Of a DNA stretch of 64,000 nt, positions 1-64,000 are shown piece after piece. The notes beneath the pieces were generated by a model that ran no database searches, had not been told where the DNA came from, and was given only the letters and a program-made list of their open reading frames with translations. Position 1 is the first letter of the stretch; each line of letters begins with the position of its first letter. The position numbers were made by a program, and so were the translations under genes. Source of the stretch: Pirellulales bacterium (GTDB lineage: Bacteria > Planctomycetota > Planctomycetia > Pirellulales > JADZDJ01); contig JADZDJ010000133.1 in NCBI GenBank assembly GCA_020851115.1, positions 1 through 64,000 of the forward strand. The letters run 5' to 3'.

Positions 1-413
1 GCATCGAGTATACCCCCCCTCGGCCAATTAACAACCCTTTTGGCGAGGGCGGCTTTCCAGGGGGCAATAATCGCTGAAATCGGACCCTGGCTGGCCGTGA
101 GTTCTGAGCACAACAAGCACGATGACCAATGAACGGAAAAAGTGGTGATCCGCGATTTGCTGTGGTTCAGGGTTTTGCGGATTCGTACGGCAGCGATCTC
201 ACGCGACAGGCGACTCGAACGATTCCCCGGCTGCCGCGCCAGCTCGCCGTACTCGTCTGGCTGCCGCTTCTGCCACGGCACAAAACAGGAACGGGCTACT
301 CATGGCCCAAGATACAGGCGGCAAAACGCTTCGCCGGTAGCAATCGCGAAAGTCTCGCGTCGAGGCTGGTGCGGAGAAAAGTTTCGCCCCAACAGCGAAT
401 GGCTCCTCAACCC
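1..413. other. Left-edge stretch with no recognisable gene
   Basis: No reading frame here resembles a known protein; the short plus-strand frames look like chance ORFs and the minus-strand frame at 199-720 is a shadow of the FHA gene. The only structure is a hairpin at 17-49. The gene to the left, if any, lies outside the window. Confidence 0.6.
17..49. repeat. Hairpin-forming inverted repeat
   Basis: CCCTCGGCCAA at 17-27 pairs with TTGGCGAGGG at 40-49: ten pairs with a single bulged base and a 12-base loop. There is no T-run on either side long enough to call an intrinsic terminator with confidence; it may end a transcript coming from outside the window. Confidence 0.5.
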
Positions 414-1118
414 TTAACGCCGCGCGTTGAATAGCCGCTTGAGAGCATCGGCGGCCGCTTCGCGGCTGTCTTTGGTCGACTTGGCTGAAGGGGGGACAAA
501 CTTGCCGGGACCGGCGGGTTTGGCGGGTTCCGCGGCATCCGACTTGGTCTCGCTGGGCTTGCCCGCTTGGGTGTCGGCCGCGGGCGATTTGACCATGGTC
601 GTTTCGCGCAGCGAGGCGGGGAGCGCGGCAGGTGTTTCGTGGTGGGGCGCTTGGTCGGTTTCGCGGACATCGATCCGCCTGGTGTCGCGCTGGGCACCCT
701 CGTCGTCGATCGACAACCAATCGCTGATGTCGTCGTCGGGGCTGGACGATGGCTTGCCGGTGGCGGTGCGCACCGCCACGTCTTTGACGTCCTTGACCTT
801 TGGCTTCTTCCTGCCGCCGACACTCGAACTGAGCTGGACCTCAAACTCGAGCGAGCCGACTTTCAGCCGATCGCCGTTAGCAAGCTCGGATTGGCCGACG
901 ACTCGCTGGTCGTTGACAAAAGTGCCGTTGCGGCTGCCGAAATCGCGCACGGCGACAACTCCCTGCTGGATCAGCAGCGCACAATGATGGCGGCTGATCA
1001 AGTCGCTATGCGGGCGCAGATGGCAATCCTCTGCGCGTCCAATGAAGAATTTATCGACCGGAATCTTAATTTCTTTTCCGGCGCTGCTGCCGTTCAGCAG
1101 CTTCAGCGTCAATTCCAT
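414..1118 (-). CDS. FHA domain protein
   Basis: A 234-residue protein with one N-terminal forkhead-associated domain (about residues 1-95). FHA domains bind phosphothreonine peptides and are typical of Ser/Thr kinase signalling. The signature residues are visible: FIGRAEDCHL (the GR pair), SRHH and the RNGTFVN loop. The rest (about 100-234) is Ala, Pro, Lys and Asp rich and probably disordered, with a short basic end LKRLFNARR. Start: ATG with GAAGG about six bases upstream. The partner kinase is not in the window. It is the last gene on the minus strand after the lipoate ligase-like gene, separated by a 458-base gap, so probably separately transcribed. Confidence 0.9.
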   Translation of the reverse strand: MELTLKLLNGSSAGKEIKIPVDKFFIGRAEDCHLRPHSDLISRHHCALLIQQGVVAVRDFGSRNGTFVNDQRVVGQSELANGDRLKVGSLEFEVQLSSSVGGRKKPKVKDVKDVAVRTATGKPSSSPDDDISDWLSIDDEGAQRDTRRIDVRETDQAPHHETPAALPASLRETTMVKSPAADTQAGKPSETKSDAAEPAKPAGPGKFVPPSAKSTKDSREAAADALKRLFNARR

Positions 1119-1576
1119 GCCACGCCTTCACTTCGTAGGGTAAGGATTAAACGAGCCAAAATAATAGCGCGAAATATCCTACGAAATCCAGCGCCGCCGA
1201 TTCCCTCGGCGTGCCTCGCTCCAACCGATCGCTCCCCGTGCCGGGCGACGAATGGGGCAGGGAAAAACTTTCCCGAAGACGCATCGAAGCGTCTCCCATA
1301 CAAACCGTGCTGCTACTCCCTGCATCCCTCGATGGCGGGCATAAGGTATGAAATATTTGCCGCCTGCGAAAAAAGGTAGGCCGTAAGCAACCTCGCGCGG
1401 AACTGGCGGCGTCAACCGATCCAGCCGCACGATTGATCGAATTCTAACGAAAACCGCCGCCGAAGTCAAAATGCAGCCGGAAATAATCGCTGCTTTTTTC
1501 GTCGCGGCGGAGCACCCTCGAAAAACATCGGCTGTTGACCGCTGGCGACTCAATCGAGAATTGCCGCGATGGCCCA
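1119..1576. other. 458-base gap upstream of the FHA gene
   Basis: Holds the leader of the FHA gene. Two small inverted repeats are visible: TTCGTAGG (1132-1139) with CCTACGAA (1178-1185), close to the FHA start, and AGACGC (1277-1282) with GCGTCT (1289-1294). I see no protein frame with family resemblance and no known riboswitch. Confidence 0.5.
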
Positions 1577-2395
1577 TCAGCGGCGCATCGTCCAGCCGTT
1601 GGAGCCGAATTTCTCGGCGAAAACCTTGCTGGCCGCCACGGACAATTCCGACGGCACGAGCATTTCGTTCAGTTCCACGCCTAACCGAATCGACAGCTTT
1701 CGCTGCCAGCCACTGCGAATATCGTCCTTCTTTTGGGCGGTATTTTTTGCCAAATCAAAGAGTCCGGGCAGTTCCGGCGCCAAGGTGGATTTGGCCAGCA
1801 GCAAGCTGCCGTGCTGTAGCACTGCGCCGCGAAATCGGCGTTGTGCGCTGCCGGCGATTTTGTGCGCGCCGAGCAGCACGTCGCCGGGCGATCGCCGCTG
1901 GAAGCAGAGAAACGGCTGCTGGAGCCGTCGCTCGTCGCCGGACGAAATGGAAGATGCCGATTCGCTGGACAGCTTCCGTCGAAAGGGTTCGACGCCCGGA
2001 TCGCGCGATCGCTCGCCCGCCTGCAGCGCGGCATGAATTCCCCATTCGCCCAGCACCTCGATCAACGATCGATGCGCAGCATCGTAGAGCAACTCGGCCC
2101 GCTTGGCGAGTGGATGCCTGGGCGGCAGAGCGATGCTGTAGGTTAATTCTCGATCATGCAGAATTGCGCCGCCGCCGCTGGCGCGCCGGATGAGTTTGCA
2201 ATGGACGCTGGGCGGATGCAATTGCCGCTGTGTATGCTGCTGAAAGTAGCCCAGCGAAAGCGTCGGCTCGCTCCAGGCGTAGAATCGCAGCCAAGCAATT
2301 CCCTCGCGTTCGGCAGACAACAACAGCGCTTCATCGAGCGCCATGTTCCAGGCGCCCTCGGCGGGCGAATCGACGATGAGTCGGCAGGCGGTCAC
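1577..2395 (-). CDS. Lipoate-protein ligase A family protein
   Basis: 272 residues with the biotin/lipoate ligase fold. Seen: N-terminal AEGAWNMALDEALL, the lipoyl-AMP binding signature RRASGGGAILHDRELTYSI (about residues 70-88) and a C-terminal LGVELNEML stretch. These enzymes attach lipoate or octanoate to lysines of GcvH and the 2-oxoacid dehydrogenase E2 subunits. It lies directly after gcvPB on the same strand, which fits a role in lipoylating the GcvH encoded in the same cluster. A conserved lysine of the type used for adenylate binding cannot be placed with certainty here, so an octanoyltransferase role (LipM-like) is possible. Start is GTG; no Shine-Dalgarno sequence, and the leader consists of a repeated TTGCA-type word. 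Confidence 0.85.
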   Translation of the reverse strand: MTACRLIVDSPAEGAWNMALDEALLLSAEREGIAWLRFYAWSEPTLSLGYFQQHTQRQLHPPSVHCKLIRRASGGGAILHDRELTYSIALPPRHPLAKRAELLYDAAHRSLIEVLGEWGIHAALQAGERSRDPGVEPFRRKLSSESASSISSGDERRLQQPFLCFQRRSPGDVLLGAHKIAGSAQRRFRGAVLQHGSLLLAKSTLAPELPGLFDLAKNTAQKKDDIRSGWQRKLSIRLGVELNEMLVPSELSVAASKVFAEKFGSNGWTMRR

Positions 2396-2415
2396 GGGAG
2401 CGATGCAGAATCGCG

Positions 2416-2492
2416 AAATGCAAATTGCAACATGCAGAAACGATCGCAGGGCGGATCTAGCTCATTCATGGTTCAAGTTGCATCTTGCCATT
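2416..2492. repeat. Gap-spanning inverted repeat between gcvPB and the lipoate ligase gene
   Basis: The 21 bases at 2416-2436 match the reverse complement of 2472-2492 at 15 of 21 positions (core TTGCAAC/GTTGCA). One arm overlaps the gcvPB stop codon (2491-2493), the other sits 21 bases from the ligase start. Confidence 0.55.
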
Positions 2493-3945
2493 ACGCCGGC
2501 GTCCAGCGGACGATCGGTTTGCGCGCGGCTTGCACTTCGTCGGGCCGGCTGATCGTGGTCGTGTGCGGAGCTTCGTGCAGCAGTTCCGGCGACTCTTCGG
2601 TGATGCGGAACAACGTTTCCGCGAACGCATCGAGCGTTTCTTTGCTCTCGGTTTCCGTCGGCTCGATCATCATCGACTCCCGCACCGTGAGCGGGAAATA
2701 GACCGTGGGAGAGTGATAGCCATAGTCCAAGAGCCGTTTGGCCAGGTCCATCGCCGACACGCCGCGATCGGCTTTGAGCTTGCCGGCCGTCGCGACAAAT
2801 TCGTGCAAGCAGCGATTTCCCTGCGGCACTGGCAAAATGTGTTTCACGCGGCTGAGCAGGTAGTTCGCGTTGAGCACGGCATTTTCGGAAACTTCCTTCA
2901 GGCCTTGCGCTCCGTGCGTTCGAATGTAGCAGTAGGCTCGCACCAGCACGCCGACTTGGCCAAAAAAGCTGCGGACGCGACCGATTGACTGCGGGCGATT
3001 CCAGACGAGGCGATATTCTTCGCCGCTGCGCTCGACGACCGGCAACGGTAAATAGGGTTCGAGGAACTTCCGCACCGCAATCGGCCCAGCGCCAGGCCCG
3101 CCGCCGCCGTGTGGGCCGCTGAAGGTTTTGTGCGGGTTGAAATGCATCATGTCGGCCCCAAAATCTCCGGGGCGAGTGATGCCGAGGATCGCATTCATGT
3201 TGGCGCCATCGAGATAAATCAGCGCGCCTCGTTCGTGAACCATCTCGGCGATCTGCTTGACGTTCCTTTCAAACAAGCCGAATGTGCTGGGGTTCGTGAT
3301 CATGAATACGGCGGTCTCGCGGTCGAGTTTTTTTCGCAAGTCGTCGAGATCGACCGAGCCGTCTTCGTTGCTGTGAACGGTGACCGCGTCGAAGCCGGCC
3401 ATCGCGGCGCTTGCCGGGTTCGTGCCGTGCGCGCTGTCGGGCGCGAGCACTTTGGTCCGCTTTTCCCCCCGCGCGCGAAAATGGGCCGCGGCGACCATCA
3501 GCGCGGTCAATTCGCCGTGCGCTCCGGCGGCCGGCTGGAGCGAAACGGCGTCTAGCCCCGCAATCTCGGCGAGCATTTCCTGCAATTCATGCAGCATCGC
3601 GAGCAACCCCTGCAACGTTTCCTCGGGTTGATAGGGGTGCAAATTGGCGATGCCTGGCAGCGACGCAATTCGTTCGTTCCGCTTGGGGTTGTACTTCATC
3701 GTGCAGGAACCGAGCGGATAGAAATGCGTATCGACCGACATATTCAAGGTCGAAAGATTGGCATAGTGGCGCACAATGTCAGGCTCGGCCAGCTCTGGCA
3801 GAGGCGGCGGAGCGGTCGCAAGCGCACTGGTTGGCAGGAGCGACTCGACCGGCGCGGTCGAGACCTCATCGCTGGGGATTCGCGCCGATCGACGGCCCGA
3901 ACGCGACAATTCAAACAGCAGTTGCGTGGAGCGGGTGTTTCGCAT
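2491..3945 (-). CDS. gcvPB: Glycine dehydrogenase (decarboxylating) subunit 2
   Basis: 484 residues, the PLP-binding half of the split P-protein. It decarboxylates glycine and passes the aminomethyl group to lipoyl-GcvH. The PLP Schiff-base lysine is in NPHKTFSGPHGGGGPG (Lys about 273); SAHGTNPASA (about 171) and LDGANMNAI (about 245) are the other family blocks. Length fits the usual 475-500 residues. ATG start at 3945, 50 bases after the gcvPA stop. Same strand and order as gcvT, gcvH and gcvPA, so probably one transcript. The first 45 residues are longer and more polar than in many homologues. Confidence 0.97.
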   Translation of the reverse strand: MRNTRSTQLLFELSRSGRRSARIPSDEVSTAPVESLLPTSALATAPPPLPELAEPDIVRHYANLSTLNMSVDTHFYPLGSCTMKYNPKRNERIASLPGIANLHPYQPEETLQGLLAMLHELQEMLAEIAGLDAVSLQPAAGAHGELTALMVAAAHFRARGEKRTKVLAPDSAHGTNPASAAMAGFDAVTVHSNEDGSVDLDDLRKKLDRETAVFMITNPSTFGLFERNVKQIAEMVHERGALIYLDGANMNAILGITRPGDFGADMMHFNPHKTFSGPHGGGGPGAGPIAVRKFLEPYLPLPVVERSGEEYRLVWNRPQSIGRVRSFFGQVGVLVRAYCYIRTHGAQGLKEVSENAVLNANYLLSRVKHILPVPQGNRCLHEFVATAGKLKADRGVSAMDLAKRLLDYGYHSPTVYFPLTVRESMMIEPTETESKETLDAFAETLFRITEESPELLHEAPHTTTISRPDEVQAARKPIVRWTPA

Positions 3946-3995
3946 GTTTGGCTAGGAAGTAGGCGGTACGCAGTCGGCGGTGGGCGGCGGGAATA

Positions 3996-5393
3996 CTACG
4001 GGGCAGTCGCAGGTTGGGCGGAGCGCTTTCTGCCGTCCGCTTTTTGTTTTCGACCGTCAGCCATCACCTTGGCGAGGCCGTGAATTTGGTCCTTCGTTCG
4101 CTTCTCGGTTACGCAGACGAGCAGGCAGTCGTCCAGCTCTGGATACCACTTGCCCAGCGGAACGCCGGCGAAGTAGCCGCGGTCGAGAGCTTCCGCGACC
4201 AGTTCTGAAACATTACCGGCCGAATCGCGGACGACGAATTCCTTGAACGTGGGCCGCTCGAATTTTTTGCTGAAGCGTTCGCCGCTCGTGAGCTTGTCGA
4301 GCGCATAGCGCGACTTCCGCAAGCAAGCGGTTGCCACTTCGCGCATTCCTTGCGGTCCCATGGCCGCCAGATAGACACTCGCCCGCAAGGCGAACAAACC
4401 TTGATTCGTGCAAATGTTGCTCGTGGCCTTCTCGCGGCGGATGTGCTGCTCGCGGGTTTGCAGCGTCAGCACGAAGCAGCGCTTGCCGCGACGGTCGACC
4501 GTTTGGCCAGCGATACGACCAGGCATCCGCCGCACAAATTGCTCGCGGCAGGCGATGATGCCCAAATAAGGCCCGCCGTAGAGCATCGGCGTGCCGAGCG
4601 ATTGCCCTTCGGCCACGACGATATCCGCGCCGTAGTCTCCGGGGCGCTTCAATAGGCCCAAGCTGATCGGATCGACCGATACCACGACCAACACGCCGCG
4701 CTCGTGGGCGGCCTGGGCGATTTTCTCCACGTCTTCGAGACAGCCGAAGAAATTCGGATGTTGAATCAACACACAGGCCGTGTCGTCGGTGAGCGATTGG
4801 GCAAGTTCCTCGGGGTCGACGGACCCTTGCGGCGTGCCGACGGTGACCAACGTCGTGCCAAGATGGGCAAAATATGTTTCCAGAATTTGGCGATATTCCG
4901 GATGCACACTGGCCGCCGTCACCACACGGCCTTGCTTGTTGCTGGCGCTCATGCACATCAATACCGCTTCGGTCGCCGCGCTGCCGCCGTCGTACAAGCT
5001 GGCGTTGGAGACATCCATGCCCGTAAGCTGAGTGATCATCGTTTGATATTCGAAGAACACCTGCAAGTTGCCTTGGCTCACCTCGGCCTGATAGGGGGTG
5101 TACGACGTGTAGAACTCGCCGCGGCCGGCGACATCATCGACGACCGCCGGCACGAAATGGTCGTAGCTGCCGCCGCCGAGAAAACACACTTTCTCGCCAC
5201 AGGCTGCGTTTTGCGCGGCCAGTCGCTCCATGTGCGCGGTCAATTCCAACTCGGTCAGCGCAGGGGGCAGATTCAGCGGCCGATTGAGTCGCAGTTCAGA
5301 AGGAATCTGCGCGAAGAGATCGTCGATCAAGCCGACGCCGATCGCTTCGAGCATCGCTTTTTGATCGGCGGGAGTATTGAGGATGTAGGGCAT
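3996..5393 (-). CDS. gcvPA: Glycine dehydrogenase (decarboxylating) subunit 1
   Basis: 465 residues, the non-PLP-lysine half of the split P-protein; works with GcvPB in glycine decarboxylation. Visible blocks: CFLGGGSYDHFVPA (about 70-83), FYTSYTPYQAEVSQG (about 97-111), SLYDGGSAATEA and a CTNQGLFALRASVYL segment. The family homology ends near VMADG; the last 20 or so residues (KQKADGRKRSAQPATAP) are low complexity and are encoded by DNA that looks like the intergenic word repeats of this window, so the natural stop may have been lost. ATG start without a Shine-Dalgarno sequence; the leader carries a 24-base inverted repeat arm. Confidence 0.96.
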   Translation of the reverse strand: MPYILNTPADQKAMLEAIGVGLIDDLFAQIPSELRLNRPLNLPPALTELELTAHMERLAAQNAACGEKVCFLGGGSYDHFVPAVVDDVAGRGEFYTSYTPYQAEVSQGNLQVFFEYQTMITQLTGMDVSNASLYDGGSAATEAVLMCMSASNKQGRVVTAASVHPEYRQILETYFAHLGTTLVTVGTPQGSVDPEELAQSLTDDTACVLIQHPNFFGCLEDVEKIAQAAHERGVLVVVSVDPISLGLLKRPGDYGADIVVAEGQSLGTPMLYGGPYLGIIACREQFVRRMPGRIAGQTVDRRGKRCFVLTLQTREQHIRREKATSNICTNQGLFALRASVYLAAMGPQGMREVATACLRKSRYALDKLTSGERFSKKFERPTFKEFVVRDSAGNVSELVAEALDRGYFAGVPLGKWYPELDDCLLVCVTEKRTKDQIHGLAKVMADGRKQKADGRKRSAQPATAP

Positions 5394-5407
5394 GCGGTTG
5401 AATCCGT

Positions 5408-5548
5408 GAATGGCGAATTTTGAATGACGAAAGAATACTCAAGCAACAACGGCCCAGCAACGAAATGCGGACTGCGACGATTGAACGTTTCGGATGTGGA
5501 ACTGGGCTTCGCCACCGCGTGTCGTTCGTCGTTCGAATTTCGCCATTC
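5408..5548. repeat. Gap-spanning inverted repeat between gcvH and gcvPA
   Basis: Arm 5408-5431 and arm 5525-5548 are reverse complements at 21 of 24 positions, with a 93-base interior. One arm begins 15 bases from the gcvPA start, the other ends 28 bases from the gcvH stop. The words are of the GAATGACGAA / TTCGTCATTC type. Too far apart and lacking a T-run for an intrinsic terminator. Confidence 0.8.
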
Positions 5549-5576
5549 GTCGAGCTCCCTCGAGTGCGCTTTCCCG

Positions 5577-5975
5577 CTAGTGCGATTCTTCCGCGCACAT
5601 CTTTTGATACGCGGCGTAATCCACCAGGTTTTTCAGCGCCGTTTCGTCGGTCAGCTTGATCTTCACGAGCCAACCTGCGCCGTATGGATCGGAGCTCAGC
5701 GTTTCGAGATGATTGGGCAATGCCGAATTCACTTCAATCACCTCGCCATCAACCGGGCTATACAAATCGCTCACCGCCTTGACCGATTCGATTTCGCCCA
5801 ACGCTTCGCCGGCCTTTAGCTTCTGACCGACCTGGGGCAATTGCATGAACACCAAGTCCGTCAGCGCCTCGACGGCAAACGCAGAAACTCCCACGGTGGC
5901 AACTTTGCCACCCGCCGCCGGCTCGACGCCGACCCATTCATGGGTTTTGGCAAACAATAGTTTTTCCGGATTCAC
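5577..5975 (-). CDS. gcvH: Glycine cleavage system H protein
   Basis: 132 residues from the chosen start, the usual size for GcvH (125-130). It carries the lipoyl arm that shuttles the aminomethyl group between GcvP, GcvT and dihydrolipoamide dehydrogenase. The lipoylated lysine is in GEIESVKAVSDL (Lys about 66). The frame is open 26 codons further upstream, but the GTG at 5975 is preceded by a strong GGAGG at seven bases and starts at the family's normal N-terminus (VNPEKLLFAKTHEW), so GTG is chosen. Lies between gcvT and gcvPA on the same strand. Confidence 0.95.
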   Translation of the reverse strand: MNPEKLLFAKTHEWVGVEPAAGGKVATVGVSAFAVEALTDLVFMQLPQVGQKLKAGEALGEIESVKAVSDLYSPVDGEVIEVNSALPNHLETLSSDPYGAGWLVKIKLTDETALKNLVDYAAYQKMCAEESH

Positions 5976-5980
5976 AGTGA

Positions 5981-5988
5981 TCCCTCCC
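5981..5988 (-). promoter_or_regulatory. Ribosome binding site deciding the gcvH start
   Basis: Gene-strand GGGAGGGA, five bases before the GTG at 5975. It selects the GTG start over the in-frame ATG at 6053. Confidence 0.8.
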
Positions 5989-6155
5989 AGGATGTTGAAT
6001 CGGTTCGTGGTTTGGAATGGAACCGTAGAGACGCTGAGAATGTAACCATTCACGCAAGGCGCACCGTGAATTCAAATGACCTTTACGCTGTTGCGAGAGC
6101 CTTGCATTCCCTCGTTGCGACTCGGTGTCTGTGCGGTTCAACGTCTCTTCGCTGT

Positions 6156-7271
6156 TCAACTCTTTCGCTTGTAAAACGGCAGCTTGACGATCGTCGCCGG
6201 TTCTTTCGCCCCGCGCAGGTCGATCGATAGCTCGGTTCCCACCTTCGCGTAGTTCGGCGGCACGTAGCCCATCGCGATCGGCTTTTGCAGCGTCGGTGAG
6301 AAAGTGCCGCTGGTGATTTCGCCGATCGACTGCTCGCCGGCAAAAATGCCGTAATGCTCGCGCGGCACGCGCTTGCCGGTTAACTCCAGACCAACGCGCG
6401 TTCGCTTCACGCCATCGCGCTTCACCGCCGACAGCACACCGCTGCCGGGGAACGTGCGGTTGTCCAGGTTGACGGCGAAATTCAAGCCGGCTTCGAGCGG
6501 ATTGGTCTCGTCATTCAATTCGTGGCCATACAGCGGCATCGCCGCTTCCAGACGCAGTGTGTCGCGAGCCCCCAAGCCGGCGGCCATCGCGCCGCGTTGC
6601 TGTCCGTCTTTCAAAATTCCTTCCCAAGTTTCGGCGGCAATTCTAGCCGGAATCATTAGTTCGCAGCCGTCTTCACCGGTATATCCCGTGCGGCTGACAA
6701 TGGCCAGTTGATCGCCGACGAGCGCTTCGGAGGCGTGATAGTACTTCATCTCCTCCAGTTCACAATCGATGCGCAAATCGACCAGTTCCAGCGCCAATGG
6801 ACCTTGGACGGCGATCATCGCCGTGTCGGTCGTGATGTCGGCGAACCGCACGTTGGCATGGTCGCCGAGTTTGCTGTTGATCCAGACGATGATCTTCGCT
6901 CGATTACTGGCATTCACCACCATCAGGTAATATTCGGTGCCGTCGGTCTGCGCGATCCGATACACTAGCACGTCGTCCAAAATGCCCGCCCGCTCGTTCG
7001 TCACCAAGCCGTAACGAACCTGGCCAGGCTCCATGTCGGTGATGCGGCGGGTAACTAGGCTATCGAGAAACGCGGCCGCGCCGTCGCCGGAGAATTTCAG
7101 CCGCCCCATGTGCGAAACGTCGAACAGCCCGGCCGCTGTCCGAGTCGCGTTGTGCTCCGCCACAATCGAACCGTACTGCACCGGCATCGACCAGCCGGCA
7201 AAATCGACCAGCCGGCCGCCGTGCGAAGCATGCCAATCGTGCAGCGGCGTTTTCGCGAGGGTGGAGGTCAT
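6156..7271 (-). CDS. gcvT: Aminomethyltransferase (glycine cleavage T protein)
   Basis: 371 residues, normal length. Transfers the methylene group from aminomethyl-lipoyl GcvH to tetrahydrofolate and releases ammonia. Seen: N-terminal GRLVDFAGWSMPVQYGSI, LFDVSHMGRLKFSG, SRTGYTGEDGCELMIP and LGARDTLRLEAAMPLYGHEL, then the C-terminal barrel with GEITSGTFSPTLQKPIAMGYV. First gene of the gcvT-gcvH-gcvPA-gcvPB-lipoate ligase series. I looked for a glycine riboswitch upstream and did not find one. Confidence 0.97.
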   Translation of the reverse strand: MTSTLAKTPLHDWHASHGGRLVDFAGWSMPVQYGSIVAEHNATRTAAGLFDVSHMGRLKFSGDGAAAFLDSLVTRRITDMEPGQVRYGLVTNERAGILDDVLVYRIAQTDGTEYYLMVVNASNRAKIIVWINSKLGDHANVRFADITTDTAMIAVQGPLALELVDLRIDCELEEMKYYHASEALVGDQLAIVSRTGYTGEDGCELMIPARIAAETWEGILKDGQQRGAMAAGLGARDTLRLEAAMPLYGHELNDETNPLEAGLNFAVNLDNRTFPGSGVLSAVKRDGVKRTRVGLELTGKRVPREHYGIFAGEQSIGEITSGTFSPTLQKPIAMGYVPPNYAKVGTELSIDLRGAKEPATIVKLPFYKRKS

Positions 7272-7614
7272 AGAAATACAATTGCCACGAAGAAACGCCG
7301 GAATTACCCGCGATTCTCGCGAAAAATGGGAGCCGCCAAGATGCCAAGGATGATTACGAACCGCTTGCTATTTTACTCATCGCTCCAGCAGACGCCAGGG
7401 GTGTGACACTCGTGTGCCATCGAAGAATCGGCTTCCCAGGGTTCTTGATTGCGCCCTGGTCTGTTTGGATGATCGTGGTTTGCGGGCGATTCCTTGTTGC
7501 GTTCCCCGATCGTCCTGGCCATGCTATTAGCTGATAGAAATCGCTGAAACCCACACTTGCGCCGCCGGGTATCTATCTTTGAATCGCCTTCCGCCAGACA
7601 CCAAGGAGACGACG
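7272..7614. other. 343-base divergent gap between gcvT and the sigma factor
   Basis: Must contain the promoters for the gcv cluster (minus strand) and the sigma/anti-sigma pair (plus strand). No convincing -10/-35 pair, riboswitch core or gene-like frame is visible to me. Confidence 0.45.
7603..7608 (+). promoter_or_regulatory. Ribosome binding site deciding the sigma factor start
   Basis: AAGGAG six bases before the TTG at 7615. It favours that TTG over another in-frame TTG twelve codons upstream. Confidence 0.75.
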
Positions 7615-8181
7615 TTGCCAGACGAAGTGCGCACCTTGGCCGAGCGCTCGTTGGCCGGAGATCAAGCCGCGATGTTCGCCTTGGTCGATCGCTTCCAAGG
7701 CCAGGTTTTTGGGCTGTGCTATCGGATGCTGAGTCACCGCCAGGATGCCGAAGACACGGCTCAAGACACATTTTCGCGCGCGCTGCGGAGTCTGGCGAAC
7801 TGGGACCGCGACCGGCCTTTTTTGCCATGGCTCTTGGCGATTGCCGGCAACCGCTGCCGGACGTTTCTGGCGCAGCGGAGGCAGAGACCGCCGGTTTCAC
7901 CCTTGGTTGAGCATTTGCCCGACCGCGAGCACTTGGTCGAGCCGGCGAACAACTTGGCGGAAGAATTGGAGTTGGCCTTGGGGCAACTGCGAAACGAATA
8001 TCGGCAAGCCTTCCTGCTGTTCCACCAGCACGAACTCAGCTACGCCGAGATTGCGTCCGCGCTCGATTGCCCGCTGGGCACGGTCAAGACCTGGGTCCAT
8101 CGGGCACGGCAAGAAATCATCGAAATCCTCAAGAAACGTGGAGCCTTGGCGGAGGCGCCCCATGCATTGCGACGAATTTGA
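7615..8181 (+). CDS. RNA polymerase sigma factor, ECF family
   Basis: 188 residues from a TTG start. Region 2 is seen as FALVDRFQGQVFGLCYRMLSHRQDAEDTAQDTF, with RALRSLANWDRDRPFLPWLLAIAGNRCRTFLA completing 2.3-2.4; region 4 is LRNEYRQAFLLFHQHELSYAEIASALDCPLGTVKTWVHRAR, a helix-turn-helix that reads the -35 element. It overlaps the start of the anti-sigma gene by 20 bases, so the two are translationally coupled. The stress or signal it answers cannot be read from sequence. Downstream regulon unknown. Confidence 0.95.
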   Translation: MPDEVRTLAERSLAGDQAAMFALVDRFQGQVFGLCYRMLSHRQDAEDTAQDTFSRALRSLANWDRDRPFLPWLLAIAGNRCRTFLAQRRQRPPVSPLVEHLPDREHLVEPANNLAEELELALGQLRNEYRQAFLLFHQHELSYAEIASALDCPLGTVKTWVHRARQEIIEILKKRGALAEAPHALRRI

Positions 8182-8731
8182 AAATCGACTGAACGATCTA
8201 CTCGACCGGCGAATCACCCCCGATGATGATTCCCGCTTGCGCAGCCATGCTCGCCACTGCCCCGAGTGCGCCGAATCGATGGCGGATTATTCGGCGCTCG
8301 CCGCTGCGCTTAAAAATCTGCTCCCCGAACGGCCCGACGAATCGTTTCCCCTCGCCGTGATGGACCAGTGGTCAAGGGAGCGAACTATTTCGATTCGCCA
8401 TCGACTTATGTATTGGGCTGTCCCATCGTTGACGGCCGCCGCGGCACTGCTCATTGCAATGACGCTGTGGCGCGGAAAACCTACTAATCCAAACTCCGTA
8501 TCTATCCCGACCAGCAACGTCGTCCATTCGATTGGAATACCGTCGGGCTACGATCGATTGGCCAAAGAGACGCAGCAGTTGGCCTCGCTCATCACCACGC
8601 GCCAACTGGAAGTCATGAACGAGCTGGTTGAAGGAATCAAGCCGGTGACGGCCTCTTTCGGTGCCGCGTACGACGCCCTGCGCCGCACTATGCCGGGCGG
8701 CGGGTCATCGAAAGACTCCACATCGGGCTAA
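8162..8731 (+). CDS. Zinc-finger anti-sigma factor
   Basis: 189 residues. The N-terminus has the anti-sigma zinc-binding pattern: MHCDEFENRLNDLLD followed by SHARHCPECAES (HxxxCxxC). One membrane span follows (about residues 82-102, MYWAVPSLTAAAALLIAMTLW), and the C-terminal 85 residues, probably outside the membrane, are a short helical region without a recognised domain. It should hold the upstream ECF sigma factor inactive at the membrane. ATG with GGAGG six bases upstream, inside the 3' end of the sigma gene. Confidence 0.92.
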   Translation: MHCDEFENRLNDLLDRRITPDDDSRLRSHARHCPECAESMADYSALAAALKNLLPERPDESFPLAVMDQWSRERTISIRHRLMYWAVPSLTAAAALLIAMTLWRGKPTNPNSVSIPTSNVVHSIGIPSGYDRLAKETQQLASLITTRQLEVMNELVEGIKPVTASFGAAYDALRRTMPGGGSSKDSTSG

Positions 8732-9024
8732 ACGGCGGCAATTTTTGCAAGCGCCCTGGCACATTCGCGCATCTTCGCGATCCATCCTGGACGAACGGCT
8801 CTCTCCTCTGGCGTCTTTCGCATCGTGCCGAATCTGCGGCCGCGCGACCGCTAGGATCGCGTTACCGCTAAAAGCCGCACAAGCCGGAGAGTTTTGCAAA
8901 TCCGGCCTGTTTATCTTGGTGCTAAAAATTGCCAACGGGTTGGGCCGAAGAACGGTATTGCCCCCGCAGGGTGTATAATTTCCCAGAGTTACGCCGTCTT
9001 CCTAACTCGAAAGGACAACCCATC

Positions 9025-9375
9025 GTGTCGAAGTCGAAAGCCGCCGCCATTGATTCTACGATCGACCGCCGCCGCACCAAGGAAGACCGGCGGGCCGGTG
9101 AACGTCGCCTTGGAACCGCGCCTGTCGCGATCGAACGACGCAAGCTCGAACGACGCGAGAAAGTGAGCCGCCGCCGACAGATCGACCCGACTACCTGCGA
9201 GCGCGACTACAGCGACGAAGAAGTGGAGTTCATGCACGCCCTGGATCGCTACAAACGTGCCAGCGGCCGCATGTTCCCGACTTGCAGCGAAGTGCTGGAA
9301 GTGCTCCGCGGCCTTGGCTACGCGAAAATGAATCCTGTGACGACGACGGAAACCGAACGCAACGCAGTCCAGTAG
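9025..9375 (+). CDS. Small Arg-rich conserved hypothetical protein
   Basis: 116 residues, GTG start with AAAGGA upstream. The first 55 residues are very basic with repeated RR doublets ([31 protein letters not shown]), suggesting nucleic acid or acidic surface binding. The C-terminal half, [37 protein letters not shown], looks like a compact helical domain. I recall this type as a planctomycete-restricted hypothetical protein; no function is known to me. The true start could be a few codons further in. Confidence 0.8.
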
Positions 9376-9524
9376 GTCGGGCGATCCAGCTTGACTCTGC
9401 CGGCGATTTGGTCGGTAATAGCACTCCGAACCGTCGGTTTGACATAATGCTTGTATCGGATGTGCAGTGTCTGCGATCGGGCACGCTTTTCAATCCGTTT
9501 GCCGTGTCAATCGATTCGCACGCA

Positions 9525-11171
9525 ATGCCCTGGACGCAAAACTACAATCCAACCGGCTCAGCGCTGTTGTCCACCCTGCTGGCCGCGGCTTCGATTGTCG
9601 TGCTCCTGGGGACGCTCGGGATCGTCGGATGGTCTGCTCCGCGGGCGGCGCTGGCCGGATTGATAACCGCGCTGGGCGTGGCGATCGGTGTCTATGGCAT
9701 GCCCTGGGCATCGGCGGCCGCGGCAACGGGTTTCGGCGTATGTTTCGGCCTGTTTCCAATTGGCTGGATCGTGCTCGTGGCGGTGTTCCTGTATGTGCTG
9801 ACGGTGGAGACCGGCGAATTCGAGAAGGTCAAAGCCTCGGTGGTGGCGTTGTCGCCCGATCGGCGCGTGCAAGCGCTGCTCATCGCTTACTGCTTCGGGG
9901 CGTTCCTCGAAGGAGCCGCCGGCTTCGGTACGCCGGTGGCCATTTCGGCGGCGCTGATGATCGGCGCGGGGTTTCCGCCTCTCTACGCAGGCGGCTTGGC
10001 GCTGTTCGCCAACACTGCGCCGGTGGCGTTTGGAGCGCTCGGCACGCCTGTGATCACGCTCGCCAACGTGACCAAGCTGCCGGTCGAAGACTTGTCGGCA
10101 ATGGCCGGCCGACAGTTGCCGTTCTTCTCGTTGCTGGTGCCGGCATGGATGATCTGGACGATGTCGGGCTGGCGCGGGCTTGTCGGCGTGTGGCCGGCCG
10201 TTGTTGTCGGCGGCGGCAGCTTTGCCGCCGTGCAGGCACTCGTCGCCAATTATCTAGGGCCAACGCTGGTTGATGTCGCCGGAGGATTGGTATCGCTCCT
10301 ATTGCTGGCCATCGTGCTGCAATTCTGGCAACCGCGCGAGGTCTGGCAGTTTGCCGGCGAAACGCAACAGCGCGCTGCCGAAATGGGTGCTGCCGTCGGC
10401 GCGACACGGTTCACGCGTCGCGAAATTGCCTCGGCCTGGACGCCCTGGATCATTCTTTCCGTGTGTGTTTTCGCTTGGGGCACGACGCCGGTGAAGGAAT
10501 TCTTGAACGGCATCAGTGAACCTCGCTGGGAAGTGCCGCAATTGCACCATCTGGTGCAGACCGACGCCACAGCGATCGCCAGCGCACGGTACGATGCCGT
10601 CTTGAAGATCAACTGGCTAAGCGCGACAGGCACGGGCATCTTCGTGGCCGCGTTGCTGTCGGCCGCATGGATGAAAATCTCGCCCTACCGCTTTGTTCGA
10701 TCATTTTTTCGCACCCTGCATCGATTGCGAGGATCGCTGTTTACGATCGCCTGCATGTTGGCGATTGCCTATGTGACGAAGTACAGCGGCATCGACGTGA
10801 CGCTCGGACTCGCTTTCACGCAGACCGGCGTCTTATATCCGTTTTTCGCGGCGCTGCTCGGCTGGCTCGGTGTCGCCCTCACCGGCAGCGATACCTCGAG
10901 TAACGCGCTGTTCGGCAACCTGCAGCGCGTGACGGCCGAAAAGCTAGGATTAAACCCTATACTGATATGCGCTGCCAACAGTACCGGTGGCGTGATGGGC
11001 AAGATGATCGACGCCCAAAGCATCGTCGTCGCCTCCGCTGCCACGGGCCAACATGGGGACGAAGGCAAACTACTCCGCTTCGTCATCTGGCACAGTCTCG
11101 CGCTGGCGGCATTGATGGGGCTGCTGACGCTGGCGCAAGCGTATTGGTTGACGTGGATGGTGCCAAAGTGA
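9525..11171 (+). CDS. lctP: L-lactate permease family transporter
   Basis: 548 residues, matching the usual 550. Proton-coupled uptake of lactate or glycolate across the inner membrane. Family features seen: N-terminal MPWTQNYNPTG, the AFLEGAAGFGTPVAISAALM signature (about residue 130), FANTAPVAFGALGTPVITLA, and the C-terminal LGVALTGSDTSSNALFGNLQ and NSTGGVMGKMIDAQSIVVA blocks; about 12-14 hydrophobic spans. The frame is open further upstream, but homology starts at the ATG at 9525. There is no clear Shine-Dalgarno sequence. No lactate dehydrogenase gene lies nearby. Confidence 0.95.
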   Translation: MPWTQNYNPTGSALLSTLLAAASIVVLLGTLGIVGWSAPRAALAGLITALGVAIGVYGMPWASAAAATGFGVCFGLFPIGWIVLVAVFLYVLTVETGEFEKVKASVVALSPDRRVQALLIAYCFGAFLEGAAGFGTPVAISAALMIGAGFPPLYAGGLALFANTAPVAFGALGTPVITLANVTKLPVEDLSAMAGRQLPFFSLLVPAWMIWTMSGWRGLVGVWPAVVVGGGSFAAVQALVANYLGPTLVDVAGGLVSLLLLAIVLQFWQPREVWQFAGETQQRAAEMGAAVGATRFTRREIASAWTPWIILSVCVFAWGTTPVKEFLNGISEPRWEVPQLHHLVQTDATAIASARYDAVLKINWLSATGTGIFVAALLSAAWMKISPYRFVRSFFRTLHRLRGSLFTIACMLAIAYVTKYSGIDVTLGLAFTQTGVLYPFFAALLGWLGVALTGSDTSSNALFGNLQRVTAEKLGLNPILICAANSTGGVMGKMIDAQSIVVASAATGQHGDEGKLLRFVIWHSLALAALMGLLTLAQAYWLTWMVPK

Positions 11172-11192
11172 CGAGCGTCCGCCACGACGAAC

Positions 11193-11318
11193 TTATCGCC
11201 GCGTCATCTGCAGCGCATAGAACGCAATGATCGCGCAGGCGAACACCAATAGCCAGTCTTGAATGGTCAACTGGCTGGTGCGATGAACCAGCGAATGAAT
11301 GTATTCCAGCGGTCTCAT
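11193..11318 (-). CDS. 41-residue single-span membrane protein
   Basis: A short ORF of 41 codons plus stop: MRPLEYIHSLVHRTSQ, then a hydrophobic segment WLLVFACAIIAFYAL, ending in MTRR. It has the strongest ribosome binding site in the window, AAAGGAGGT six bases before the ATG. The hydrophobic span with a positive C-terminal end suggests a small inner-membrane protein. No family is recognised. It lies between convergent lctP and a secreted protein gene. The ribosome binding site and clean membrane pattern argue that it is translated. Confidence 0.75.
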   Translation of the reverse strand: MRPLEYIHSLVHRTSQLTIQDWLLVFACAIIAFYALQMTRR

Positions 11319-11324
11319 CCGGCG

Positions 11325-11333
11325 ACCTCCTTT
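11325..11333 (-). promoter_or_regulatory. Consensus ribosome binding site of the 41-residue ORF
   Basis: Gene-strand AAAGGAGGT, fully complementary to the 16S 3' end, spaced six bases from the ATG at 11318. Confidence 0.8.
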
Positions 11334-11560
11334 GGAGACGAGCACAACCGGCGCCACTACGAAAAATATAGCCTATGCACCGCCGGCGCCGGCGGACGCA
11401 ATTCCGAACCGCGCCCGCTGGGAAGCGGTTCTAGCGGCGAAACGCTTTCTGACGGGCGCGGCTGGAAATTCGGAGACGCGCCGCTCGCAACCGTTTCAAA
11501 CATAGGAAACGGGCTAGACCAACTGCAGCGTGAGGCGCACGGGCGAGATGCGGGCAAGCG

Positions 11561-12214
11561 TCATTTCTTGGCCACGGCGCGCTTGACTGTGCCGCGCTCG
11601 ATCGACTTCAATCCAGCCCGTGCCTGCTCTTTCACGATTCCCGTGCCGCGGCGCTCGGCGATTTGAAAATAGATCTTGGCCACGCCCGATTTTCCTTCCT
11701 TGAGCTTTTCATGCCCGCGCTTCAAATTCGCCTCCGCCTCAAGTTGATTAGCCTGCTCGTCGCTAGTTGCTTGCGCGCGAATTGCGGCAATGCTGTTTGC
11801 GAAAGTGGGGTCGGTCTTCGTGGCTGCGACCGCAGATGTCGCCGGCCGCCGCACAGATTGCCCCGCCACAAAATCCCCCTGGCCGAGCAGCGCCGCATCC
11901 ATCGCCTCGAGGTCGTGAATGTAAGCCGAGACCCACATCCCACCGCCAACTGTCGATCGGCTTATCGCGGTGTTGGCGAATGGCCGCCCGAGACCTGGAA
12001 GCCCGCGCGAGGTGCGCCCGGTCGACGAATAGTTCACGCCGCCCAAATAGGCAGCTCCGCGATCGGGCACGAGTACCGTCGTATCGACGCTAAAATAATG
12101 GAAAGTCGGCAACTGAACCGCTACGGGTACTTGCGCCACGATGCGGCCGACACCGACGGCCATTGATCCAGCGACGAATACAATCGCGATCAGAAGAGAG
12201 TGTGGCATTGTCAT
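11561..12214 (-). CDS. Secreted hypothetical protein
   Basis: 217 residues with a signal peptide (MTMPHSLLIAIVFVAGSMAVGVGRIVAQ, cleavage near 28). The mature part begins with PTFHYFSVDTTVLVPDRGAAYLGGVN, a beta-rich motif recalling short planctomycete exported proteins and the terminal strand of secretin-like domains; the C-terminal 80 residues are helical and charged (ATSDEQANQLEAEANLKRGHEKLKEGKSGVAKIYFQIAERRG), like a tetratricopeptide-type helix pair. Function unknown. Between the P-type ATPase and the 41-residue ORF on the same strand. Confidence 0.8.
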   Translation of the reverse strand: MTMPHSLLIAIVFVAGSMAVGVGRIVAQVPVAVQLPTFHYFSVDTTVLVPDRGAAYLGGVNYSSTGRTSRGLPGLGRPFANTAISRSTVGGGMWVSAYIHDLEAMDAALLGQGDFVAGQSVRRPATSAVAATKTDPTFANSIAAIRAQATSDEQANQLEAEANLKRGHEKLKEGKSGVAKIYFQIAERRGTGIVKEQARAGLKSIERGTVKRAVAKK

Positions 12215-12296
12215 GGATCACCATCCGTTGGCCCCAACTTCTGTACATTCTATCGGCGCGTAGCGACGCCGGGCAACATCTCGCAAGAAGATCGGC

Positions 12297-14972
12297 TTAA
12301 GGACCGGTTTTCAAGCTTACGGAATTGACCCATTTGCCAGCTTCCACCACCCAAAAACCTGCCGTTGAAACTGCAATCGCTACTGCCAACCACTCTGCCG
12401 GCAGTGGCTCGCAGTGGAACCAACTAGCCAAGCGCGGCACATAAACAATCGCCAATTGTAATCCTGCGCCGAGAACGAACGACACAGCCAGTCGCCAATT
12501 GGTCCAAGGCGCTTGGCTGAAGAAAGAGCGGCTGGATGACCTCAACGCCAGCACATGGAAAAACTGCGCGAACGAAAGCGTCACAAAGACCATCGTCTGT
12601 GGTAGCGCAATCGGTGCGGGTTGCTTCGCCTCGTGGTCGACGATCTGGCTTGTCATTCCGCTCGGCAAAGCCCACCAGAATATCGCCAGGCAAACTGCTG
12701 CCATGATGGTGGCGACAAGTACAATGCCCCGCGCCAAGCCCCCTGCGAAAATACTCTCGTTGCGCCATCGCGGCGGACGTTGCATCGTACCTGGCTCGGC
12801 AGGCTCAAACGCCAGCGCAAGCGCTGGCAAGCCATCGGTGACAAGGTTAATCCACAGCAAATGCACCGGCAATAAAGGCAATGGCAGGCCGAGTAGAATC
12901 GCGGACAGAATCACCAGGATTTCGCATAGGTTGCCGGTCAATAAATAAACAATGAATTTGCGAATGTTGTCGTAAACGACGCGCCCTTCTTCGACGGCAG
13001 CGACGATCGTGGCAAAATTGTCGTCGGCCAAAATCATTCGTGAGGCTTCTTTGGACACATCGGCTCCGGTGATGCCCATGGCCACGCCAATGTCGGCCTG
13101 TTTCAGTGCGGGTGCATCGTTTACGCCATCGCCGGTCATCGCCACGACACTGCCGCAGGCTTGATGGGCTCGCACAATCCGCAGTTTATGTACCGGCGAG
13201 ACTCGCGCATAAATGACCGTCCGCGTAGCGCACCGTTCCAGTTCGGCATCGTCGAGGCGGTCGATCTCTTCGCCGCTCATCACTTCATCGCCCAATTGCC
13301 AAAGTCCGATGTCTTCGGCGATTGCTAGCGCCGTGCGGCGATGATCGCCAGTAATCATGACGGCGCGGATTCCCGCCGTGCGACATCGCTCGATCGCAGC
13401 ACGCGCCTCAGGTCGAGCTGGATCGACCAGGCCAATCCAGCCGAGAAAGGCCAGTTTGGATTCGGCATCATCCGCCGATTGAGGCAACGTTTCCTCGTTC
13501 AAATATTTGGTTGCCACGGCAAGCAATCGGCGTCCGCGAGCTGTAAGACTTTTCAATTGCTGTTCGAGCCGAAGCTTATCGGACGGCTGAAGTTCGACGA
13601 CCGTGCCATCGCCTTCGGCCAAGTGAGTCGATCTGCCCAAAATCGCCTCGGCCGCGCCTTTGGCACAAATGATCCGCTTGCCTTCAGGCGATCGATGCAC
13701 CGTACTCATTCGTTTGCGATCGGAATGGAAAGGAAACTCCACCTCTCGCGGCCACTGCTGGCGAACTTCCGTCGGATCGAGGTCTGCTGCGGTCGCTGCG
13801 ATGAGCATCGCGGATTCCGTCGCGCTGCCGATCGGTTGCCCGGCTGCGACCGGTTGGGCATTGTTACAGAGCACGGAAGCACGAAGCAGCTCCGCCCGAA
13901 TAAAATCGCCCTCCCTGTGAGGAATAATGTCGCTGACCGACATCCTGTTCTGTGTGAGCGTACCGGTCTTGTCGCTGCAGATCACATTGATCGAGCCGAG
14001 CGTTTCCACGGCCGCCAACTGCCGCACAATAGCCTTCCGCTGCGCCATCCGTAGCGAGCCAAGTGCCAGCGCCACGGTGATGACGGCCGGCAATCCTTCG
14101 GGAATTGCTGCGACGGCCAAACTCACCGCGACGAGAAACATGGATTCCCAAGTCGCATTACCCCGCAAGATTCCGACGACAAATACAATTCCGCTAATTG
14201 CTACCACCAAGATCGCCAGTTGCTTGCTGAACGCCGCCAGCCGGAGTTGCAGCGGCGTTTGCACCATGGTCGTTCCTTCGAGCAGCGTCGCGATTTTCCC
14301 CATCTCGGTGCGCATCCCCGTTGCGGTAACAATCGCCTTTCCGTGGCCGCGCATCATGGTCGTGCCAGCAAACACCATCGAAGTGCGATCGGGCAGCGGC
14401 GTTGCTGCGGCTAGCAACTCGATCTGCTTATCGACGGACATCGACTCGCCGGTCAAGAGAGCCTCGTCGATTTGCAAATCCGCCACCATGATCAGCCGGC
14501 CATCGGCAGGGACGAGCGCTCCGGCAATCAATTCAATGATGTCTCCAGGCACGAGTTGCTTGGCCGGCAGTTCCGACAACTTGCCATCGCGCCACACCCG
14601 GGCGGTCGGCTGGGCCAGCTTCTTCAAAGCAGCTACCGCCTGCTCCGCACGACGCTCTTGAAGGAATCCGATCAACGCATTCGCAAGCACGATCGCCAGA
14701 ATCAGGACCGAATCGTGCCAGTCGCCGAGCAGCAAGCTGACTGCCGCCGCCGCTACCAGCAAACCGATCATCCAGTCGATCAACTGACCGAGGAACATCT
14801 TCCACACGCTGCGCGGCGGCGCTTCGCGCAACCAATTCCAACCGCACTGCTTGAGTCGCTGCTGGACCTCGCTTGCCGATAGGCCGGTTTCAATATTAGT
14901 CTGCAGCCGGCGCGCAACGTGTTCGACAGTTTCCGACCAAGGACTATCCATGGCGAGCAATGACGCGGTCAC
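12297..14972 (-). CDS. P-type cation ATPase, Ca2+ (P2A) type
   Basis: 891 residues. ATP-driven cation export across the inner membrane. Seen: TGES actuator loop (about 174-177), phosphorylation site DKTGTLT (Asp about 334), MITGDHRRTA and TGDGVNDAPALKQADIGVAMG hinge motifs. The ion-site residues match the SERCA type: PEGLP in M4 (about 291-295), NLCEI in M5 and LLWINLVTDGLPALAL in M6. The N-terminal PWSETVEHVARRLQTNIETGLSASEV is the usual cation-ATPase N domain. Homologues include cyanobacterial PacL. Ca2+ is the likely substrate, but Mn2+ cannot be excluded. Confidence 0.95.
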   Translation of the reverse strand: MTASLLAMDSPWSETVEHVARRLQTNIETGLSASEVQQRLKQCGWNWLREAPPRSVWKMFLGQLIDWMIGLLVAAAAVSLLLGDWHDSVLILAIVLANALIGFLQERRAEQAVAALKKLAQPTARVWRDGKLSELPAKQLVPGDIIELIAGALVPADGRLIMVADLQIDEALLTGESMSVDKQIELLAAATPLPDRTSMVFAGTTMMRGHGKAIVTATGMRTEMGKIATLLEGTTMVQTPLQLRLAAFSKQLAILVVAISGIVFVVGILRGNATWESMFLVAVSLAVAAIPEGLPAVITVALALGSLRMAQRKAIVRQLAAVETLGSINVICSDKTGTLTQNRMSVSDIIPHREGDFIRAELLRASVLCNNAQPVAAGQPIGSATESAMLIAATAADLDPTEVRQQWPREVEFPFHSDRKRMSTVHRSPEGKRIICAKGAAEAILGRSTHLAEGDGTVVELQPSDKLRLEQQLKSLTARGRRLLAVATKYLNEETLPQSADDAESKLAFLGWIGLVDPARPEARAAIERCRTAGIRAVMITGDHRRTALAIAEDIGLWQLGDEVMSGEEIDRLDDAELERCATRTVIYARVSPVHKLRIVRAHQACGSVVAMTGDGVNDAPALKQADIGVAMGITGADVSKEASRMILADDNFATIVAAVEEGRVVYDNIRKFIVYLLTGNLCEILVILSAILLGLPLPLLPVHLLWINLVTDGLPALALAFEPAEPGTMQRPPRWRNESIFAGGLARGIVLVATIMAAVCLAIFWWALPSGMTSQIVDHEAKQPAPIALPQTMVFVTLSFAQFFHVLALRSSSRSFFSQAPWTNWRLAVSFVLGAGLQLAIVYVPRLASWFHCEPLPAEWLAVAIAVSTAGFWVVEAGKWVNSVSLKTGP

Positions 14973-15002
14973 AGTCGATCACGATTCTGCAAAAGCGGTA
15001 AA

Positions 15003-16655
15003 CTACGTCGCATCTACTTGTACTTGACGAAGTCGTGCCATCACACGTTGGATTTGAAGCTCAGATTCTATCGTCGTGTCGATTTCCACGACTGTTGAGT
15101 TTGTCGTCTCAGGCTCCTCTTCGTCGCGCTGCTGGTCGTAGATTTCAGGGCGGGCTTCGGAATGGCTCTTGCCTCTGGCCAGCCGATCGGCAATTCGCTG
15201 CCGGGCCACATCGTCTGGACATCGGCAATGGACGATGAGCACAGCAGCGTGCTCACGATTCGCAAGCTCCACGGCCGCGGCACGCAGGCGCACATACGGA
15301 AATGCACCGTCGAGTATCACGGATAATCCTTCTTGCAAATCTTTACGGGCATCCTCGAGCAACATATTGTAGATTTGCAATCGGTCGTCGAGACGATAAT
15401 GCCCAGCACCATAAGCCAACGGTTGCTGACTTTTGCCGTATCTTTGTTGGCGGATCGCATCGGTCGATCGTAGCTCGGCGCCAAGCGATTCTGACAATCG
15501 ACCGGCCAACGTGGATTTTCCCGAACCCATCAGGCCGCTCACGACGAGCAAAAATGGCGGTGGAAGTTGACGATCGTAACGCTCGGCCCACTGCAAGTGT
15601 CGCTGCGCTTCAGCATAGGACGCGGCTTGAGCTTCGGGTAATTGCTGCCGCGCTCGCAGTGCCGCTACTTTAGCCCGTACGCAGGCTCGGTAGCTGCGAT
15701 AGAACGCCGTCAGCCGCGGCGGTGGTCGATCCCCCAGCAGCGAGCACGCTTGCTCGAAGATCCGTCGCCCTAGGGCTTCGGCTCCCGCGAAATCGCACTC
15801 GGTTGCCAGAAAGCTAAGCTCGTCGGCCAGGTCGAGGCGACGATAGTCTTGGCTAAACTCGATGCAATCGATCATCACCGGCCTGGGGAACTGCCCCGCT
15901 TCACGCTGCGCGGCCGGCGCGAATAAATAAATATGTTCCGGCCGTAAATCCCCGTGCCCTTCCACAATCTGCCTGCCTGCCAGGCGAGCATCCAACAGGT
16001 CGGGCCAGAGCAAGAGCAGCCGAAGTTGTGCCGCATGAATTCGTTTGACGGCCGACCCATTCAAGCCATGTTCCGCGCGCAGCAATTCCGCTCGATTCGC
16101 CCGCACATGCTGCTCAATCCCGGATCGGTAGTCCGCCGGCGGCATCTGCGCCGGCGGCGACGCGCGATAGAATTCCGCCAGCCGATCGGCAATTGCATCG
16201 GCATCCGCGTCGGTCGCCGTGCCTGTGCGAATCTTCGCCAGCAGCGTGGCATCGTCTGGCAAGCGGTGCATTTTGACGAGCCAATCGACGACATCGCCAT
16301 CACCCGTGTCGCATTCGTCGAGGTAGAAATTGCCGGCGGCATCTCGCCTCACCGCCGCCAGTCCCAAGTAAACCTCGGCAGCCAGTCGACGATTCAGCCG
16401 CACCTCTTCCTCGCATGCATTCCGGCGCAGCTCAATGGTGCTGAAATCCAAAAAATCAAACCGCACCGGCTTCTTGAGCTTGTAAGCGAACCGATCGGTC
16501 AGAAACACGCAAGAGATATGCGTCTCGACGAGGCGAACGGAAGCCGGGCGTTCGGGATACGCGTCTGGCGTAGATAGCCAATCGACCAACGAAGGCGCAG
16601 ACTGGAAGCCGGAAGGCGGAACGCTGTGAAGCGGCGGTTGGTTCTCGGCAGTCAT
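15003..16655 (-). CDS. Fused phosphotransferase-like and P-loop kinase protein
   Basis: 550 residues from the ATG at 16655, just 29 bases after the efp stop. The N-terminal part (about 30-340) resembles aminoglycoside phosphotransferases: VEGHGDLRPEHIYLF (HGD about 234) and MIDCIEFSQDYRRLDLADELSFL. The C-terminal part (about 366-545) is a nucleotide kinase or zeta-toxin-like P-loop domain with GLMGSGKST (about 374-382). The fusion is widespread and the substrate is unknown; an antibiotic-resistance role is not implied. The frame is open upstream of 16655, but that would overlap efp. Probably cotranscribed with efp. Confidence 0.88.
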   Translation of the reverse strand: MTAENQPPLHSVPPSGFQSAPSLVDWLSTPDAYPERPASVRLVETHISCVFLTDRFAYKLKKPVRFDFLDFSTIELRRNACEEEVRLNRRLAAEVYLGLAAVRRDAAGNFYLDECDTGDGDVVDWLVKMHRLPDDATLLAKIRTGTATDADADAIADRLAEFYRASPPAQMPPADYRSGIEQHVRANRAELLRAEHGLNGSAVKRIHAAQLRLLLLWPDLLDARLAGRQIVEGHGDLRPEHIYLFAPAAQREAGQFPRPVMIDCIEFSQDYRRLDLADELSFLATECDFAGAEALGRRIFEQACSLLGDRPPPRLTAFYRSYRACVRAKVAALRARQQLPEAQAASYAEAQRHLQWAERYDRQLPPPFLLVVSGLMGSGKSTLAGRLSESLGAELRSTDAIRQQRYGKSQQPLAYGAGHYRLDDRLQIYNMLLEDARKDLQEGLSVILDGAFPYVRLRAAAVELANREHAAVLIVHCRCPDDVARQRIADRLARGKSHSEARPEIYDQQRDEEEPETTNSTVVEIDTTIESELQIQRVMARLRQVQVDAT

Positions 16656-16684
16656 GACTCCGCCTTTCCCCTTCCGCCTGAAGG

Positions 16685-17254
16685 TCACTGCCGGACGCGC
16701 TCCAAATACTCTTCGGTTCGAGTATCGACCTTGATCATATCTCCCATCTCGATAAACGCGGGGCAAATCACTTCCGCCCCGGTTTCCACCTTCACGGGCT
16801 TAGTAAGCTTTGTCGCCGTATCCCCGCGCACGGCTGGTTCGCAGTATTCGACCTTCAATACCATCTGGTTTGGCGGATCGACGCTGATCGGATTCTCGTT
16901 GAACAACATCATCGAGCAGACCGTTCCTTCTTTGAGCCACTTGGCCGTTTCGTCGACTTTCGCGCTCGGCAGTTCATATTGTTCGTAGGACTTGTTGTCC
17001 ATGAAGACATATTGGTCCCCTTGACGATACAAATACTGGGCGTCGATTTCGGTAATGTCGGCGGCGTCCAAGCTGTCGCCGCTCTTGTAGGTGCGGTCGA
17101 GCAGCGTGCCGCGCACTAGGTTCTTAAGCTTGCACTTGTAAAGCGCCTGCCCTTTGCCGGGTTTGACGAAATCACACACCGTCATAATGTACGGATCGCC
17201 GTCGATTTGAACTTTCAGGCCTTTGCGAAAATCGCTGGTGTTGTAACTGGGCAC
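16685..17254 (-). CDS. efp: Translation elongation factor P
   Basis: 189 residues, normal length, GTG start. EF-P relieves ribosomes stalled at polyproline. Three domains in order: KOW-like N-terminal domain with loop FVKPGKGQALYK, central OB domain, and C-terminal OB domain ending in GDMIKVDTRTEEYLERV. The loop-tip residue is Lys34 in the PGKGQA setting, the type that is beta-lysylated by EpmA after EpmB makes beta-lysine. This agrees with the epmB gene diverging from it 180 bases away. Proline-rich proteins occur in this window (FHA tail, zinc-ribbon protein, lipoprotein). Confidence 0.98.
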   Translation of the reverse strand: MPSYNTSDFRKGLKVQIDGDPYIMTVCDFVKPGKGQALYKCKLKNLVRGTLLDRTYKSGDSLDAADITEIDAQYLYRQGDQYVFMDNKSYEQYELPSAKVDETAKWLKEGTVCSMMLFNENPISVDPPNQMVLKVEYCEPAVRGDTATKLTKPVKVETGAEVICPAFIEMGDMIKVDTRTEEYLERVRQ

Positions 17255-17435
17255 GGTCGATGGTCCTACGTTTTTGAGTACGATTAAGTTACGCTGGTTT
17301 TTCGATCAACACTCTGGAGAACACCGAGGCACCAGATGAAATCGGATAAACTTGGATGGAAATGTTCCGATTTTCAAGCTGCTCGCTGATCGGTGTTCAT
17401 TCTGCTCATCTGGGTTTATCGGCACCCCCTCGATC

Positions 17436-18455
17436 ATGAATTCGACGATTGACGATCCTGTTCTCGCGGCACCTGGCTCCTGTTCGTGGCGGCAGGAGAT
17501 CAAGGAAGCCATTCGCAACCCGGCGGTACTTTGCCGGCTGCTCGAACTCCCGCCTGAGTTTGCCGACCAGGCTGCCGATGCGGCAATATCCTTTCCATTA
17601 TTCGTTCCACGACCCTTTGCGGCACGTATGCGACGCGGCGACCCAACCGATCCGCTGCTGCGGCAAGTGCTGCCGGTGACGTCCGAAAACATTGCCCTGA
17701 ATGGTTTTACGGACGATCCTGTGGACGATCGCTCTGCCGAGCTTCGAGTTGGGCTGATCCATAAGTATCAAGGGCGAGTGTTGATGGTAACAACTGGGGC
17801 CTGTGCCGTCCATTGCCGATACTGTTTTCGCCGCCATTTCCCGTACGGCGAGGCCCCAAAATCGTTGGCTGCCTGGGAGCCGGCCTTTCAGGCGATTCGG
17901 TCGGATTCCAGCATCGATGAGGTCATTCTCAGCGGAGGCGATCCGCTGGCCTTGGTCGATCCATTCCTTTCCCAACTGGCTCAGCGCTTGGCCGAGATAC
18001 CCCATTTGCGGCGGCTGAGGGTTCATTCACGCCTGCCGATTGTCATTCCACAGCGTGTAACCGATGAGCTACTCGCATGGCTGCGTGGAACGCGTCTGAC
18101 GCCGATCGTAGTTGTTCACGTAAACCATCCTGCGGAAATCGACGCGGCCACCGCATTCGCTCTCGGCCGATTCGTTGACGCTGGCATTCCGGTTTTGAAT
18201 CAAACCGTGCTGCTGCGCGGCATCAACGACAACGCAAGCATCCTGGCGGAACTTTGTGAGCGGCTAGTGAATTTGCGGATAATCCCCTATTATTTACATC
18301 AGCTCGACCGCGTCGCAGGGGCTGCTCATTTTGAAGTGCCCATCGAGCGAGGCCAAAAAATTGTCGCCAAATTACTTTCCCGCCTGCCCGGCTATGCGGT
18401 TCCTCGCTATGTGCAAGAGGTTGCCGGGGAAGGTCATAAAATGCCCTTGATGTGA
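17436..18455 (+). CDS. epmB: EF-P beta-lysylation protein EpmB (lysine 2,3-aminomutase-like)
   Basis: 339 residues from the ATG at 17436, matching E. coli EpmB (342). A radical SAM enzyme that converts L-lysine to (R)-beta-lysine for EF-P. The cluster-binding motif is CAVHCRYCFRRHFPY (Cys about 123, 127, 130); also ILSGGDPLALVD and HVNHPAEID. N-terminal SWRQEIKEAIRNP fits EpmB rather than the longer KamA aminomutases. The open frame extends 28 codons upstream without homology. Divergent from efp, sharing its control region. EpmA, the ligase that must act with it, is not in this window. Confidence 0.94.
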   Translation: MNSTIDDPVLAAPGSCSWRQEIKEAIRNPAVLCRLLELPPEFADQAADAAISFPLFVPRPFAARMRRGDPTDPLLRQVLPVTSENIALNGFTDDPVDDRSAELRVGLIHKYQGRVLMVTTGACAVHCRYCFRRHFPYGEAPKSLAAWEPAFQAIRSDSSIDEVILSGGDPLALVDPFLSQLAQRLAEIPHLRRLRVHSRLPIVIPQRVTDELLAWLRGTRLTPIVVVHVNHPAEIDAATAFALGRFVDAGIPVLNQTVLLRGINDNASILAELCERLVNLRIIPYYLHQLDRVAGAAHFEVPIERGQKIVAKLLSRLPGYAVPRYVQEVAGEGHKMPLM

Positions 18456-18578
18456 ATGCACATTTGTCGGCGGTCAATCGTCAATCGTCCGTTGAAAATC
18501 CACCGTTCGACCGAACGCCCACCACGAACAACGATCCACCGGCCACTGGCAAGCGGCAACTGACAACCGACCACGATC

Positions 18579-19496
18579 ATGAAAATCCTCATTGGCGTCG
18601 ATGGCTCGAATGGCAGCTTTGAAGCAATCAAGTTCGCCGTGCGATTCGTCGACGGTGCGCGCGATCAGATTGCGTTCTACTACAGCCCCGTCGAGGTTCC
18701 GCTCAAATCCGAACAAGACGCCGGCCCCGAGATGCGTCAGCGTGCGCGCCAAGCACTCGCCGACGCGGTGTTCTTGGAAGCCCGCAAGCGGTTGCCCGAG
18801 GCGCTGGCCAGCGCAGTCCACACGATCGTTGGCACGCAGCAACCGGCTCATGGATTGATCGTTGCCGCTGACAGTTGGCGGGCCGATGTCATTGCAGTCG
18901 GCGCGCGTGGACTAGGCCCGATTCAAAGTATGTTTTTGGGCAGCGTCTCGCGACAAGTCGTGCAAGTCGGCAGCGTACCGGTGTTGGTCGTTCGACCCGA
19001 TTCGACGCCCAGCGATCCAGCCGTTCGGCTGCTTTTAGCCTACGACCCAGCCAGCGCCCAGCAGCAAGCGGAAATTACGTCGCAGTTTAAATGGCCGGTC
19101 GGCACTCGCGGTCAAGTGATCCGCGTCGTTGAATCGATGCTCGCCGGTCCGCTCCCGGCCTGGCTCGAACAACAAGCCCGCGATGCCGATTGCGAAGCCA
19201 TGGCCCAAGCCTGGGTGTTAGAACACGCCAAGGAAGTGCAACAGCAGCGGGAAGAAGTGACGGCTTATTTACAAAAGCTGCCGTTCGTGTTTCACGGACA
19301 TGCGCCGATCGTCGTCGAAGGTCACGTGGGCGATCAGATTCTCAAGGCCATCAAGGCTAACAACATCGACATTGCCATCCTCGGCAAGACGGCCGGTGGC
19401 GCGCTCAAACGAATGCTCGTCGGCAGCACTTCGGCCCAGATTTTGAACAATGCTCCTTGCTCGGTGCTCGTGGTGCCCTTGCATGAAATTCCATGA
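18579..19496 (+). CDS. Universal stress protein, tandem UspA domains
   Basis: 305 residues with two Usp folds. The first is MKILIGVDGSNGSFEAI...VIAVGARGLGPIQSMFLGSVSRQVVQVGSVPVLVVRP, including the ATP-binding G-x2-G-x9-G(S/T) type motif; the second ends IAILGKTAGGALKRMLVGSTSAQILNNAPCSVLVVPL. Tandem Usp proteins are stress or energy-state sensors in the cytoplasm. The leader (18519-18575) is AC-rich with CAACTGACAACCGACCAC-like words and no Shine-Dalgarno sequence. Its stop overlaps the next start (ATGA), so it is cotranscribed with the epimerase gene. Confidence 0.92.
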   Translation: MKILIGVDGSNGSFEAIKFAVRFVDGARDQIAFYYSPVEVPLKSEQDAGPEMRQRARQALADAVFLEARKRLPEALASAVHTIVGTQQPAHGLIVAADSWRADVIAVGARGLGPIQSMFLGSVSRQVVQVGSVPVLVVRPDSTPSDPAVRLLLAYDPASAQQQAEITSQFKWPVGTRGQVIRVVESMLAGPLPAWLEQQARDADCEAMAQAWVLEHAKEVQQQREEVTAYLQKLPFVFHGHAPIVVEGHVGDQILKAIKANNIDIAILGKTAGGALKRMLVGSTSAQILNNAPCSVLVVPLHEIP

Positions 19497-20539
19497 GCGC
19501 TCCACCCAAGGCTTTCGTCACTGGCGCCACCGGCTTCATCGGAGCATGGTTGGTGCGTGAGTTGGCCGAGCGCGGGCTGACCGTCCACGCCCTCACTCGC
19601 CGCAGCAAACCTCAGCCGCCGCCGGGCTTCGCGCCCGGCGAAGGCCCCAATTGGGATCATCCCAACATTCGGCTGGTCGATGGCGACATTGCCGATCGCG
19701 AAAGCCTTCGCCGCGGCATGGCAGGTTGCTCGCACGTCTACCATCTCGCGGGCTATGCGAAGAACTGGGCACGCGATCGGCAAACGTATTTCGACATCAA
19801 CGTCGTCGGGATGCGTAACGTTTGCGAAGTTGCCAGCGAACTGGCTGCTCAGCGCGTCGTGTGGACATCAACCATGCTCACCTTTGGCCCGACGAGAACC
19901 GGAGAAATCGCCGACGAAACGCACGAGCAATCGATCGACCATTGTCTGACCGAATACGAACGCAGCAAAAGGGCCGCTGAATTCGACGCGGTTCGCTTCG
20001 CCGCCGATGGGATCCCGGTGGTGATCGTTAATCCCGGTCGCGTCTTCGGCCCCGGCTACCTGAACGAGGGCAATTCGATCTCCCTGGTAATCGACCTGTA
20101 TGATCGTGGCAAGATGCCGGTCATCATGGGCGGCGGCAAAGTCGGCAATTGGGTTTTTGTACAGGACGTGGTACAAGGCCTCATCCGTGCCATGCAGCGC
20201 GGCCGCCCCGGTGAAAAATATCTGCTCGGCGGTGAAAATTTGTCGTTGAAGCAGTTTTTGAAAATCGTCGATCGCGTCACCGGCCGGCGGCATTTTCAGA
20301 TCACGATTCGCCGCCCCGGAGCGATGGTCTACGCTTACTTTCAGCAGCAGCGGGCCCGATGGTTCGGAGTGTATCCGCAAATTACGCCATCCTGGGTTCG
20401 CGTGTTCTTAGCCGACTGGGCCTATTCGTCGGCAAAAGCCCAGCGCGAGTTGGATTACCAAATCACGCCGATCGAAGACGCGGTACGTACAACTTACGAC
20501 TGGCTTCAACGAGTCAGGGCCGAAAAGGAGCGCCGATAA
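19493..20539 (+). CDS. NAD-dependent epimerase/dehydratase (extended SDR)
   Basis: 348 residues. Rossmann motif VTGATGFIGAWLVREL (about 9-24), the NAD-acidic loop region VDGDIADRESL, HLAGYA, and the YERSKRAAE form of the YxxxK catalytic motif. Closest in feel to dihydroflavonol reductase-like and hopanoid-associated (HpnA-like) sugar epimerases. Substrate not deducible. Overlaps the universal stress gene by four bases and is followed after three bases by the CPBP protease gene, so the three form an operon. Confidence 0.9.
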   Translation: MSAPPKAFVTGATGFIGAWLVRELAERGLTVHALTRRSKPQPPPGFAPGEGPNWDHPNIRLVDGDIADRESLRRGMAGCSHVYHLAGYAKNWARDRQTYFDINVVGMRNVCEVASELAAQRVVWTSTMLTFGPTRTGEIADETHEQSIDHCLTEYERSKRAAEFDAVRFAADGIPVVIVNPGRVFGPGYLNEGNSISLVIDLYDRGKMPVIMGGGKVGNWVFVQDVVQGLIRAMQRGRPGEKYLLGGENLSLKQFLKIVDRVTGRRHFQITIRRPGAMVYAYFQQQRARWFGVYPQITPSWVRVFLADWAYSSAKAQRELDYQITPIEDAVRTTYDWLQRVRAEKERR

Positions 20540-20542
20540 CCG

Positions 20543-21271
20543 ATGGCTTCCAATCGCCGGGCAATTCATTTGGTGCGCGAAATGTTCACGGGTGTCGATC
20601 GCCGAGCGACGATCGTGCTCCTCACGAGTTCAATCTGCCTGGTGTTATGGCATTTCCTCGGCAACTACGATGCCTGGCTCACGCGATTGTCGGCAATCGC
20701 AATTTTTGCCGACGAGGCTCGACGATTGGCCGCGTTCGCATTGCTGGCATCGACCGTGCTGCTGCTAGGCATCATTCCGCTTGTCGTGGTGAAATTCATC
20801 CTGCGAGATCCGCTGTCGGAATATGGCGTCCGGCTTGGCAGCCTCCGCTTTGCGGCCATCTGCAGCCTGCTTGCCGCGCCGCTGATTGTGTACATCGGAT
20901 ATTCCTCCGCCCAATCGCCGGAGTTCCAAACTGTCTACCCAATTAATCCGCTGGCGCGAAATTCCAGCGAGGCCCTCCTCTGGCATCTCGTCGGCCAATG
21001 CTTCTGGTACGCCTCTTGGGAATTTCACTTCCGCGGCTTCTTACAGCAGGGCATGGCCAAGTCGTTCAGCGTGCCGCTGGGAATTGGCGTGCAAACGCTG
21101 GCGAGCACGCTCGCCCATTTTGGCAGGCCGGAAGCAGAAGTCTTCGCTTCGATCCTCGCCGGCCTGCTGTGGGGTGCACTTGCTTGGCGAACCCAATCGC
21201 TGTTGGCCGGCATTTTTCAACATTGGTTGCTGGGTGCAAGCCTCGATTACTTCATTGGTCGTCATTTCTAG
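20543..21271 (+). CDS. CPBP family intramembrane protease-like protein
   Basis: 242 residues with about six hydrophobic spans. The CPBP/Abi core appears as QCFWYASWEFHFRGFLQQGM (about 151-170), where most family members have EExxxR; here only one Glu and the Arg of the motif are present (WEFHFRG). A second conserved His is in LASTLAHFGRPEAEVFASILAGLLWG. Activity is therefore plausible but not certain. Third gene of the usp-epimerase operon and 28 bases before the cyclase gene. Confidence 0.82.
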   Translation: MASNRRAIHLVREMFTGVDRRATIVLLTSSICLVLWHFLGNYDAWLTRLSAIAIFADEARRLAAFALLASTVLLLGIIPLVVVKFILRDPLSEYGVRLGSLRFAAICSLLAAPLIVYIGYSSAQSPEFQTVYPINPLARNSSEALLWHLVGQCFWYASWEFHFRGFLQQGMAKSFSVPLGIGVQTLASTLAHFGRPEAEVFASILAGLLWGALAWRTQSLLAGIFQHWLLGASLDYFIGRHF

Positions 21272-21299
21272 GTGGATTGCTGTGAACAGGGAGAATCTC

Positions 21300-22121
21300 A
21301 TGATGCCCTTGCAGCGTGCATTTCGTGGCGGCGTATTGGCTGCATTCGCACTTCAGGCGGGAGGCATGCTGCTTGCCGCGGAGCCAACGCTGCCAAAGAT
21401 TTCGCTTGACGACGTGGCTGCCGGGCGAGCAAAAATCGTTGACCTTGCCCACGATCTCAATCCGCAATCGCCGTATTGGCCCGGTGAAAATTACCGGCCC
21501 TTTGAACTGCGAACCATTGCCACGATCGATCGCGACGGCGTATTGAGCAAGGCATTTTCGATGCCCGAACATCTGGGGACGCACCTGGACGCGCCAAATC
21601 ATTTTGACAAAGATCAGATCAGTGTCGCCCAGATCAAACCCGAGAATCTGTTTGGCCCGGGCGTGATGATCGACGCCAGTGGGCCGGCAAGTTTGGATTC
21701 CGATTATCAGCTTAAGGCCGAGCACATCAAACAATGGGAAGCCGAACACGGCCGAATTCCCGACGGCGCGATCGTCCTGCTCCACACCGGCTGGGGTCGC
21801 CACTACGGCAACATCGCTCGGTATCAAAACAAAGACGGCCGCGGCCGGATGCACTTTCCCGGCTACAGCGCCGAGGTGGCGATGCTGCTGGTAAAGGAAC
21901 GCAATATCCGCGGCCTGGGTCTCGACACGATGAGCATCGACACTGGCCAATCGCGCGATTTTCCTGTCCACAAGATCGTCAACGGCGCTGGCCGCTACGG
22001 CCTGGAAAACTTGGCCAACCTCGATAAACTGCCGCCGCGCGGTTTTTATCTGATCGTCGCCCCGATCAAGATTTCCACCGGTACCGGCGGGCCAACGCGA
22101 ATCTTTGCGATTACGAAGTGA
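21300..22121 (+). CDS. Secreted cyclase family protein (kynurenine formamidase-like)
   Basis: 273 residues, ATG with GGGAGAA upstream. Signal peptide of about 26 residues ending in GGMLLAAEP. The metal-binding cyclase signature is MPEHLGTHLDAPNHF (HxGTHxDxPxHF, about residue 88), followed by LLHTGWGRHYG and GLGLDTMSIDTGQSRDFPVHKIV. The fold hydrolyses amides or related bonds using a metal; relatives include arylformamidase and isatin hydrolase. The signal peptide places it in the periplasm, unusual for a tryptophan-degradation enzyme, so the substrate is probably different. Fourth gene in the plus-strand series. Confidence 0.9.
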   Translation: MMPLQRAFRGGVLAAFALQAGGMLLAAEPTLPKISLDDVAAGRAKIVDLAHDLNPQSPYWPGENYRPFELRTIATIDRDGVLSKAFSMPEHLGTHLDAPNHFDKDQISVAQIKPENLFGPGVMIDASGPASLDSDYQLKAEHIKQWEAEHGRIPDGAIVLLHTGWGRHYGNIARYQNKDGRGRMHFPGYSAEVAMLLVKERNIRGLGLDTMSIDTGQSRDFPVHKIVNGAGRYGLENLANLDKLPPRGFYLIVAPIKISTGTGGPTRIFAITK

Positions 22122-22295
22122 CGTTGGCCGACAAAGGTCGATTGCCGCCGGCGAACTTATCCAGTCGATCGCCAACCGAGAGCCGCCGACAGAGGCCACG
22201 CGGAAGCGAGAAGAGCGCAGCGAGAGCGAGCAGTGTTGGCCACGTTTTCCGGCCGGGCGCAGCTTGAAAAAAACGCCGGGGCGGTTGTGTCGCGT

Positions 22296-23765
22296 TTAGC
22301 TGGTGGAAATCGGGTAATCGACCGGTTCCAATTCGGTCGACCGAGTCGATTCATTGGCCGCCTCCATCGCGGACAGCCCTCCCTTGCGCCGAAAACCTGA
22401 TCGCCACACGAAAGGCTCCAACTCCGTGCCGCGCATCAGCCGCATTAACAGTGGCGTGGTCATCAACGTCGTTGCGAGTGCCATCATCACCAACATGCAA
22501 TAGACGCTCTTGGGAATGACCTGAAGGCGGTAGCCGGCGTCGATGACGATCAGCTCCATCAGTCCGCGAGTATTCATCAGGGTTCCAATGCAAGCCGCCT
22601 CGCGCCAGCGAAATCCTGCCCAACGGGCTGCCAACCCGCAGCCGCAGAGCTTACCCAGAACAGAAAGCAAAAGCACCAAGCCGGCGATCGACCAAAGCGC
22701 GACGGAACCAACGCTGCCAATATCGGTTCGCAGGCCCGTGTAGGTGAAAAAGATTGGTAAAAAGAAAACGGTAACAAAATCGCGTAGCTTCCGTTCAACG
22801 GCTTCACGAAAAGACTGCTCACCCGACAACACGGCTCCCAACAAGAATGCGCCAAAAATCGCAAAAATGCCGATCCGATGAGAAATGATCGAACTGAGAA
22901 AGATGATCGCCAGCAATCCGGCCAAATGATTCATCGACAAATCACCGCCTCCGCGGCGGATGGCCCACCGCGACCAGCGAACCAAGAGAGGCTTTCCGAC
23001 AACGATGATCGCAGCCGCAAACATCACCGTCGCCACGAGCATTCGGAGGGTGCTCCAAAACTCGAAGCCTCCGCCGACAACCGCCGTTACCGTGGCCAGC
23101 AAGATCCATCCGATCGCATCCTCGATCGTCGCGCTGGCAATGGAAATAGCGCCGAGTTGAGTCCGCTCAATGCCTAGCTCCACCATGATCCGGCCAAGCA
23201 CGGGAATCGCGGTGATGGCCAGGGCGGTTCCCATAAATAAGGCAAACCCTACCTGGTTGACGGCGGCGCCTGGCGCATCGGGATGAGGCTCGATCAGCGG
23301 ATGCACCAACCAAGCCAGCGCCAATCCGAAGGCGAAGGGAACGATCATTCCCGCCAGCGAAATGACGGTCGCGGCGGTTCCGCGGCGATGCAATTGCGCG
23401 AAGTCAAATTCCAGTCCCAAGAGGAATAGCAAAAAAATCAGTCCGAGCTGCGCCAAGACTTGAAAGATCCAACTGACCGCAGTTTGGAAAATCAGTGGAT
23501 CGACGTTTGGCGCCGATGGGTTAAAGATCGCCGAGAATAGCTGGGGAAAGAGCAACCCAAACACCGACGGACCCAAGACCAATCCGGCCGCTACCTCGCC
23601 GACGACTCCCGGTTGGCCCAACTTGCGAAATAGCAGGTAGAATGCCCGCGCCGTCAATAAAATCACCACCAATTGGCAGAGCACCGGAAATAGAATTTGG
23701 TCGAACGAGAGCGTGCGCAAGGCAAGAGCCGCTCGCTCAATTTCGGAATTTCCCAGAAGCATCAT
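22296..23765 (-). CDS. Cation:proton antiporter, CPA2/Kef family
   Basis: 489 residues with about 12-13 spans. Seen: LLFRKLGQPGVVGEVAAGLVLGPSVFGLL (about 43-71), FLLGLEFDFAQL, ITAIPVLGRIMVELG and FLLGAVLSGEQSF. No C-terminal RCK/TrkA_N domain: the protein stops after a short tail, so it is the short Na+(K+)/H+ antiporter form. It lies 13 bases after a marR-type gene on the same strand and is probably controlled by it. Start: the first of two ATGs, after homology and the marR stop. Confidence 0.92.
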   Translation of the reverse strand: MMLLGNSEIERAALALRTLSFDQILFPVLCQLVVILLTARAFYLLFRKLGQPGVVGEVAAGLVLGPSVFGLLFPQLFSAIFNPSAPNVDPLIFQTAVSWIFQVLAQLGLIFLLFLLGLEFDFAQLHRRGTAATVISLAGMIVPFAFGLALAWLVHPLIEPHPDAPGAAVNQVGFALFMGTALAITAIPVLGRIMVELGIERTQLGAISIASATIEDAIGWILLATVTAVVGGGFEFWSTLRMLVATVMFAAAIIVVGKPLLVRWSRWAIRRGGGDLSMNHLAGLLAIIFLSSIISHRIGIFAIFGAFLLGAVLSGEQSFREAVERKLRDFVTVFFLPIFFTYTGLRTDIGSVGSVALWSIAGLVLLLSVLGKLCGCGLAARWAGFRWREAACIGTLMNTRGLMELIVIDAGYRLQVIPKSVYCMLVMMALATTLMTTPLLMRLMRGTELEPFVWRSGFRRKGGLSAMEAANESTRSTELEPVDYPISTS

Positions 23766-23778
23766 GATTCGACTCGGT

Positions 23779-24279
23779 TTATCGCCAATGGCTTGTGGAC
23801 TCCTCGTGCGGCAGGCGCACCTGCCGTAGCAAGTCAATCAGTTTCCTGAGTTGCTCCGAGGAAAGGTGCCCCAATTGCTTCGCGTGGCACTCGCGAACCT
23901 GCCGGGCGAGCGTAGCCAGCAGATCGAGGCCGGCCTGCGAAATGCTCACTTGCACGATCCGGCGATTCTCGGCCGGCCGGTGGCGCAATACGAGTCCGCG
24001 CTGTTCCAGACGATCGATGAGTCGGGTGATGTCCGGGGCGCGGGAAATCAGCCGCTGAGCGATGGCGGATGTGACCATTGGCTCGGGATGCTTGCGTTCC
24101 AGCAACCGCAGCGCATTGTACTGCTGCGCGGTGAGGTCGTGCCCGTCGAACAGTTCATCCTCGATCGCTCGCAGCCGGTCGTAGGTCCGCCACAGGCTTA
24201 AATAGGCCTCCTGCCAGAGGGAATCGAAATCGCTGGGAATTTTCGATTTACGGGGTGAAAGACGCACGGGTCGATTCAT
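23779..24279 (-). CDS. MarR family transcriptional regulator
   Basis: 166 residues. Winged-helix signature: LTAQQYNALRLLERKHPEPMVTSAIAQRLISRAPDITRLIDRLEQRGLVLRHRPAENRRIVQVSISQAG, including the DxRxxxV-like wing (ENRRIVQV). The frame is open 12 codons further upstream, but those codons lie in a near-perfect palindrome of MarR operator type, so the start at 24279 is preferred. Precedes the antiporter gene, which suggests control of ion homeostasis or efflux; the ligand is unknown. Confidence 0.92.
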   Translation of the reverse strand: MNRPVRLSPRKSKIPSDFDSLWQEAYLSLWRTYDRLRAIEDELFDGHDLTAQQYNALRLLERKHPEPMVTSAIAQRLISRAPDITRLIDRLEQRGLVLRHRPAENRRIVQVSISQAGLDLLATLARQVRECHAKQLGHLSSEQLRKLIDLLRQVRLPHEESTSHWR

Positions 24280-24298
24280 GGCAAACCACCGAGGTGAC

Positions 24299-24320
24299 AA
24301 TAATTGTTCAAACAATTGTT
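24299..24320. promoter_or_regulatory. MarR-type operator palindrome
   Basis: AATTGTT (24302-24308), two bases, AACAATT (24311-24317): a perfect 7-base inverted repeat, AATTGTTCAAACAATT, extended by two more paired bases on each side. It sits 20 bases upstream of the marR start. MarR proteins typically bind such AT-rich palindromes of 16-20 bases in their own promoter, so autoregulation is likely. Confidence 0.7.
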
Positions 24321-24471
24321 ACGCGGTTTCGCGCTGGCCGCAAGCGTGCCAGGCTGTATATGATGGAGAAGGATAGGCGTCGTCGCCGATGAAAACAAAT
24401 GGCGGACCGAACCGGCGGCTAGTGCGGATCATGCCATGTTCCGCCAGCGATGCGGGAGGCTTGAACACACG

Positions 24472-25005
24472 ATGTCGCCAAATCGCGCGAATAACCTTTA
24501 TCGTTTTTTTGCCGGCCTGACGGAATATGCCTTCCAATCGCGGATCGGCATCGCCGATCCGCCACTGGTGGAATACTTGACCGACTTGCTGACGCGGTTT
24601 GTCCGGCTGGACGCGGTGCTGAGCCTGCGCAGCCTTGCCGGCCGCCCGTTGAGCGAGGTCGCCGAGATGCTGTTGGAAGCCGAATCCCGCGTGGGTGACG
24701 CGCGCCGTCAAGCGCATCGGCACATCGGCGATTTTACGCTGTTTTGGACGGGTGTTTATCCCGAAGTGCTCGATCGCCTGCAACGCACTTCACGTAAGGA
24801 CTTTTTCATCGATTATTGCCAGCAGGGCAAACGGTCCTATCTGATTGCCAGCGCGATCCACACGGGCGATAGGGACGAAGAAGGCGAGGTGCTGCAACGA
24901 CTCAGCCACGACTTCGAGTTGTGCGTTTACGGGCTGGGCGAAGTCCGCCGCGAGTGGGAACGGCGCGAACCCGATGCGCCGGCGGGGCCCATTGTTTTGG
25001 ACTGA
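24472..25005 (+). CDS. Conserved hypothetical protein
   Basis: 177 residues, soluble, mostly helical, acidic C-terminus. Distinct stretches: NNLYRFFAGLTEYAFQSRIGIADPPLVEYLTDLLTRFVR near the start, IGDFTLFWTGVYPEVLDRLQ in the middle, and YLIASAIHTGDRDEEGEVLQRLSHDFELCVYGLGEVRREWE at the end. I recognise it only as a protein seen in planctomycetes; no function is known. Divergent from marR, convergent with rnhA (gap of 10 bases). GGGAGG lies 11 bases before the chosen ATG; an upstream ATG at 24436 is also possible. Confidence 0.8.
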   Translation: MSPNRANNLYRFFAGLTEYAFQSRIGIADPPLVEYLTDLLTRFVRLDAVLSLRSLAGRPLSEVAEMLLEAESRVGDARRQAHRHIGDFTLFWTGVYPEVLDRLQRTSRKDFFIDYCQQGKRSYLIASAIHTGDRDEEGEVLQRLSHDFELCVYGLGEVRREWERREPDAPAGPIVLD

Positions 25006-25015
25006 CGGCCGCGAA

Positions 25016-25501
25016 TCAGCGCCTCAAATATCGCTGATAGGCCGCCACGGCAAGTTCGTCGCAGCGGTCGTTTTCGGGATGTCCGCTGTGTCCGGCCACA
25101 CGGTTGAATTTTACGTCGTGCTGTGCGACCAAACGATCGAGTTGCTGCCACAATTCCAAGTTCTTGAGTTCGCCGCCTTTGCCGTAGGAACTGGGTTTTC
25201 GCTTCCAGCCATTGGCTTTCCACTTGGGCATCCATTGCGAAAGGCCGAGCCGGACATACTCGCTGTCGGTAAAAAGCTCGACGTGGGAACGGCGTTTCAA
25301 GGCTTCCAACCCTTGGATGACCGATACCAATTCCATGCGGTTGTTGGTCGTTTCCTGATCTCCCCCCGAGTGTTCCAGTTCCTTGCCCGATGCCGGATGC
25401 CGCAAGATAAATGCCCAACCGCCAGGCCCGGGGTTTCCGCTGCACGCGCCGTCGGTAAACAGATGAACGACCGGAAGCGAAGGCGCGGCGGTTTGAGCCA
25501 T
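25016..25501 (-). CDS. rnhA: Ribonuclease HI
   Basis: 161 residues, normal size. Degrades RNA in RNA:DNA hybrids, removing R-loops and primers. The four acidic catalytic residues are placed in LFTDGACSGNPGPGGWAF (Asp17), NNRMELVSVIQGLEAL (Glu), LFTDSEYVRLG (Asp) and ENDRCDELA (Asp), with the conserved GHSGHPEND loop. A histidine kinase gene ends 11 bases upstream on the same strand. Confidence 0.97.
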   Translation of the reverse strand: MAQTAAPSLPVVHLFTDGACSGNPGPGGWAFILRHPASGKELEHSGGDQETTNNRMELVSVIQGLEALKRRSHVELFTDSEYVRLGLSQWMPKWKANGWKRKPSSYGKGGELKNLELWQQLDRLVAQHDVKFNRVAGHSGHPENDRCDELAVAAYQRYLRR

Positions 25502-25512
25502 AGGGAGCTTGG

Positions 25513-27393
25513 TTAGACTTCCGCGGCAGGCATGGCGCGATCCAGCGTACGCTGTACTTCCTGCCGCCGCGGCCGCAAGAGTTCCTCAAAGTTGTCCTGA
25601 ATCGAGCCGTCGAGCTTGGCGTGTCCCGCGCGAGTCCACGGTAAGCGCACTGAAAAGGTGCTGCCGCGACCGAGTTGGCTTTCGACCGACACCTCGCCCC
25701 CCAGCAGTTTGCACAACTCTTTGACGATCGACAACCCCAGTCCGGTCCCGGAGTACTCCCGCGTAATCGCATCGCCTTGGGCCATCACCGCTTGACCCTG
25801 GCGAAACTTTTCAAAAATCGCCACTTGGTCTTCTTCGGCGATGCCCACGCCGGTGTCGGCGACCGTCAGGACGACTTCGTCTAAATCGCGGTCGCGACGC
25901 GCCCGCACTTCGATCCGCCCTCCCTCGGGCGTAAACTTGATCGCATTCGAGAGTAGATTGCTGAGGATCTGCTGCACTTTGGCTTGATCTTGAAATAACT
26001 CCGGCAAGCCCGGCTCGACGTCGACTTCCAAGTCAATGTTCTTGCGCTCCGTTTGCGGCTTGACGAAATCGCACTGCGCATGCACCACGTTTTCGATGCG
26101 AAAATCGCCAAGTTTGACTTCCATCTTGCCGCTTTCGATTTTCGCCAGATCGAGAATATCGTTAATCATATCGAGCAGCACGCGACCCGATTTTTGGATG
26201 TTCTGCACGTACCGCCGCTGCTTCTCATCAAGCGATTTGATCGAATCGAGCACTTCACTGAAGCCGATAATGCTATTCAGCGGCGTGCGCAATTCATGGC
26301 TCATCGTGGCCAAGAAATCGCTCTTGAGCCGGTTCATTTCATACAGCCGCATGTTGGTTTGGGCCAGCTCATCGACTTTCACGTCGAGCGTCGTATTGGT
26401 GCGTTTAAGTTCGTCCTGGATCGTCACCAGATGCCGCACCATTTTATTGAAGGCGTTGCCCAACTCTTCAAATTCGTCGGCCGTGTGAATATCGGCTCTG
26501 GCCTCCAGGTTGCCGTGCGAAATCTCCTCGCTGACATCGCGCAGATGCTTCAGCGGCTTGACGATGACATACCGCACGATGACGTAGGCGGCAATCATGG
26601 CGAGAAAAACCGTTACGATCGCCGTGGCGATGAAAATGGCGCGATTGTCGTTCAACGCTTTTCGAGTATCGACATCGGTAATGGCGATCTTAACGACGCC
26701 AAGAAGATCCCCTTCTTGCAGCGGCGCCGCACCGGGGGCCAACCCGGTCGCCAGCAAGGGATCGCTCAACGCGGCTCGGTGGCAATCGAAGCACTTGCCG
26801 CGAGCGCGAAACGCCCGATAGTAGTAATAGCGGTCTTTTTCATCGACGGGACGTTCGTCAACCGCGTCGTCGGTGGCCGCAGAGTTGGCAGGTAGGATCG
26901 ACAGCCGATTTAAGGCCGCACGATCGAGACTCGTTTCTGGGGCATTGTTGGCCTTGCGATTGGGGTCCGATTCTGGTCGAAGGATTCGCCAGGTGTATGG
27001 CTGAATTTCACTCGTCGTCCCATTGCTGTCAGTTTTCGCGCCCAAGTCATCAAGCCGCCTGGACAGCATGTCCTTATTCAAATACTCGAGGAACTTGAGC
27101 TGAAGCTGTTCATCGCCGCTCAGTTCTTGCCCAGGAACTCGACGTCCGCGGCTGATCTGCTGAGTGACATATTCGGTCAAGTGGGCCTGAAAAATAACGG
27201 ACTCGGCCAAATGCTTACAGGTATTGCGCGTATTCGTGATGACCAGCTCTTCCGATTGGCTTCCATACCACCAAAAGCTGCCGCCGATCAGCGTCAAGAG
27301 ACAAATCGCAAAGAGGGCCAAGCACTTCAGCTCCAGCCGCGTTTCGCCGAGCACGCGTTTTACCGAGCGATAGGACATGGCAGTGAGGGGCAA
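25513..27393 (-). CDS. Membrane histidine kinase with a c-type heme sensor domain
   Basis: 626 residues. Order: TM1 (about 24-44), extracytoplasmic DUF3365/Tll0287-like sensor (about 50-245) with the c-heme attachment motif CFDCH (201-205), TM2 (about 251-275), HAMP (276-328), coiled coil, HisKA with the phospho-acceptor His in MSHELRTPLNSIIGF (His about 366), and HATPase with NAIKFTPEGG, ADTGVGI and GTGLGLSIVKEL boxes. It should sense redox state, oxygen, NO or another heme ligand in the periplasm. No response regulator lies next to it. The C-terminus runs 35 residues beyond the ATPase fold. Either of two nearby ATGs may be the start. Confidence 0.94.
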   Translation of the reverse strand: MPLTAMSYRSVKRVLGETRLELKCLALFAICLLTLIGGSFWWYGSQSEELVITNTRNTCKHLAESVIFQAHLTEYVTQQISRGRRVPGQELSGDEQLQLKFLEYLNKDMLSRRLDDLGAKTDSNGTTSEIQPYTWRILRPESDPNRKANNAPETSLDRAALNRLSILPANSAATDDAVDERPVDEKDRYYYYRAFRARGKCFDCHRAALSDPLLATGLAPGAAPLQEGDLLGVVKIAITDVDTRKALNDNRAIFIATAIVTVFLAMIAAYVIVRYVIVKPLKHLRDVSEEISHGNLEARADIHTADEFEELGNAFNKMVRHLVTIQDELKRTNTTLDVKVDELAQTNMRLYEMNRLKSDFLATMSHELRTPLNSIIGFSEVLDSIKSLDEKQRRYVQNIQKSGRVLLDMINDILDLAKIESGKMEVKLGDFRIENVVHAQCDFVKPQTERKNIDLEVDVEPGLPELFQDQAKVQQILSNLLSNAIKFTPEGGRIEVRARRDRDLDEVVLTVADTGVGIAEEDQVAIFEKFRQGQAVMAQGDAITREYSGTGLGLSIVKELCKLLGGEVSVESQLGRGSTFSVRLPWTRAGHAKLDGSIQDNFEELLRPRRQEVQRTLDRAMPAAEV

Positions 27394-27524
27394 GCCAACA
27401 ATCGTGAATCGTGCAGGGGCTAGGGCGTGGATCGACGGCAGCGGCCCCTTCCAGCGAGTTTCATTTTACGGCGATTGAATTTGTCAAACCAGACCAAAGT
27501 GAGCCGCTCGCACCATTCGTTCCG

Positions 27525-29801
27525 CTAGAGCATATCCAGCGGATCGACATCGGCCGTCCACAGCACATCGGGTGGAGGCTCAAGCCCATCCGTTGCCCGG
27601 CGAACGCATGTTCGCAGCAATTCCGCTTCCACCGCATGCAATTGCACATGAAAACGATGCTGTCCTCGGAGCTTGGCGATCGGCGCAGTAGCCGGACCGA
27701 GCACTCGCACTGCTTGCCCGATTTCGACAACCGCTTCCCGCAAGCGGTCGGCCAGATGCTGTGCAAAGCCATGCGTCGTCTCTGCCAACTTGCCGCGGAT
27801 GACGACGCGGATCATGGCGGCGGTCGGCGGATATTGATGAGCTTCGCGGAGCGGCACTTCCTGCCGCGCGAACCGATTGAAGTCGTGATGGACTGCCGCG
27901 GCAATCGCCGGATGATCGGGGTTGAAAGTTTGCACCAGCACGCGGCCACCCTTATCGCCGCGGCCGGTTCGGCCGGCGACTTGAGTGACCAATTGAAAGG
28001 TCCGCTCGGCCGCCCGAAAATCGGGCAAGTGGAGCGCCGTATCGGCGTTGATGACGCCGACTAGGGTGACGTTGGGAAAGTCCAATCCCTTGGCGATCAT
28101 CTGCGTGCCGAGCAAAATCTGCACTTTACCATCGCGAAACTGTTCTAGCGCTCGCGCGTGGCTATCTGGCCCTTTCATCGTGTCCGTATCCATCCGCAGC
28201 ACGCCGGCTTGGGGAAACCGAGCCCGGATTTCGGCTTCCAGTTTTTGAGTGCCGATACCGCCGTATTGAATGCCGCCGCTGCGACACATTGGACAGTTTG
28301 TCGGCGATGGTTCGTGATAGTCGCAGTAGTGGCAGATGGCCAAATCTCCGGCGCGATGGTGCGTCAGCGGCAGATCGCAATTGGGACAATGCACCACTTT
28401 GCCACAAGCGGGGCATTGGATATGCGTCGAATATCCGCGGCGGTTGAGCAACAACATCACTTGTCCGTCGCCGCGCAGCGCGGCTTCGATCGCCTGGTGC
28501 AGTTGCCGCGATACCGCGCCGCGCGTCGTGCGATTGCGAAATTCGAGCCGCAGATCGATCGTGCCAACCGATGGCAACGGCCGATCGAGCACCCGCCGCG
28601 GCATTTCGATCAGCCGATATTCACCTTTGACGGCACGATACCAGCTTTCGAGCGACGGCGTCGCGGAAGCCAGCACCAGCGGCACTTTCTCTTCCCGCGC
28701 CCGCCACAGCGCCACTTCGCGGGCATGATAGCGCGGCGCTGTTTCCTGCTTAAACGACCCTTCGTGCTCCTCGTCAAGAATGACCAAGCCCAATTGCGGC
28801 GTCGGCGCGAAGATCGCGCTGCGAGCCCCAACCACTACCTGGACTTCGCCCCGCGCAATGCGCTCCCAATGCCAATGTCGTTCGGCGTCGCGTAAATGGC
28901 TGTGCAAAACAGCCACACGGTCGAACCGCGAACGAAAGCGCTCGCGGGTCTGCGGCGTGAGGCTGATTTCCGGCACCAGCACGATCGCCTGACGCCCGTA
29001 GCTGATGACTTCTTGAATCGCTTGAATGTAGACTTCCGTCTTTCCGCTGCCGGTGACGCCGTGGATGAGAATGGTTTCATGACGCGGCGCGCGCAGCGGA
29101 TTCAAGATGGCGTCGAGCGCACCTTGTTGATCGGTGTTCAAGTCCCAATGCGGCTGGCGCGGAAGCCGTGGCTCGTGTTGCGAATCGGTCGAGACGCGCT
29201 CGGTTCGGACGCGGATGATTCCCTTCCGTCGCAGTGCATGGATCGGAGCGAGCGTACATTTCACGGCCTTGGCCAATTCGCGCGGCTCAAGAGGCTGTGG
29301 GCTCGCGGCCAAATAGCGGACGATCTCGAATTGTTTTTTCGCGAGATCGCCGCCCGGCAGCCGCTCGTTGGCATCCGTTGCCAACGACAACAGCGTCACT
29401 CGGCGCGTGCCCGCCCGCGCTCGCACTCCGGCCGGCAAGACCGCGTCGAGCGCCTGTCCGAGGTTGCATAAATAATAGTCGGCGATCCACTCAGCCAGAC
29501 GCAGCATCGTCGGCGACAGTAGCGGGCGCTCATCGACAACATCCACCAACGGCTTGAGCCGACGACTCACGCGGGTACGGGTTTCAAGTTTTACGCAATA
29601 TCCATCGACGATTCGATCGCCGCGCCCAAACGGCGCGCGGATTCGCTGCCCGGCATCAATCTTGGTGCGCAACGTGTCCGGCACAGCATAGTCGAACGAC
29701 TTTTCCGGCCCCATCGGAAAGATGACGGTTGCCACCGTCTGAGTCTGCGCAGCATCCAACTCCCAGGGAGCAGGGTCCGTTTCAAACAGTTGTTGCTGCA
29801 T
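27525..29801 (-). CDS. priA: Primosomal protein N' (replication restart helicase)
   Basis: 758 residues. Reloads the replisome at stalled forks. Order: N-terminal DNA-binding domain (FDYAVPDTLRTKIDAGQRIRAPFGRGDRIVDGYCV), helicase Walker A GVTGSGKTEVYIQ (about 248-260), Walker B LVILDEEHEGSFKQE, the four-pair zinc cysteines from CPACGKVVHCPNCDLPL through CHYCDYHEPSPTNCPMCRSGG, and motif VAGRTGRGDKGGRV. Upstream is the divergent nadD gene. Confidence 0.97.
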   Translation of the reverse strand: MQQQLFETDPAPWELDAAQTQTVATVIFPMGPEKSFDYAVPDTLRTKIDAGQRIRAPFGRGDRIVDGYCVKLETRTRVSRRLKPLVDVVDERPLLSPTMLRLAEWIADYYLCNLGQALDAVLPAGVRARAGTRRVTLLSLATDANERLPGGDLAKKQFEIVRYLAASPQPLEPRELAKAVKCTLAPIHALRRKGIIRVRTERVSTDSQHEPRLPRQPHWDLNTDQQGALDAILNPLRAPRHETILIHGVTGSGKTEVYIQAIQEVISYGRQAIVLVPEISLTPQTRERFRSRFDRVAVLHSHLRDAERHWHWERIARGEVQVVVGARSAIFAPTPQLGLVILDEEHEGSFKQETAPRYHAREVALWRAREEKVPLVLASATPSLESWYRAVKGEYRLIEMPRRVLDRPLPSVGTIDLRLEFRNRTTRGAVSRQLHQAIEAALRGDGQVMLLLNRRGYSTHIQCPACGKVVHCPNCDLPLTHHRAGDLAICHYCDYHEPSPTNCPMCRSGGIQYGGIGTQKLEAEIRARFPQAGVLRMDTDTMKGPDSHARALEQFRDGKVQILLGTQMIAKGLDFPNVTLVGVINADTALHLPDFRAAERTFQLVTQVAGRTGRGDKGGRVLVQTFNPDHPAIAAAVHHDFNRFARQEVPLREAHQYPPTAAMIRVVIRGKLAETTHGFAQHLADRLREAVVEIGQAVRVLGPATAPIAKLRGQHRFHVQLHAVEAELLRTCVRRATDGLEPPPDVLWTADVDPLDML

Positions 29802-29832
29802 GGATCACCCAAATCGGTACGATCAAGACGAG

Positions 29833-29945
29833 GCGATGAACGGATGCTATCGAGGCAAATGCCCACTGGGAATTGTACGGGAACTCGCTATAAATGCCAT
29901 TAGACGTCGGAGATGATATGGCTCGTCGCCTTCATCGTTCATCGC
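29833..29945. repeat. Inverted repeat across the priA-nadD gap
   Basis: GCGATGAACG (29833-29842) and CGTTCATCGC (29936-29945) are perfect reverse complements, 10 of 10. The right arm belongs to a run of GTTCATCG words directly before the nadD start; the left arm lies 32 bases before the priA start on its strand. Confidence 0.55.
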
Positions 29946-29966
29946 TGGTCGTTCATCGGTTCTACC

Positions 29967-30578
29967 ATGCGTCTGGGCATTTTCGGCGGCAGTTTTGATC
30001 CCGTCCACTACGGTCACTTATTGCTGGCCGAAAGTTGCCGCGAGCAATGCCGGCTCGATGCCGTTTGGTTCGTGCCAGCCGCCGTGCCGCCGCATAAGCA
30101 AGACCGAAAATTATCGTCCGATGCCGACCGAGTGGAAATGCTCAAGCTTGCCATCGGCGGACACGAGGCCTTCGCAGTTTACCCTTGGGAGATCGATCGT
30201 GGCGGCGTGAGCTACACGGTTGAAACGCTGCAACAGTTGCGCGCCGAAGACTCGTCGCGGGAATTGTTCTTGTTGATGGGTGCCGATTCACTGGCCGACT
30301 TGCCGACTTGGCGCGAGCCCGAGCGAATCTGTTCGTTGGCCATTCCCATTGTCGTTCGCCGCAACGGCTCGCCTCAGCCCAATGACTCGGTGCTGGCCAA
30401 GCTCATGTCGCCGGAGCGATTGGCCGTCGCACGAAACTGCGCGGTCGAATCTCCGCTGATCGATTTGCATTCAACGGAACTGCGTCAGCGAGTCTCGATG
30501 GGAAAGAGCATTCGTTTCCGCACGCCGCGCGCCGTGGAAAAATACATTCATTCGCGCGGACTTTATCAAGTCGTCTAG
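29967..30578 (+). CDS. nadD: Nicotinate-nucleotide adenylyltransferase
   Basis: 203 residues. Adenylates nicotinate mononucleotide in NAD synthesis. The nucleotidyltransferase motif is MRLGIFGGSFDPVHYGHLLLAE (His pair in VHYGHL), with FVPAAVPPHKQ, LLMGADSLADLPTWREPERI and IDLHSTELRQRVSMGKSIRFRTPRAVEKYI near the end, all in normal positions. The frame opens 18 codons earlier, but the ATG at 29967 is where the family starts. No Shine-Dalgarno sequence. Its last four bases overlap a convergent small gene. Confidence 0.96.
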   Translation: MRLGIFGGSFDPVHYGHLLLAESCREQCRLDAVWFVPAAVPPHKQDRKLSSDADRVEMLKLAIGGHEAFAVYPWEIDRGGVSYTVETLQQLRAEDSSRELFLLMGADSLADLPTWREPERICSLAIPIVVRRNGSPQPNDSVLAKLMSPERLAVARNCAVESPLIDLHSTELRQRVSMGKSIRFRTPRAVEKYIHSRGLYQVV

Positions 30579-30835
30579 GCCGCATGTCGGTCGGCCGCCG
30601 AGCGGCCATGCCCTGTCGCGGCAGTCAATTGCTTCACAACTTCATCTCTGCGCAACACCTCGAGAACTTCCTCAAGTTGCTCGCGCGTCGATTGCGTCGG
30701 ATCCAGAAACAGCAGTTTCCGGCCGTTGACGGTACAGGCTCCGGCATGGCATTCGTCGAGCCACTCGCGACGAATCGTGTAACCGGCTTGGCGAGCTAAT
30801 TCGAGCGCCTGTTCCAATCGTTCGACCGTTTGCAT
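30575..30835 (-). CDS. Small conserved hypothetical protein
   Basis: 86 residues. The sequence QALELARQAGYTIRREWLDECHAGACTVNGRKLLFLDPTQSTREQLEEVLEVLR is well organised: a helix, a CHAGAC pair of cysteines, a beta strand pair, and a helix. I recognise it only as a short planctomycete-type protein of unknown role. GGAGG sits nine bases before the ATG, supporting translation. Convergent with nadD, overlapping it by four bases. Confidence 0.8.
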   Translation of the reverse strand: MQTVERLEQALELARQAGYTIRREWLDECHAGACTVNGRKLLFLDPTQSTREQLEEVLEVLRRDEVVKQLTAATGHGRSAADRHAA

Positions 30836-31201
30836 CCGTGCAAGCCTCCATGTTGCCGAACCGCCGCAGCGGTCTAGCCTCGATCATCCACTTTTTCCTT
30901 GAAGCGGCGGAAACTTGCCGCGACAAAGCAGTTGCCGCCGATTGTATCGTGCCGAGCTACAGTTGCCCAGTCGAGTCCGACGATACCAAATAGTGTACTA
31001 ACCCCCTGCCAGATCAATAGTTAAGACAATCCGATCCGGCAATTCAGCCACGTTGCCAGCCTTCGGGCAACCCAGGCAGACCACGGCAATGGCGAGTGAC
31101 TTTGCCGATTGCGTAAACCACGCGACAACGGACGTTTGGAAATTCAGCAGCTAGCAGCCTTCTCTGAACTCCGGCGAAATCCCTTAGCAAGCGGAATCCT
31201 C
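30836..31201. other. 366-base gap before the second histidine kinase
   Basis: No gene-like frame, RNA gene or terminator is recognised. It should carry the promoters of the small minus-strand gene and of the histidine kinase at 31202. Confidence 0.45.
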
Positions 31202-32023
31202 ATGTCTCACCTGCCTGCCAACGATCAATTTTCGCTCGAACAGCAAATCGCGATTCTTAAAGGGCAGCTTGCTCAGGCACAGAAACTGACGGCCATGGGC
31301 GAGCTCGTTGGCACCACCACGCACGAATTCAATAACGTGCTGATGACGATCATCAACTACGCAAAATTGGGATTGCGCCATCAGGATACCGCGACCCGCG
31401 ACAAGGCCTTGGACAAAATTCTCAATGCTGCCAATCGAGCCGCGAAGATTACCAACGGCATTTTGGCATTTGCTCGAAACCGCTCGCAGTCGCTCGAGCC
31501 GACCGACCTTCGCCGCGTGATTGACGATTCGTTGCTGCTGCTCGAACGCGAAATGGTCAAGTATCGTGTGCGCGTCGAAACGCAAATTCAATCGACGCCC
31601 CTCGCGATGGCTAATGGCAATCAAATCCAGCAAGTGTTGTTGAACTTGCTCATCAATGCCCGACAGTCGATGCCTCGCGGCGGTATGATCGTGGTCCGGC
31701 TTGCTTTCGACGCTGAGGCCAACACGGTCGAACTCGGCGTGCGCGATACGGGCTGTGGAATGTCGCCCGAAGTCATGCGCCGAATTTTCGATCCGTACTT
31801 TTCTACAAAATCAGGCCCCGATGCCAGTGGAAAAGGAGGCGCTGGGCTGGGCCTGTCGATGTGCCGCGAAATTATCGAAGCACACCACGGCCGGATCCGC
31901 GTCGATAGCAGCCTTGGCAAAGGGACGGCCTTCACGATCAAGCTGCCGGCGGCAACTCCAGCGCCGCCGATGGTCGCACCGACCGTTCTGCTGCCTGCGG
32001 CGCAACCAACCCTGGGCACCTAG
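31202..32023 (+). CDS. Soluble two-component sensor histidine kinase
   Basis: 273 residues from the ATG at 31202. No membrane span or sensor domain: a short N-terminal coiled coil (FSLEQQIAILKGQLAQAQKLTAMGELVG), then HisKA with THEFNNVLMTIINYA (phospho-acceptor His in HEFNN) and a complete ATPase domain with NQIQQVLLNLLINARQSM, DTGCGMSPEV, FSTKSGPDASGKGGAGLGLSM and GTAFTIKLP. This is the NtrB/AtoS-like HEFNN subtype. The partner regulator is not nearby. The frame is open 31 codons further upstream without homology. Confidence 0.92.
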   Translation: MSHLPANDQFSLEQQIAILKGQLAQAQKLTAMGELVGTTTHEFNNVLMTIINYAKLGLRHQDTATRDKALDKILNAANRAAKITNGILAFARNRSQSLEPTDLRRVIDDSLLLLEREMVKYRVRVETQIQSTPLAMANGNQIQQVLLNLLINARQSMPRGGMIVVRLAFDAEANTVELGVRDTGCGMSPEVMRRIFDPYFSTKSGPDASGKGGAGLGLSMCREIIEAHHGRIRVDSSLGKGTAFTIKLPAATPAPPMVAPTVLLPAAQPTLGT

Positions 32024-32249
32024 CAAAGCCGCTGGCGGGCCAGCGCCACTCCGTCCCTGTTGCGAGGCAAGAATGCGGATTTGCCGGCCCGCTGCCGGAA
32101 AAATGTCGCGGCATGAATCGTGGAACTACACGCTGCCTCAAAATAAGCTATAGTTCAATCAACAGTGGACTTTTCGTCCGCCGGTTGCCACTTGTGAACG
32201 ACCGGCCGCTCCGGCACGACGCCTCGCCTTTTTCGTCGGAGTTTATCTT

Positions 32250-33716
32250 ATGAGTTCCGCAATTGCTTTCCGCGTTCCCCTGCGCGCTCGCCGATATGCT
32301 GCGAGTCGCTCCGGCAACATCATTGTGCTGACCGCCGTATTGATGATCGTCATGATGGCGTTCATCGCTTTTGCGATCGACGTTGGCTATATGGGAAACA
32401 CTCAAACGGAGCTGCGCCGGGCGACCGACGCCGGCGCGCTCGCCGGTGCCGGCAAACTGGTCGACGGCGTCGATGCCGCGCGCCCGGTCGTGGTCGATTT
32501 CGTTCAACGAAATCTTGTGGGCGCGAGAACTCCGGAATCGGCAAATATCCAGGTGACTGCCGGAGCTTGGGATTCCACCACTCGGACCTTTCAAGAATCG
32601 AACGAAAGCCCGTCGGCGCTGCGGGTCGTCGTGAGCCATCCCAATCAACCCTTGTTCTTTGGGCGCGTGCTCGGCAAAGATTCGTTCAGCCTGGCAGCCG
32701 AGGCGATCGCCCAGTATCAGCCGCGCGACATTATGGTCGTGCTCGACCTTTCCGGCTCGATGAACTACGACAGCACGTGGCGCGGCTTTCGTCAAAACGG
32801 ATTGAGCCAGTCGCACGTCGAAACGAACATGGCCGAGATTTGGAGCGATCTTGGCCAGAACGTCGGCAACGCCCTATTTCAGTCCGACACGCTGACCTAC
32901 TACAGCAGTGCGGTCTCGAATAACACCATCAAGACGAATTTGGGGCTCCGCGTCGGCAGCAGCGACCTTGCCTATCCTTTTCCAAGCGGCAGTTGGGACG
33001 ACTACGTGAATTATGTCAAAGGCACGAGCGCCGCGCCGAACAGCCTTTACGATTCGGTCGTCTACCGGAGAAAATTTGGCTACAAGACGTGGGTTCAATA
33101 TTTGCTCGACAGACGATCGTCGCACACGCAGACGCCGGCCCTGGCCAACGTGCGCGCGCAGCCGGTGACCGCGCTGAAGGATGCCGTCCAGGTGTTTCTG
33201 TCCTACATGCGACAAATTCAAACCGAGGATCGGCTGGGCCTCGCGGTGTACGACTCGCCGACTGAGAGCGCCGTTCTGGAAGTGCAACTGACGCCCAATC
33301 TAGATGCGGTCGACAATATCGTCCGAACCTTGCAAGCCGGGCATTACGCCCGGCAGACGAATATCGGAGCAGGAATGCAGTCAGCCCGCCTGGAACTGCA
33401 AAACAATGCCCGCCCCGGCGCCTTCCGCATGATGGTACTCATGACGGACGGCCAACCAAATCGACCGACGAATGTGACGCAGGGAACCGCACTCGTGAAC
33501 AGCGAAGCGGCGCTCTGCGCGGCAGCTCATATTCCTGTCGTCACAATCAGCCTGGGAGGAGAAGCCGATACGGCCTTGATGCAATCGGTGGCCGATACAA
33601 CCCGCGGCGCTCATTTCAATATCCCGGGCGGACAAACGGCTTCGGAATATGAAGAACAACTCATCGATGTCTTCGGACAAGTCGCCGCGACAAGGCCGCT
33701 CAAGCTCGTGCAGTAG
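32250..33716 (+). CDS. Tad-like pilus assembly / von Willebrand factor A protein
   Basis: 488 residues. The N-terminal TadE/TadG-like segment is SGNIIVLTAVLMIVMMAFIAFAIDVGYM (about 21-48) followed by TQTELRRATDAGALAGAG. A vWA domain follows from about 160 with the MIDAS motif DLSGSMN (166-172), and a later MVLMTDGQPNRPT. Such proteins are anchored by one N-terminal span with the vWA domain outside and are often linked to Flp/Tad pili. No other tad gene is present in the window, so it is an orphan here. Confidence 0.9.
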   Translation: MSSAIAFRVPLRARRYAASRSGNIIVLTAVLMIVMMAFIAFAIDVGYMGNTQTELRRATDAGALAGAGKLVDGVDAARPVVVDFVQRNLVGARTPESANIQVTAGAWDSTTRTFQESNESPSALRVVVSHPNQPLFFGRVLGKDSFSLAAEAIAQYQPRDIMVVLDLSGSMNYDSTWRGFRQNGLSQSHVETNMAEIWSDLGQNVGNALFQSDTLTYYSSAVSNNTIKTNLGLRVGSSDLAYPFPSGSWDDYVNYVKGTSAAPNSLYDSVVYRRKFGYKTWVQYLLDRRSSHTQTPALANVRAQPVTALKDAVQVFLSYMRQIQTEDRLGLAVYDSPTESAVLEVQLTPNLDAVDNIVRTLQAGHYARQTNIGAGMQSARLELQNNARPGAFRMMVLMTDGQPNRPTNVTQGTALVNSEAALCAAAHIPVVTISLGGEADTALMQSVADTTRGAHFNIPGGQTASEYEEQLIDVFGQVAATRPLKLVQ

Positions 33717-33789
33717 GCGATTCGCCCGGAGCTGCCGAACGGAATCTGCGGGCGCGACTGCTACGAATTTGCCGTAACGTAAATCTGCC

Positions 33790-33822
33790 AGCGGGCTGAA
33801 TCTTGATAGAATTCAGCTCGCT
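33790..33822. terminator. Hairpin after the vWA gene
   Basis: AGCGGGCTGAAT (33790-33801) and ATTCAGCTCGCT (33811-33822) pair at 11 of 12 positions with a nine-base loop, followed by GCATTTTA. It lies 74 bases after the stop of the vWA gene. The T-run is short, so it is only a candidate terminator. Confidence 0.4.
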
Positions 33823-33867
33823 GCATTTTATCCGTACGGCATCGTCTACAATCGGCTTGCCTCTGGA

Positions 33868-34323
33868 ATGGCTTCTGCCTCGTCACCCATCGCGATTGAG
33901 CCTGAATACGCATGGGAATTGGCCACGCTCCATCTCGCGCAGAGCGACTGGTCGGAGGAGGCATCACTTCGTACTACGTTCGCCAAGGAGATCACGCCGG
34001 AGTATTTGCCTCGCCTTAAGCGGCAAGCGCTGATGCTCGGTTTGGATATTTTCGGTACGGCGGTGCGAAACGATTTTTGCCTGCCGAAAAGTTTCGAGCG
34101 CGACCACGAGATCCGCTCGATGAAGCCGTAGATCAACGCGCAAATCAAATTCTCGATCACGCCGGCCGACGACACGACCTAGCCTGCCAACTGCCACCGC
34201 ATCGCCAAGAGCCTTCGCGAGGCCGGCAATCGCGGCTACATTGCGTTCGAATTTGAAGACCCGGATGATCCGCGCGTGGCGTGCCCGCGCGAAGTGAAGC
34301 AGCTGCGCGAGGCATTCGCCTAG
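33868..34323 (+). pseudogene. Decayed TIM-barrel sugar isomerase/epimerase-like gene
   Basis: One reading frame, read through two TAG stops (34129-34131 and 34192-34194 region), shows pieces of a xylose isomerase-like TIM-barrel protein: EYLPRLKRQALMLGLDIFGTAVRNDFCLPKSFERDHEIRSMKP, then INAQIKFSI, then RIAKSLREAGNRGYIAFEFEDPDDPRVACPREVKQLREAFA before the final stop. The middle of the barrel, normally about 120 residues with the metal ligands, is missing. The frame stays the same throughout, so loss came by internal deletion plus stop codons, not frameshift. The identification rests on the C-terminal GYIAFEFEDPDDPR type motif and the NDFCLP stretch. Confidence 0.65.
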
Positions 34324-34468
34324 CTCCGGAAGCAACGAATATCGAACGACGCTTAGCGAGCGAATCTACTCGTCTCCCAATGACACCTTCCAGACTTCGC
34401 CGATCCGTTTTGTCATCGTTGATTGGTGGTTAGCTCCTCGTTCGAGCTTCGCCCTGCTTCATTCTGAT

Positions 34469-34882
34469 CTAATAAATCGGCCAAATCCCCGGCGTCGCGA
34501 GTTCCAGCAGATTCCCGTCCGGGTCGCGAAAATAGATGCTCGTTCCGCCGCGTTCCCAATCGACGCGACTTTCGATCGGCACATGTTCGGCCACCAAACG
34601 CACGTCCCAGTTGGTCAATTCGTCTCGTGCGCATGAAAACGCCAAATGCTGCTCGCCGCTACCATCGTGCGGCGGAATCACTCCGCCGCTGGTGGGCATC
34701 GGCTGCAACGATTTTCCGCGCTCAAATAGCAGCAACACTTGGCGGTCGGCGACCGAATAAGCGCAAAATCGCTCGTCGGCGGCCATTGGTCGAAAATCGA
34801 ACACGCGCTCATAGAATTCTCTAGCCCGACTCAAGTTGGCGACATACAGCGCGGTCTCCAAAACTCCGGTAACTTGGGGCAT
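34469..34882 (-). CDS. VOC (glyoxalase/bleomycin resistance-like) protein
   Basis: 137 residues from the ATG at 34882, which has GAGGAAG just upstream. Two beta-alpha-beta-beta-beta repeats of the vicinal oxygen chelate fold: LETALYVANLSRAREFYERVFDF...RQVLLLFE and EQHLAFSCARDELTNWDVRLVAEHV...GGTSIYFRDPDGNLLELATP. The FRDPDGNLLEL end carries the usual metal-ligand Glu. Substrate not deducible. Confidence 0.9.
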   Translation of the reverse strand: MPQVTGVLETALYVANLSRAREFYERVFDFRPMAADERFCAYSVADRQVLLLFERGKSLQPMPTSGGVIPPHDGSGEQHLAFSCARDELTNWDVRLVAEHVPIESRVDWERGGTSIYFRDPDGNLLELATPGIWPIY

Positions 34883-35059
34883 GGTCTTCCTCAATGAGAA
34901 TGACAAATGCCAGCCAGATGGCTTGCCGTTTCGTCATTCCAGCTTCGTCATTCGATAGATATGCTTCATTCGACAATCGTCGCGCCCCCAACGCCGTTGA
35001 ATTGTAGATTTGCAGGCCCGTGAGTTGCAAATGGGGAAGTCGCTGCGGAAAATTAGCCT

Positions 35060-36850
35060 ATGCCACTTCCTATCGAAGATTACGCTCTCATCGGCGACTG
35101 CCACACGGCTGCGCTTGTCGGCCGCGATGGCTCGATCGATTGGCTCTGCCTGCCGACTTTTCATTCACCGGCCTGTTTTGCCGCGCTATTGGGGACGCCT
35201 GAAAACGGGCGATGGCAGATTGCACCGACCTCCCGCATTCGTCAAGTCGAGCGCCGTTATCGCCCCGGCACGCTGATTCTCGAAACCGACTTCGAGACAG
35301 ACGACGGCGTCGTCACGCTGATCGATTTCATGCCGCCGCGCAGCCAAGAACCCGATTTGGTGCGAATCGTGCGCGGCCGCCGGGGTAGCGTAAAGGTGCG
35401 GACCGAGTTGATTATGCGGTTCGACTACGGCTCGATCGTCCCTTGGGTTCGCCGCACCGAGACGGGCCTCTACGCGGTGGCCGGTCCCGATTCGCTCTAT
35501 CTCGACAGCGATATTGAGTTGCACGGTGAAAATCTTCACACATGCGGCGAATTCAAGATTGACGCCGGCGAGGAAAAAAAGTTTGTGCTGATGTGGCATC
35601 CGTCGCACGAATCGCGCGCCGAATCGATCGACGCCGATTGCACGCTCGATGCCTCGGAGCGGTGGTGGCAAACGTGGAGCCGTCGCTGCACCTACGATGG
35701 ACCTTGGAAAGAATTGGTGCTGCGCTCGCTGATCACGCTGAAAGCTTTGACCTATGCGCCGACCGGGGGAATTGTGGCAGCCGCCACCACTTCGCTTCCC
35801 GAGTGCATCGGCGGCGAACGAAATTGGGATTATCGCTTGTGTTGGCTGCGAGACGCCACGTTTGCGCTCTACGCGCTCATGTTGGGTGGTTTTACCGACG
35901 AAGCCAAAGCCTGGCGGCAGTGGCTGCTTCGAGCCGTGGCGGGAAAACCCGAGCAACTGAATATCATGTACGGCCTGGCCGGCGAGCGGCGTCTCACCGA
36001 GATCGAACTTCCCTGGCTCCCCGGCTACGAAAACTCATCCCCGGTGCGCAGCGGCAACGCGGCCTGGCGTCAATTTCAGCTCGACGTGTTTGGTGAAGTC
36101 TGCGATGCGCTGCATGTTGCGCGTCGCTTGGGAATTCCGCAAGATCAAGATGTCTGGGCCATCGAATGCGAACTCGGCAACTATCTCGAAACAAAGTGGC
36201 GAGAGCCCGACGAAGGCATTTGGGAAATCCGCGGTCCCAGACAGAATTTCGTCCATTCGAAAATGATGGCCTGGGTGGCGTTCGATCGGCTGGCCAAGTG
36301 CGTCGAGCGGTTTGGGCTGGAAGGCCCTGTTGCGCGTTGGCGAGCGATTCGTGACGAAATCCATGCCGAAGTGTGCAACCGCGGCTACGACCGGCAGCAA
36401 AACGCCTTCGTTCAGGTTTACGACGGCAGCGAACTCGACGCCAGTTTGCTGATGATGCCGATGGTGGGATTTCTGCCGCCGAGCGACCCACGGGTCCAGG
36501 GCACGGTCGCGGCCATTGCGCGCGAGCTGGTGACGGACGGCTTCGTCGCCCGCTATCGTAGCGATTCGCATGTGGACGGTCTGCCGCCGGGCGAAGGAGC
36601 GTTTTTGCCCTGTACCTTTTGGCTTGCCGACAACCTGGCCGCAATGGGGCGGCGTGACGAAGCGGAGCAGATCTTTGAACGTCTGGCCCATCTCGCCAAC
36701 GACGTCGGCCTACTCTCGGAAGAATATGACCCTGTCGCCAAGCGATTCCTTGGAAATTTCCCACAGGCATTCACGCATGTGGCTTTGGTCAATGCGGCGT
36801 TCAATCTCTGGAGATCGAGCGGGCCGGCGCAACATCGACCGGAAGCATAA
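35060..36850 (+). CDS. Glycoside hydrolase family 15 protein (glucoamylase/trehalase type)
   Basis: 596 residues. N-terminal beta domain MPLPIEDYALIGDCHTAALVGRDGSIDWLCLPTFHSPACFAALLG, then an (alpha/alpha)6 barrel from about 220. Catalytic acids are in EPDEGIWEIRGPRQNFVHSKMMAWVAFDRL (general acid) and DGLPPGEGAFLPCTFWLADNLA (base); RNWDYRLCWLRDATFALYAL is the other hallmark. Cytoplasmic; bacterial members of this short type often hydrolyse trehalose or alpha-glucans. No signal peptide. The leader has TTCGTCATTC words. Its last 298 bases are overlapped on the other strand by the zinc-ribbon gene. Confidence 0.94.
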   Translation: MPLPIEDYALIGDCHTAALVGRDGSIDWLCLPTFHSPACFAALLGTPENGRWQIAPTSRIRQVERRYRPGTLILETDFETDDGVVTLIDFMPPRSQEPDLVRIVRGRRGSVKVRTELIMRFDYGSIVPWVRRTETGLYAVAGPDSLYLDSDIELHGENLHTCGEFKIDAGEEKKFVLMWHPSHESRAESIDADCTLDASERWWQTWSRRCTYDGPWKELVLRSLITLKALTYAPTGGIVAAATTSLPECIGGERNWDYRLCWLRDATFALYALMLGGFTDEAKAWRQWLLRAVAGKPEQLNIMYGLAGERRLTEIELPWLPGYENSSPVRSGNAAWRQFQLDVFGEVCDALHVARRLGIPQDQDVWAIECELGNYLETKWREPDEGIWEIRGPRQNFVHSKMMAWVAFDRLAKCVERFGLEGPVARWRAIRDEIHAEVCNRGYDRQQNAFVQVYDGSELDASLLMMPMVGFLPPSDPRVQGTVAAIARELVTDGFVARYRSDSHVDGLPPGEGAFLPCTFWLADNLAAMGRRDEAEQIFERLAHLANDVGLLSEEYDPVAKRFLGNFPQAFTHVALVNAAFNLWRSSGPAQHRPEA

Positions 36851-38022
36851 GTCGACGCACCCTTCTCGCTCCGCCGTGAACGACCTGTTGGCGCAATCGC
36901 GGCGAACATCGAACTCGCGTAAATCGCGCGCGACTGATCTTCCGAACTTACCATTCCACCGTGGGCCACCTGCGAAAACAACAGTAGCAGAAACACCATC
37001 ACCGCGATGGCAATCGCAATCGCCACGATGACTTTTCGATACGAGATCGGCGCTTGGCCGCTGCATTGGCCTGTTTGGCCATTGGCGAGAAAGCGAAACA
37101 CCTTGTCGCGGTAGCGGTAAGCCATGATCCACACCGGAACCAACATCGGGCGGCTGGTGAGGTTCGCGATTCGCACGGCCACGTGCATATTCCGCGAACG
37201 TCCTGGGACATACTGCTGGCAGGCTTGAGCTTCGAGCGATTCGAGGCCGCCGCTGGCCAGCGAGCGCGCGTATTTTCGCGGGACGGAGAAGCGCTCGAAG
37301 ATGCTGTTGTTCAGATCGGCGTCCTCCGGCGGCACGGCGGCGGAGAGATTGAACGGGCAAAGTGCCGCGGTTTCCGCGTGTGTAAGCGCCCGGCTTGCGC
37401 CGACGATCAACCCATCGTAATGCCCCTCGTGCTGGCCGGACATCGGACACCAGTCGCCCTGCGCGCCCGCCGGCGTGCGATCGGTGTCGGCCGTCCAATA
37501 GGTTGTGGTGTCGGCTTGGAATACCCAATACGGAACGTAAACCGGCGTCATCTTCACCACGGCCGCTTGCGTGGCCAAATCGCCCGGCCGCCAGTAGCCG
37601 CGACCGAGGCACTGGTGCATCGCGGTAACGGCTTCGTCTTTGGTTACGGTAAAAGGCACGACCGATTCGGGAGCGATTTCTTTCGCGTCCGGCTGCCGCT
37701 GGAGATGTTCGGAACCGCAGAACGGACAGCGCAGCGCTTCCGCACGGGCGTCATAGCTCATCGACGCGCCACAACCGCGACACGAAAAATTGTGGGTCGT
37801 CAAATGCGACGGCGGAGGTGCATCGGGATGGGGCGGCGGAGGCGTTTGCGCCGCGCTGGGAGGCGACGTGCCTATCTGTTCGGTCGAGCCTTGCAACACA
37901 CCTGCCGCCGCCGCGGTTCTGGTTGACGGCAAGGAAGCTTCCGTTCCACAATTTGGGCAGAATAAATCCTCCTCATCGAGCATCGCGCCACAGACATTGC
38001 ATTTGCTGAGGAGATCGGACAT
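36553..38022 (-). CDS. Zinc-ribbon single-span membrane protein, copy 1, with extended C-terminus
   Basis: 489 residues from the ATG at 38022. Two zinc ribbons: CNVCGAMLDEEDLFCPNCG (about 8-26) and CRGCGASMSYDARAEALRCPFCG (about 80-102), separated by a Pro-rich linker. A central domain follows, including GYWRPGDLATQAAVVKMTPVYVPYWVFQAD and ALCPFNLSAAVPPED. A membrane span VIVAIAIAIAVMVFLLLLF lies near 330-350. Its paralogue (38193-39260) stops right after the equivalent span, whereas this ORF continues for some 135 residues, about 100 of them antisense to the conserved end of the GH15 gene. That tail is Arg/Ser rich and probably not ancestral. Function unknown. Confidence 0.82.
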   Translation of the reverse strand: MSDLLSKCNVCGAMLDEEDLFCPNCGTEASLPSTRTAAAAGVLQGSTEQIGTSPPSAAQTPPPPHPDAPPPSHLTTHNFSCRGCGASMSYDARAEALRCPFCGSEHLQRQPDAKEIAPESVVPFTVTKDEAVTAMHQCLGRGYWRPGDLATQAAVVKMTPVYVPYWVFQADTTTYWTADTDRTPAGAQGDWCPMSGQHEGHYDGLIVGASRALTHAETAALCPFNLSAAVPPEDADLNNSIFERFSVPRKYARSLASGGLESLEAQACQQYVPGRSRNMHVAVRIANLTSRPMLVPVWIMAYRYRDKVFRFLANGQTGQCSGQAPISYRKVIVAIAIAIAVMVFLLLLFSQVAHGGMVSSEDQSRAIYASSMFAAIAPTGRSRRSEKGASTYASGRCCAGPLDLQRLNAALTKATCVNACGKFPRNRLATGSYSSESRPTSLARWARRSKICSASSRRPIAARLSASQKVQGKNAPSPGGRPSTCESLR

Positions 38023-38089
38023 GCAATTTTTCCACCGGTAGAATTGCGAAGGCGCGGAGAGGACGAAGAGTAACGGGCTAGTGACGAAC

Positions 38090-38176
38090 GTCGAATGAAG
38101 CTCCGATTGCCAATCGCCAGGAACGAATACATCCAACCTTTGGGTTTGAAATTGGGAAACTCAGTCGTCATTCGAC
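38090..38176. repeat. Gap-spanning inverted repeat between the two zinc-ribbon genes
   Basis: GTCGAATGA (38090-38098) and TCATTCGAC (38168-38176) are perfect 9-base reverse complements. One arm is 17 bases from the stop of copy 2, the other 68 bases from the start of copy 1. Same word family as the gcvH-gcvPA gap. Confidence 0.6.
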
Positions 38177-38192
38177 TTTCACACTCGGTCTC

Positions 38193-39260
38193 TCAGCGGT
38201 TCCAGAAGTATAGCAATGCGATGACGAGCAACACAGCAAGTCCCATCGCCACGGCCATGCCAATTCGTTTCCGCGACCACGGCCGGTCGCCCGCGGCTTT
38301 GCCGGTCTGGCCGTTTAGCAAGAATCGAAACAGCTTATCGCCGTAGCGGTACGACAGCAAATAGACCGGCAGCAGAATCAAATCGGAATTGACGTCGCTG
38401 TAGTCGATCGTCACGGCCAACGAGGAGTGGGTGTCGCCCGGCATGAAACTGGCCACGTTTTTTTGCTCGCGGAGGCCGAATTCCTGCTGGCAAATCGCCA
38501 GGGCTTCGTCGCGTTCGACGCTGTATTCCTCGCTCAGCCAGCCCGCGAGAAAATAGGGCAGGTAGCGCTTGAGCGATTCCAGGCGATAAGGCTTGATTCG
38601 CTCGGCCTGCACTTGCGGCAGGCCGCGGCTGCCCGAAACCAGAAAGCCGCTGTAGTAACGATGATGTCTCCCGCGCAGCGGCCACCATTCGGTTTCACGC
38701 ACTTGTCGAGTGCGAGTGACCGTCTTGCCGTTTTCGCTGGTCGTATACGTTTCGGTTCGATACCAATACTCGCCGATCTCGGCCGACCAAGCACTTTGGG
38801 CAAGCATCGAGAAGGACCAAAACGGTAGGTAGACGCCGCGCAGCTTGTCTTCGATCTTTGCCAACTGCAAATCGCCGGGGCGAAACATTCCGCCGGACTT
38901 CAACCACTTGCGAAATTTTTCGAGGGCCTGCTCCGGCGTGACTGCAAAGCCCAGCACGAACTCGGGCGGCTGACGGTCGCTCGTGGTGGTAGGCAGATCG
39001 ACCACATAGTTCGAATCGCAAAACGGGCAGGTGATGCTCCGTTGATCGGCGGGAATCTTGAGCATCGCGCCGCAGTTTTTGCACTCAATGCTTCGCGTGG
39101 CCGGCGCGCTAGGATGTGCAGCCATCTCCTGAGGCGCGCCGCAAGCGTTGCAGAACTGGTCGCCATCGTCCACCGGCGATCCGCACTGCGCACAAGCATG
39201 GCCTTGCGGTGGCGGTTGATGTTGCAAGCTTGCATTTTCCGTCGCACTTGCGCTGTTCAT
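38193..39260 (-). CDS. Zinc-ribbon single-span membrane protein, copy 2
   Basis: 355 residues from the ATG at 39260. Zinc ribbons CAQCGSPVDDGDQFCNACG (about 21-39) and CKNCGAMLKIPADQRSITCPFCDSNYV (about 59-85). The central part has PEQALEKFRKWLKSGGMFRPGDLQLAKIEDKLRGVYLPFWSF, a pattern shared with copy 1 (RPGDL...VY.P.W.F), and YLLSYRYGDKLFRFLLNGQTGKAAGDRPWSRKR just before the span MAVAMGLAVLLVIALLYFW, also shared (YRYRDKVFRFLANGQTG). So the two arose by tandem duplication and have diverged strongly. The arrangement, ribbons and large soluble domain then a C-terminal anchor, suggests a cytoplasmic domain tied to the membrane. Function unknown. Confidence 0.9.
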   Translation of the reverse strand: MNSASATENASLQHQPPPQGHACAQCGSPVDDGDQFCNACGAPQEMAAHPSAPATRSIECKNCGAMLKIPADQRSITCPFCDSNYVVDLPTTTSDRQPPEFVLGFAVTPEQALEKFRKWLKSGGMFRPGDLQLAKIEDKLRGVYLPFWSFSMLAQSAWSAEIGEYWYRTETYTTSENGKTVTRTRQVRETEWWPLRGRHHRYYSGFLVSGSRGLPQVQAERIKPYRLESLKRYLPYFLAGWLSEEYSVERDEALAICQQEFGLREQKNVASFMPGDTHSSLAVTIDYSDVNSDLILLPVYLLSYRYGDKLFRFLLNGQTGKAAGDRPWSRKRIGMAVAMGLAVLLVIALLYFWNR

Positions 39261-39309
39261 CGTTGCCTGGTCTCTCGCCTCTGGTCTCGAACCTCCAGCC
39301 TCTAGCCCC

Positions 39310-39936
39310 TCATTTCTTGTGGCTTTGCTGATAAATCGTCTGTAGCATCTCTTCAACCGTCTTGTATTTCTTCTTTCCCTCCAGCGATGCTTCGACGAGC
39401 CGACGCGCGTCGCTTTCGGAGTGTCCCAACGATCGCAGCGCGTCGAACGTTTCCCGGATGATGTCGTGTTCGACGTCGCTTTCGCGCGGTTCTTCACGGG
39501 CGACCATCAAGGCGAACTTGGGCATCTTGCGACGGAGTTTGGCAACCATCCGCTCGGCGGTGGCCGGCCCGATGCCCGGCAAACCAGAGAGCGATTTCAA
39601 GTCTTGTTCTTCGATCGCCGTGGCCACTTCTCTCACCGGTCGGACCATCGCCCGCAGCGCCTTTTTCACGCCGACGCCATCGACTTCGCAGACGAGGTCG
39701 AAAAACTCTCGTTCGACCTCGGTAAGAAATCCAATCAGCCGCGGCGTCAGTCGTCCGCCCATCGTGTTCCCTTCAAGATATTCGATCGTATGCAAGCTGA
39801 TTTCGTGGCCAATTTCGCCTTGCAGCCGCCGGCGGGCAAACTCGGGAATGAGCACTTCATACTGAAACGCGCCGACTTGCAGGGTCAGCGATTCGGTCGT
39901 CAGGCGAACGAGGCGGCCGGAGATGTTGGTAATCAC
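39310..39936 (-). CDS. ruvA: Holliday junction DNA helicase subunit RuvA
   Basis: 208 residues from the GTG at 39936, close to the usual 200. Binds four-way junctions and loads RuvB. Domain [23 protein letters not shown]...[13 protein letters not shown]; domain II with helix-hairpin-helix [22 protein letters not shown]; domain [27 protein letters not shown]. The frame is open far upstream into ruvC, but homology starts at the GTG. There is no Shine-Dalgarno sequence; the start is next to an inverted repeat arm. RuvB is not in the window. Confidence 0.96.
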
Positions 39937-39939
39937 GGA

Positions 39940-40048
39940 GCAATAAGCAAATAGCAGTTGGCTTTTCGCAGTTGGTTGATGGATTAATCTTGGTTTGAAG
40001 TCTTGTCGAGAGCCGACCGCCAGCCGACACAAGCTATTCGCTTGTTGC
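39940..40048. repeat. Gap-spanning inverted repeat between ruvC and ruvA
   Basis: GCAATAAGCAAATAGC (39940-39955) matches the reverse complement of GCTATTCGCTTGTTGC (40033-40048) at 14 of 16. One arm is three bases from the ruvA start codon; the other covers the ruvC stop and last four codons. Confidence 0.75.
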
Positions 40049-40591
40049 CAATTGCTTTTCGTCGTCGCCAGCCAATTCTTGTTCCTCGCGGCCAAGATAA
40101 TAATGGCAGACGGCGACCGCCAGGGCGTCGGCGACGTCGGGCGGTTCCGGCACGGCATCGAGTCGCAGTTCGCGGGTGATGGCCAACTGCATTTGACTCT
40201 TCGAGGCCCGACCATTGCCGGTGAGGATGCGTTTGATTTGCGTGGCTGGGTAATGAACCACTGGAATTCCCGCCTGAGCCGCGGCCAGGCAAATCACCCC
40301 GCGGGCATGGCCCATCAGAATCGACGTTCTCGGATGAGCAACGTGCGAATAGAGCTGTTCTAGCGCCATCACCGTCGGCTTATGTGCCACCATCACGTCC
40401 GTCAGGCCGCGGTGGATTTCGAGCAGACGATCGGTAAGCGACTGCTTCGACGTGCCGCGAACGACTCCGGCCTCGACAACTTTGGGCTTCGCATCGGAGC
40501 GATCCAGCACGCCATAGCCGGTGGTATTGAGGCCAGGGTCGATACCGAGGATGCGATGGGACGCCGTTTTTGAGCGATGAGCATTCAGCAC
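40034..40591 (-). CDS. ruvC: Holliday junction resolvase RuvC
   Basis: 185 residues from the GTG at 40591. Cuts Holliday junctions. Catalytic acids: Asp in [16 protein letters not shown], Glu in [25 protein letters not shown], and the [17 protein letters not shown] Asp pair at the end. An ATG 14 codons upstream (40633) is in frame, but the GTG has GGAGG seven bases before it. The first 12 residues ([12 protein letters not shown]) precede the family core and are encoded by a repeat-word stretch. In the run ispF-cysS-ruvC-ruvA. Confidence 0.94.
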
Positions 40592-40654
40592 TGAGCAACC
40601 TCCATTGGCTAGCTTGTTCTGCCGGTTGTGCATTGCTCACGGCTCATCGTTTAT
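40570..40654. repeat. Gap-spanning inverted repeat between cysS and ruvC
   Basis: Arms 40570-40600 and 40624-40654 are reverse complements at 22 of 31 positions, with a perfect core CGATGAGC (40575-40582) / GCTCATCG (40642-40649) and CAACC / GGTTG at the loop end. One arm covers the ruvC start codon and part of its ribosome binding site, the other the cysS stop codon. Confidence 0.75.
40598..40603 (-). promoter_or_regulatory. Ribosome binding site deciding the ruvC start
   Basis: Gene-strand GGAGGT, six bases before the GTG at 40591. Half of it falls in the stem of the cysS-ruvC inverted repeat, so folding could limit ruvC translation. Confidence 0.65.
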
Positions 40655-42261
40655 GCGCGCTGCCACTCCGTCCCGCCGGGTCGATCTTCCAGCGCGATGC
40701 CGATTTCGCCCAAGCGGTTGCGAATCCGATCCCCGGTCGCAAAATCCTTATTCTTGCGGGCATTCTGGCGCAGCTCGATCAGCAAGTCGACCAATTGGCC
40801 GACGAGCGCATCATCGGCGGCTGCCTTCTGCTCGATCGGCTGGCGAAACAATCCGAGGACTCCGCCGAGTTCGCGCAGCACGGTCGCGGAGCGCTCCCAA
40901 GTCGCGAGTTTCGCCGCGTCGGGCTTTCCAGCTTCCAGCTTCTCGTCGGAAACATACTTATTAAGAACCGTTACAAGCTGAAACAAATTCGCGACTGCCG
41001 AACCGGTATTAAAATCGTCGTCCATCGCGTCGATGAATTTTTGTCGCAGGGCGGCGGCTTCCTTCAACAGCGGAACGCTGCCAGGGTCGAATTCGCCGGC
41101 CAATCGGGTCGCGGCCGGTTTCAAATCATAGAAACTCTTGCCGGTTACGCGCTCGAAGCTCTTAAAGAACTGGTAGAATTTGCCCAGGCTTTTCGCGGTT
41201 TCTTGCAGCAACTCTTCACTATATTGAATGGGGCTGCGATAATGAGTCGAAAGCAGGAAGAATCGAATGGTTTCGGGTTGATGTCGCGTCAGCAGATCGC
41301 GGAACGCGCTGGCCCCAGTCGATTTGCTGATCTTGGCCGATTGCTGCGACGGCAAATCGCCCCCTTGCGGCGATGCCCGGTCAATCTCTCGAGTATTACG
41401 CCCGCCGACTTTCCCCGCCTCGCTCGCCGCTTGCATCAGGCCATTGTGCAGCCAGTAGTTGGCTTGCGGTTTGCCGTGGGCGCATTCGCTTTGAGCGATC
41501 TCGTTTTCGTGGTGGGGAAAAATCAGATCCAGCCCGCCGCCATGGATGTCGAACGTCTCGCCCAAAATTCGGCGGCTCATGGCCGAACACTCGATATGCC
41601 AACCAGGCCGACCCTTTCCCCATGGGCTGTCCCACGCAGGTTCGCCGGGCTTGGCGGTTTTCCAAAGGGCAAAATCGCCGGGCGACCGCTTGCGCTCAGC
41701 CATTTCGCCCCCTTCACCCTGCAAGCTTTCGGTCGTGCGACGGCTGAGTTTGCCGTATCCAGAATCTTTGGCCACGTCGAAGTAGACGTCGCCATCGGAG
41801 GAATATGCAAAGCCCTTGTCGATCAGCGATTGCGTCAGCTTGATGATCTCATCGATATTGTCCGTCGCCTTGGGAAAGTGGTCGATCGTATCAACCCCCA
41901 ATGCCGCCAGATTTCGCAGATAGTCGGCCGTCATTTCGTCGGCCAAGGCAGCCATCGACATGTTCCGCTCGTTCGACTCTTTAATCAGCTTGTCGTCGAC
42001 ATCGGTGATATTCACAACCCAAGTGACTCGATAGCCAAGGTACGTGAGGTAGCGCTTGATGGCGTCGAAAATCACCGGCCCGACCATGTGCCCAATATGG
42101 CTCGGCTTGTAGACCGTCGGCCCACAGAGATACATGCCCACTTCGCCCGGCTTCACCGGAGTGAATGTCTCCTTGGCCTTGGTAAGCGTGCTGTAAATGC
42201 GCAGCGGATGGGTAAGCATGGCGGTAGATGTTGACGAGCGTTGGGCAGTAGCAGTGGACAT
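40651..42261 (-). CDS. cysS: Cysteine--tRNA ligase
   Basis: 536 residues, longer than the usual 460-500. Charges tRNA-Cys. HIGH box in CGPTVYKPSHIGHM (55-58, Cys46 as a zinc ligand), WHIECSAMSRRILG (zinc Cys), FPHHENEIAQSE, and KMSKS as KISKS (310-314). Immediately before KISKS there is an insertion of about 27 polar residues (about 280-308) not found in standard enzymes. The extra N-terminal 14 residues before MLTHPLRIYSTL may be untranslated; a start at 42219 is possible. Leader shows repeated CTGAAYCCTGA-like words and no Shine-Dalgarno sequence. Confidence 0.96.
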   Translation of the reverse strand: MSTATAQRSSTSTAMLTHPLRIYSTLTKAKETFTPVKPGEVGMYLCGPTVYKPSHIGHMVGPVIFDAIKRYLTYLGYRVTWVVNITDVDDKLIKESNERNMSMAALADEMTADYLRNLAALGVDTIDHFPKATDNIDEIIKLTQSLIDKGFAYSSDGDVYFDVAKDSGYGKLSRRTTESLQGEGGEMAERKRSPGDFALWKTAKPGEPAWDSPWGKGRPGWHIECSAMSRRILGETFDIHGGGLDLIFPHHENEIAQSECAHGKPQANYWLHNGLMQAASEAGKVGGRNTREIDRASPQGGDLPSQQSAKISKSTGASAFRDLLTRHQPETIRFFLLSTHYRSPIQYSEELLQETAKSLGKFYQFFKSFERVTGKSFYDLKPAATRLAGEFDPGSVPLLKEAAALRQKFIDAMDDDFNTGSAVANLFQLVTVLNKYVSDEKLEAGKPDAAKLATWERSATVLRELGGVLGLFRQPIEQKAAADDALVGQLVDLLIELRQNARKNKDFATGDRIRNRLGEIGIALEDRPGGTEWQRA

Positions 42262-42369
42262 GACAGGATTCAGGGTTCAGAACTCAGCAATTTTACGCGA
42301 GCACCTGTGGGCTTGCTCTAAAGTGCGAACAAATTTGGGTCGACCTCGGCGTCAACCATCGAGCAATGG

Positions 42370-42879
42370 TTAATCGTGTTCAATGATTTCAGGCCTCTCA
42401 ATCAATACCACGCACTGCGCCGCCACCGCTTCCTCGCGTCCCACGGCATCGACTCCTTCCCCCGTTTTGGCCTTCAGCCCAACCGCATGGGCAGGAATCT
42501 CCAGCAGCTCGGCGATTCGCATGCGCATGGCGTCTTTGTGGTGTCCCAGTTTTGGTCGCTCGAGAAACACGATGCAATCGACATTGAAAATCCGGCATCC
42601 CAATCCATGCAGCCGCTGGCAAACGGCTGCCAGCATCGTCGCCGAGTCCCGGCCGCGGTTCGCAGGCTCGCTGTCGGGAAACTGCTCGCCAATGTCCCCT
42701 AGGGAGGCCGCCCCCAGCAGTGCATCCGTGATGGCATGCAACAGCGCATCGGCGTCGCTATGTCCGACGGCGTGCTTGTCGTGCGGAACCGGCACGCCCC
42801 CCAGTCGCAGCGGCCCGCCAGGCTCCAGGCGATGCGTATCGTGCCCCAGGCCGACGCGAAAACCAACCTTGGTCAACAT
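42370..42879 (-). CDS. ispF: 2-C-methyl-D-erythritol 2,4-cyclodiphosphate synthase
   Basis: 169 residues, slightly longer than usual. MEP-pathway enzyme forming the cyclic diphosphate for isoprenoids. The metal-binding motif is GLGHDTHRLEPGGPLRLGGV; GHSDADALLHAITDALLGAASLGDIGEQFPDS and KAKTGEGVDAVGREEAVAAQCVVLIE are typical. First gene of the minus-strand run with cysS, ruvC and ruvA. The rest of the MEP pathway is outside the window. Confidence 0.97.
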   Translation of the reverse strand: MLTKVGFRVGLGHDTHRLEPGGPLRLGGVPVPHDKHAVGHSDADALLHAITDALLGAASLGDIGEQFPDSEPANRGRDSATMLAAVCQRLHGLGCRIFNVDCIVFLERPKLGHHKDAMRMRIAELLEIPAHAVGLKAKTGEGVDAVGREEAVAAQCVVLIERPEIIEHD

Positions 42880-43230
42880 ACTCTCCCTACGTGGAATGAC
42901 TCGGCACGGCCACCCATGACGCCATGATGGAATTTGAGCGAAACGGCCAAGACACCCCCGCTACCTCATGGACGCCGCTCGAAAAATGCACCAAACTTGA
43001 ATGGGCAGATTATAGAACTTCGTTCATGGCTGTGCTAGCAAATCCGACGTAAGTGCCAGCGTGTAGCGAACTTTTGGCCAAAGCTCGCCGAAATTATAGT
43101 GAACCGCGCGGGCGCAAACAACGCGAAATCGCATGGGTTTGGGTAACTTGCCGAGGCGATTCCTAGGCGCGACATCATTGGCCCGGTTACAATGGGATCT
43201 TCGAAGAACCAGCCGTATGGGGAGTTTGCT
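42880..43230. other. 351-base divergent gap, ispF and repeat protein
   Basis: Carries the promoters of ispF (minus) and of the secreted repeat protein (plus). No gene-like frame, RNA gene or strong hairpin is visible. Confidence 0.45.
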
Positions 43231-44589
43231 ATGGTTTCCTGCGCTCAACTCTTGCGCCAGGATATTTGTCGTCGATGGGTCGTCGCAGCGTTGCCTTTGC
43301 TGGCCATGATCGCTGGGCACGCGTCCGTCGTTGCTCGCTCGGCCGCCGCCGACGACGGCGGTGGTAGCAATCGATTGGTCTCTGCGTCCGACCGGTCGTC
43401 GGTCGCAAGGCTCTCGAAGTTGGTCGCGGAACTTGGCGACGAAACCTATGCCGTGCGCGAAGGAGCAACAAATCAGTTGATTCGCGCCGGCATCGAAGCC
43501 AAGCCGGCACTGCTGGCGGCGCTATCGAGCACCGATGCCGAAGTTCGATTTCGCGCCAAGCGGGTGTTGGAAATTATCGTCGAGGGAGACTTTCAGCGCC
43601 GCTTGAAGGCCTTTGCCGAAGATGTGGACGGCCGCCGCCAACTTTCGTTGCCCGGCTGGAATGCATTCAAGGAATTCGTTGGCGACGATCGTATGGCGCG
43701 ATCGCTGTTCGTTGACATGCAGCAGGCTGAGCCGCTATTGCTCGATGCCTACGATCACGATCCGCAGCTTGCGTCCCAGACACTGGCCGAGCGTTCTCAA
43801 GCGGTGCAACTCAATGCCAGTGGCCGCCTGCTAAATCGCGCCCGAAATATCGCCATTCCAGGCATGGCAATCCAGCCTGCGCTGGGCAGTTCGCTGGCGT
43901 TACTGTGGGTTGGCGGCGATGCAGCGGTGCCTGTCAAGGATGATGTGGCCGACCGATTCCGGTTGGTGCTGACCCCCTCCGAGCTGCGGTCGGCAATCGC
44001 TGCCGGCGACGAGCGTAGCCAGCTTTGCCGAAAAATCGTCGGCCGCTGGATTGGCCGCGACGTTGGCGAAACGGCGACCTACTATAACCTACTCACGGCA
44101 CTGCAGTACGATTTCCCCGAAGGGTTGCAACCGGCCGTGCGGACGCTGAAAAAAGGCAACGCTCAAAAGAATATCCGCTATTTGGCCGCGCTGATGATTG
44201 GCAATCACGGTGGCAAAGAGCATTTACCGCTGATCGAGCCAATGCTGAAGGATTCCGATCGCTTGTTTGGAGGTGCCGCGCAAAACTTGCGGGTTGCTGC
44301 TGCGCCGGCCAATCCGGCGGCCGCGAAACGTGCCGTGATGGAAACGCAAATGAGGGATGTCGCTCTGGTGGTGGCAATCAAACTCCGCGGCCAAGATCCA
44401 ACAAAATTTGGCTTCAAGATGCTGACGGCTGCCGACCAGAAGCAATTGCAAATTCAGACGGCCCAATCGAGGATGGGCTTTCCGAACGACGACCAGCGAC
44501 TGGCCGCCTTCCAGAAATGGGAAGAATGGCAAGCAGGGCATCAACAAGCCGCCAAGGAAAAGCCGCCTGTGGAAACGATTGAACGTTAA
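43231..44589 (+). CDS. Secreted protein with HEAT-like N-terminal repeats
   Basis: 452 residues, ATG with GGGGAG six bases upstream. Signal peptide in the first 40 residues (RRWVVAALPLLAMIAGHASVVARSAAA). The segment SKLVAELGDETYAVREGATNQLIRAGIEAKPALLAALSSTDAEVRFRAKRVLEII has two HEAT-type helical repeats, and a similar pattern returns near 290-350 (NIRYLAALMIGNHGGKEHLPLIEPMLKDSDRLFG). Planctomycetes have many such exported repeat proteins; role unknown, probably protein interaction in the periplasm. Glucokinase gene follows after 110 bases. Confidence 0.85.
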   Translation: MVSCAQLLRQDICRRWVVAALPLLAMIAGHASVVARSAAADDGGGSNRLVSASDRSSVARLSKLVAELGDETYAVREGATNQLIRAGIEAKPALLAALSSTDAEVRFRAKRVLEIIVEGDFQRRLKAFAEDVDGRRQLSLPGWNAFKEFVGDDRMARSLFVDMQQAEPLLLDAYDHDPQLASQTLAERSQAVQLNASGRLLNRARNIAIPGMAIQPALGSSLALLWVGGDAAVPVKDDVADRFRLVLTPSELRSAIAAGDERSQLCRKIVGRWIGRDVGETATYYNLLTALQYDFPEGLQPAVRTLKKGNAQKNIRYLAALMIGNHGGKEHLPLIEPMLKDSDRLFGGAAQNLRVAAAPANPAAAKRAVMETQMRDVALVVAIKLRGQDPTKFGFKMLTAADQKQLQIQTAQSRMGFPNDDQRLAAFQKWEEWQAGHQQAAKEKPPVETIER

Positions 44590-44699
44590 CGCGTTCCTGT
44601 CTTGCGACCGCGATGTTGATGTGCGTTTGCGGTTGCGGGGAAGACAATGGCGACCGGCTGCCCTTGCGGTTGTCGGCTCAGCGGCGTAACTTCGTTGTC

Positions 44700-45734
44700 A
44701 TGTCGCCTGCCGCTCGCCCCACCGTTTCCCGAACCGATTCCCAGCTTCCGCTGTTTGTTGGCGTCGACCTCGGCGGAACGAATATCAAAATCGGGCTGGT
44801 CGATGACCTTGGCCGCACGCTGTCCTACTCGATTGTTCCCACTGCCGTGACGGACGGGCCAGAAGCGGGAGCCGCCAAAACGGGACGTCTGGTGCGAAAA
44901 ATGATCGAAGACGCCGGCGTTCAGGCAAGCGACGTCAAGCGGCTCGGCCTAGGAACTCCTGGCTTGATGGACATACCGGCCGGCATGTTGGTGAATCCAT
45001 TCAACTTGCCCGGTTGGGACGATTTTCCGATCCGCGATCGCGTTGCCCATCATGCTGGCTTACCTGTCACGTTTGCCAACGATGCGGCGGCGGCGGCCTA
45101 CGGCGAATACTGGGTTGGCTCCGGCCGCGGCTGCAAAAGCATGATCTTGCTGACGCTTGGAACCGGGCTTGGCGGCGGCATCATCGTCAACGAATTCTCG
45201 ATCGACGGCGAGCACAGCCACGGCGCAGAGTGCGGCCACTTGATCATCGACTATCGCGACGACGCCCGCGTCTGTGGCTGCGGCGGCACGGGGCATTTGG
45301 AAGCGTATGTTAGCGCGACCGCCGTCGTCAAGCGCGCTAGCGAAGCGCTCGAGACCTGCGCAAATTCGTCCGTTGTCGTGCGGTTGAAGGAAGGGGGCGA
45401 ACTCACTCCCAAGCTGCTCGCCGAGGAGGCCGAGGCTGGCGATGTGTTCGCCTTGGAATTGATTATGGAGACGGCCATGTATTTGGGGATCGGCATCACG
45501 TCGCTGATGCACACGATCGATCCCAGCGGTGTCGTCCTCGGCGGAGCCATGACCTTCGGCGGACACAATTCGTCGCTGGGACGACGATTTTTGGAGCGAA
45601 TTCGCGAAGAAGTCCGTCGCCGGGCATTCCCCATTCCGGCCCAGCAAACGACAATTGATTATGCCAGCCTGGCAAGCGACGCAGGCTACATCGGCGCGGC
45701 CGGACTGGCACGGGCGGAGTACCGGCGTCAATGA
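44700..45734 (+). CDS. ROK family glucokinase
   Basis: 344 residues from the ATG at 44700. Phosphorylates glucose or a related sugar with ATP. ATP motif VGVDLGGTNIKIGLVDD (about 20-36), sugar-binding NPFNLPGWDDFP, catalytic Asp in FANDAAAAAYGEYW, LTLGTGLGGGIIV, and the ROK zinc motif HGAECGHLIIDYRDDARVCGCGGTGHLEAYVS, with the last Cys of the CxCGxxGCxE form replaced by His. A start in the in-frame sequence upstream has no homology. LepA follows after 167 bases. Confidence 0.94.
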   Translation: MSPAARPTVSRTDSQLPLFVGVDLGGTNIKIGLVDDLGRTLSYSIVPTAVTDGPEAGAAKTGRLVRKMIEDAGVQASDVKRLGLGTPGLMDIPAGMLVNPFNLPGWDDFPIRDRVAHHAGLPVTFANDAAAAAYGEYWVGSGRGCKSMILLTLGTGLGGGIIVNEFSIDGEHSHGAECGHLIIDYRDDARVCGCGGTGHLEAYVSATAVVKRASEALETCANSSVVVRLKEGGELTPKLLAEEAEAGDVFALELIMETAMYLGIGITSLMHTIDPSGVVLGGAMTFGGHNSSLGRRFLERIREEVRRRAFPIPAQQTTIDYASLASDAGYIGAAGLARAEYRRQ

Positions 45735-45901
45735 CTTGCGGTTCATCGTCGGCTGAGCAAATGGTCGTCCACCCGAAGCGAGTCGCAACGTATCGTTGCG
45801 TCCAGCCTGCCGTCGAGTGGAGACGCTCGCACACCGTACCGCTGGAAAACGACCGGTAACTCTCGATTCGCATATTCCAACTGACCTCTGATCACTGACG
45901 C

Positions 45902-47716
<1,815 letters not shown>

Positions 47717-47717
47717 G

Positions 47718-47858
47718 ATGATTGCGGCCAAGAATTTTGAGCCGGACAACGCGGGGTCGTGGTTCTGGATGGACGTGCTGCTGCCAGTGATCTTGCTGTC
47801 GTCCATTGCGGCCTACTGGCGGCAGCAACGACGAACCACATCGCTTGCAGATCGTTGA
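47718..47858 (+). CDS. Possible 46-residue single-span membrane protein
   Basis: Starts one base after the lepA stop and runs 46 codons to TGA. Sequence: MIAAKNFEPDNAGSWFW, hydrophobic DVLLPVILLSSIAAYW, then a basic end RQQRRTTSLADR. This is the pattern of a small inner-membrane protein with the positive end inside. No recognisable ribosome binding site of its own; translation could be coupled to lepA. The size makes chance occurrence possible, so this is a candidate. Confidence 0.5.
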   Translation: MIAAKNFEPDNAGSWFWMDVLLPVILLSSIAAYWRQQRRTTSLADR

Positions 47859-48049
47859 GCGACGGCACGGCCAAAGCACGATTATTTCTGACTTGCGCTC
47901 GATTCGCCCCAGATTTCCGCCGCAAGTGATGTGCAGGCTGATTCGAGAAACCGCACCGTTCGCAGAACGCCTTCCAAGCCGATCGAAATCGGCCAGTGCG
48001 CGGCTTGTACCCTGCTCGTCGCAATCTCCCGACAACTCGAAACTCGTCG

Positions 48050-49261
48050 TCAATTGCGCATCGATGTCTCAGTTTTCCGTGATGGAGCCTTCGTTCCCTT
48101 GGGCAGGTTTCGCTTGTCGCTTGCGCTGGAGAGAACTTTCGCTGGCAGCCAGTCCCTGACTGCGTGTGTCAAGCGAAGCGCCTGGGCACGCAGGCCGCCG
48201 GCGCGATAGTGCGTGTATTGATCGGCGGGTTGCAGTCGGGTGAGCCAAGGGCGTTTGCAGTCGAAATAATCGGGGCCGAGGTCGATCAAATGGTCGCCGC
48301 GCCGGCAGCTATCTTCGATCATTTGCGCCATCAGCACCGTGCCAGCGCCTTGTTGGGCAATGCTAGCATCGAAGCCGGAACGCAAGCCGTAGACACTGCC
48401 TCGATAATAATAGTTGTAAGCAAAGGCCACTGGCTGTCCATCGAGCAGCAACAGATTGAGATCGACGGCGCCGGATTTGGCGGCAGCGGTGTGCGCAGCG
48501 CGCAAATAGTCGCGCACCGATGCGTGCGACAAGGTAGTTCCCGTCCGCGAACTACCCTGCCAACTGCGGCGGGCCAACTCGACGCAAGCGTCGAATAGAT
48601 CCCAGCGCGGATCGGCATCGTTCGCCGCAGCGCCCAGCGGACGATAGCGGACATGCTCGATTTCGCCGCACGTCGACAACTGCCGAACCGATCGTCGCAC
48701 ATTATTTCGCCAATGCGACTTTCGGCTGCGCCAATACGTTTCCCAGCCGCGGATGAGTTCGACTTGCGCCGCGGCATGCCCGCGGCTCGTGACATAATCG
48801 AATCCAGCCGTATTCAGCGATTGCACAATTGCATCGCCAATTCCACCGCGCGCCGCCCAGCGAAGTTCGAGCAAATCCCAATCGCGCGGCGTTTGCCGAA
48901 GATGCTTCAGGCCGGCTTCCAACGTGGCTGTCGGATCGGGACCGATCGGGCCGTAAAAAGTTCCCCAGCCGTGCAACGGATAGGTCAGCACTTTGACCCG
49001 ACCAACACGCCGGAATTCGATGCCGACGACGAACGGCAGAATACCGACCACTCGGCCGGCATCTTCGATCAATAAGACTCGCAACCGCTGGCCTTTGCCA
49101 AAAAATTGCCAGTAGGTTTCCAGCCATTCGAGCGATTGAAACCAGGTGGCGTCCGCAGTCTCGCATAACAACTCGCCCCAGGCTAATCGTAATCCAGCAA
49201 GTTGCGGAAGCGTGTTGAGTTCGCGGACGACTCGCATGGTCTCGTCGAATTTGCAAGGCAT
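48050..49261 (-). CDS. GNAT-fold acetyltransferase, CelD/FemAB-like
   Basis: 403 residues from the ATG at 49261. Middle and end resemble the cellulose-biosynthesis CelD / FemAB-like acyltransferase fold: RVLLIEDAGRVVGILPFVV in the first half, WETYWRSRKSHWRNNVRRSVRQL near 195, and LNLLLLDGQPVAFAYNYYYRGSVYGLRSGFDASIAQQGAGTVLMAQMIEDSCRRGDHLIDLGPDYFDCKRPWL near 290-365. Such proteins add acyl or aminoacyl groups in exopolysaccharide or cell-wall synthesis. No polysaccharide genes lie next to it. Start uncertain: the frame opens 37 codons further up. Confidence 0.87.
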   Translation of the reverse strand: MPCKFDETMRVVRELNTLPQLAGLRLAWGELLCETADATWFQSLEWLETYWQFFGKGQRLRVLLIEDAGRVVGILPFVVGIEFRRVGRVKVLTYPLHGWGTFYGPIGPDPTATLEAGLKHLRQTPRDWDLLELRWAARGGIGDAIVQSLNTAGFDYVTSRGHAAAQVELIRGWETYWRSRKSHWRNNVRRSVRQLSTCGEIEHVRYRPLGAAANDADPRWDLFDACVELARRSWQGSSRTGTTLSHASVRDYLRAAHTAAAKSGAVDLNLLLLDGQPVAFAYNYYYRGSVYGLRSGFDASIAQQGAGTVLMAQMIEDSCRRGDHLIDLGPDYFDCKRPWLTRLQPADQYTHYRAGGLRAQALRLTHAVRDWLPAKVLSSASDKRNLPKGTKAPSRKTETSMRN

Positions 49262-49566
49262 ATTCAGGCCGAAAATCCAGCCAGACGGTTCGGTCGCAGC
49301 AGCTTCAAATCGCTGCTCAAGCCTACCGTATAATGTGTTGCCGTGGCCGAGCAAATTCCTGTTGACAGGCAACTTGTGGTAGATTTGTGGAGGTTAGTCA
49401 ACGCCCGTTGCCAGGAAGCAGCGCGGAGGCATTTCAAGAAATTTTGTAGCACCGGCAATACCACGTGGTATCCGGCGGTGTTGAACTTAACGGGCATCAA
49501 TTGGTAAGTCGCCTCGTGAAATCTGCCGACGGCAGATCCGCCGATGGCATCTGCGGGAGCCCTAAA
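49262..49566. other. 305-base divergent gap between the GNAT gene and the DUF1549 gene
   Basis: Contains a TATAAT at 49329-49334 on the plus strand, without a good -35 element at the right distance, so it is only a weak promoter candidate for the DUF1549 gene (leader would be about 230 bases). No gene-like frame is visible. Confidence 0.35.
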
Positions 49567-51303
49567 ATGGCACATCCGGCGTCGTTTTTCCGGTGGTCGT
49601 TGCTGGCCAGCGTTTGGGGGCTTGCCGCCGTGGCCGCTTTCGTGCCTGCCATTCAGGCCCGTGCGGCCGAGAAAAGCCCGAAGCGCACGATGGCCCAGGA
49701 GCCGCTGATCGAGCCGCCAAATGCCAAGTCCGTAGCTGCGCTTCGCGCAAATCCGATGCTCAAATCGGCCCTTGAGACGGCGCAGCAAGTCGATCGGTTG
49801 CTTGCGAACGAACTATCTCCACCGGGCAGCGATCCATCGGCCTCCGTCGGACGAGCCGCCAGCAACGAAGTTCTCTTACGGCGGATTTATCTCGATCTGA
49901 TTGGTCGCAATCCGACGCCCGAAGAAGTAACCGCTTTTGCGTTCGATCCTTCGGACGACAAGCGGGCGAACGTCGTCGATCAATTACTCGAACGCGACGA
50001 ATTCGGCGCAAACTGGGCCCGTTATTGGCGCGATGTGGTGATGTTCCGCCGTAGCGACGACCGCGGCCAGATCGCCGGTCCGGCGATGATCGAATATCTC
50101 ACGGACCAGTTCAACAAGAATACCTCGTGGGATGTCATTGCCCGCTCGTTCATCACCGCTACCGGCGATGTGCGCGAGAACGGCGCCACCGGCCTCATCA
50201 TGGCTCAAGAAGGCGACACGGCGAACATCGCGTCCGAAGTATCGCGTATTTTCATCGGCGTCCAGATTCAATGCGCCCAGTGTCACGACCACAAAACCGA
50301 CCGCTGGAAGCGCGAACAATTTCACCAACTAGCGGCGTTCTTCCCGCGTGTCACCATACGGCCGCTGCGCAATGCGGACAAACGGTCGTTCCAAGTCGTG
50401 GGCGTCAACCAGCAGCGCCGCCTGCGCGGATCCAATCAGAAGGGAGGAGAGCTCGAACATTATATGCCCGACCTGGAGAATCCCACGGCGCGGGGCGAAA
50501 AGATGAATCCAGTCTTCTTTCTCACGGAGCAAACGCTCGAATCAGGTAGCACCGATGCCCAGCGCCGCGAGGCGGTCGCCAAGTGGATTACCTCGCCCCA
50601 AAACCAATGGTTTGCCAAAGCATTCGTCAATCGCATCTGGGCGGAACTCGTCGGCGAAGGGTTTTATCATCCGATCGACGATCTTGGCCCCGATCGCGAT
50701 TGCACCGCGCCGCAAACCATGGAATTACTTGCGAAGAACTTCGTCGCCAGCAAGTTCGATATCAAGCATCTCTTTCGCACGATTGCCGCCACGTCGGCCT
50801 ATCAGCGCGAAAGTTGCACGCGACGAAATGCCACGGAAACTGCCTTCGCGAACAATTGCCCGCAGCGGCTGCGCGGCGATCAGCTTTATAACTCGCTGTT
50901 GACCGCGCTCGGATTCCGAGATTTCGTGCCCGGCGGCGGACGATATGCCTTGTTGCGCGGGCCTAGAGGCCAGTTCGACCAAGTGTTTGGCTACGATCCA
51001 AGCGATCCGCGCGACGAGGTGGTTGGGACCATTCCGCAAGCGCTCATGCTGATGAATGGCACACTGATCAACAGCATGATTCGTGCCAATCGCCGCACCG
51101 AATTGGGCAGCCTACTCGCTTCGACCGACGACAACGAAGCGGCGATCGTTGAGTTATATTTACGCTGCCTGAGTCGCGAGCCAAACAGCGCGGAACTGCA
51201 AACGTGCTTGACGCATGTGAACCAAACGGGCAATCGCTCTCAGGCGTTTGAAGATGTGCTGTGGGCGCTGGTGAACTCGACGGAGTTCCTAGTTCGCAAG
51301 TAG
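49567..51303 (+). CDS. DUF1549/DUF1553 secreted protein
   Basis: 578 residues from the ATG at 49567 (GGGAG upstream). Signal peptide of about 37 residues (SLLASVWGLAAVAAFVPAIQARAA). DUF1549: VLLRRIYLDLIGRNPTPEEVTAFAFDPSDDKRANVVDQLLERDEFGANWARYWRDVVMFRR, with CAQCHDHKTDRW downstream, a CxxCH resembling a c-heme site, then DUF1553 with AVAKWITSPQNQWFAKAFVNRIWAELVGEGFYHPIDDLG and IPQALMLMNG. These exported proteins are hugely expanded in planctomycetes; role unproven, often thought to be linked to sulfated glycan use or respiration. Paired with the DUF1501 gene downstream, the usual arrangement. Confidence 0.95.
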   Translation: MAHPASFFRWSLLASVWGLAAVAAFVPAIQARAAEKSPKRTMAQEPLIEPPNAKSVAALRANPMLKSALETAQQVDRLLANELSPPGSDPSASVGRAASNEVLLRRIYLDLIGRNPTPEEVTAFAFDPSDDKRANVVDQLLERDEFGANWARYWRDVVMFRRSDDRGQIAGPAMIEYLTDQFNKNTSWDVIARSFITATGDVRENGATGLIMAQEGDTANIASEVSRIFIGVQIQCAQCHDHKTDRWKREQFHQLAAFFPRVTIRPLRNADKRSFQVVGVNQQRRLRGSNQKGGELEHYMPDLENPTARGEKMNPVFFLTEQTLESGSTDAQRREAVAKWITSPQNQWFAKAFVNRIWAELVGEGFYHPIDDLGPDRDCTAPQTMELLAKNFVASKFDIKHLFRTIAATSAYQRESCTRRNATETAFANNCPQRLRGDQLYNSLLTALGFRDFVPGGGRYALLRGPRGQFDQVFGYDPSDPRDEVVGTIPQALMLMNGTLINSMIRANRRTELGSLLASTDDNEAAIVELYLRCLSREPNSAELQTCLTHVNQTGNRSQAFEDVLWALVNSTEFLVRK

Positions 51304-51544
51304 CAAGCAGTCGCGAAAAAACACTCGATCTCGCTGGCATTTCAGACAGAGAATCCACCGATTGCGCAGATTTCATAAATTGATGGAACTGAGCAACAAC
51401 ACACTTTTCCGCAGTGGGTGAGACCAAACGCGGGAAAAATGCGGTTCCCGTTGCGAGATCACTGGACCAGTGTGTTCTGAAACGGGCAAATCGTATTTTT
51501 CAAACAGCGGCTGCCAATGGTGCGGCCGAATTTCAAGGTGCCTT

Positions 51545-52846
51545 ATGACGCACAAATATCATCACTGCATTGATGTCAAAATGAACCGTGATGGTGCCGT
51601 CGGCCGGCGCGATTTTCTCCGCGGTATTGCGACCGTAGCAACTGCCGGCAGCGCACTGAACTGGGCCGATCTGGTGACGGCCGAAGCTCCGGCGCTGCGC
51701 CAGCGCGGGATGGCGTGCATTCTGCTTTGGATGCAAGGCGGGCCGAGCCAGTTTGAGACGTTCAGCCCCAAGCCCGGACACAGCAATGGCGGCGAGACGA
51801 AAGCCATATCGACGGCGGTTGCGGGCATTCAAATTGCCGACAGCTATCCTGAAATTGCCAAGCAGATGAAACATTTAGCGATCGTACGCTCAATGACCAG
51901 CAAGGAAGGGGCGCATCCGCGGGCCACGCAACTGTTGCACACCGGCTATTTGCCGATGGCCAGTGTGAAATATCCCACGCTCGGTTCGCTCGTGGCCCAC
52001 GAGAGTGCCGAACGGACCAGCGAACTTCCCTCGTTCGTTCGCATCGGCGGTGGCCGCAACAGCGGCGGTGGAGCGGGATTCCTCGGCGCCCAGTACGACC
52101 CGTTCGACATCGGCGACGCGAACTCGCCGCCGACGAACGCCACGCCGGCCACCGAGGTCGCTCGATTCAAGCAGCGGCTTGGCCTGCTCGACCGCCTCGA
52201 GAGCGCGGCGCAAGGTGGCCAGTTGTCGGCAGAGACCTCCGAGCATCGCCAGCTCTATCAGCGCGCCTTGAAGATGATTCTCAGCCCCGAGATGAAAGCG
52301 TTCGATCTGAGCAAAGAGCCAGAAAAATTGCGCGACGCGTACGGCCGTACTCAATTTGGAGCCGGTTGCTTGCTCGCACGGCGATTGATCGAATCGGGCG
52401 TTACATTTGTCGAGGTCGCTTTGAACGGCTGGGATACGCACCAAGACAATTTCAAACGTACCACCGCGCTGTCGGAACAAGTCGATCGGCCGTTCGCCGC
52501 CTTGCTGGCCGATTTGCACGACCGCGGCATGATCGACCAAACGCTCGTTATCTGGATGGGTGAATTCGGCCGCACACCGCGAATTAATCCCAACGGTGGC
52601 CGCGATCATTATCCGCGGGCATTCAATGTGGCCCTGGCAGGGGGTGGCGTGCGCGGCGGCCAGACGATCGGCGAAACCGACGCCGGCGGCAACGACGTAA
52701 AAAGTCGCCCGGTAACCGTTCACGATTTATTTCAAACTTTCTGCAAAAGCCTGCGCATCGATGCGACGAAGGAAAACATGAGTTCCATCGGCCGGCCGAT
52801 CAAGATCGTCGATGGTGGCAAACCGGTCGTGGAGTTATTTGGCTAA
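51545..52846 (+). CDS. DUF1501 protein with Tat signal
   Basis: 433 residues from the ATG at 51545, with AAGG about seven bases upstream. Twin-arginine signal GRRDFLRGIATVATAGSALN (about 20-40), so it is exported folded. DUF1501 is related to the alkaline-phosphatase/sulfatase superfamily: MACILLWMQGGPSQFETFSPKPG, VRSMTSKEGAHPRATQLLHTGY, LVIWMGEFGRTPRINPNGGRDHYPRAFNVALAGGGVRGGQ. It follows the DUF1549/DUF1553 gene by 240 bases and the two are normally found together. Function unknown. Confidence 0.95.
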   Translation: MTHKYHHCIDVKMNRDGAVGRRDFLRGIATVATAGSALNWADLVTAEAPALRQRGMACILLWMQGGPSQFETFSPKPGHSNGGETKAISTAVAGIQIADSYPEIAKQMKHLAIVRSMTSKEGAHPRATQLLHTGYLPMASVKYPTLGSLVAHESAERTSELPSFVRIGGGRNSGGGAGFLGAQYDPFDIGDANSPPTNATPATEVARFKQRLGLLDRLESAAQGGQLSAETSEHRQLYQRALKMILSPEMKAFDLSKEPEKLRDAYGRTQFGAGCLLARRLIESGVTFVEVALNGWDTHQDNFKRTTALSEQVDRPFAALLADLHDRGMIDQTLVIWMGEFGRTPRINPNGGRDHYPRAFNVALAGGGVRGGQTIGETDAGGNDVKSRPVTVHDLFQTFCKSLRIDATKENMSSIGRPIKIVDGGKPVVELFG

Positions 52847-53062
52847 GTCCGAATTGTGCGATGCATCCGAGCCGAATCGTAATGTTGTTGGTGAGCCTGC
52901 TTGGTAAATTTTCCTCGCTACAGACGCGGCTTGCGCGGGAATTTGGTGCGAATTGAAATGCCATGGATCATCGGGCAGCGACTTGAAAGCGTCGGATCTC
53001 AACCTCCGAGTAAATGGCGTTCGAAACCTTTTCGCGCACCGCTCGCGATGCCGAATCCTCAA

Positions 53063-53803
53063 TCAAAGTTTATCCTTCACAGCCAGTAGCCCGACGTGGC
53101 CGGCAGCGAATTTCATGTCGCCGTAGCCCGCTAGCCGAACGACTCGAAAGCCGAGCGAGTGTAATTGGGCGGCAAGCTTCCGTTCGTCGAGCAATTGCAC
53201 CAGGTGCGATTCCCGATCGCGGCGGAAGAGTTTTCCCACTTGTCGAAACGACGTGATGTGGCGAGTAAGCTGCTGGCGGCGCGTATTGGTTTCGACCTCC
53301 ACGAGCACCGCCCAATCGTCGCCTTCGCGGAACCGCCGCGGTGGATCGCCGCGAAGCAGTAGTTGCGGCGTCAGAAAGTCAAAGATCAAATGGCCTCCTG
53401 GCTGAAGCGCACGATGGATGCGGCCAAACATCTTCGCCAGGGCGGCAGCAGGTTTGTGCTGCCTGTCGAATAAATAATTGACGCATTCGCCAATCGAAGT
53501 AACCGCCGCGCACGTCGGCAGTTTTGCTCGCAAAAACGACTCGCAGCGGAAGTTCGCTTGCGGCGCTCGCTGCTGGGCCAACTGAATCATCGCGGGCGAA
53601 ATGTCGATCCCTTGCGCATCAAATCCGGCCGCCAACAATTGCTCCGTCCAAATGCCGCTGCCGCAGCCCAGGTCGATCACCAGCCCGGAAGTCACTTTTC
53701 CCTCGCGCAGAACCTTCAGCAAACCCGGTACTGCCCGGCGAGCAAATTCGCCGTGGCCGACGTCATGAATGTAGGCCAAGTCGTCACGATAAGGAATGGT
53801 CAT
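53063..53803 (-). CDS. Class I SAM-dependent methyltransferase
   Basis: 246 residues from the ATG at 53803. The SAM-binding motif is GLVIDLGCGSGIWTEQLLAAGFDAQGIDISPAMIQLAQQRAP (about 40-80); post motif region LQPGGHLIFDFLTPQLL. Start MTIPYRDDLAYIHDVGHGEFA is typical of a conserved family of small-molecule or unknown-target methyltransferases. The frame opens 33 codons upstream. Substrate cannot be told. Confidence 0.9.
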   Translation of the reverse strand: MTIPYRDDLAYIHDVGHGEFARRAVPGLLKVLREGKVTSGLVIDLGCGSGIWTEQLLAAGFDAQGIDISPAMIQLAQQRAPQANFRCESFLRAKLPTCAAVTSIGECVNYLFDRQHKPAAALAKMFGRIHRALQPGGHLIFDFLTPQLLLRGDPPRRFREGDDWAVLVEVETNTRRQQLTRHITSFRQVGKLFRRDRESHLVQLLDERKLAAQLHSLGFRVVRLAGYGDMKFAAGHVGLLAVKDKL

Positions 53804-53976
53804 GGCGTCGAATTTGCGAGCGAAAGCGGAGTCGGCAAGTTGACTTTCCCGTATCTCTTGGCCAATACTTATTTGACGCATCGACAAGGGCAAAGCGAGC
53901 AACCGTCATCGACTTGAATGCTTCGTCGCCGGTGACGTAGGTTCGTGCCACCTTTTTCCTGGCTCCCATTCCCATC

Positions 53977-54882
53977 ATGGCCAAATTACGCGAAATCATC
54001 GATTCCTGTCACATCAAGCCCGGCAAGAAGTTCAAGCTGAAAGATCACGATCCCGCCTGGGCCGGCAACCCAGATGTCCCCAAAAAGGAACGCAAAGAGT
54101 TCGCGGAACATTCGCTGACGCAGGACGTCGCCGAACTCGCCAACGCGCAAGAATTGCTCTACGCCTCCGACACCTGGTCGCTGCTCATCGTGCTGCAGGC
54201 GATGGATGCGGCGGGCAAAGATGGCACGATCAAGCATGTGATGTCGGGCATCAATCCGCAAGGCTGCCAAATCTATAGCTTCAAACAGCCAACGAGCGAA
54301 GAACTCGATCACAACTTTCTGTGGCGAAACATGGTGTGCTTGCCGGAGCGCGGCAAAATCGGCATCTTCAACCGCTCCTACTACGAGGAAGTGCTGGTCG
54401 TAAAGGTGCATCCAGAGTTACTGGCGGCTCAACGAATTCCCGACGCCAAGGTGAACGACAACTTTTGGAAGGCGCGCTACAATGACATCAACCACTTCGA
54501 GCAGCACCTCGCGCGCAACGGCACCCGGATTGTGAAATTCTATCTCAATCTCTCGAAGGCCGAGCAGCGCGAGCGATTCTTGGCCCGCATCGAGAACCCC
54601 GACAAACATTGGAAAATCTCGCCGTCCGATATTTCCGAACGCAAGTATTGGGACGATTACATGCAGGCGTACGACGAGTGCATCAGCGAAACCAGCACGG
54701 ATTGGGCCCCGTGGTACGTGATTCCTGCCGACCACAAGTGGGTAAGCCGCGCCCTAATCGCAAGAATCTTGACTCACGAAATTGACTCGCTGAACTTGAC
54801 GTTCCCAGAAGTAAGCCCAACGAAAAAAAAGGAAATCGAGGCGGCCAAGCAGCTACTCGAAACAGAAGAGAAGAATTCTTGA
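53977..54882 (+). CDS. Polyphosphate kinase 2 family protein
   Basis: 301 residues. Transfers phosphate between polyphosphate and nucleotides. Walker A is LQAMDAAGKDGTIKHV (about 79-94), the lid/catalytic stretch KIGIFNRSYYEEVLVVKVHPE (about 127-147), and WKISPSDISERKYWDDYMQAYDECISETSTDWAPWYVIPADHKWVSR, all in order for the single-domain PPK2 group that phosphorylates NDP or NMP. N-terminal HIKPGKKFKLKDHDPAW fits the family start. The neighbouring methyltransferase gene is divergent. Confidence 0.95.
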   Translation: MAKLREIIDSCHIKPGKKFKLKDHDPAWAGNPDVPKKERKEFAEHSLTQDVAELANAQELLYASDTWSLLIVLQAMDAAGKDGTIKHVMSGINPQGCQIYSFKQPTSEELDHNFLWRNMVCLPERGKIGIFNRSYYEEVLVVKVHPELLAAQRIPDAKVNDNFWKARYNDINHFEQHLARNGTRIVKFYLNLSKAEQRERFLARIENPDKHWKISPSDISERKYWDDYMQAYDECISETSTDWAPWYVIPADHKWVSRALIARILTHEIDSLNLTFPEVSPTKKKEIEAAKQLLETEEKNS

Positions 54883-55536
54883 AAATACACCACGACTTAC
54901 TGCCCTGACTGCTAGACCCTGCCCAACCACCGCTGTCGCATTGCCGAATCGGAGCCGCGCACGCCGGAAGCGTACCGCCGTTTTCGCCGCCTCGGTAGCG
55001 AGCGTTCACCGTCACCGTCTCACTCCGCGAGTCGAACAGCCGTTTGTGGAGTGAGAGCACTCAATTTTCCCCGGCAATGGCATCACCACCAACAATTTGG
55101 TAACAAACGCGGCCTGGGACTCGAAAACGCGGCTAGGGTGACCGTACAAGCAGATCTGTCGCAGTGGGAAAACACGGTTTGCCCGAGCGACTCCAACAGG
55201 CCCGCCCAGGGCAATTCACTATTTCAATTTGGGCACCCAAGAATTCCAGCCCGACGCGTTCGCGAGGGGTGCGATAGACTCGAATTTCCAGCATTTTCTA
55301 CTTCCTCATTGCTCACGCGGCGGGCGTCCAAGTCGTTCCATTTTGAAAGTGTGGTTCGCACGACAGCCCCGCCTATGCCTCTTGACGACTCTCCGCCGAC
55401 GACGTAGTTTAACATCAATCGCCGATTGCCCTTGCAGCGCTTCGGGGGCGGCCTATAATCCCTTAGTTTCCCGCCGCACGGCCCGTGCTAGCAAGCGCGT
55501 TCGCGCCGCGAATCGATGCATATTGAAGGCAACCGT
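54883..55536. other. 654-base gap before the tRNA gene
   Basis: No reading frame with family resemblance; the 118-codon plus-strand frame at 55051-55407 has low-complexity composition and no ribosome binding site. One inverted repeat is visible: TCTCACTCC (55018-55026) with GGAGTGAGA (55048-55056), 9 of 9, loop 21 bases. I see no known RNA family, but the length makes an unrecognised RNA possible. Confidence 0.4.
55018..55056. repeat. Hairpin-forming inverted repeat
   Basis: Nine perfect pairs, TCTCACTCC with GGAGTGAGA, around a 21-base loop; no T-run follows. Lies 136 bases after the polyphosphate kinase stop. Confidence 0.5.
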
Positions 55537-55609
55537 GCGGGTGTAGCTCAGTTGGTAGAGCACCACGTTGCCAACGTGGTTGTCGTGGGTTCGAATCCCA
55601 TCACCCGCT
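55537..55609 (+). tRNA. tRNA-Gly (anticodon GCC)
   Basis: A complete cloverleaf: acceptor GCGGGTG / CACCCGC, D arm with TAGCTCAGTTGGTAGAGCA, anticodon stem CCACG / CGTGG with loop TTGCCAA and anticodon GCC at 55570-55572, T arm GTGGGTTCGAATCCCAT, discriminator T. CCA is not encoded. It precedes the trigger factor and clpP genes. Confidence 0.97.
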
Positions 55610-55829
55610 CTTGGCGGAATCAGTTGGCTAGCGCAGATTTTGCGGGGGACAGGCCCTTCATGACACTCAGTAGACTGAATTCTTGAACCCATCGAATTCG
55701 GTAGTGCTGTGTCAGCCTGAAACAATCAGGTTTCCCAGGGCCAGGTTCCCTATTTTTGTTGGCAGATTTTTATCGTTGACAATGGATTGTCGCATTTTCC
55801 GCACCTCCATTATTTGAACCATTGTCGCA

Positions 55830-57320
55830 ATGGCTGAAACACAAACCGAATCACCCGACATCGACGACGCCGAAGTTGAACGCGAGCCGCTCAAGCTGGA
55901 AATCAAGATCGACCAGCCGAGTACGTGCCAGCGTCACGTAATCGTGAAAATTCCCCACGACGACGTCGAGAAGTATTTCGACAAGGCGTTTACCAACCTT
56001 TTGCCTACCGCGCAAGTGCCAGGCTTTCGCGCCGGCCGCGCGCCGCGCAAATTGGTCGAACATCGCTTTCGGAAGGAAGTGAAAGACCAGGTGAAGGCCG
56101 ACTTGCTCATGGACGCGATGGCCCAAGTGACCGAAGATCAAAAACTGGCCGCGATCAGCGAACCGGAATTCGACGTGGCCGCGGTCGAAGTGCCCGACGA
56201 CGGGCCGCTGACGTTCGAGTTCGACATCGAAGTGCGGCCCGAATTCGATCTGCCGAATTGGAAAGGGCTGACGATCGAGCGGCCGACGCGTCAGTTCAGC
56301 GAAAGCGACCTCGACGAGCAGATGAAGCGGTTGCTGTCGCGCCACGGCCGACTGGTCCCCTACGAAGGGGCAGCCGGTGCCGAAGACTACGTCGTCGTCA
56401 ATCTTACCTTTAAGGACGGAGAGACCGTCGTTTCTCGCGTGGAAGAGTTGTCGATTTGTATTCGGCCCACGCTCAGCTTCCGCGACGGCAAGATCGAGAA
56501 GTTCGACCAATTGATGATCGGCGCCGCGGCCGGCCAGTCGCGGTCGGCTAGCGCCAAGCTGTCGGATGATGCGCCCAACGAAGCCCTCCGCGGCAAATCG
56601 GTGACCGCCGAATTTGAAGTGCTCGAAGTCAAGAAGCTGGAACTGCCCGATCTGAACCCAGCAATGCTCGACGAGATCGGCGGATTTGATACTGAAGCAG
56701 AGCTTCGCCAGGCAGTCCGCCGCGATCTGGAAAGGCAGCTTGAGTATCATCAGCAGCAACGCGCACGGCAGCAGATTACGCAGGTGCTGGTGGCCTCGGC
56801 CAATTGGGAATTGCCGCCGGCGCTGCTCCGTCGCCAAAGCCGGCGGGAGCTGGAACGAGCGGTGCTGGAGCTGCGCCGTAGCGGCTTCGCCGAAAGCGCC
56901 ATTCGCGCTCACGAAAACGAACTGCGCCAAAACAGCTTGCTATCGACCGCGCGAGCGCTCAAGGAACACTTCATTCTCGAGCGAATCGCCGAGGAAGAAA
57001 AAATCGAAGACGAGCCGGCAGACTACGACACGGAGATTAAGCTGATCGCCGAACAAAGCGGCAAGACGGCTCGTCGCGTCCGCGCACAATTAGAAAAGCG
57101 CGGGCTGATGGACGTGCTGCGCAACCAAATTGTCGAGCGGAAGACGATCGCGCTGGTGCAGCAGCACGCCGTTTTCAAGGATGTGCCGTTCAAAATCGAA
57201 GCCCCAGATACTGAGGCCGTCGATGAATCGGCCGGCGGCGATGACGCCGAAGAGGCCATTCCCGAAGCAAAGCAGGCAGGTGAAGCGGAACCCCTACGCG
57301 AACCGCAGATGCGAACGTAG
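55830..57320 (+). CDS. tig: Trigger factor
   Basis: 496 residues, slightly long. Ribosome-bound chaperone and prolyl isomerase. The ribosome-binding signature is VPGFRAGRAPRKLVEHRFRKEV (about 64-85), followed by the FKBP-like PPIase region (GAEDYVVVNLTFKDGETV, FDQLMIGAAAGQS) and a long helical C-terminal domain. The last 60 residues are acidic and Glu/Ala rich (VDESAGGDDAEEAIPEAKQAGEAEPL), probably disordered. Followed by two clpP genes, the usual bacterial order. Confidence 0.96.
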   Translation: MAETQTESPDIDDAEVEREPLKLEIKIDQPSTCQRHVIVKIPHDDVEKYFDKAFTNLLPTAQVPGFRAGRAPRKLVEHRFRKEVKDQVKADLLMDAMAQVTEDQKLAAISEPEFDVAAVEVPDDGPLTFEFDIEVRPEFDLPNWKGLTIERPTRQFSESDLDEQMKRLLSRHGRLVPYEGAAGAEDYVVVNLTFKDGETVVSRVEELSICIRPTLSFRDGKIEKFDQLMIGAAAGQSRSASAKLSDDAPNEALRGKSVTAEFEVLEVKKLELPDLNPAMLDEIGGFDTEAELRQAVRRDLERQLEYHQQQRARQQITQVLVASANWELPPALLRRQSRRELERAVLELRRSGFAESAIRAHENELRQNSLLSTARALKEHFILERIAEEEKIEDEPADYDTEIKLIAEQSGKTARRVRAQLEKRGLMDVLRNQIVERKTIALVQQHAVFKDVPFKIEAPDTEAVDESAGGDDAEEAIPEAKQAGEAEPLREPQMRT

Positions 57321-57358
57321 AATGCCGTCAGACGTCTGTCGACAGTTGCTCGTGACCG

Positions 57359-57386
57359 GTTGTCGGTTGCGGAAGCCGCCGACAAC
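57359..57386. repeat. Hairpin in the tig-clpP gap
   Basis: GTTGTCGG (57359-57366) pairs with CCGACAAC (57379-57386), 8 of 8 with a 12-base loop, in the 117-base gap between the trigger factor and first clpP genes. No T-run, so not a clear terminator. Confidence 0.5.
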
Positions 57387-57437
57387 GGACGGCCGGTTTC
57401 ATGAGCATCCGACGTTTTCCTCATCCAGGACCAGAGT

Positions 57438-58091
57438 ATGAATTCATTCGATGCCGCGCTCGATCCACGGCTGGCAGCGGTCGCCCCGCAGTTGAACTAT
57501 CGCGATTACCAGCGTCAGCGGACGCTGACGTTGGGCGATTTGCTGCTGGAAAACCGCATTATCCTTCTGCAGGGAGAAATCTACGACGGTAACGCCAACG
57601 AAGTCGTGATGAAGCTACTCTATTTGCAGAGCGAAAATCGCCGCAAAGACATTCACTTTTACATCAATTCCCCCGGCGGCAGCGTCACCGCGACTATGGC
57701 GATGTACGACACGATGCAAATTCTGTCGTGCCAGGTGGCCACCTACTGCATGGGTCTGGCCGCCAGCGGCGGTGCGGTCATTTTGGCTGGCGGCGGCAAA
57801 GGAAAGCGCTTTGCCTTGCCCAACGCCAAGATTATGATCCATCAGCCCTACGGGCAAGTCGGTGGACAAGTTTCCGACATCGAAATTCAGGCCGACGAGA
57901 TTTTGAAGACCCGCGAAGCGCTCAACCGAATCCTGGCCAAACACACCGGGCAGCCAATGGAGAGAATCGCCAAAGATACCGATCGCGATCGATATTTGAC
58001 CGCCATCGAAGCCAAGGAATACGGCTTGGTGGATGAAGTGCTGGATAAACCACTGTCGCAACCGGAAGAGGATGATGTGGAGAAAAAATAG
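57438..58091 (+). CDS. clpP: ATP-dependent Clp protease proteolytic subunit, copy 1
   Basis: 217 residues. Serine peptidase of the ClpXP/ClpAP ring. Catalytic Ser about 110 in [14 protein letters not shown] (ASGGA instead of the usual ASMGA), His about 135 in [14 protein letters not shown], and the Asp in the [24 protein letters not shown] segment. N-terminal extension of about 25 residues before [20 protein letters not shown]. In operon order tig-clpP1-clpP2. The two copies differ enough to form a mixed ring or have separate roles. Confidence 0.95.
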
Positions 58092-58102
58092 TGGAGTCTG
58101 GT

Positions 58103-58219
58103 GAACGTCGATGAACATCCGATTGATTGGATCAAAGAATGGCAGTAGGCAAGCTCGACTGGCATTTTTCTCGAAAAGCAATCTTTTACATTTGATTTCA
58201 TCCGCGTTCATCGGTGTTC
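58103..58219. repeat. Gap-spanning inverted repeat between the two clpP genes
   Basis: GAACGTCGATGAAC (58103-58116) and GTTCATCGGTGTTC (58206-58219) are reverse complements at 12 of 14; both mismatches become G-U pairs in RNA. One arm is 11 bases after the first clpP stop, the other 48 bases before the second start. Confidence 0.65.
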
Positions 58220-58267
58220 CCTGGATTCATCCATTCAAATCGATCACCGCCTGAAAGAGACCACGAT

Positions 58268-58864
58268 ATGCCGCTGATTCCGTTTGTCATCGAAAAAACC
58301 GGCCGCGAAGAGCGGGCGATGGACATCTATTCGCGCCTGCTGAAGGACCGCATTGTCTTTCTCGGCACGCAGGTGAACGACGAGGTGGCGAACATCATCG
58401 TCGCCCAGCTCCTGTTCTTGCAATCGGAAGACCCCAAGGCCGACATCCATCTGTACGTCAACTCTCCCGGCGGCAGCGTTTCGGCGGGCCTGGCAATTTA
58501 CGACACCATGCAATTTGTCACCTGCGACGTGGCCACCTACTGTATCGGCCAGGCGGCTTCCATGGGCGCCGTGCTGCTCACCGCCGGTGCCAAAGGCAAA
58601 CGCCGCGCGCTACCAAATGCGCGGATTATGATTCATCAACCCTTGGCGGGCGCGGAAGGCACGGCGGAAGAAATCATGATCCACGCCAAGGAATTCAAGA
58701 ATGTCAAGAAAAAGCTCAATGGCATCTTGCTCAAACACACGGGGCATCCGCTGGAAAAAATCGAGCAAGACACCGACCGCGATCGATTCATGTCGGCCGA
58801 GGAAGCGCTGGAATATCGACTCATCGATCAAGTGATTGAACATATGGAGATCAAGCCACAATGA
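58268..58864 (+). CDS. clpP: ATP-dependent Clp protease proteolytic subunit, copy 2
   Basis: 198 residues from the ATG at 58268, the standard length. Closest to the canonical bacterial Clp[34 protein letters not shown], catalytic Ser98 in [14 protein letters not shown], His123 in [18 protein letters not shown], and the Asp in [24 protein letters not shown]. The frame is open 18 codons upstream without homology. This copy is likely the main ClpP; the first copy is the more divergent partner. The ClpX gene, often next in line, is absent here. Confidence 0.96.
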
Positions 58865-58867
58865 CGA

Positions 58868-58922
58868 ATGTCGAATAACGAATCAGTCGTCCATTCGTCA
58901 TTTTGATTTCGTCGTTCGACAT
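58868..58922. repeat. Gap-spanning inverted repeat between clpP copy 2 and the lipoprotein gene
   Basis: ATGTCGAATAACGAATC (58868-58884) and GATTTCGTCGTTCGACAT (58905-58922) are reverse complements at 15 of 17 with one bulged base. One arm begins four bases after the clpP stop. Confidence 0.65.
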
Positions 58923-58971
58923 ATTACCCCGATGGATCGGGCGGTTGTCCGTTTTTCGCATGAGGCGAACT

Positions 58972-60051
58972 ATGAAAACGGCTTTATGCTGCGTTGGACT
59001 TTCGCTGCTGGCCTTTGCTGGCTGCCGCAGTTCATCGCGCATCAATCAGCAGCTCTTAGAGCGCGAACTGCGCCTGCAGGAAGACTGCATCTGGAAGCTC
59101 AAATGGCAGATCGAAGACCAACAGCGCGCGCTCGACGACGCCCGTGCGCAGGCTGAAACCTATCGCAAAGAAGCCGATGCGGTGCGCGGCAAGGCCGCCA
59201 GCGGCCCCGACCTGGCTCCTCCCTCGAGCATTTTGGCGCCGGCCGAAGGTGGCGGGCGAGACACCGAGGCGCCGCGACTGCCGCCGGCGCCTTCGGTGGC
59301 CGAACCGCTGATCGAACGCGGAACCGAGATTGCGCCGCCAACAATTTCGCCACCGCCGGGCACCCGAGGATCGCACCGCGGCAATCCGCTGCGGCCGCGA
59401 TCGGAAAAACACGAACCAAAACTGGTGCAAGCAGGCGCGACGTCCTCGGCATCACGCGCAAAGCGGCTTGTCGATTCGCCAGACCCTCCAGAACGACTAA
59501 ACCCCGATCTGACGATCGACCGCATTGTGCTGAACGAAAAACTCAGTGGCGGCTTGAATCTCGATGGCAAGATGGGGGATGAGTTGCTCGGAGTGGCGAT
59601 CGAGCAGCGCGATGCACAGGACGCGCGGATGATCGCTCCTGGCGATGTGTCGATCGTCGTCGTCGATCCAGCGCTCGATGGCCAGGCCGCCAAAATCGCC
59701 CGCTGGGATTTCGACGCCGATGAAGTGGCCAAGCACGTTCGTCGCAATCGCGACGGCGCAGCGCTGCAGTTCGAATTGCCCTGGCCACGGCAGCCCGAAC
59801 ACAACGACCTGCGGCTATTTGTACGGTTCACCACCTACGACGGCCGCAAGCTGGAAGCCAACTTGCCGATTGAAGTGCAACCGGCCGACCGAGGCGGCTG
59901 GAAGCAATCGCAAGTATCGCTGGCGGCGCACGAACAAGAACCAGCCACGCCTAGCGATGCAGAAACCGACGTGCCGCAGAATCCAGAGGATCGGCCGATG
60001 AGCGAATCGCCGCCAGCAAGGCGGCAGCCCAAATGGTCCCCCGATCGCTGA
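58972..60051 (+). CDS. Putative lipoprotein
   Basis: 359 residues from the ATG at 58972 (GAGG about eight bases upstream). Lipobox LLAFAGC (Cys about 18), followed by a coiled coil INQQLLERELRLQEDCIWKLKWQIEDQQRALDDARAQAETYRKEADAVRGK (about 24-75), a long Pro-rich linker (about 80-170) and a C-terminal beta-rich domain LTIDRIVLNEKLSGGLNLDGKMGDELLGVAIEQRD... that looks like an immunoglobulin-type fold. The coiled coil plus linker suggests an envelope-spanning structural protein. No known family. Confidence 0.85.
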   Translation: MKTALCCVGLSLLAFAGCRSSSRINQQLLERELRLQEDCIWKLKWQIEDQQRALDDARAQAETYRKEADAVRGKAASGPDLAPPSSILAPAEGGGRDTEAPRLPPAPSVAEPLIERGTEIAPPTISPPPGTRGSHRGNPLRPRSEKHEPKLVQAGATSSASRAKRLVDSPDPPERLNPDLTIDRIVLNEKLSGGLNLDGKMGDELLGVAIEQRDAQDARMIAPGDVSIVVVDPALDGQAAKIARWDFDADEVAKHVRRNRDGAALQFELPWPRQPEHNDLRLFVRFTTYDGRKLEANLPIEVQPADRGGWKQSQVSLAAHEQEPATPSDAETDVPQNPEDRPMSESPPARRQPKWSPDR

Positions 60052-60054
60052 AAA

Positions 60055-60711
60055 TCACAGCCGTAGCAGGTCGCTCAGCCGCTGCGCAATGGTGTCGGTC
60101 GGAAGCCTCGCAAGCTGCAGCAGCGGCCAGCCCAGCAGCGCCAGTCCGACCGCCACAAAGCTGAATCCCCTTGGGTTTGGCGTCACTTCGAAGTTTCGCA
60201 GCGCCGTTTTCAATGCGTGATGCAAACGACGCCAACCCGCATGGCTTTGACGCTCGCCGGTGGCCATCAGCGTCGCACTACGCATGGCGGTCACGCCGTC
60301 GAGATGCAACTGGACTTCGAGGCTGGGCAATTGCACGGCGTCGCCGACGATTTTCGCGCCCTCGTCGAGTTTCATGGAGACTTCGGCGAGCGCCACGCGC
60401 AGCGATTCGAGCGGCATATTGAAAACCACCAGCCGCGGCCGAGCCACCAGCACGTAAAAGACCGTGCAAAGCGCGTAAAACGCGACGGCCAGCAACCAAA
60501 CAAACGGCCCAAATCGATCGGCCGCATCGGCCGGCAGAAACAAGTTCATGGGACCGACAATCAGCAGCCCCGCCAGTCCCGCCGCCAGCCACGTCGCATC
60601 CACGCCGCCGGAAACCACACGCGGCCGACGTCCCAAGTTGAGCGCGCCGAGCAGCAATAAATAGAGAGCCAAAGGGGCCAGAGCGATCGTGAGTGAGACG
60701 GCATCCATCAT
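60055..60711 (-). CDS. Hypothetical membrane protein
   Basis: 218 residues from the ATG at 60711. N-terminal three spans: LTIALAPLALYLLLLGALNLGRRPRV, AAGLAGLLIVGPMNLFLP and FVWLLAVAFYALCTVFYVLVARP; then a soluble stretch (LVVFNMPLESLRVALAEVSMKLDEGAKIVGDAVQLPSLEVQLHLDG...) and a fourth span near the end, FSFVAVGLALLGWPLLQLA. No family recognised. The frame opens upstream, but homology-like composition starts here. Convergent with the lipoprotein gene, three bases apart. Confidence 0.75.
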   Translation of the reverse strand: MMDAVSLTIALAPLALYLLLLGALNLGRRPRVVSGGVDATWLAAGLAGLLIVGPMNLFLPADAADRFGPFVWLLAVAFYALCTVFYVLVARPRLVVFNMPLESLRVALAEVSMKLDEGAKIVGDAVQLPSLEVQLHLDGVTAMRSATLMATGERQSHAGWRRLHHALKTALRNFEVTPNPRGFSFVAVGLALLGWPLLQLARLPTDTIAQRLSDLLRL

Positions 60712-60910
60712 GGTTGGCACGGCATCGATGCGGATAATTCGAGTATCGACTGCAACGGTGTATAAAGCAAGCCGGCGTGACGATCGAACCGTTTTCTGCC
60801 AGAATAATTGCCATGCGACGCTTTCGGCGCTCCGCGGCGGAGTAACAAGGCCCTGACGGGAATCGTCACCGACGATTGGTAACACCTGTAGTCCAATTGC
60901 AATTTTCACC

Positions 60911-62425
60911 ATGACTGAACTCAATCGCATTTACGAACAATTGCTCGCACATTGTCGCGAAACGGCGCTGCTAAGCTCAATCGAATCTCTTCTCGGCTGG
61001 GATGAACGCACGCTGCTACCGGCGGCCGCCGGCGAATATCGCGCCGAGCAAATGACCTTCTTGGCTGGCTCGATTCATCGGCGGCGAACCGATCCGCGGA
61101 TCGGCGAGTGGCTGAATGCGTTGGCGGCAGATCAGGCCGATCGGCACAGTGACCGTGGAGCGACGATCCGCGAGCTGAAGCGGCAGTACGATCGTCAGGT
61201 GAAACTACCCCCTGCGCTCGTCGAAGAAATGGCGCGCACCGCGGTGCTCGGCCAACAGGCCTGGGTCGCCGCACGGGCGAACAATGATTTTTCCGCCTTT
61301 AGGCCGCACTTGGAAAAGACGTACAAGCTGAAGCGAGAAGCTGCCCAGGCGATTGGCTATGCCCAGTGCGCCTATGACGCCCTGCTCGACGAATTCGAGC
61401 CTGGCGCACTCACTTCGCAGATTGCGAGCGTACTAGCCGACCTGCGCGATCAGCTTGTGCCGCTGGTGGCGGAGATCCGCGACAGTGGCCGACGGCAAAA
61501 AATCGAAATCCTCGCGCGGCATTATCCCCGCGATGTGCAGGAGCGATTTGCCAAAGGCGCGGCCACCGAGATCGGTTTTGATTTCCATCGCGGCCGGCTC
61601 GATGTAACTCATCACCCCTTTTGCAGCGGAATGGGGCCCAACGACTGCCGCATCACCACGCGGTACGACGAGCACCATTTCAGTGGCGCGCTGTTCGGTG
61701 TGTTGCACGAAGCAGGACACGGCATTTACGATCAAGGACTGCGGGGCGATTGGTACGGCCTGCCGCCGGGAGAAGCTGTATCGCTGGGAATTCACGAATC
61801 GCAATCGCGAATGTGGGAAAATCTCGTCGGCCGCGGTTTAGCGTTCTGGCAACATTTTTATTCCACCGCACAGCAAGCGTTTCCGGCGGCGCTCGGCGAC
61901 GTTTCGCTCGACGATTTCTATGGCGCCATCAACGACGTGCGCCCCTCGCTGATTCGTGTCGAAGCCGACGAGGCGACTTACAACTTACACATCTTGGTCC
62001 GATTTGAACTGGAACAAGCGCTCGTCGCCGACGATCTACAACCCGCTGACCTGCCCGGCGCGTGGAACGAAAAATACCGCCACTACCTGGGCATTGTGCC
62101 GCCGAACGATGCCGACGGCGTGCTGCAAGACATTCATTGGAGCGCAGGCCTGGTCGGCTACTTTCCCACCTATTCGCTCGGCAACCTCTATGCCGCCCAA
62201 TTCTTCGAGCAGGCCGACGCCGATCTAGGCGGGCTGGCCAATCAATTCGCGGCCGGCCAGTTCGAACCGCTCCGCCACTGGCTGCGCGAGAAAATCCATC
62301 GCCTGGGTCAATGTTACACGGCAGGCGAATTAGTGCAGCGAGTGACAGGCGAGTCGCTGTCGCCAGCCCCCCTCATGCGCCATCTCCGCGGCAAATTCGG
62401 CCGGCTGTATGGTCTGATCAACTAA
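60911..62425 (+). CDS. Carboxypeptidase M32 (Taq-type metallopeptidase)
   Basis: 504 residues, the normal length. Zinc metallocarboxypeptidase, cytoplasmic. The metal-binding HExxH is VLHEAGHGIYDQGL (His266, Glu267, His270) with the third ligand Glu in LGIHESQSRMWENLVGR. Other family blocks: NDCRITTRYDEHHF before it, SLIRVEADEATYNLHILVRFELEQAL, and LQDIHWSAGLVGYFPTYSLGNLYAAQFFEQ after it. Divergent from the small membrane protein gene. Confidence 0.96.
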   Translation: MTELNRIYEQLLAHCRETALLSSIESLLGWDERTLLPAAAGEYRAEQMTFLAGSIHRRRTDPRIGEWLNALAADQADRHSDRGATIRELKRQYDRQVKLPPALVEEMARTAVLGQQAWVAARANNDFSAFRPHLEKTYKLKREAAQAIGYAQCAYDALLDEFEPGALTSQIASVLADLRDQLVPLVAEIRDSGRRQKIEILARHYPRDVQERFAKGAATEIGFDFHRGRLDVTHHPFCSGMGPNDCRITTRYDEHHFSGALFGVLHEAGHGIYDQGLRGDWYGLPPGEAVSLGIHESQSRMWENLVGRGLAFWQHFYSTAQQAFPAALGDVSLDDFYGAINDVRPSLIRVEADEATYNLHILVRFELEQALVADDLQPADLPGAWNEKYRHYLGIVPPNDADGVLQDIHWSAGLVGYFPTYSLGNLYAAQFFEQADADLGGLANQFAAGQFEPLRHWLREKIHRLGQCYTAGELVQRVTGESLSPAPLMRHLRGKFGRLYGLIN

Positions 62426-62454
62426 GCATAGCGCATTTCCGAGCCGCGCTGACG

Positions 62455-62520
62455 TGGTAAACTTGGCAATATTGCTGGCAATTTACCAACGGTTGAATTT
62501 TCGTAGCAACGCCCCTACGA
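62455..62520. repeat. Two small hairpins before the secreted CxxC protein gene
   Basis: TGGTAAA (62455-62461) pairs with TTTACCA (62482-62488); TCGTAG (62501-62506) pairs with CTACGA (62515-62520). They lie in the 246-base gap between the carboxypeptidase gene and the CxxC protein gene, neither followed by a long T-run. Possible leader structure. Confidence 0.35.
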
Positions 62521-62671
62521 TAACGGACATAACCCTGTGGCGGCCGATTTTGCCCGATTGTTACGCTCGACAAATCCGGCCACGTCAATTCCGCCAGCAG
62601 CCTGATGTCTTGAAACGAAATTTCGGATTTGTTTCCCCCCTATTTTTCTCTTGAATTGCGAGGAAAAACCC

Positions 62672-63241
62672 ATGATGCGAACTTTTGCCTTGAGTGTCGT
62701 CGCCTGTTTCGCCCTGGCCGCCGTAGCCAGTGCGGCCAATTTGACGAGCGGCCCCCAACAGAACGAAGGAGTCGGCGCGTTTGAAGTGAAGAAAGTCGCC
62801 GGCAACGATCACGATGGCGTGAAAGCAGGCCAGGAGCTTTGCTATCGCTGCATGTTGGGCATGCGCCCCGTGGTAGCGATCTTCTCGCGCAATCCGAACG
62901 AGAAGCTTAGCCGCCTGATGAAGGAAGTCGACGCGGTCGTTGACCAGAACGGCGACAAAAAAATGGCCGCGTTTGTCAATCTGCTCGGCGACGACGATTC
63001 GGCGCTCGAAGCCGCCGCCAAGAAGATCGTCGATAACAGCGGTGCCGAGAATATCGCCGTCGTAGTTCCCAAAGATCAACCGAACGGCCCGGCAAGCTAC
63101 AAGATCAATCCCGAAGCTGAAACGACCGTGTTGATTTACGTCAAGGCCAAGGTCGTGGCCAACCATGCCCTGCCCGCCGGAGCGCTCGACGACGAGACAA
63201 TTTCCAAGATCGTGGACGACACGGCAAAGATTCTCAACTGA
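62672..63241 (+). CDS. Secreted protein with a CxxC motif, thioredoxin-like
   Basis: 189 residues, ATG with GAGGAA upstream. Signal peptide ends near VASAANL (residue 21). The mature part has LCYRCMLGMRPVVAIFSRNPNEKLSRLMKEVDAVVDQNGDKKMAAFVNLLGDDDSALEAAAKKIVDNSGAENIAVVVPKDQPNGPASYKI, a pattern like a thioredoxin or redoxin fold with CYRC in the active-site position. A disulfide or redox role in the periplasm is plausible, but the CxxC is not a WCGPC-type site. Ends in front of a strong terminator, so a single-gene unit. Confidence 0.88.
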   Translation: MMRTFALSVVACFALAAVASAANLTSGPQQNEGVGAFEVKKVAGNDHDGVKAGQELCYRCMLGMRPVVAIFSRNPNEKLSRLMKEVDAVVDQNGDKKMAAFVNLLGDDDSALEAAAKKIVDNSGAENIAVVVPKDQPNGPASYKINPEAETTVLIYVKAKVVANHALPAGALDDETISKIVDDTAKILN

Positions 63242-63282
63242 GCCACAGCACTGTTCCAAGCGATGGACTGAATTCGTCCGAA

Positions 63283-63316
63283 GCCCGAGAGTGTTGCAAC
63301 ACTCTCGGGCTTTTTT
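63283..63316 (+). terminator. Rho-independent terminator of the secreted CxxC gene
   Basis: A perfect 14-base inverted repeat, GCCCGAGAGTGTTG with CAACACTCTCGGGC (63283-63310), followed by six T residues. It lies 41 bases after the CxxC gene's stop. In the other direction it could also end the CPBP gene. It is the clearest terminator in the window. Confidence 0.93.
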
Positions 63317-63357
63317 GCTGCGCACTTTGGCCAACCCAGCCGCCGCGGCATCGTCTG

Positions 63358-64000
63358 TTAGGCACCTACCGAACGCACCAAGTCATAACCGATGCCGAAG
63401 ATGCCTGCGTCCATCAACAAATGGCTGATCCAAGGACCATAAATCGATCCGCTGCGGTGGTACAGCCACGCCCAAAATCCGCCGCCGATCGCCGTGGCCA
63501 CCGAAAAAAAATAGGTCCAACCGTTGCTCCAGCCGAAGTAGCAACCTAATACAATCACATGATGCGCCATGAAAGCCAAGCTCGAAATGACGATGGCCGA
63601 TGCCAGCGGCATCAGGCTTCGCATCCGCCCAAACACGAACCACCGCCAGTAATACTCCTCCAACAACGAATGAACCAGCGAATAGAAAATGGCCATCACG
63701 CCATACGCCGCCGCCGTCGTGATGCCGATGCCGCGGACTTTTTCGGCCATTTTTTCCCCTTCCGCGGCAAACTCGCCACTGGGGCGAAGCCAAGCGAAGT
63801 ACAGCGCCGCCATCACTCCCACAACGATAGCGCTAAACCGCACGCCCAACCAACAACCCTGTGAAACCGGCCGCGGCCATCGCAGCCGCTCGCGGCAGAC
63901 CAAGCCAACCCATGCCGCCGGCAGGGAAAATTGGATGAATTTGCCGGCGCTATAGGCCATTTGCTGAGTCCACGCCGGCGCATTGGCCAAGGCGACAAAA
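63358..64000 (-). CDS. CPBP family intramembrane metalloprotease, 5' partial
   Basis: The frame stays open to the right window edge (213 codons plus stop), so the N-terminus is missing. About five spans remain. The CPBP/Abi signature EExxxR is intact: HSLLEEYYWRWFVFGRM; the second conserved His is in FMAHHVIVLG and a further one in GSIYGPWISHLLMDAGIF. These membrane metalloproteases process prenylated or other membrane-linked peptides in some bacteria. A second CPBP gene is at 20543, with a degenerate motif by comparison. A TTG at 63990 could be a start, but homology-like sequence continues upstream of it. Confidence 0.9.
   Translation of the reverse strand, partial: FVALANAPAWTQQMAYSAGKFIQFSLPAAWVGLVCRERLRWPRPVSQGCWLGVRFSAIVVGVMAALYFAWLRPSGEFAAEGEKMAEKVRGIGITTAAAYGVMAIFYSLVHSLLEEYYWRWFVFGRMRSLMPLASAIVISSLAFMAHHVIVLGCYFGWSNGWTYFFSVATAIGGGFWAWLYHRSGSIYGPWISHLLMDAGIFGIGYDLVRSVGA

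Follow-up and report, generated by a model that had tools for sequence, protein, structure and literature searches.

A predicted sCache_heme histidine kinase of Planctomycetia with an invariant second histidine in its sensor domain

The kinase gene and its sensor family

The gene described here lies on the minus strand at positions 25513–27393 of the window (the whole 64,000-nucleotide stretch of DNA analysed). According to the open reading frame list and translation, this interval is exactly one open frame of 626 amino acids read from a TTG codon; the forward reading of the same interval on the plus strand contains stops. Methionine 6 (residue numbers follow the TTG start throughout) was kept in 89 of 96 aligned rows, comprising the window's protein and 95 relatives after removal of two truncated sequences (L065 and L079) and one frame-broken sequence (L083). 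Because of this conservation, the kinase probably starts at the ATG at 27378 and not at the TTG at 27393, which leaves a sensor histidine kinase gene of 621 amino acids (25513–27378, minus strand). Scans around the gene found no promoter-like site, terminator predictions there were at shuffle level, and an Rfam scan returned only tRNA.

The protein is predicted to cross the membrane twice. Hydropathy placed a first span (TM1) at about residues 20–42 (27268–27336) and the hydrophobic windows of a second span (TM2) within about residues 251–282 (26548–26640), flanking a putatively periplasmic sensor domain (residues 43–250; 26644–27267). The sensor carries the sole CXXCH of the kinase protein, the heme c attachment motif CFDCH (residues 201–205; 26779–26793), and His71 (27181–27183) lies in its first helix. 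It is fused to a HAMP domain (PF00672, residues 276–323; 26425–26568), a HisKA dimerisation and phosphoacceptor domain (PF00512, residues 357–422; 26128–26325) and an HATPase_c catalytic domain (PF02518, residues 469–586; 25636–25989), all on the minus strand and all three above their Pfam cut-offs. The kinase motifs SHELRTPLN, LLSNAIKFTPEGG, DTGVGI and GTGLGLSIVK are intact in the translation; the first is the conserved H-box of HisKA and contains His366 (26296–26298). Thus, the architecture proposed in the initial annotation, in which a DUF3365/Tll0287-like region with CFDCH between two membrane spans is joined to HAMP, HisKA and ATPase domains, was borne out.

The sensor matched the Pfam Tll0287-like family (PF11845) with 27.4 bits for the whole protein and 29.6 bits for the sensor alone (cut-off 24.1). 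A six-frame genome search with PF11845 gave a lower bound on the family, because the window's kinase was absent from its matches. A sensor profile was built from 34 sensors, namely the window's and those of 33 relatives, of which 32 matched PF11845 at E up to 0.1; searched against the PDB, this profile matched Tll0287 (5b82) at E 2.3e-5. The same structure was the top Foldseek match (prob 0.99, E 4.4e-3) of a heme-free AlphaFold2 model of the sensor built from 77 sequences (mean pLDDT 79.6, pTM 0.74), followed by 3b42 at prob 0.41. In VIA-align, 5b82 formed the top row (Z 8.3, 140 residues aligned, with a large rmsd of 5.1), tied with WalK-YYCH (Z 8.1) and PctD (Z 8.0), which are Cache sensors with no heme motif in their titles; CitA and other sensor domains ranked below. 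These fold scores are middling and consistent with the assignment of the family to the Cache domains in the literature. A 2026 preprint renamed the DUF3365/Tll0287-like family sCache_heme, that is, heme-c Cache sensors, and its text reports CXXCH in 99% of the family, behaviour like that of an NO sensor for a HAMP-fused member representing fusions to signalling modules, and redox-like behaviour for a stand-alone member (Deshpande et al., PMC12889525).

On sequence grounds, the window's protein is a membrane sensor histidine kinase of the sCache_heme kind, a kind that was already known, and its periplasmic domain very probably binds heme c covalently. The initial annotation had read the protein as a periplasmic sensor kinase with c-type heme, and the parts of this reading that can be examined in sequence were supported by the Pfam assignment, the profile and fold matches to 5b82, the invariant cysteines and histidine of the motif and the CcsBA-type matches in the genome (below). 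Its reading was thus right in kind, and the kind had already been described, since PMC12889525 covers the sCache_heme family. The present analysis adds to it this published family, the invariant His71 and a conserved priA/rnhA neighbourhood.

Invariant residues and the heme motif spacer

Across residues 44–245 of the sensor, the only columns identical in all 96 rows were His71, Cys201, Cys204 and His205. The same four residues were kept in 110 of 110 further relatives taken from the stronger profile matches and in all 28 weak profile matches. The 110 include 15 duplicates of the first set and one internal duplicate, so that the two sets together comprise 190 members. This conservation of the heme motif exceeds chance.

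The distance between the two cysteines was found to vary. Among the 190 members, 154 had CX2CH, 35 had CX3CH and one (L258, CFSGGCH) had CX4CH; the 28 weak matches comprised 27 with CX2CH and one with CX3CH. The initial annotation had named lack of conservation of CFDCH in orthologues as an observation that would speak against a heme sensor. The two cysteines and the histidine proved invariant, but the exact CXXCH spacing was not universal. An apparent loss of the motif in nine relatives was rejected, as eight of them have CX3CH and the ninth, L083, has the motif and the histidine in another frame. In a quick tree computed with the motif letters masked, the spacer changed at least 12 times, a count that holds for this tree and not for proven events because its deep branches, computed from only a few hundred columns, are uncertain. 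Among CX3CH groups comprising at least three rows, support was best for five rows from one genus of family f2 (SH-aLRT 98), a clade of 15 rows in f105 (SH-aLRT 87) and two groups of three rows each, one including an f98 member (SH-aLRT 100) and the other an f3 member (SH-aLRT 92).

Such variation bears on the possibility that the heme has been lost and that the cysteines and histidines bind a metal such as zinc or persist as relics. A three-residue spacer in 35 of 190 members and a four-residue spacer in one could look like motif decay, but both cysteines, the motif histidine and His71 remain invariant whichever spacer is present. Furthermore, mass shifts reported for MmcA show heme c at CXXXCH and CXXXXCH sites (PMC11024163), and the window's genome contains matches to the attachment machinery: one frame of 1232 amino acids matches ResB (E 9.4e-10) as well as cytochrome c assembly (E 5.5e-26), as would fit a fused heme-attachment protein of the CcsBA type. 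We therefore regard loss of the heme as very improbable.

The fourth invariant residue sets this group apart from other members of the family in the phylum. When 30 other PF11845 proteins, taken from the loci with the best family matches in the phylum, were aligned together with the group, none had histidine in the His71 column. The preceding column held arginine or lysine in 28 of the 30, and the following column held histidine in two (L175 and L186), so that a histidine near position 71 is not wholly peculiar to the group. In the AlphaFold2 model, His71 lies inside a predicted helix that spans model residues 2–46 (residues 39–83) and leads out of TM1. Its strict conservation on this helix suggests that His71 is probably the second (distal) heme ligand, although an invariant histidine could also have a signalling or metal-binding role without contact with the heme.

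Between the two spans, no cysteine outside the motif was conserved in the 96 rows. Cys59 was considered as an axial ligand of the Tll0287 type because the published stand-alone protein uses a cysteine ligand. This candidate was rejected: Cys59 occurs only in the window's protein, the other 95 rows having glycine (67), alanine (26), serine (1) or lysine (1), and the relative from the same family, L285, also lacks it. Reading the fold-match ranges with equal offsets would place His71 at the site of the Tll0287 ligand; this idea was likewise dropped, given that Cys68 of Tll0287 lies outside the first helix.

Distribution and genomic neighbourhood

The sensor profile matched 239 of 248 genomes of the class Planctomycetia, representing 128 of 131 genera (E up to 1e-5), and the single match in the window's own genome was this kinase gene. 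A search for related loci kept 80 of 96 relatives of the kinase. At the level of the phylum, a search with the single sequence found a match in 19 of 294 genomes, and the profile found one in 46 of the 294, 20 of them in the class and 26 outside it, the latter all at E 1.3e-15 or worse. By our count, 17 of the 239 class genomes matched more weakly than the best match from outside the class. As the set of 110 sequences came from the stronger matches, 30 weaker class genomes including these 17 were searched again, and the frames at 28 of the 30 loci also had a kinase half 50–70% identical to the window's. The remaining two lacked a frame with a similar kinase half and were left out: L296, which lies at a contig edge, and L324, which matched at E 2.8e-6. 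At least L324 may be another protein. Because 28 of the 30 weaker matches share the kinase half, nearly all of the 239 class matches, though not provably each, are orthologues. No match was found in a search of plasmids with the sensor.

Two peculiarities were noted among the related loci. In L083, a relative with a kinase half 73% identical to the window's, sensor and kinase lie in different frames, so that either the assembly is in error or the gene is broken. Four records (L016, L019, L020 and L039) whose titles name Candidatus Kuenenia stuttgartiensis or Candidatus Nealsonbacteria carry this kinase beside rnhA, and these titles may be wrong for that reason.

The kinase gene is placed between two genes of DNA metabolism on its own strand. 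As the initial annotation had recognised, it is directly followed by rnhA (ribonuclease HI; 25016–25501, minus strand; NCBIfam PRK00203 above the equivalog cut-off), which begins 11 bases past the kinase stop, and no regulator gene adjoins it: the upstream neighbour is the primosomal helicase gene priA (27525–29801, minus strand; Pfam PriA domains), and neither neighbour encodes a response regulator. On the plus strand, an open frame of 189 amino acids without a Pfam match (24436–25005) adjoins rnhA. A second histidine kinase, which has no sensor domain according to Pfam, is encoded at 31109–32023 (plus strand). In ten related loci, its homologues (55–71% identity) lie beyond the upstream priA, with the heme kinase encoded on the other strand.

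This arrangement recurs in relatives. Of 74 loci with room for it, 70 had rnhA downstream in the same orientation, the other four showing none in the room available. For priA, 69 loci had room: it lay upstream in the same orientation in 48, or in 52 when four genes overlapping the estimated kinase start are included, and was absent from the available room in the remaining 17. These counts are not independent because many of the loci are close relatives. Among seven loci of the same order with larger flanks, six had priA and six had rnhA. In other orders of the class, 13 of 27 loci (L118, L121, L122, L267, L268 and L271–L278, from families f4, f105, f106 and f107) had mutM/fpg, the formamidopyrimidine-DNA glycosylase gene as identified by Pfam, immediately upstream of the kinase gene and in the same orientation. 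One further locus of another order (f108) had mutM/fpg adjacent on the opposite strand, and 13 of the 27 had none of priA, rnhA or mutM.

One would not expect the gene of a periplasmic sensor to be linked repeatedly to different genome-maintenance genes. The linkage could reflect mere shared inheritance of housekeeping neighbours without a functional link. A more far-reaching interpretation would be a bis-His heme kinase kept vertically throughout the class, with a flexible CX2-4CH attachment loop, whose gene travels with priA and rnhA in one order and with mutM in several other families and so ties a periplasmic redox or nitrosative signal to DNA repair and replication restart; we consider this speculative and rather unlikely.

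A partner regulator was sought as well. The initial annotation had suggested searching the genome for an orphan regulator; this search revealed 35 response-regulator domains, none of which adjoins the heme kinase, and no partner was found. Immediate neighbours were collected as 62 frames from 31 loci, chosen by length, so that some may be spurious antisense frames. Of these, 56 frames from 28 loci (27 of other orders and one of the same order) were scanned, and six from L281, L282 and L285 were left out. Response_reg was absent among the 25 families listed of the 53 in the scanned frames, and a rare adjacent regulator could be hidden because only 25 of the 53 were listed.

Proposed signalling and comparison with known systems

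From the observed domain order, family membership, four invariant residues and heme-attachment genes in the genome, we infer heme loading, ligation by His71, a course of signalling and a class of signal. One heme c would be bound covalently by Cys201 and Cys204 on the periplasmic side. Its proximal ligand would be His205 and its distal ligand His71, which lies on the helix leading out of TM1, giving a resting heme that is six-coordinate with histidine on both sides. A change in heme redox state, or displacement of His71 by NO (or CO), would free the first helix, whose movement could be passed through TM1/TM2 and HAMP to alter autophosphorylation on His366; the phosphate would then pass to an unlinked response regulator. 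We hold this reading to be reasonably probable. A precedent for an exchangeable distal ligand is GSU0935, described in PMC8396549 with His144/Met60 ligation, in which CO and NO replace Met60, and the HAMP-fused domain described in PMC12889525 provides a precedent for NO binding. For the latter protein, the same text proposes water at the distal side, and a distal histidine could weaken NO binding, which would count against the proposal.

A bis-His heme also fits a redox sensor. In the strict form of this reading, which overlaps with our preferred one, the heme reports the potential of the periplasm or the quinone pool and binds no gas. The invariant histidines on both sides are consistent with such a role, and GSU0582 and GSU0935 are described in PMC8396549 as redox-tuned, at −156 and −251 mV. 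However, these two proteins also bind CO and NO according to the same source, and a HAMP-fused relative binds NO (PMC12889525). A pure redox sensor thus seems to us a serious possibility, if a little short of an even chance.

Alternatively, the kinase could be an NO sensor of the published Cluster 2 type, with a sixth site that is occupied by water or is labile and with NO as its physiological ligand; His71 would then not ligate the iron but serve in structure or gating. For the sCache_heme-HAMP protein of P. azotoformans, PMC12889525 reports tight NO binding (koff 6.25e-4 per s) and the lack of a stable O2 complex. NO may also be met by the present organism: elsewhere in the window's genome, a single-chain NorB-like protein of 743 amino acids is encoded (C34:30639–31976; locus L294, 691–2922), with NorB cytochrome c-like and COX1 domains in Pfam; an NCBIfam scan assigned it to no family, so that its name rests on Pfam. 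NO is a plausible signal because this protein is encoded. Nevertheless, His71 is present in every aligned relative while little else is kept, which is more than a gating role usually needs, and its column has no histidine in any of the 30 other PF11845 proteins. We consider this type of NO sensor unlikely here, and redox sensing was ranked somewhat ahead of pure NO sensing.

Among characterised proteins, Tll0287 of Thermosynechococcus (5b82) is the best sequence match and top fold match of the window's sensor. It differs in being a stand-alone protein with Cys/His ligation, as described in PMC12889525. Its candidate ligand Cys68, inferred from alignments as the only cysteine outside the motif in the stretch compared, is not at the position of His71, and because the positions differ, the two residues would approach the heme from different places. 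The Geobacter chemoreceptors GSU0582 and GSU0935 (3b47 and 3b42) are also membrane receptors with a periplasmic c-heme domain, and GSU0935 has a protein-derived distal ligand, Met60, whose exchange depends on redox state, CO and NO in the account of PMC8396549. In contrast to the present kinase, they have methionine or water in place of histidine and a chemoreceptor output, and their fold match here was weak. MmcA of Methanosarcina resembles the present group in that longer spacers can hold heme c (PMC11024163), but it is a multiheme electron carrier, not a sensor, and is served by an archaeal maturation machinery (as presented in PMC9084895). The natural CX3CH and CX4CH versions found here offer material on the strictness of heme attachment in CcsBA bacteria.

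The closest comparison is with the sCache_heme kinases of PMC12889525, which share the extracytoplasmic Tll0287-like domain, the heme c motif and the attached HAMP and kinase modules; a conserved axial cysteine is also lacking in the HAMP-fused member examined in that work. Unlike the proteins presented in that text, the window's group has an invariant His71 on the first helix, a three- or four-residue spacer in 36 of 190 members compared with 99% CXXCH in the family, and a near-universal presence in one class with linkage to DNA replication and repair genes. The main text of PMC12889525, to which this comparison is confined, mentions no planctomycete, bis-His ligation or CX3CH, and our literature search found no paper on a planctomycete histidine kinase sensor with c-type heme; this class-specific variation was thus not found in the texts searched. 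The neighbourhood may give a first hint at the role of the kinase in bacteria whose signalling has been little studied. As PMC12889525 presents it, the family is split into stand-alone Cys/His proteins with redox-like properties and NO sensors that are fused to signalling modules and have an open distal site. A signalling-fused version with histidine on the candidate distal side, if confirmed, would be a third coordination type, and the window's group could show directly whether the signal is set by coordination or by fusion.
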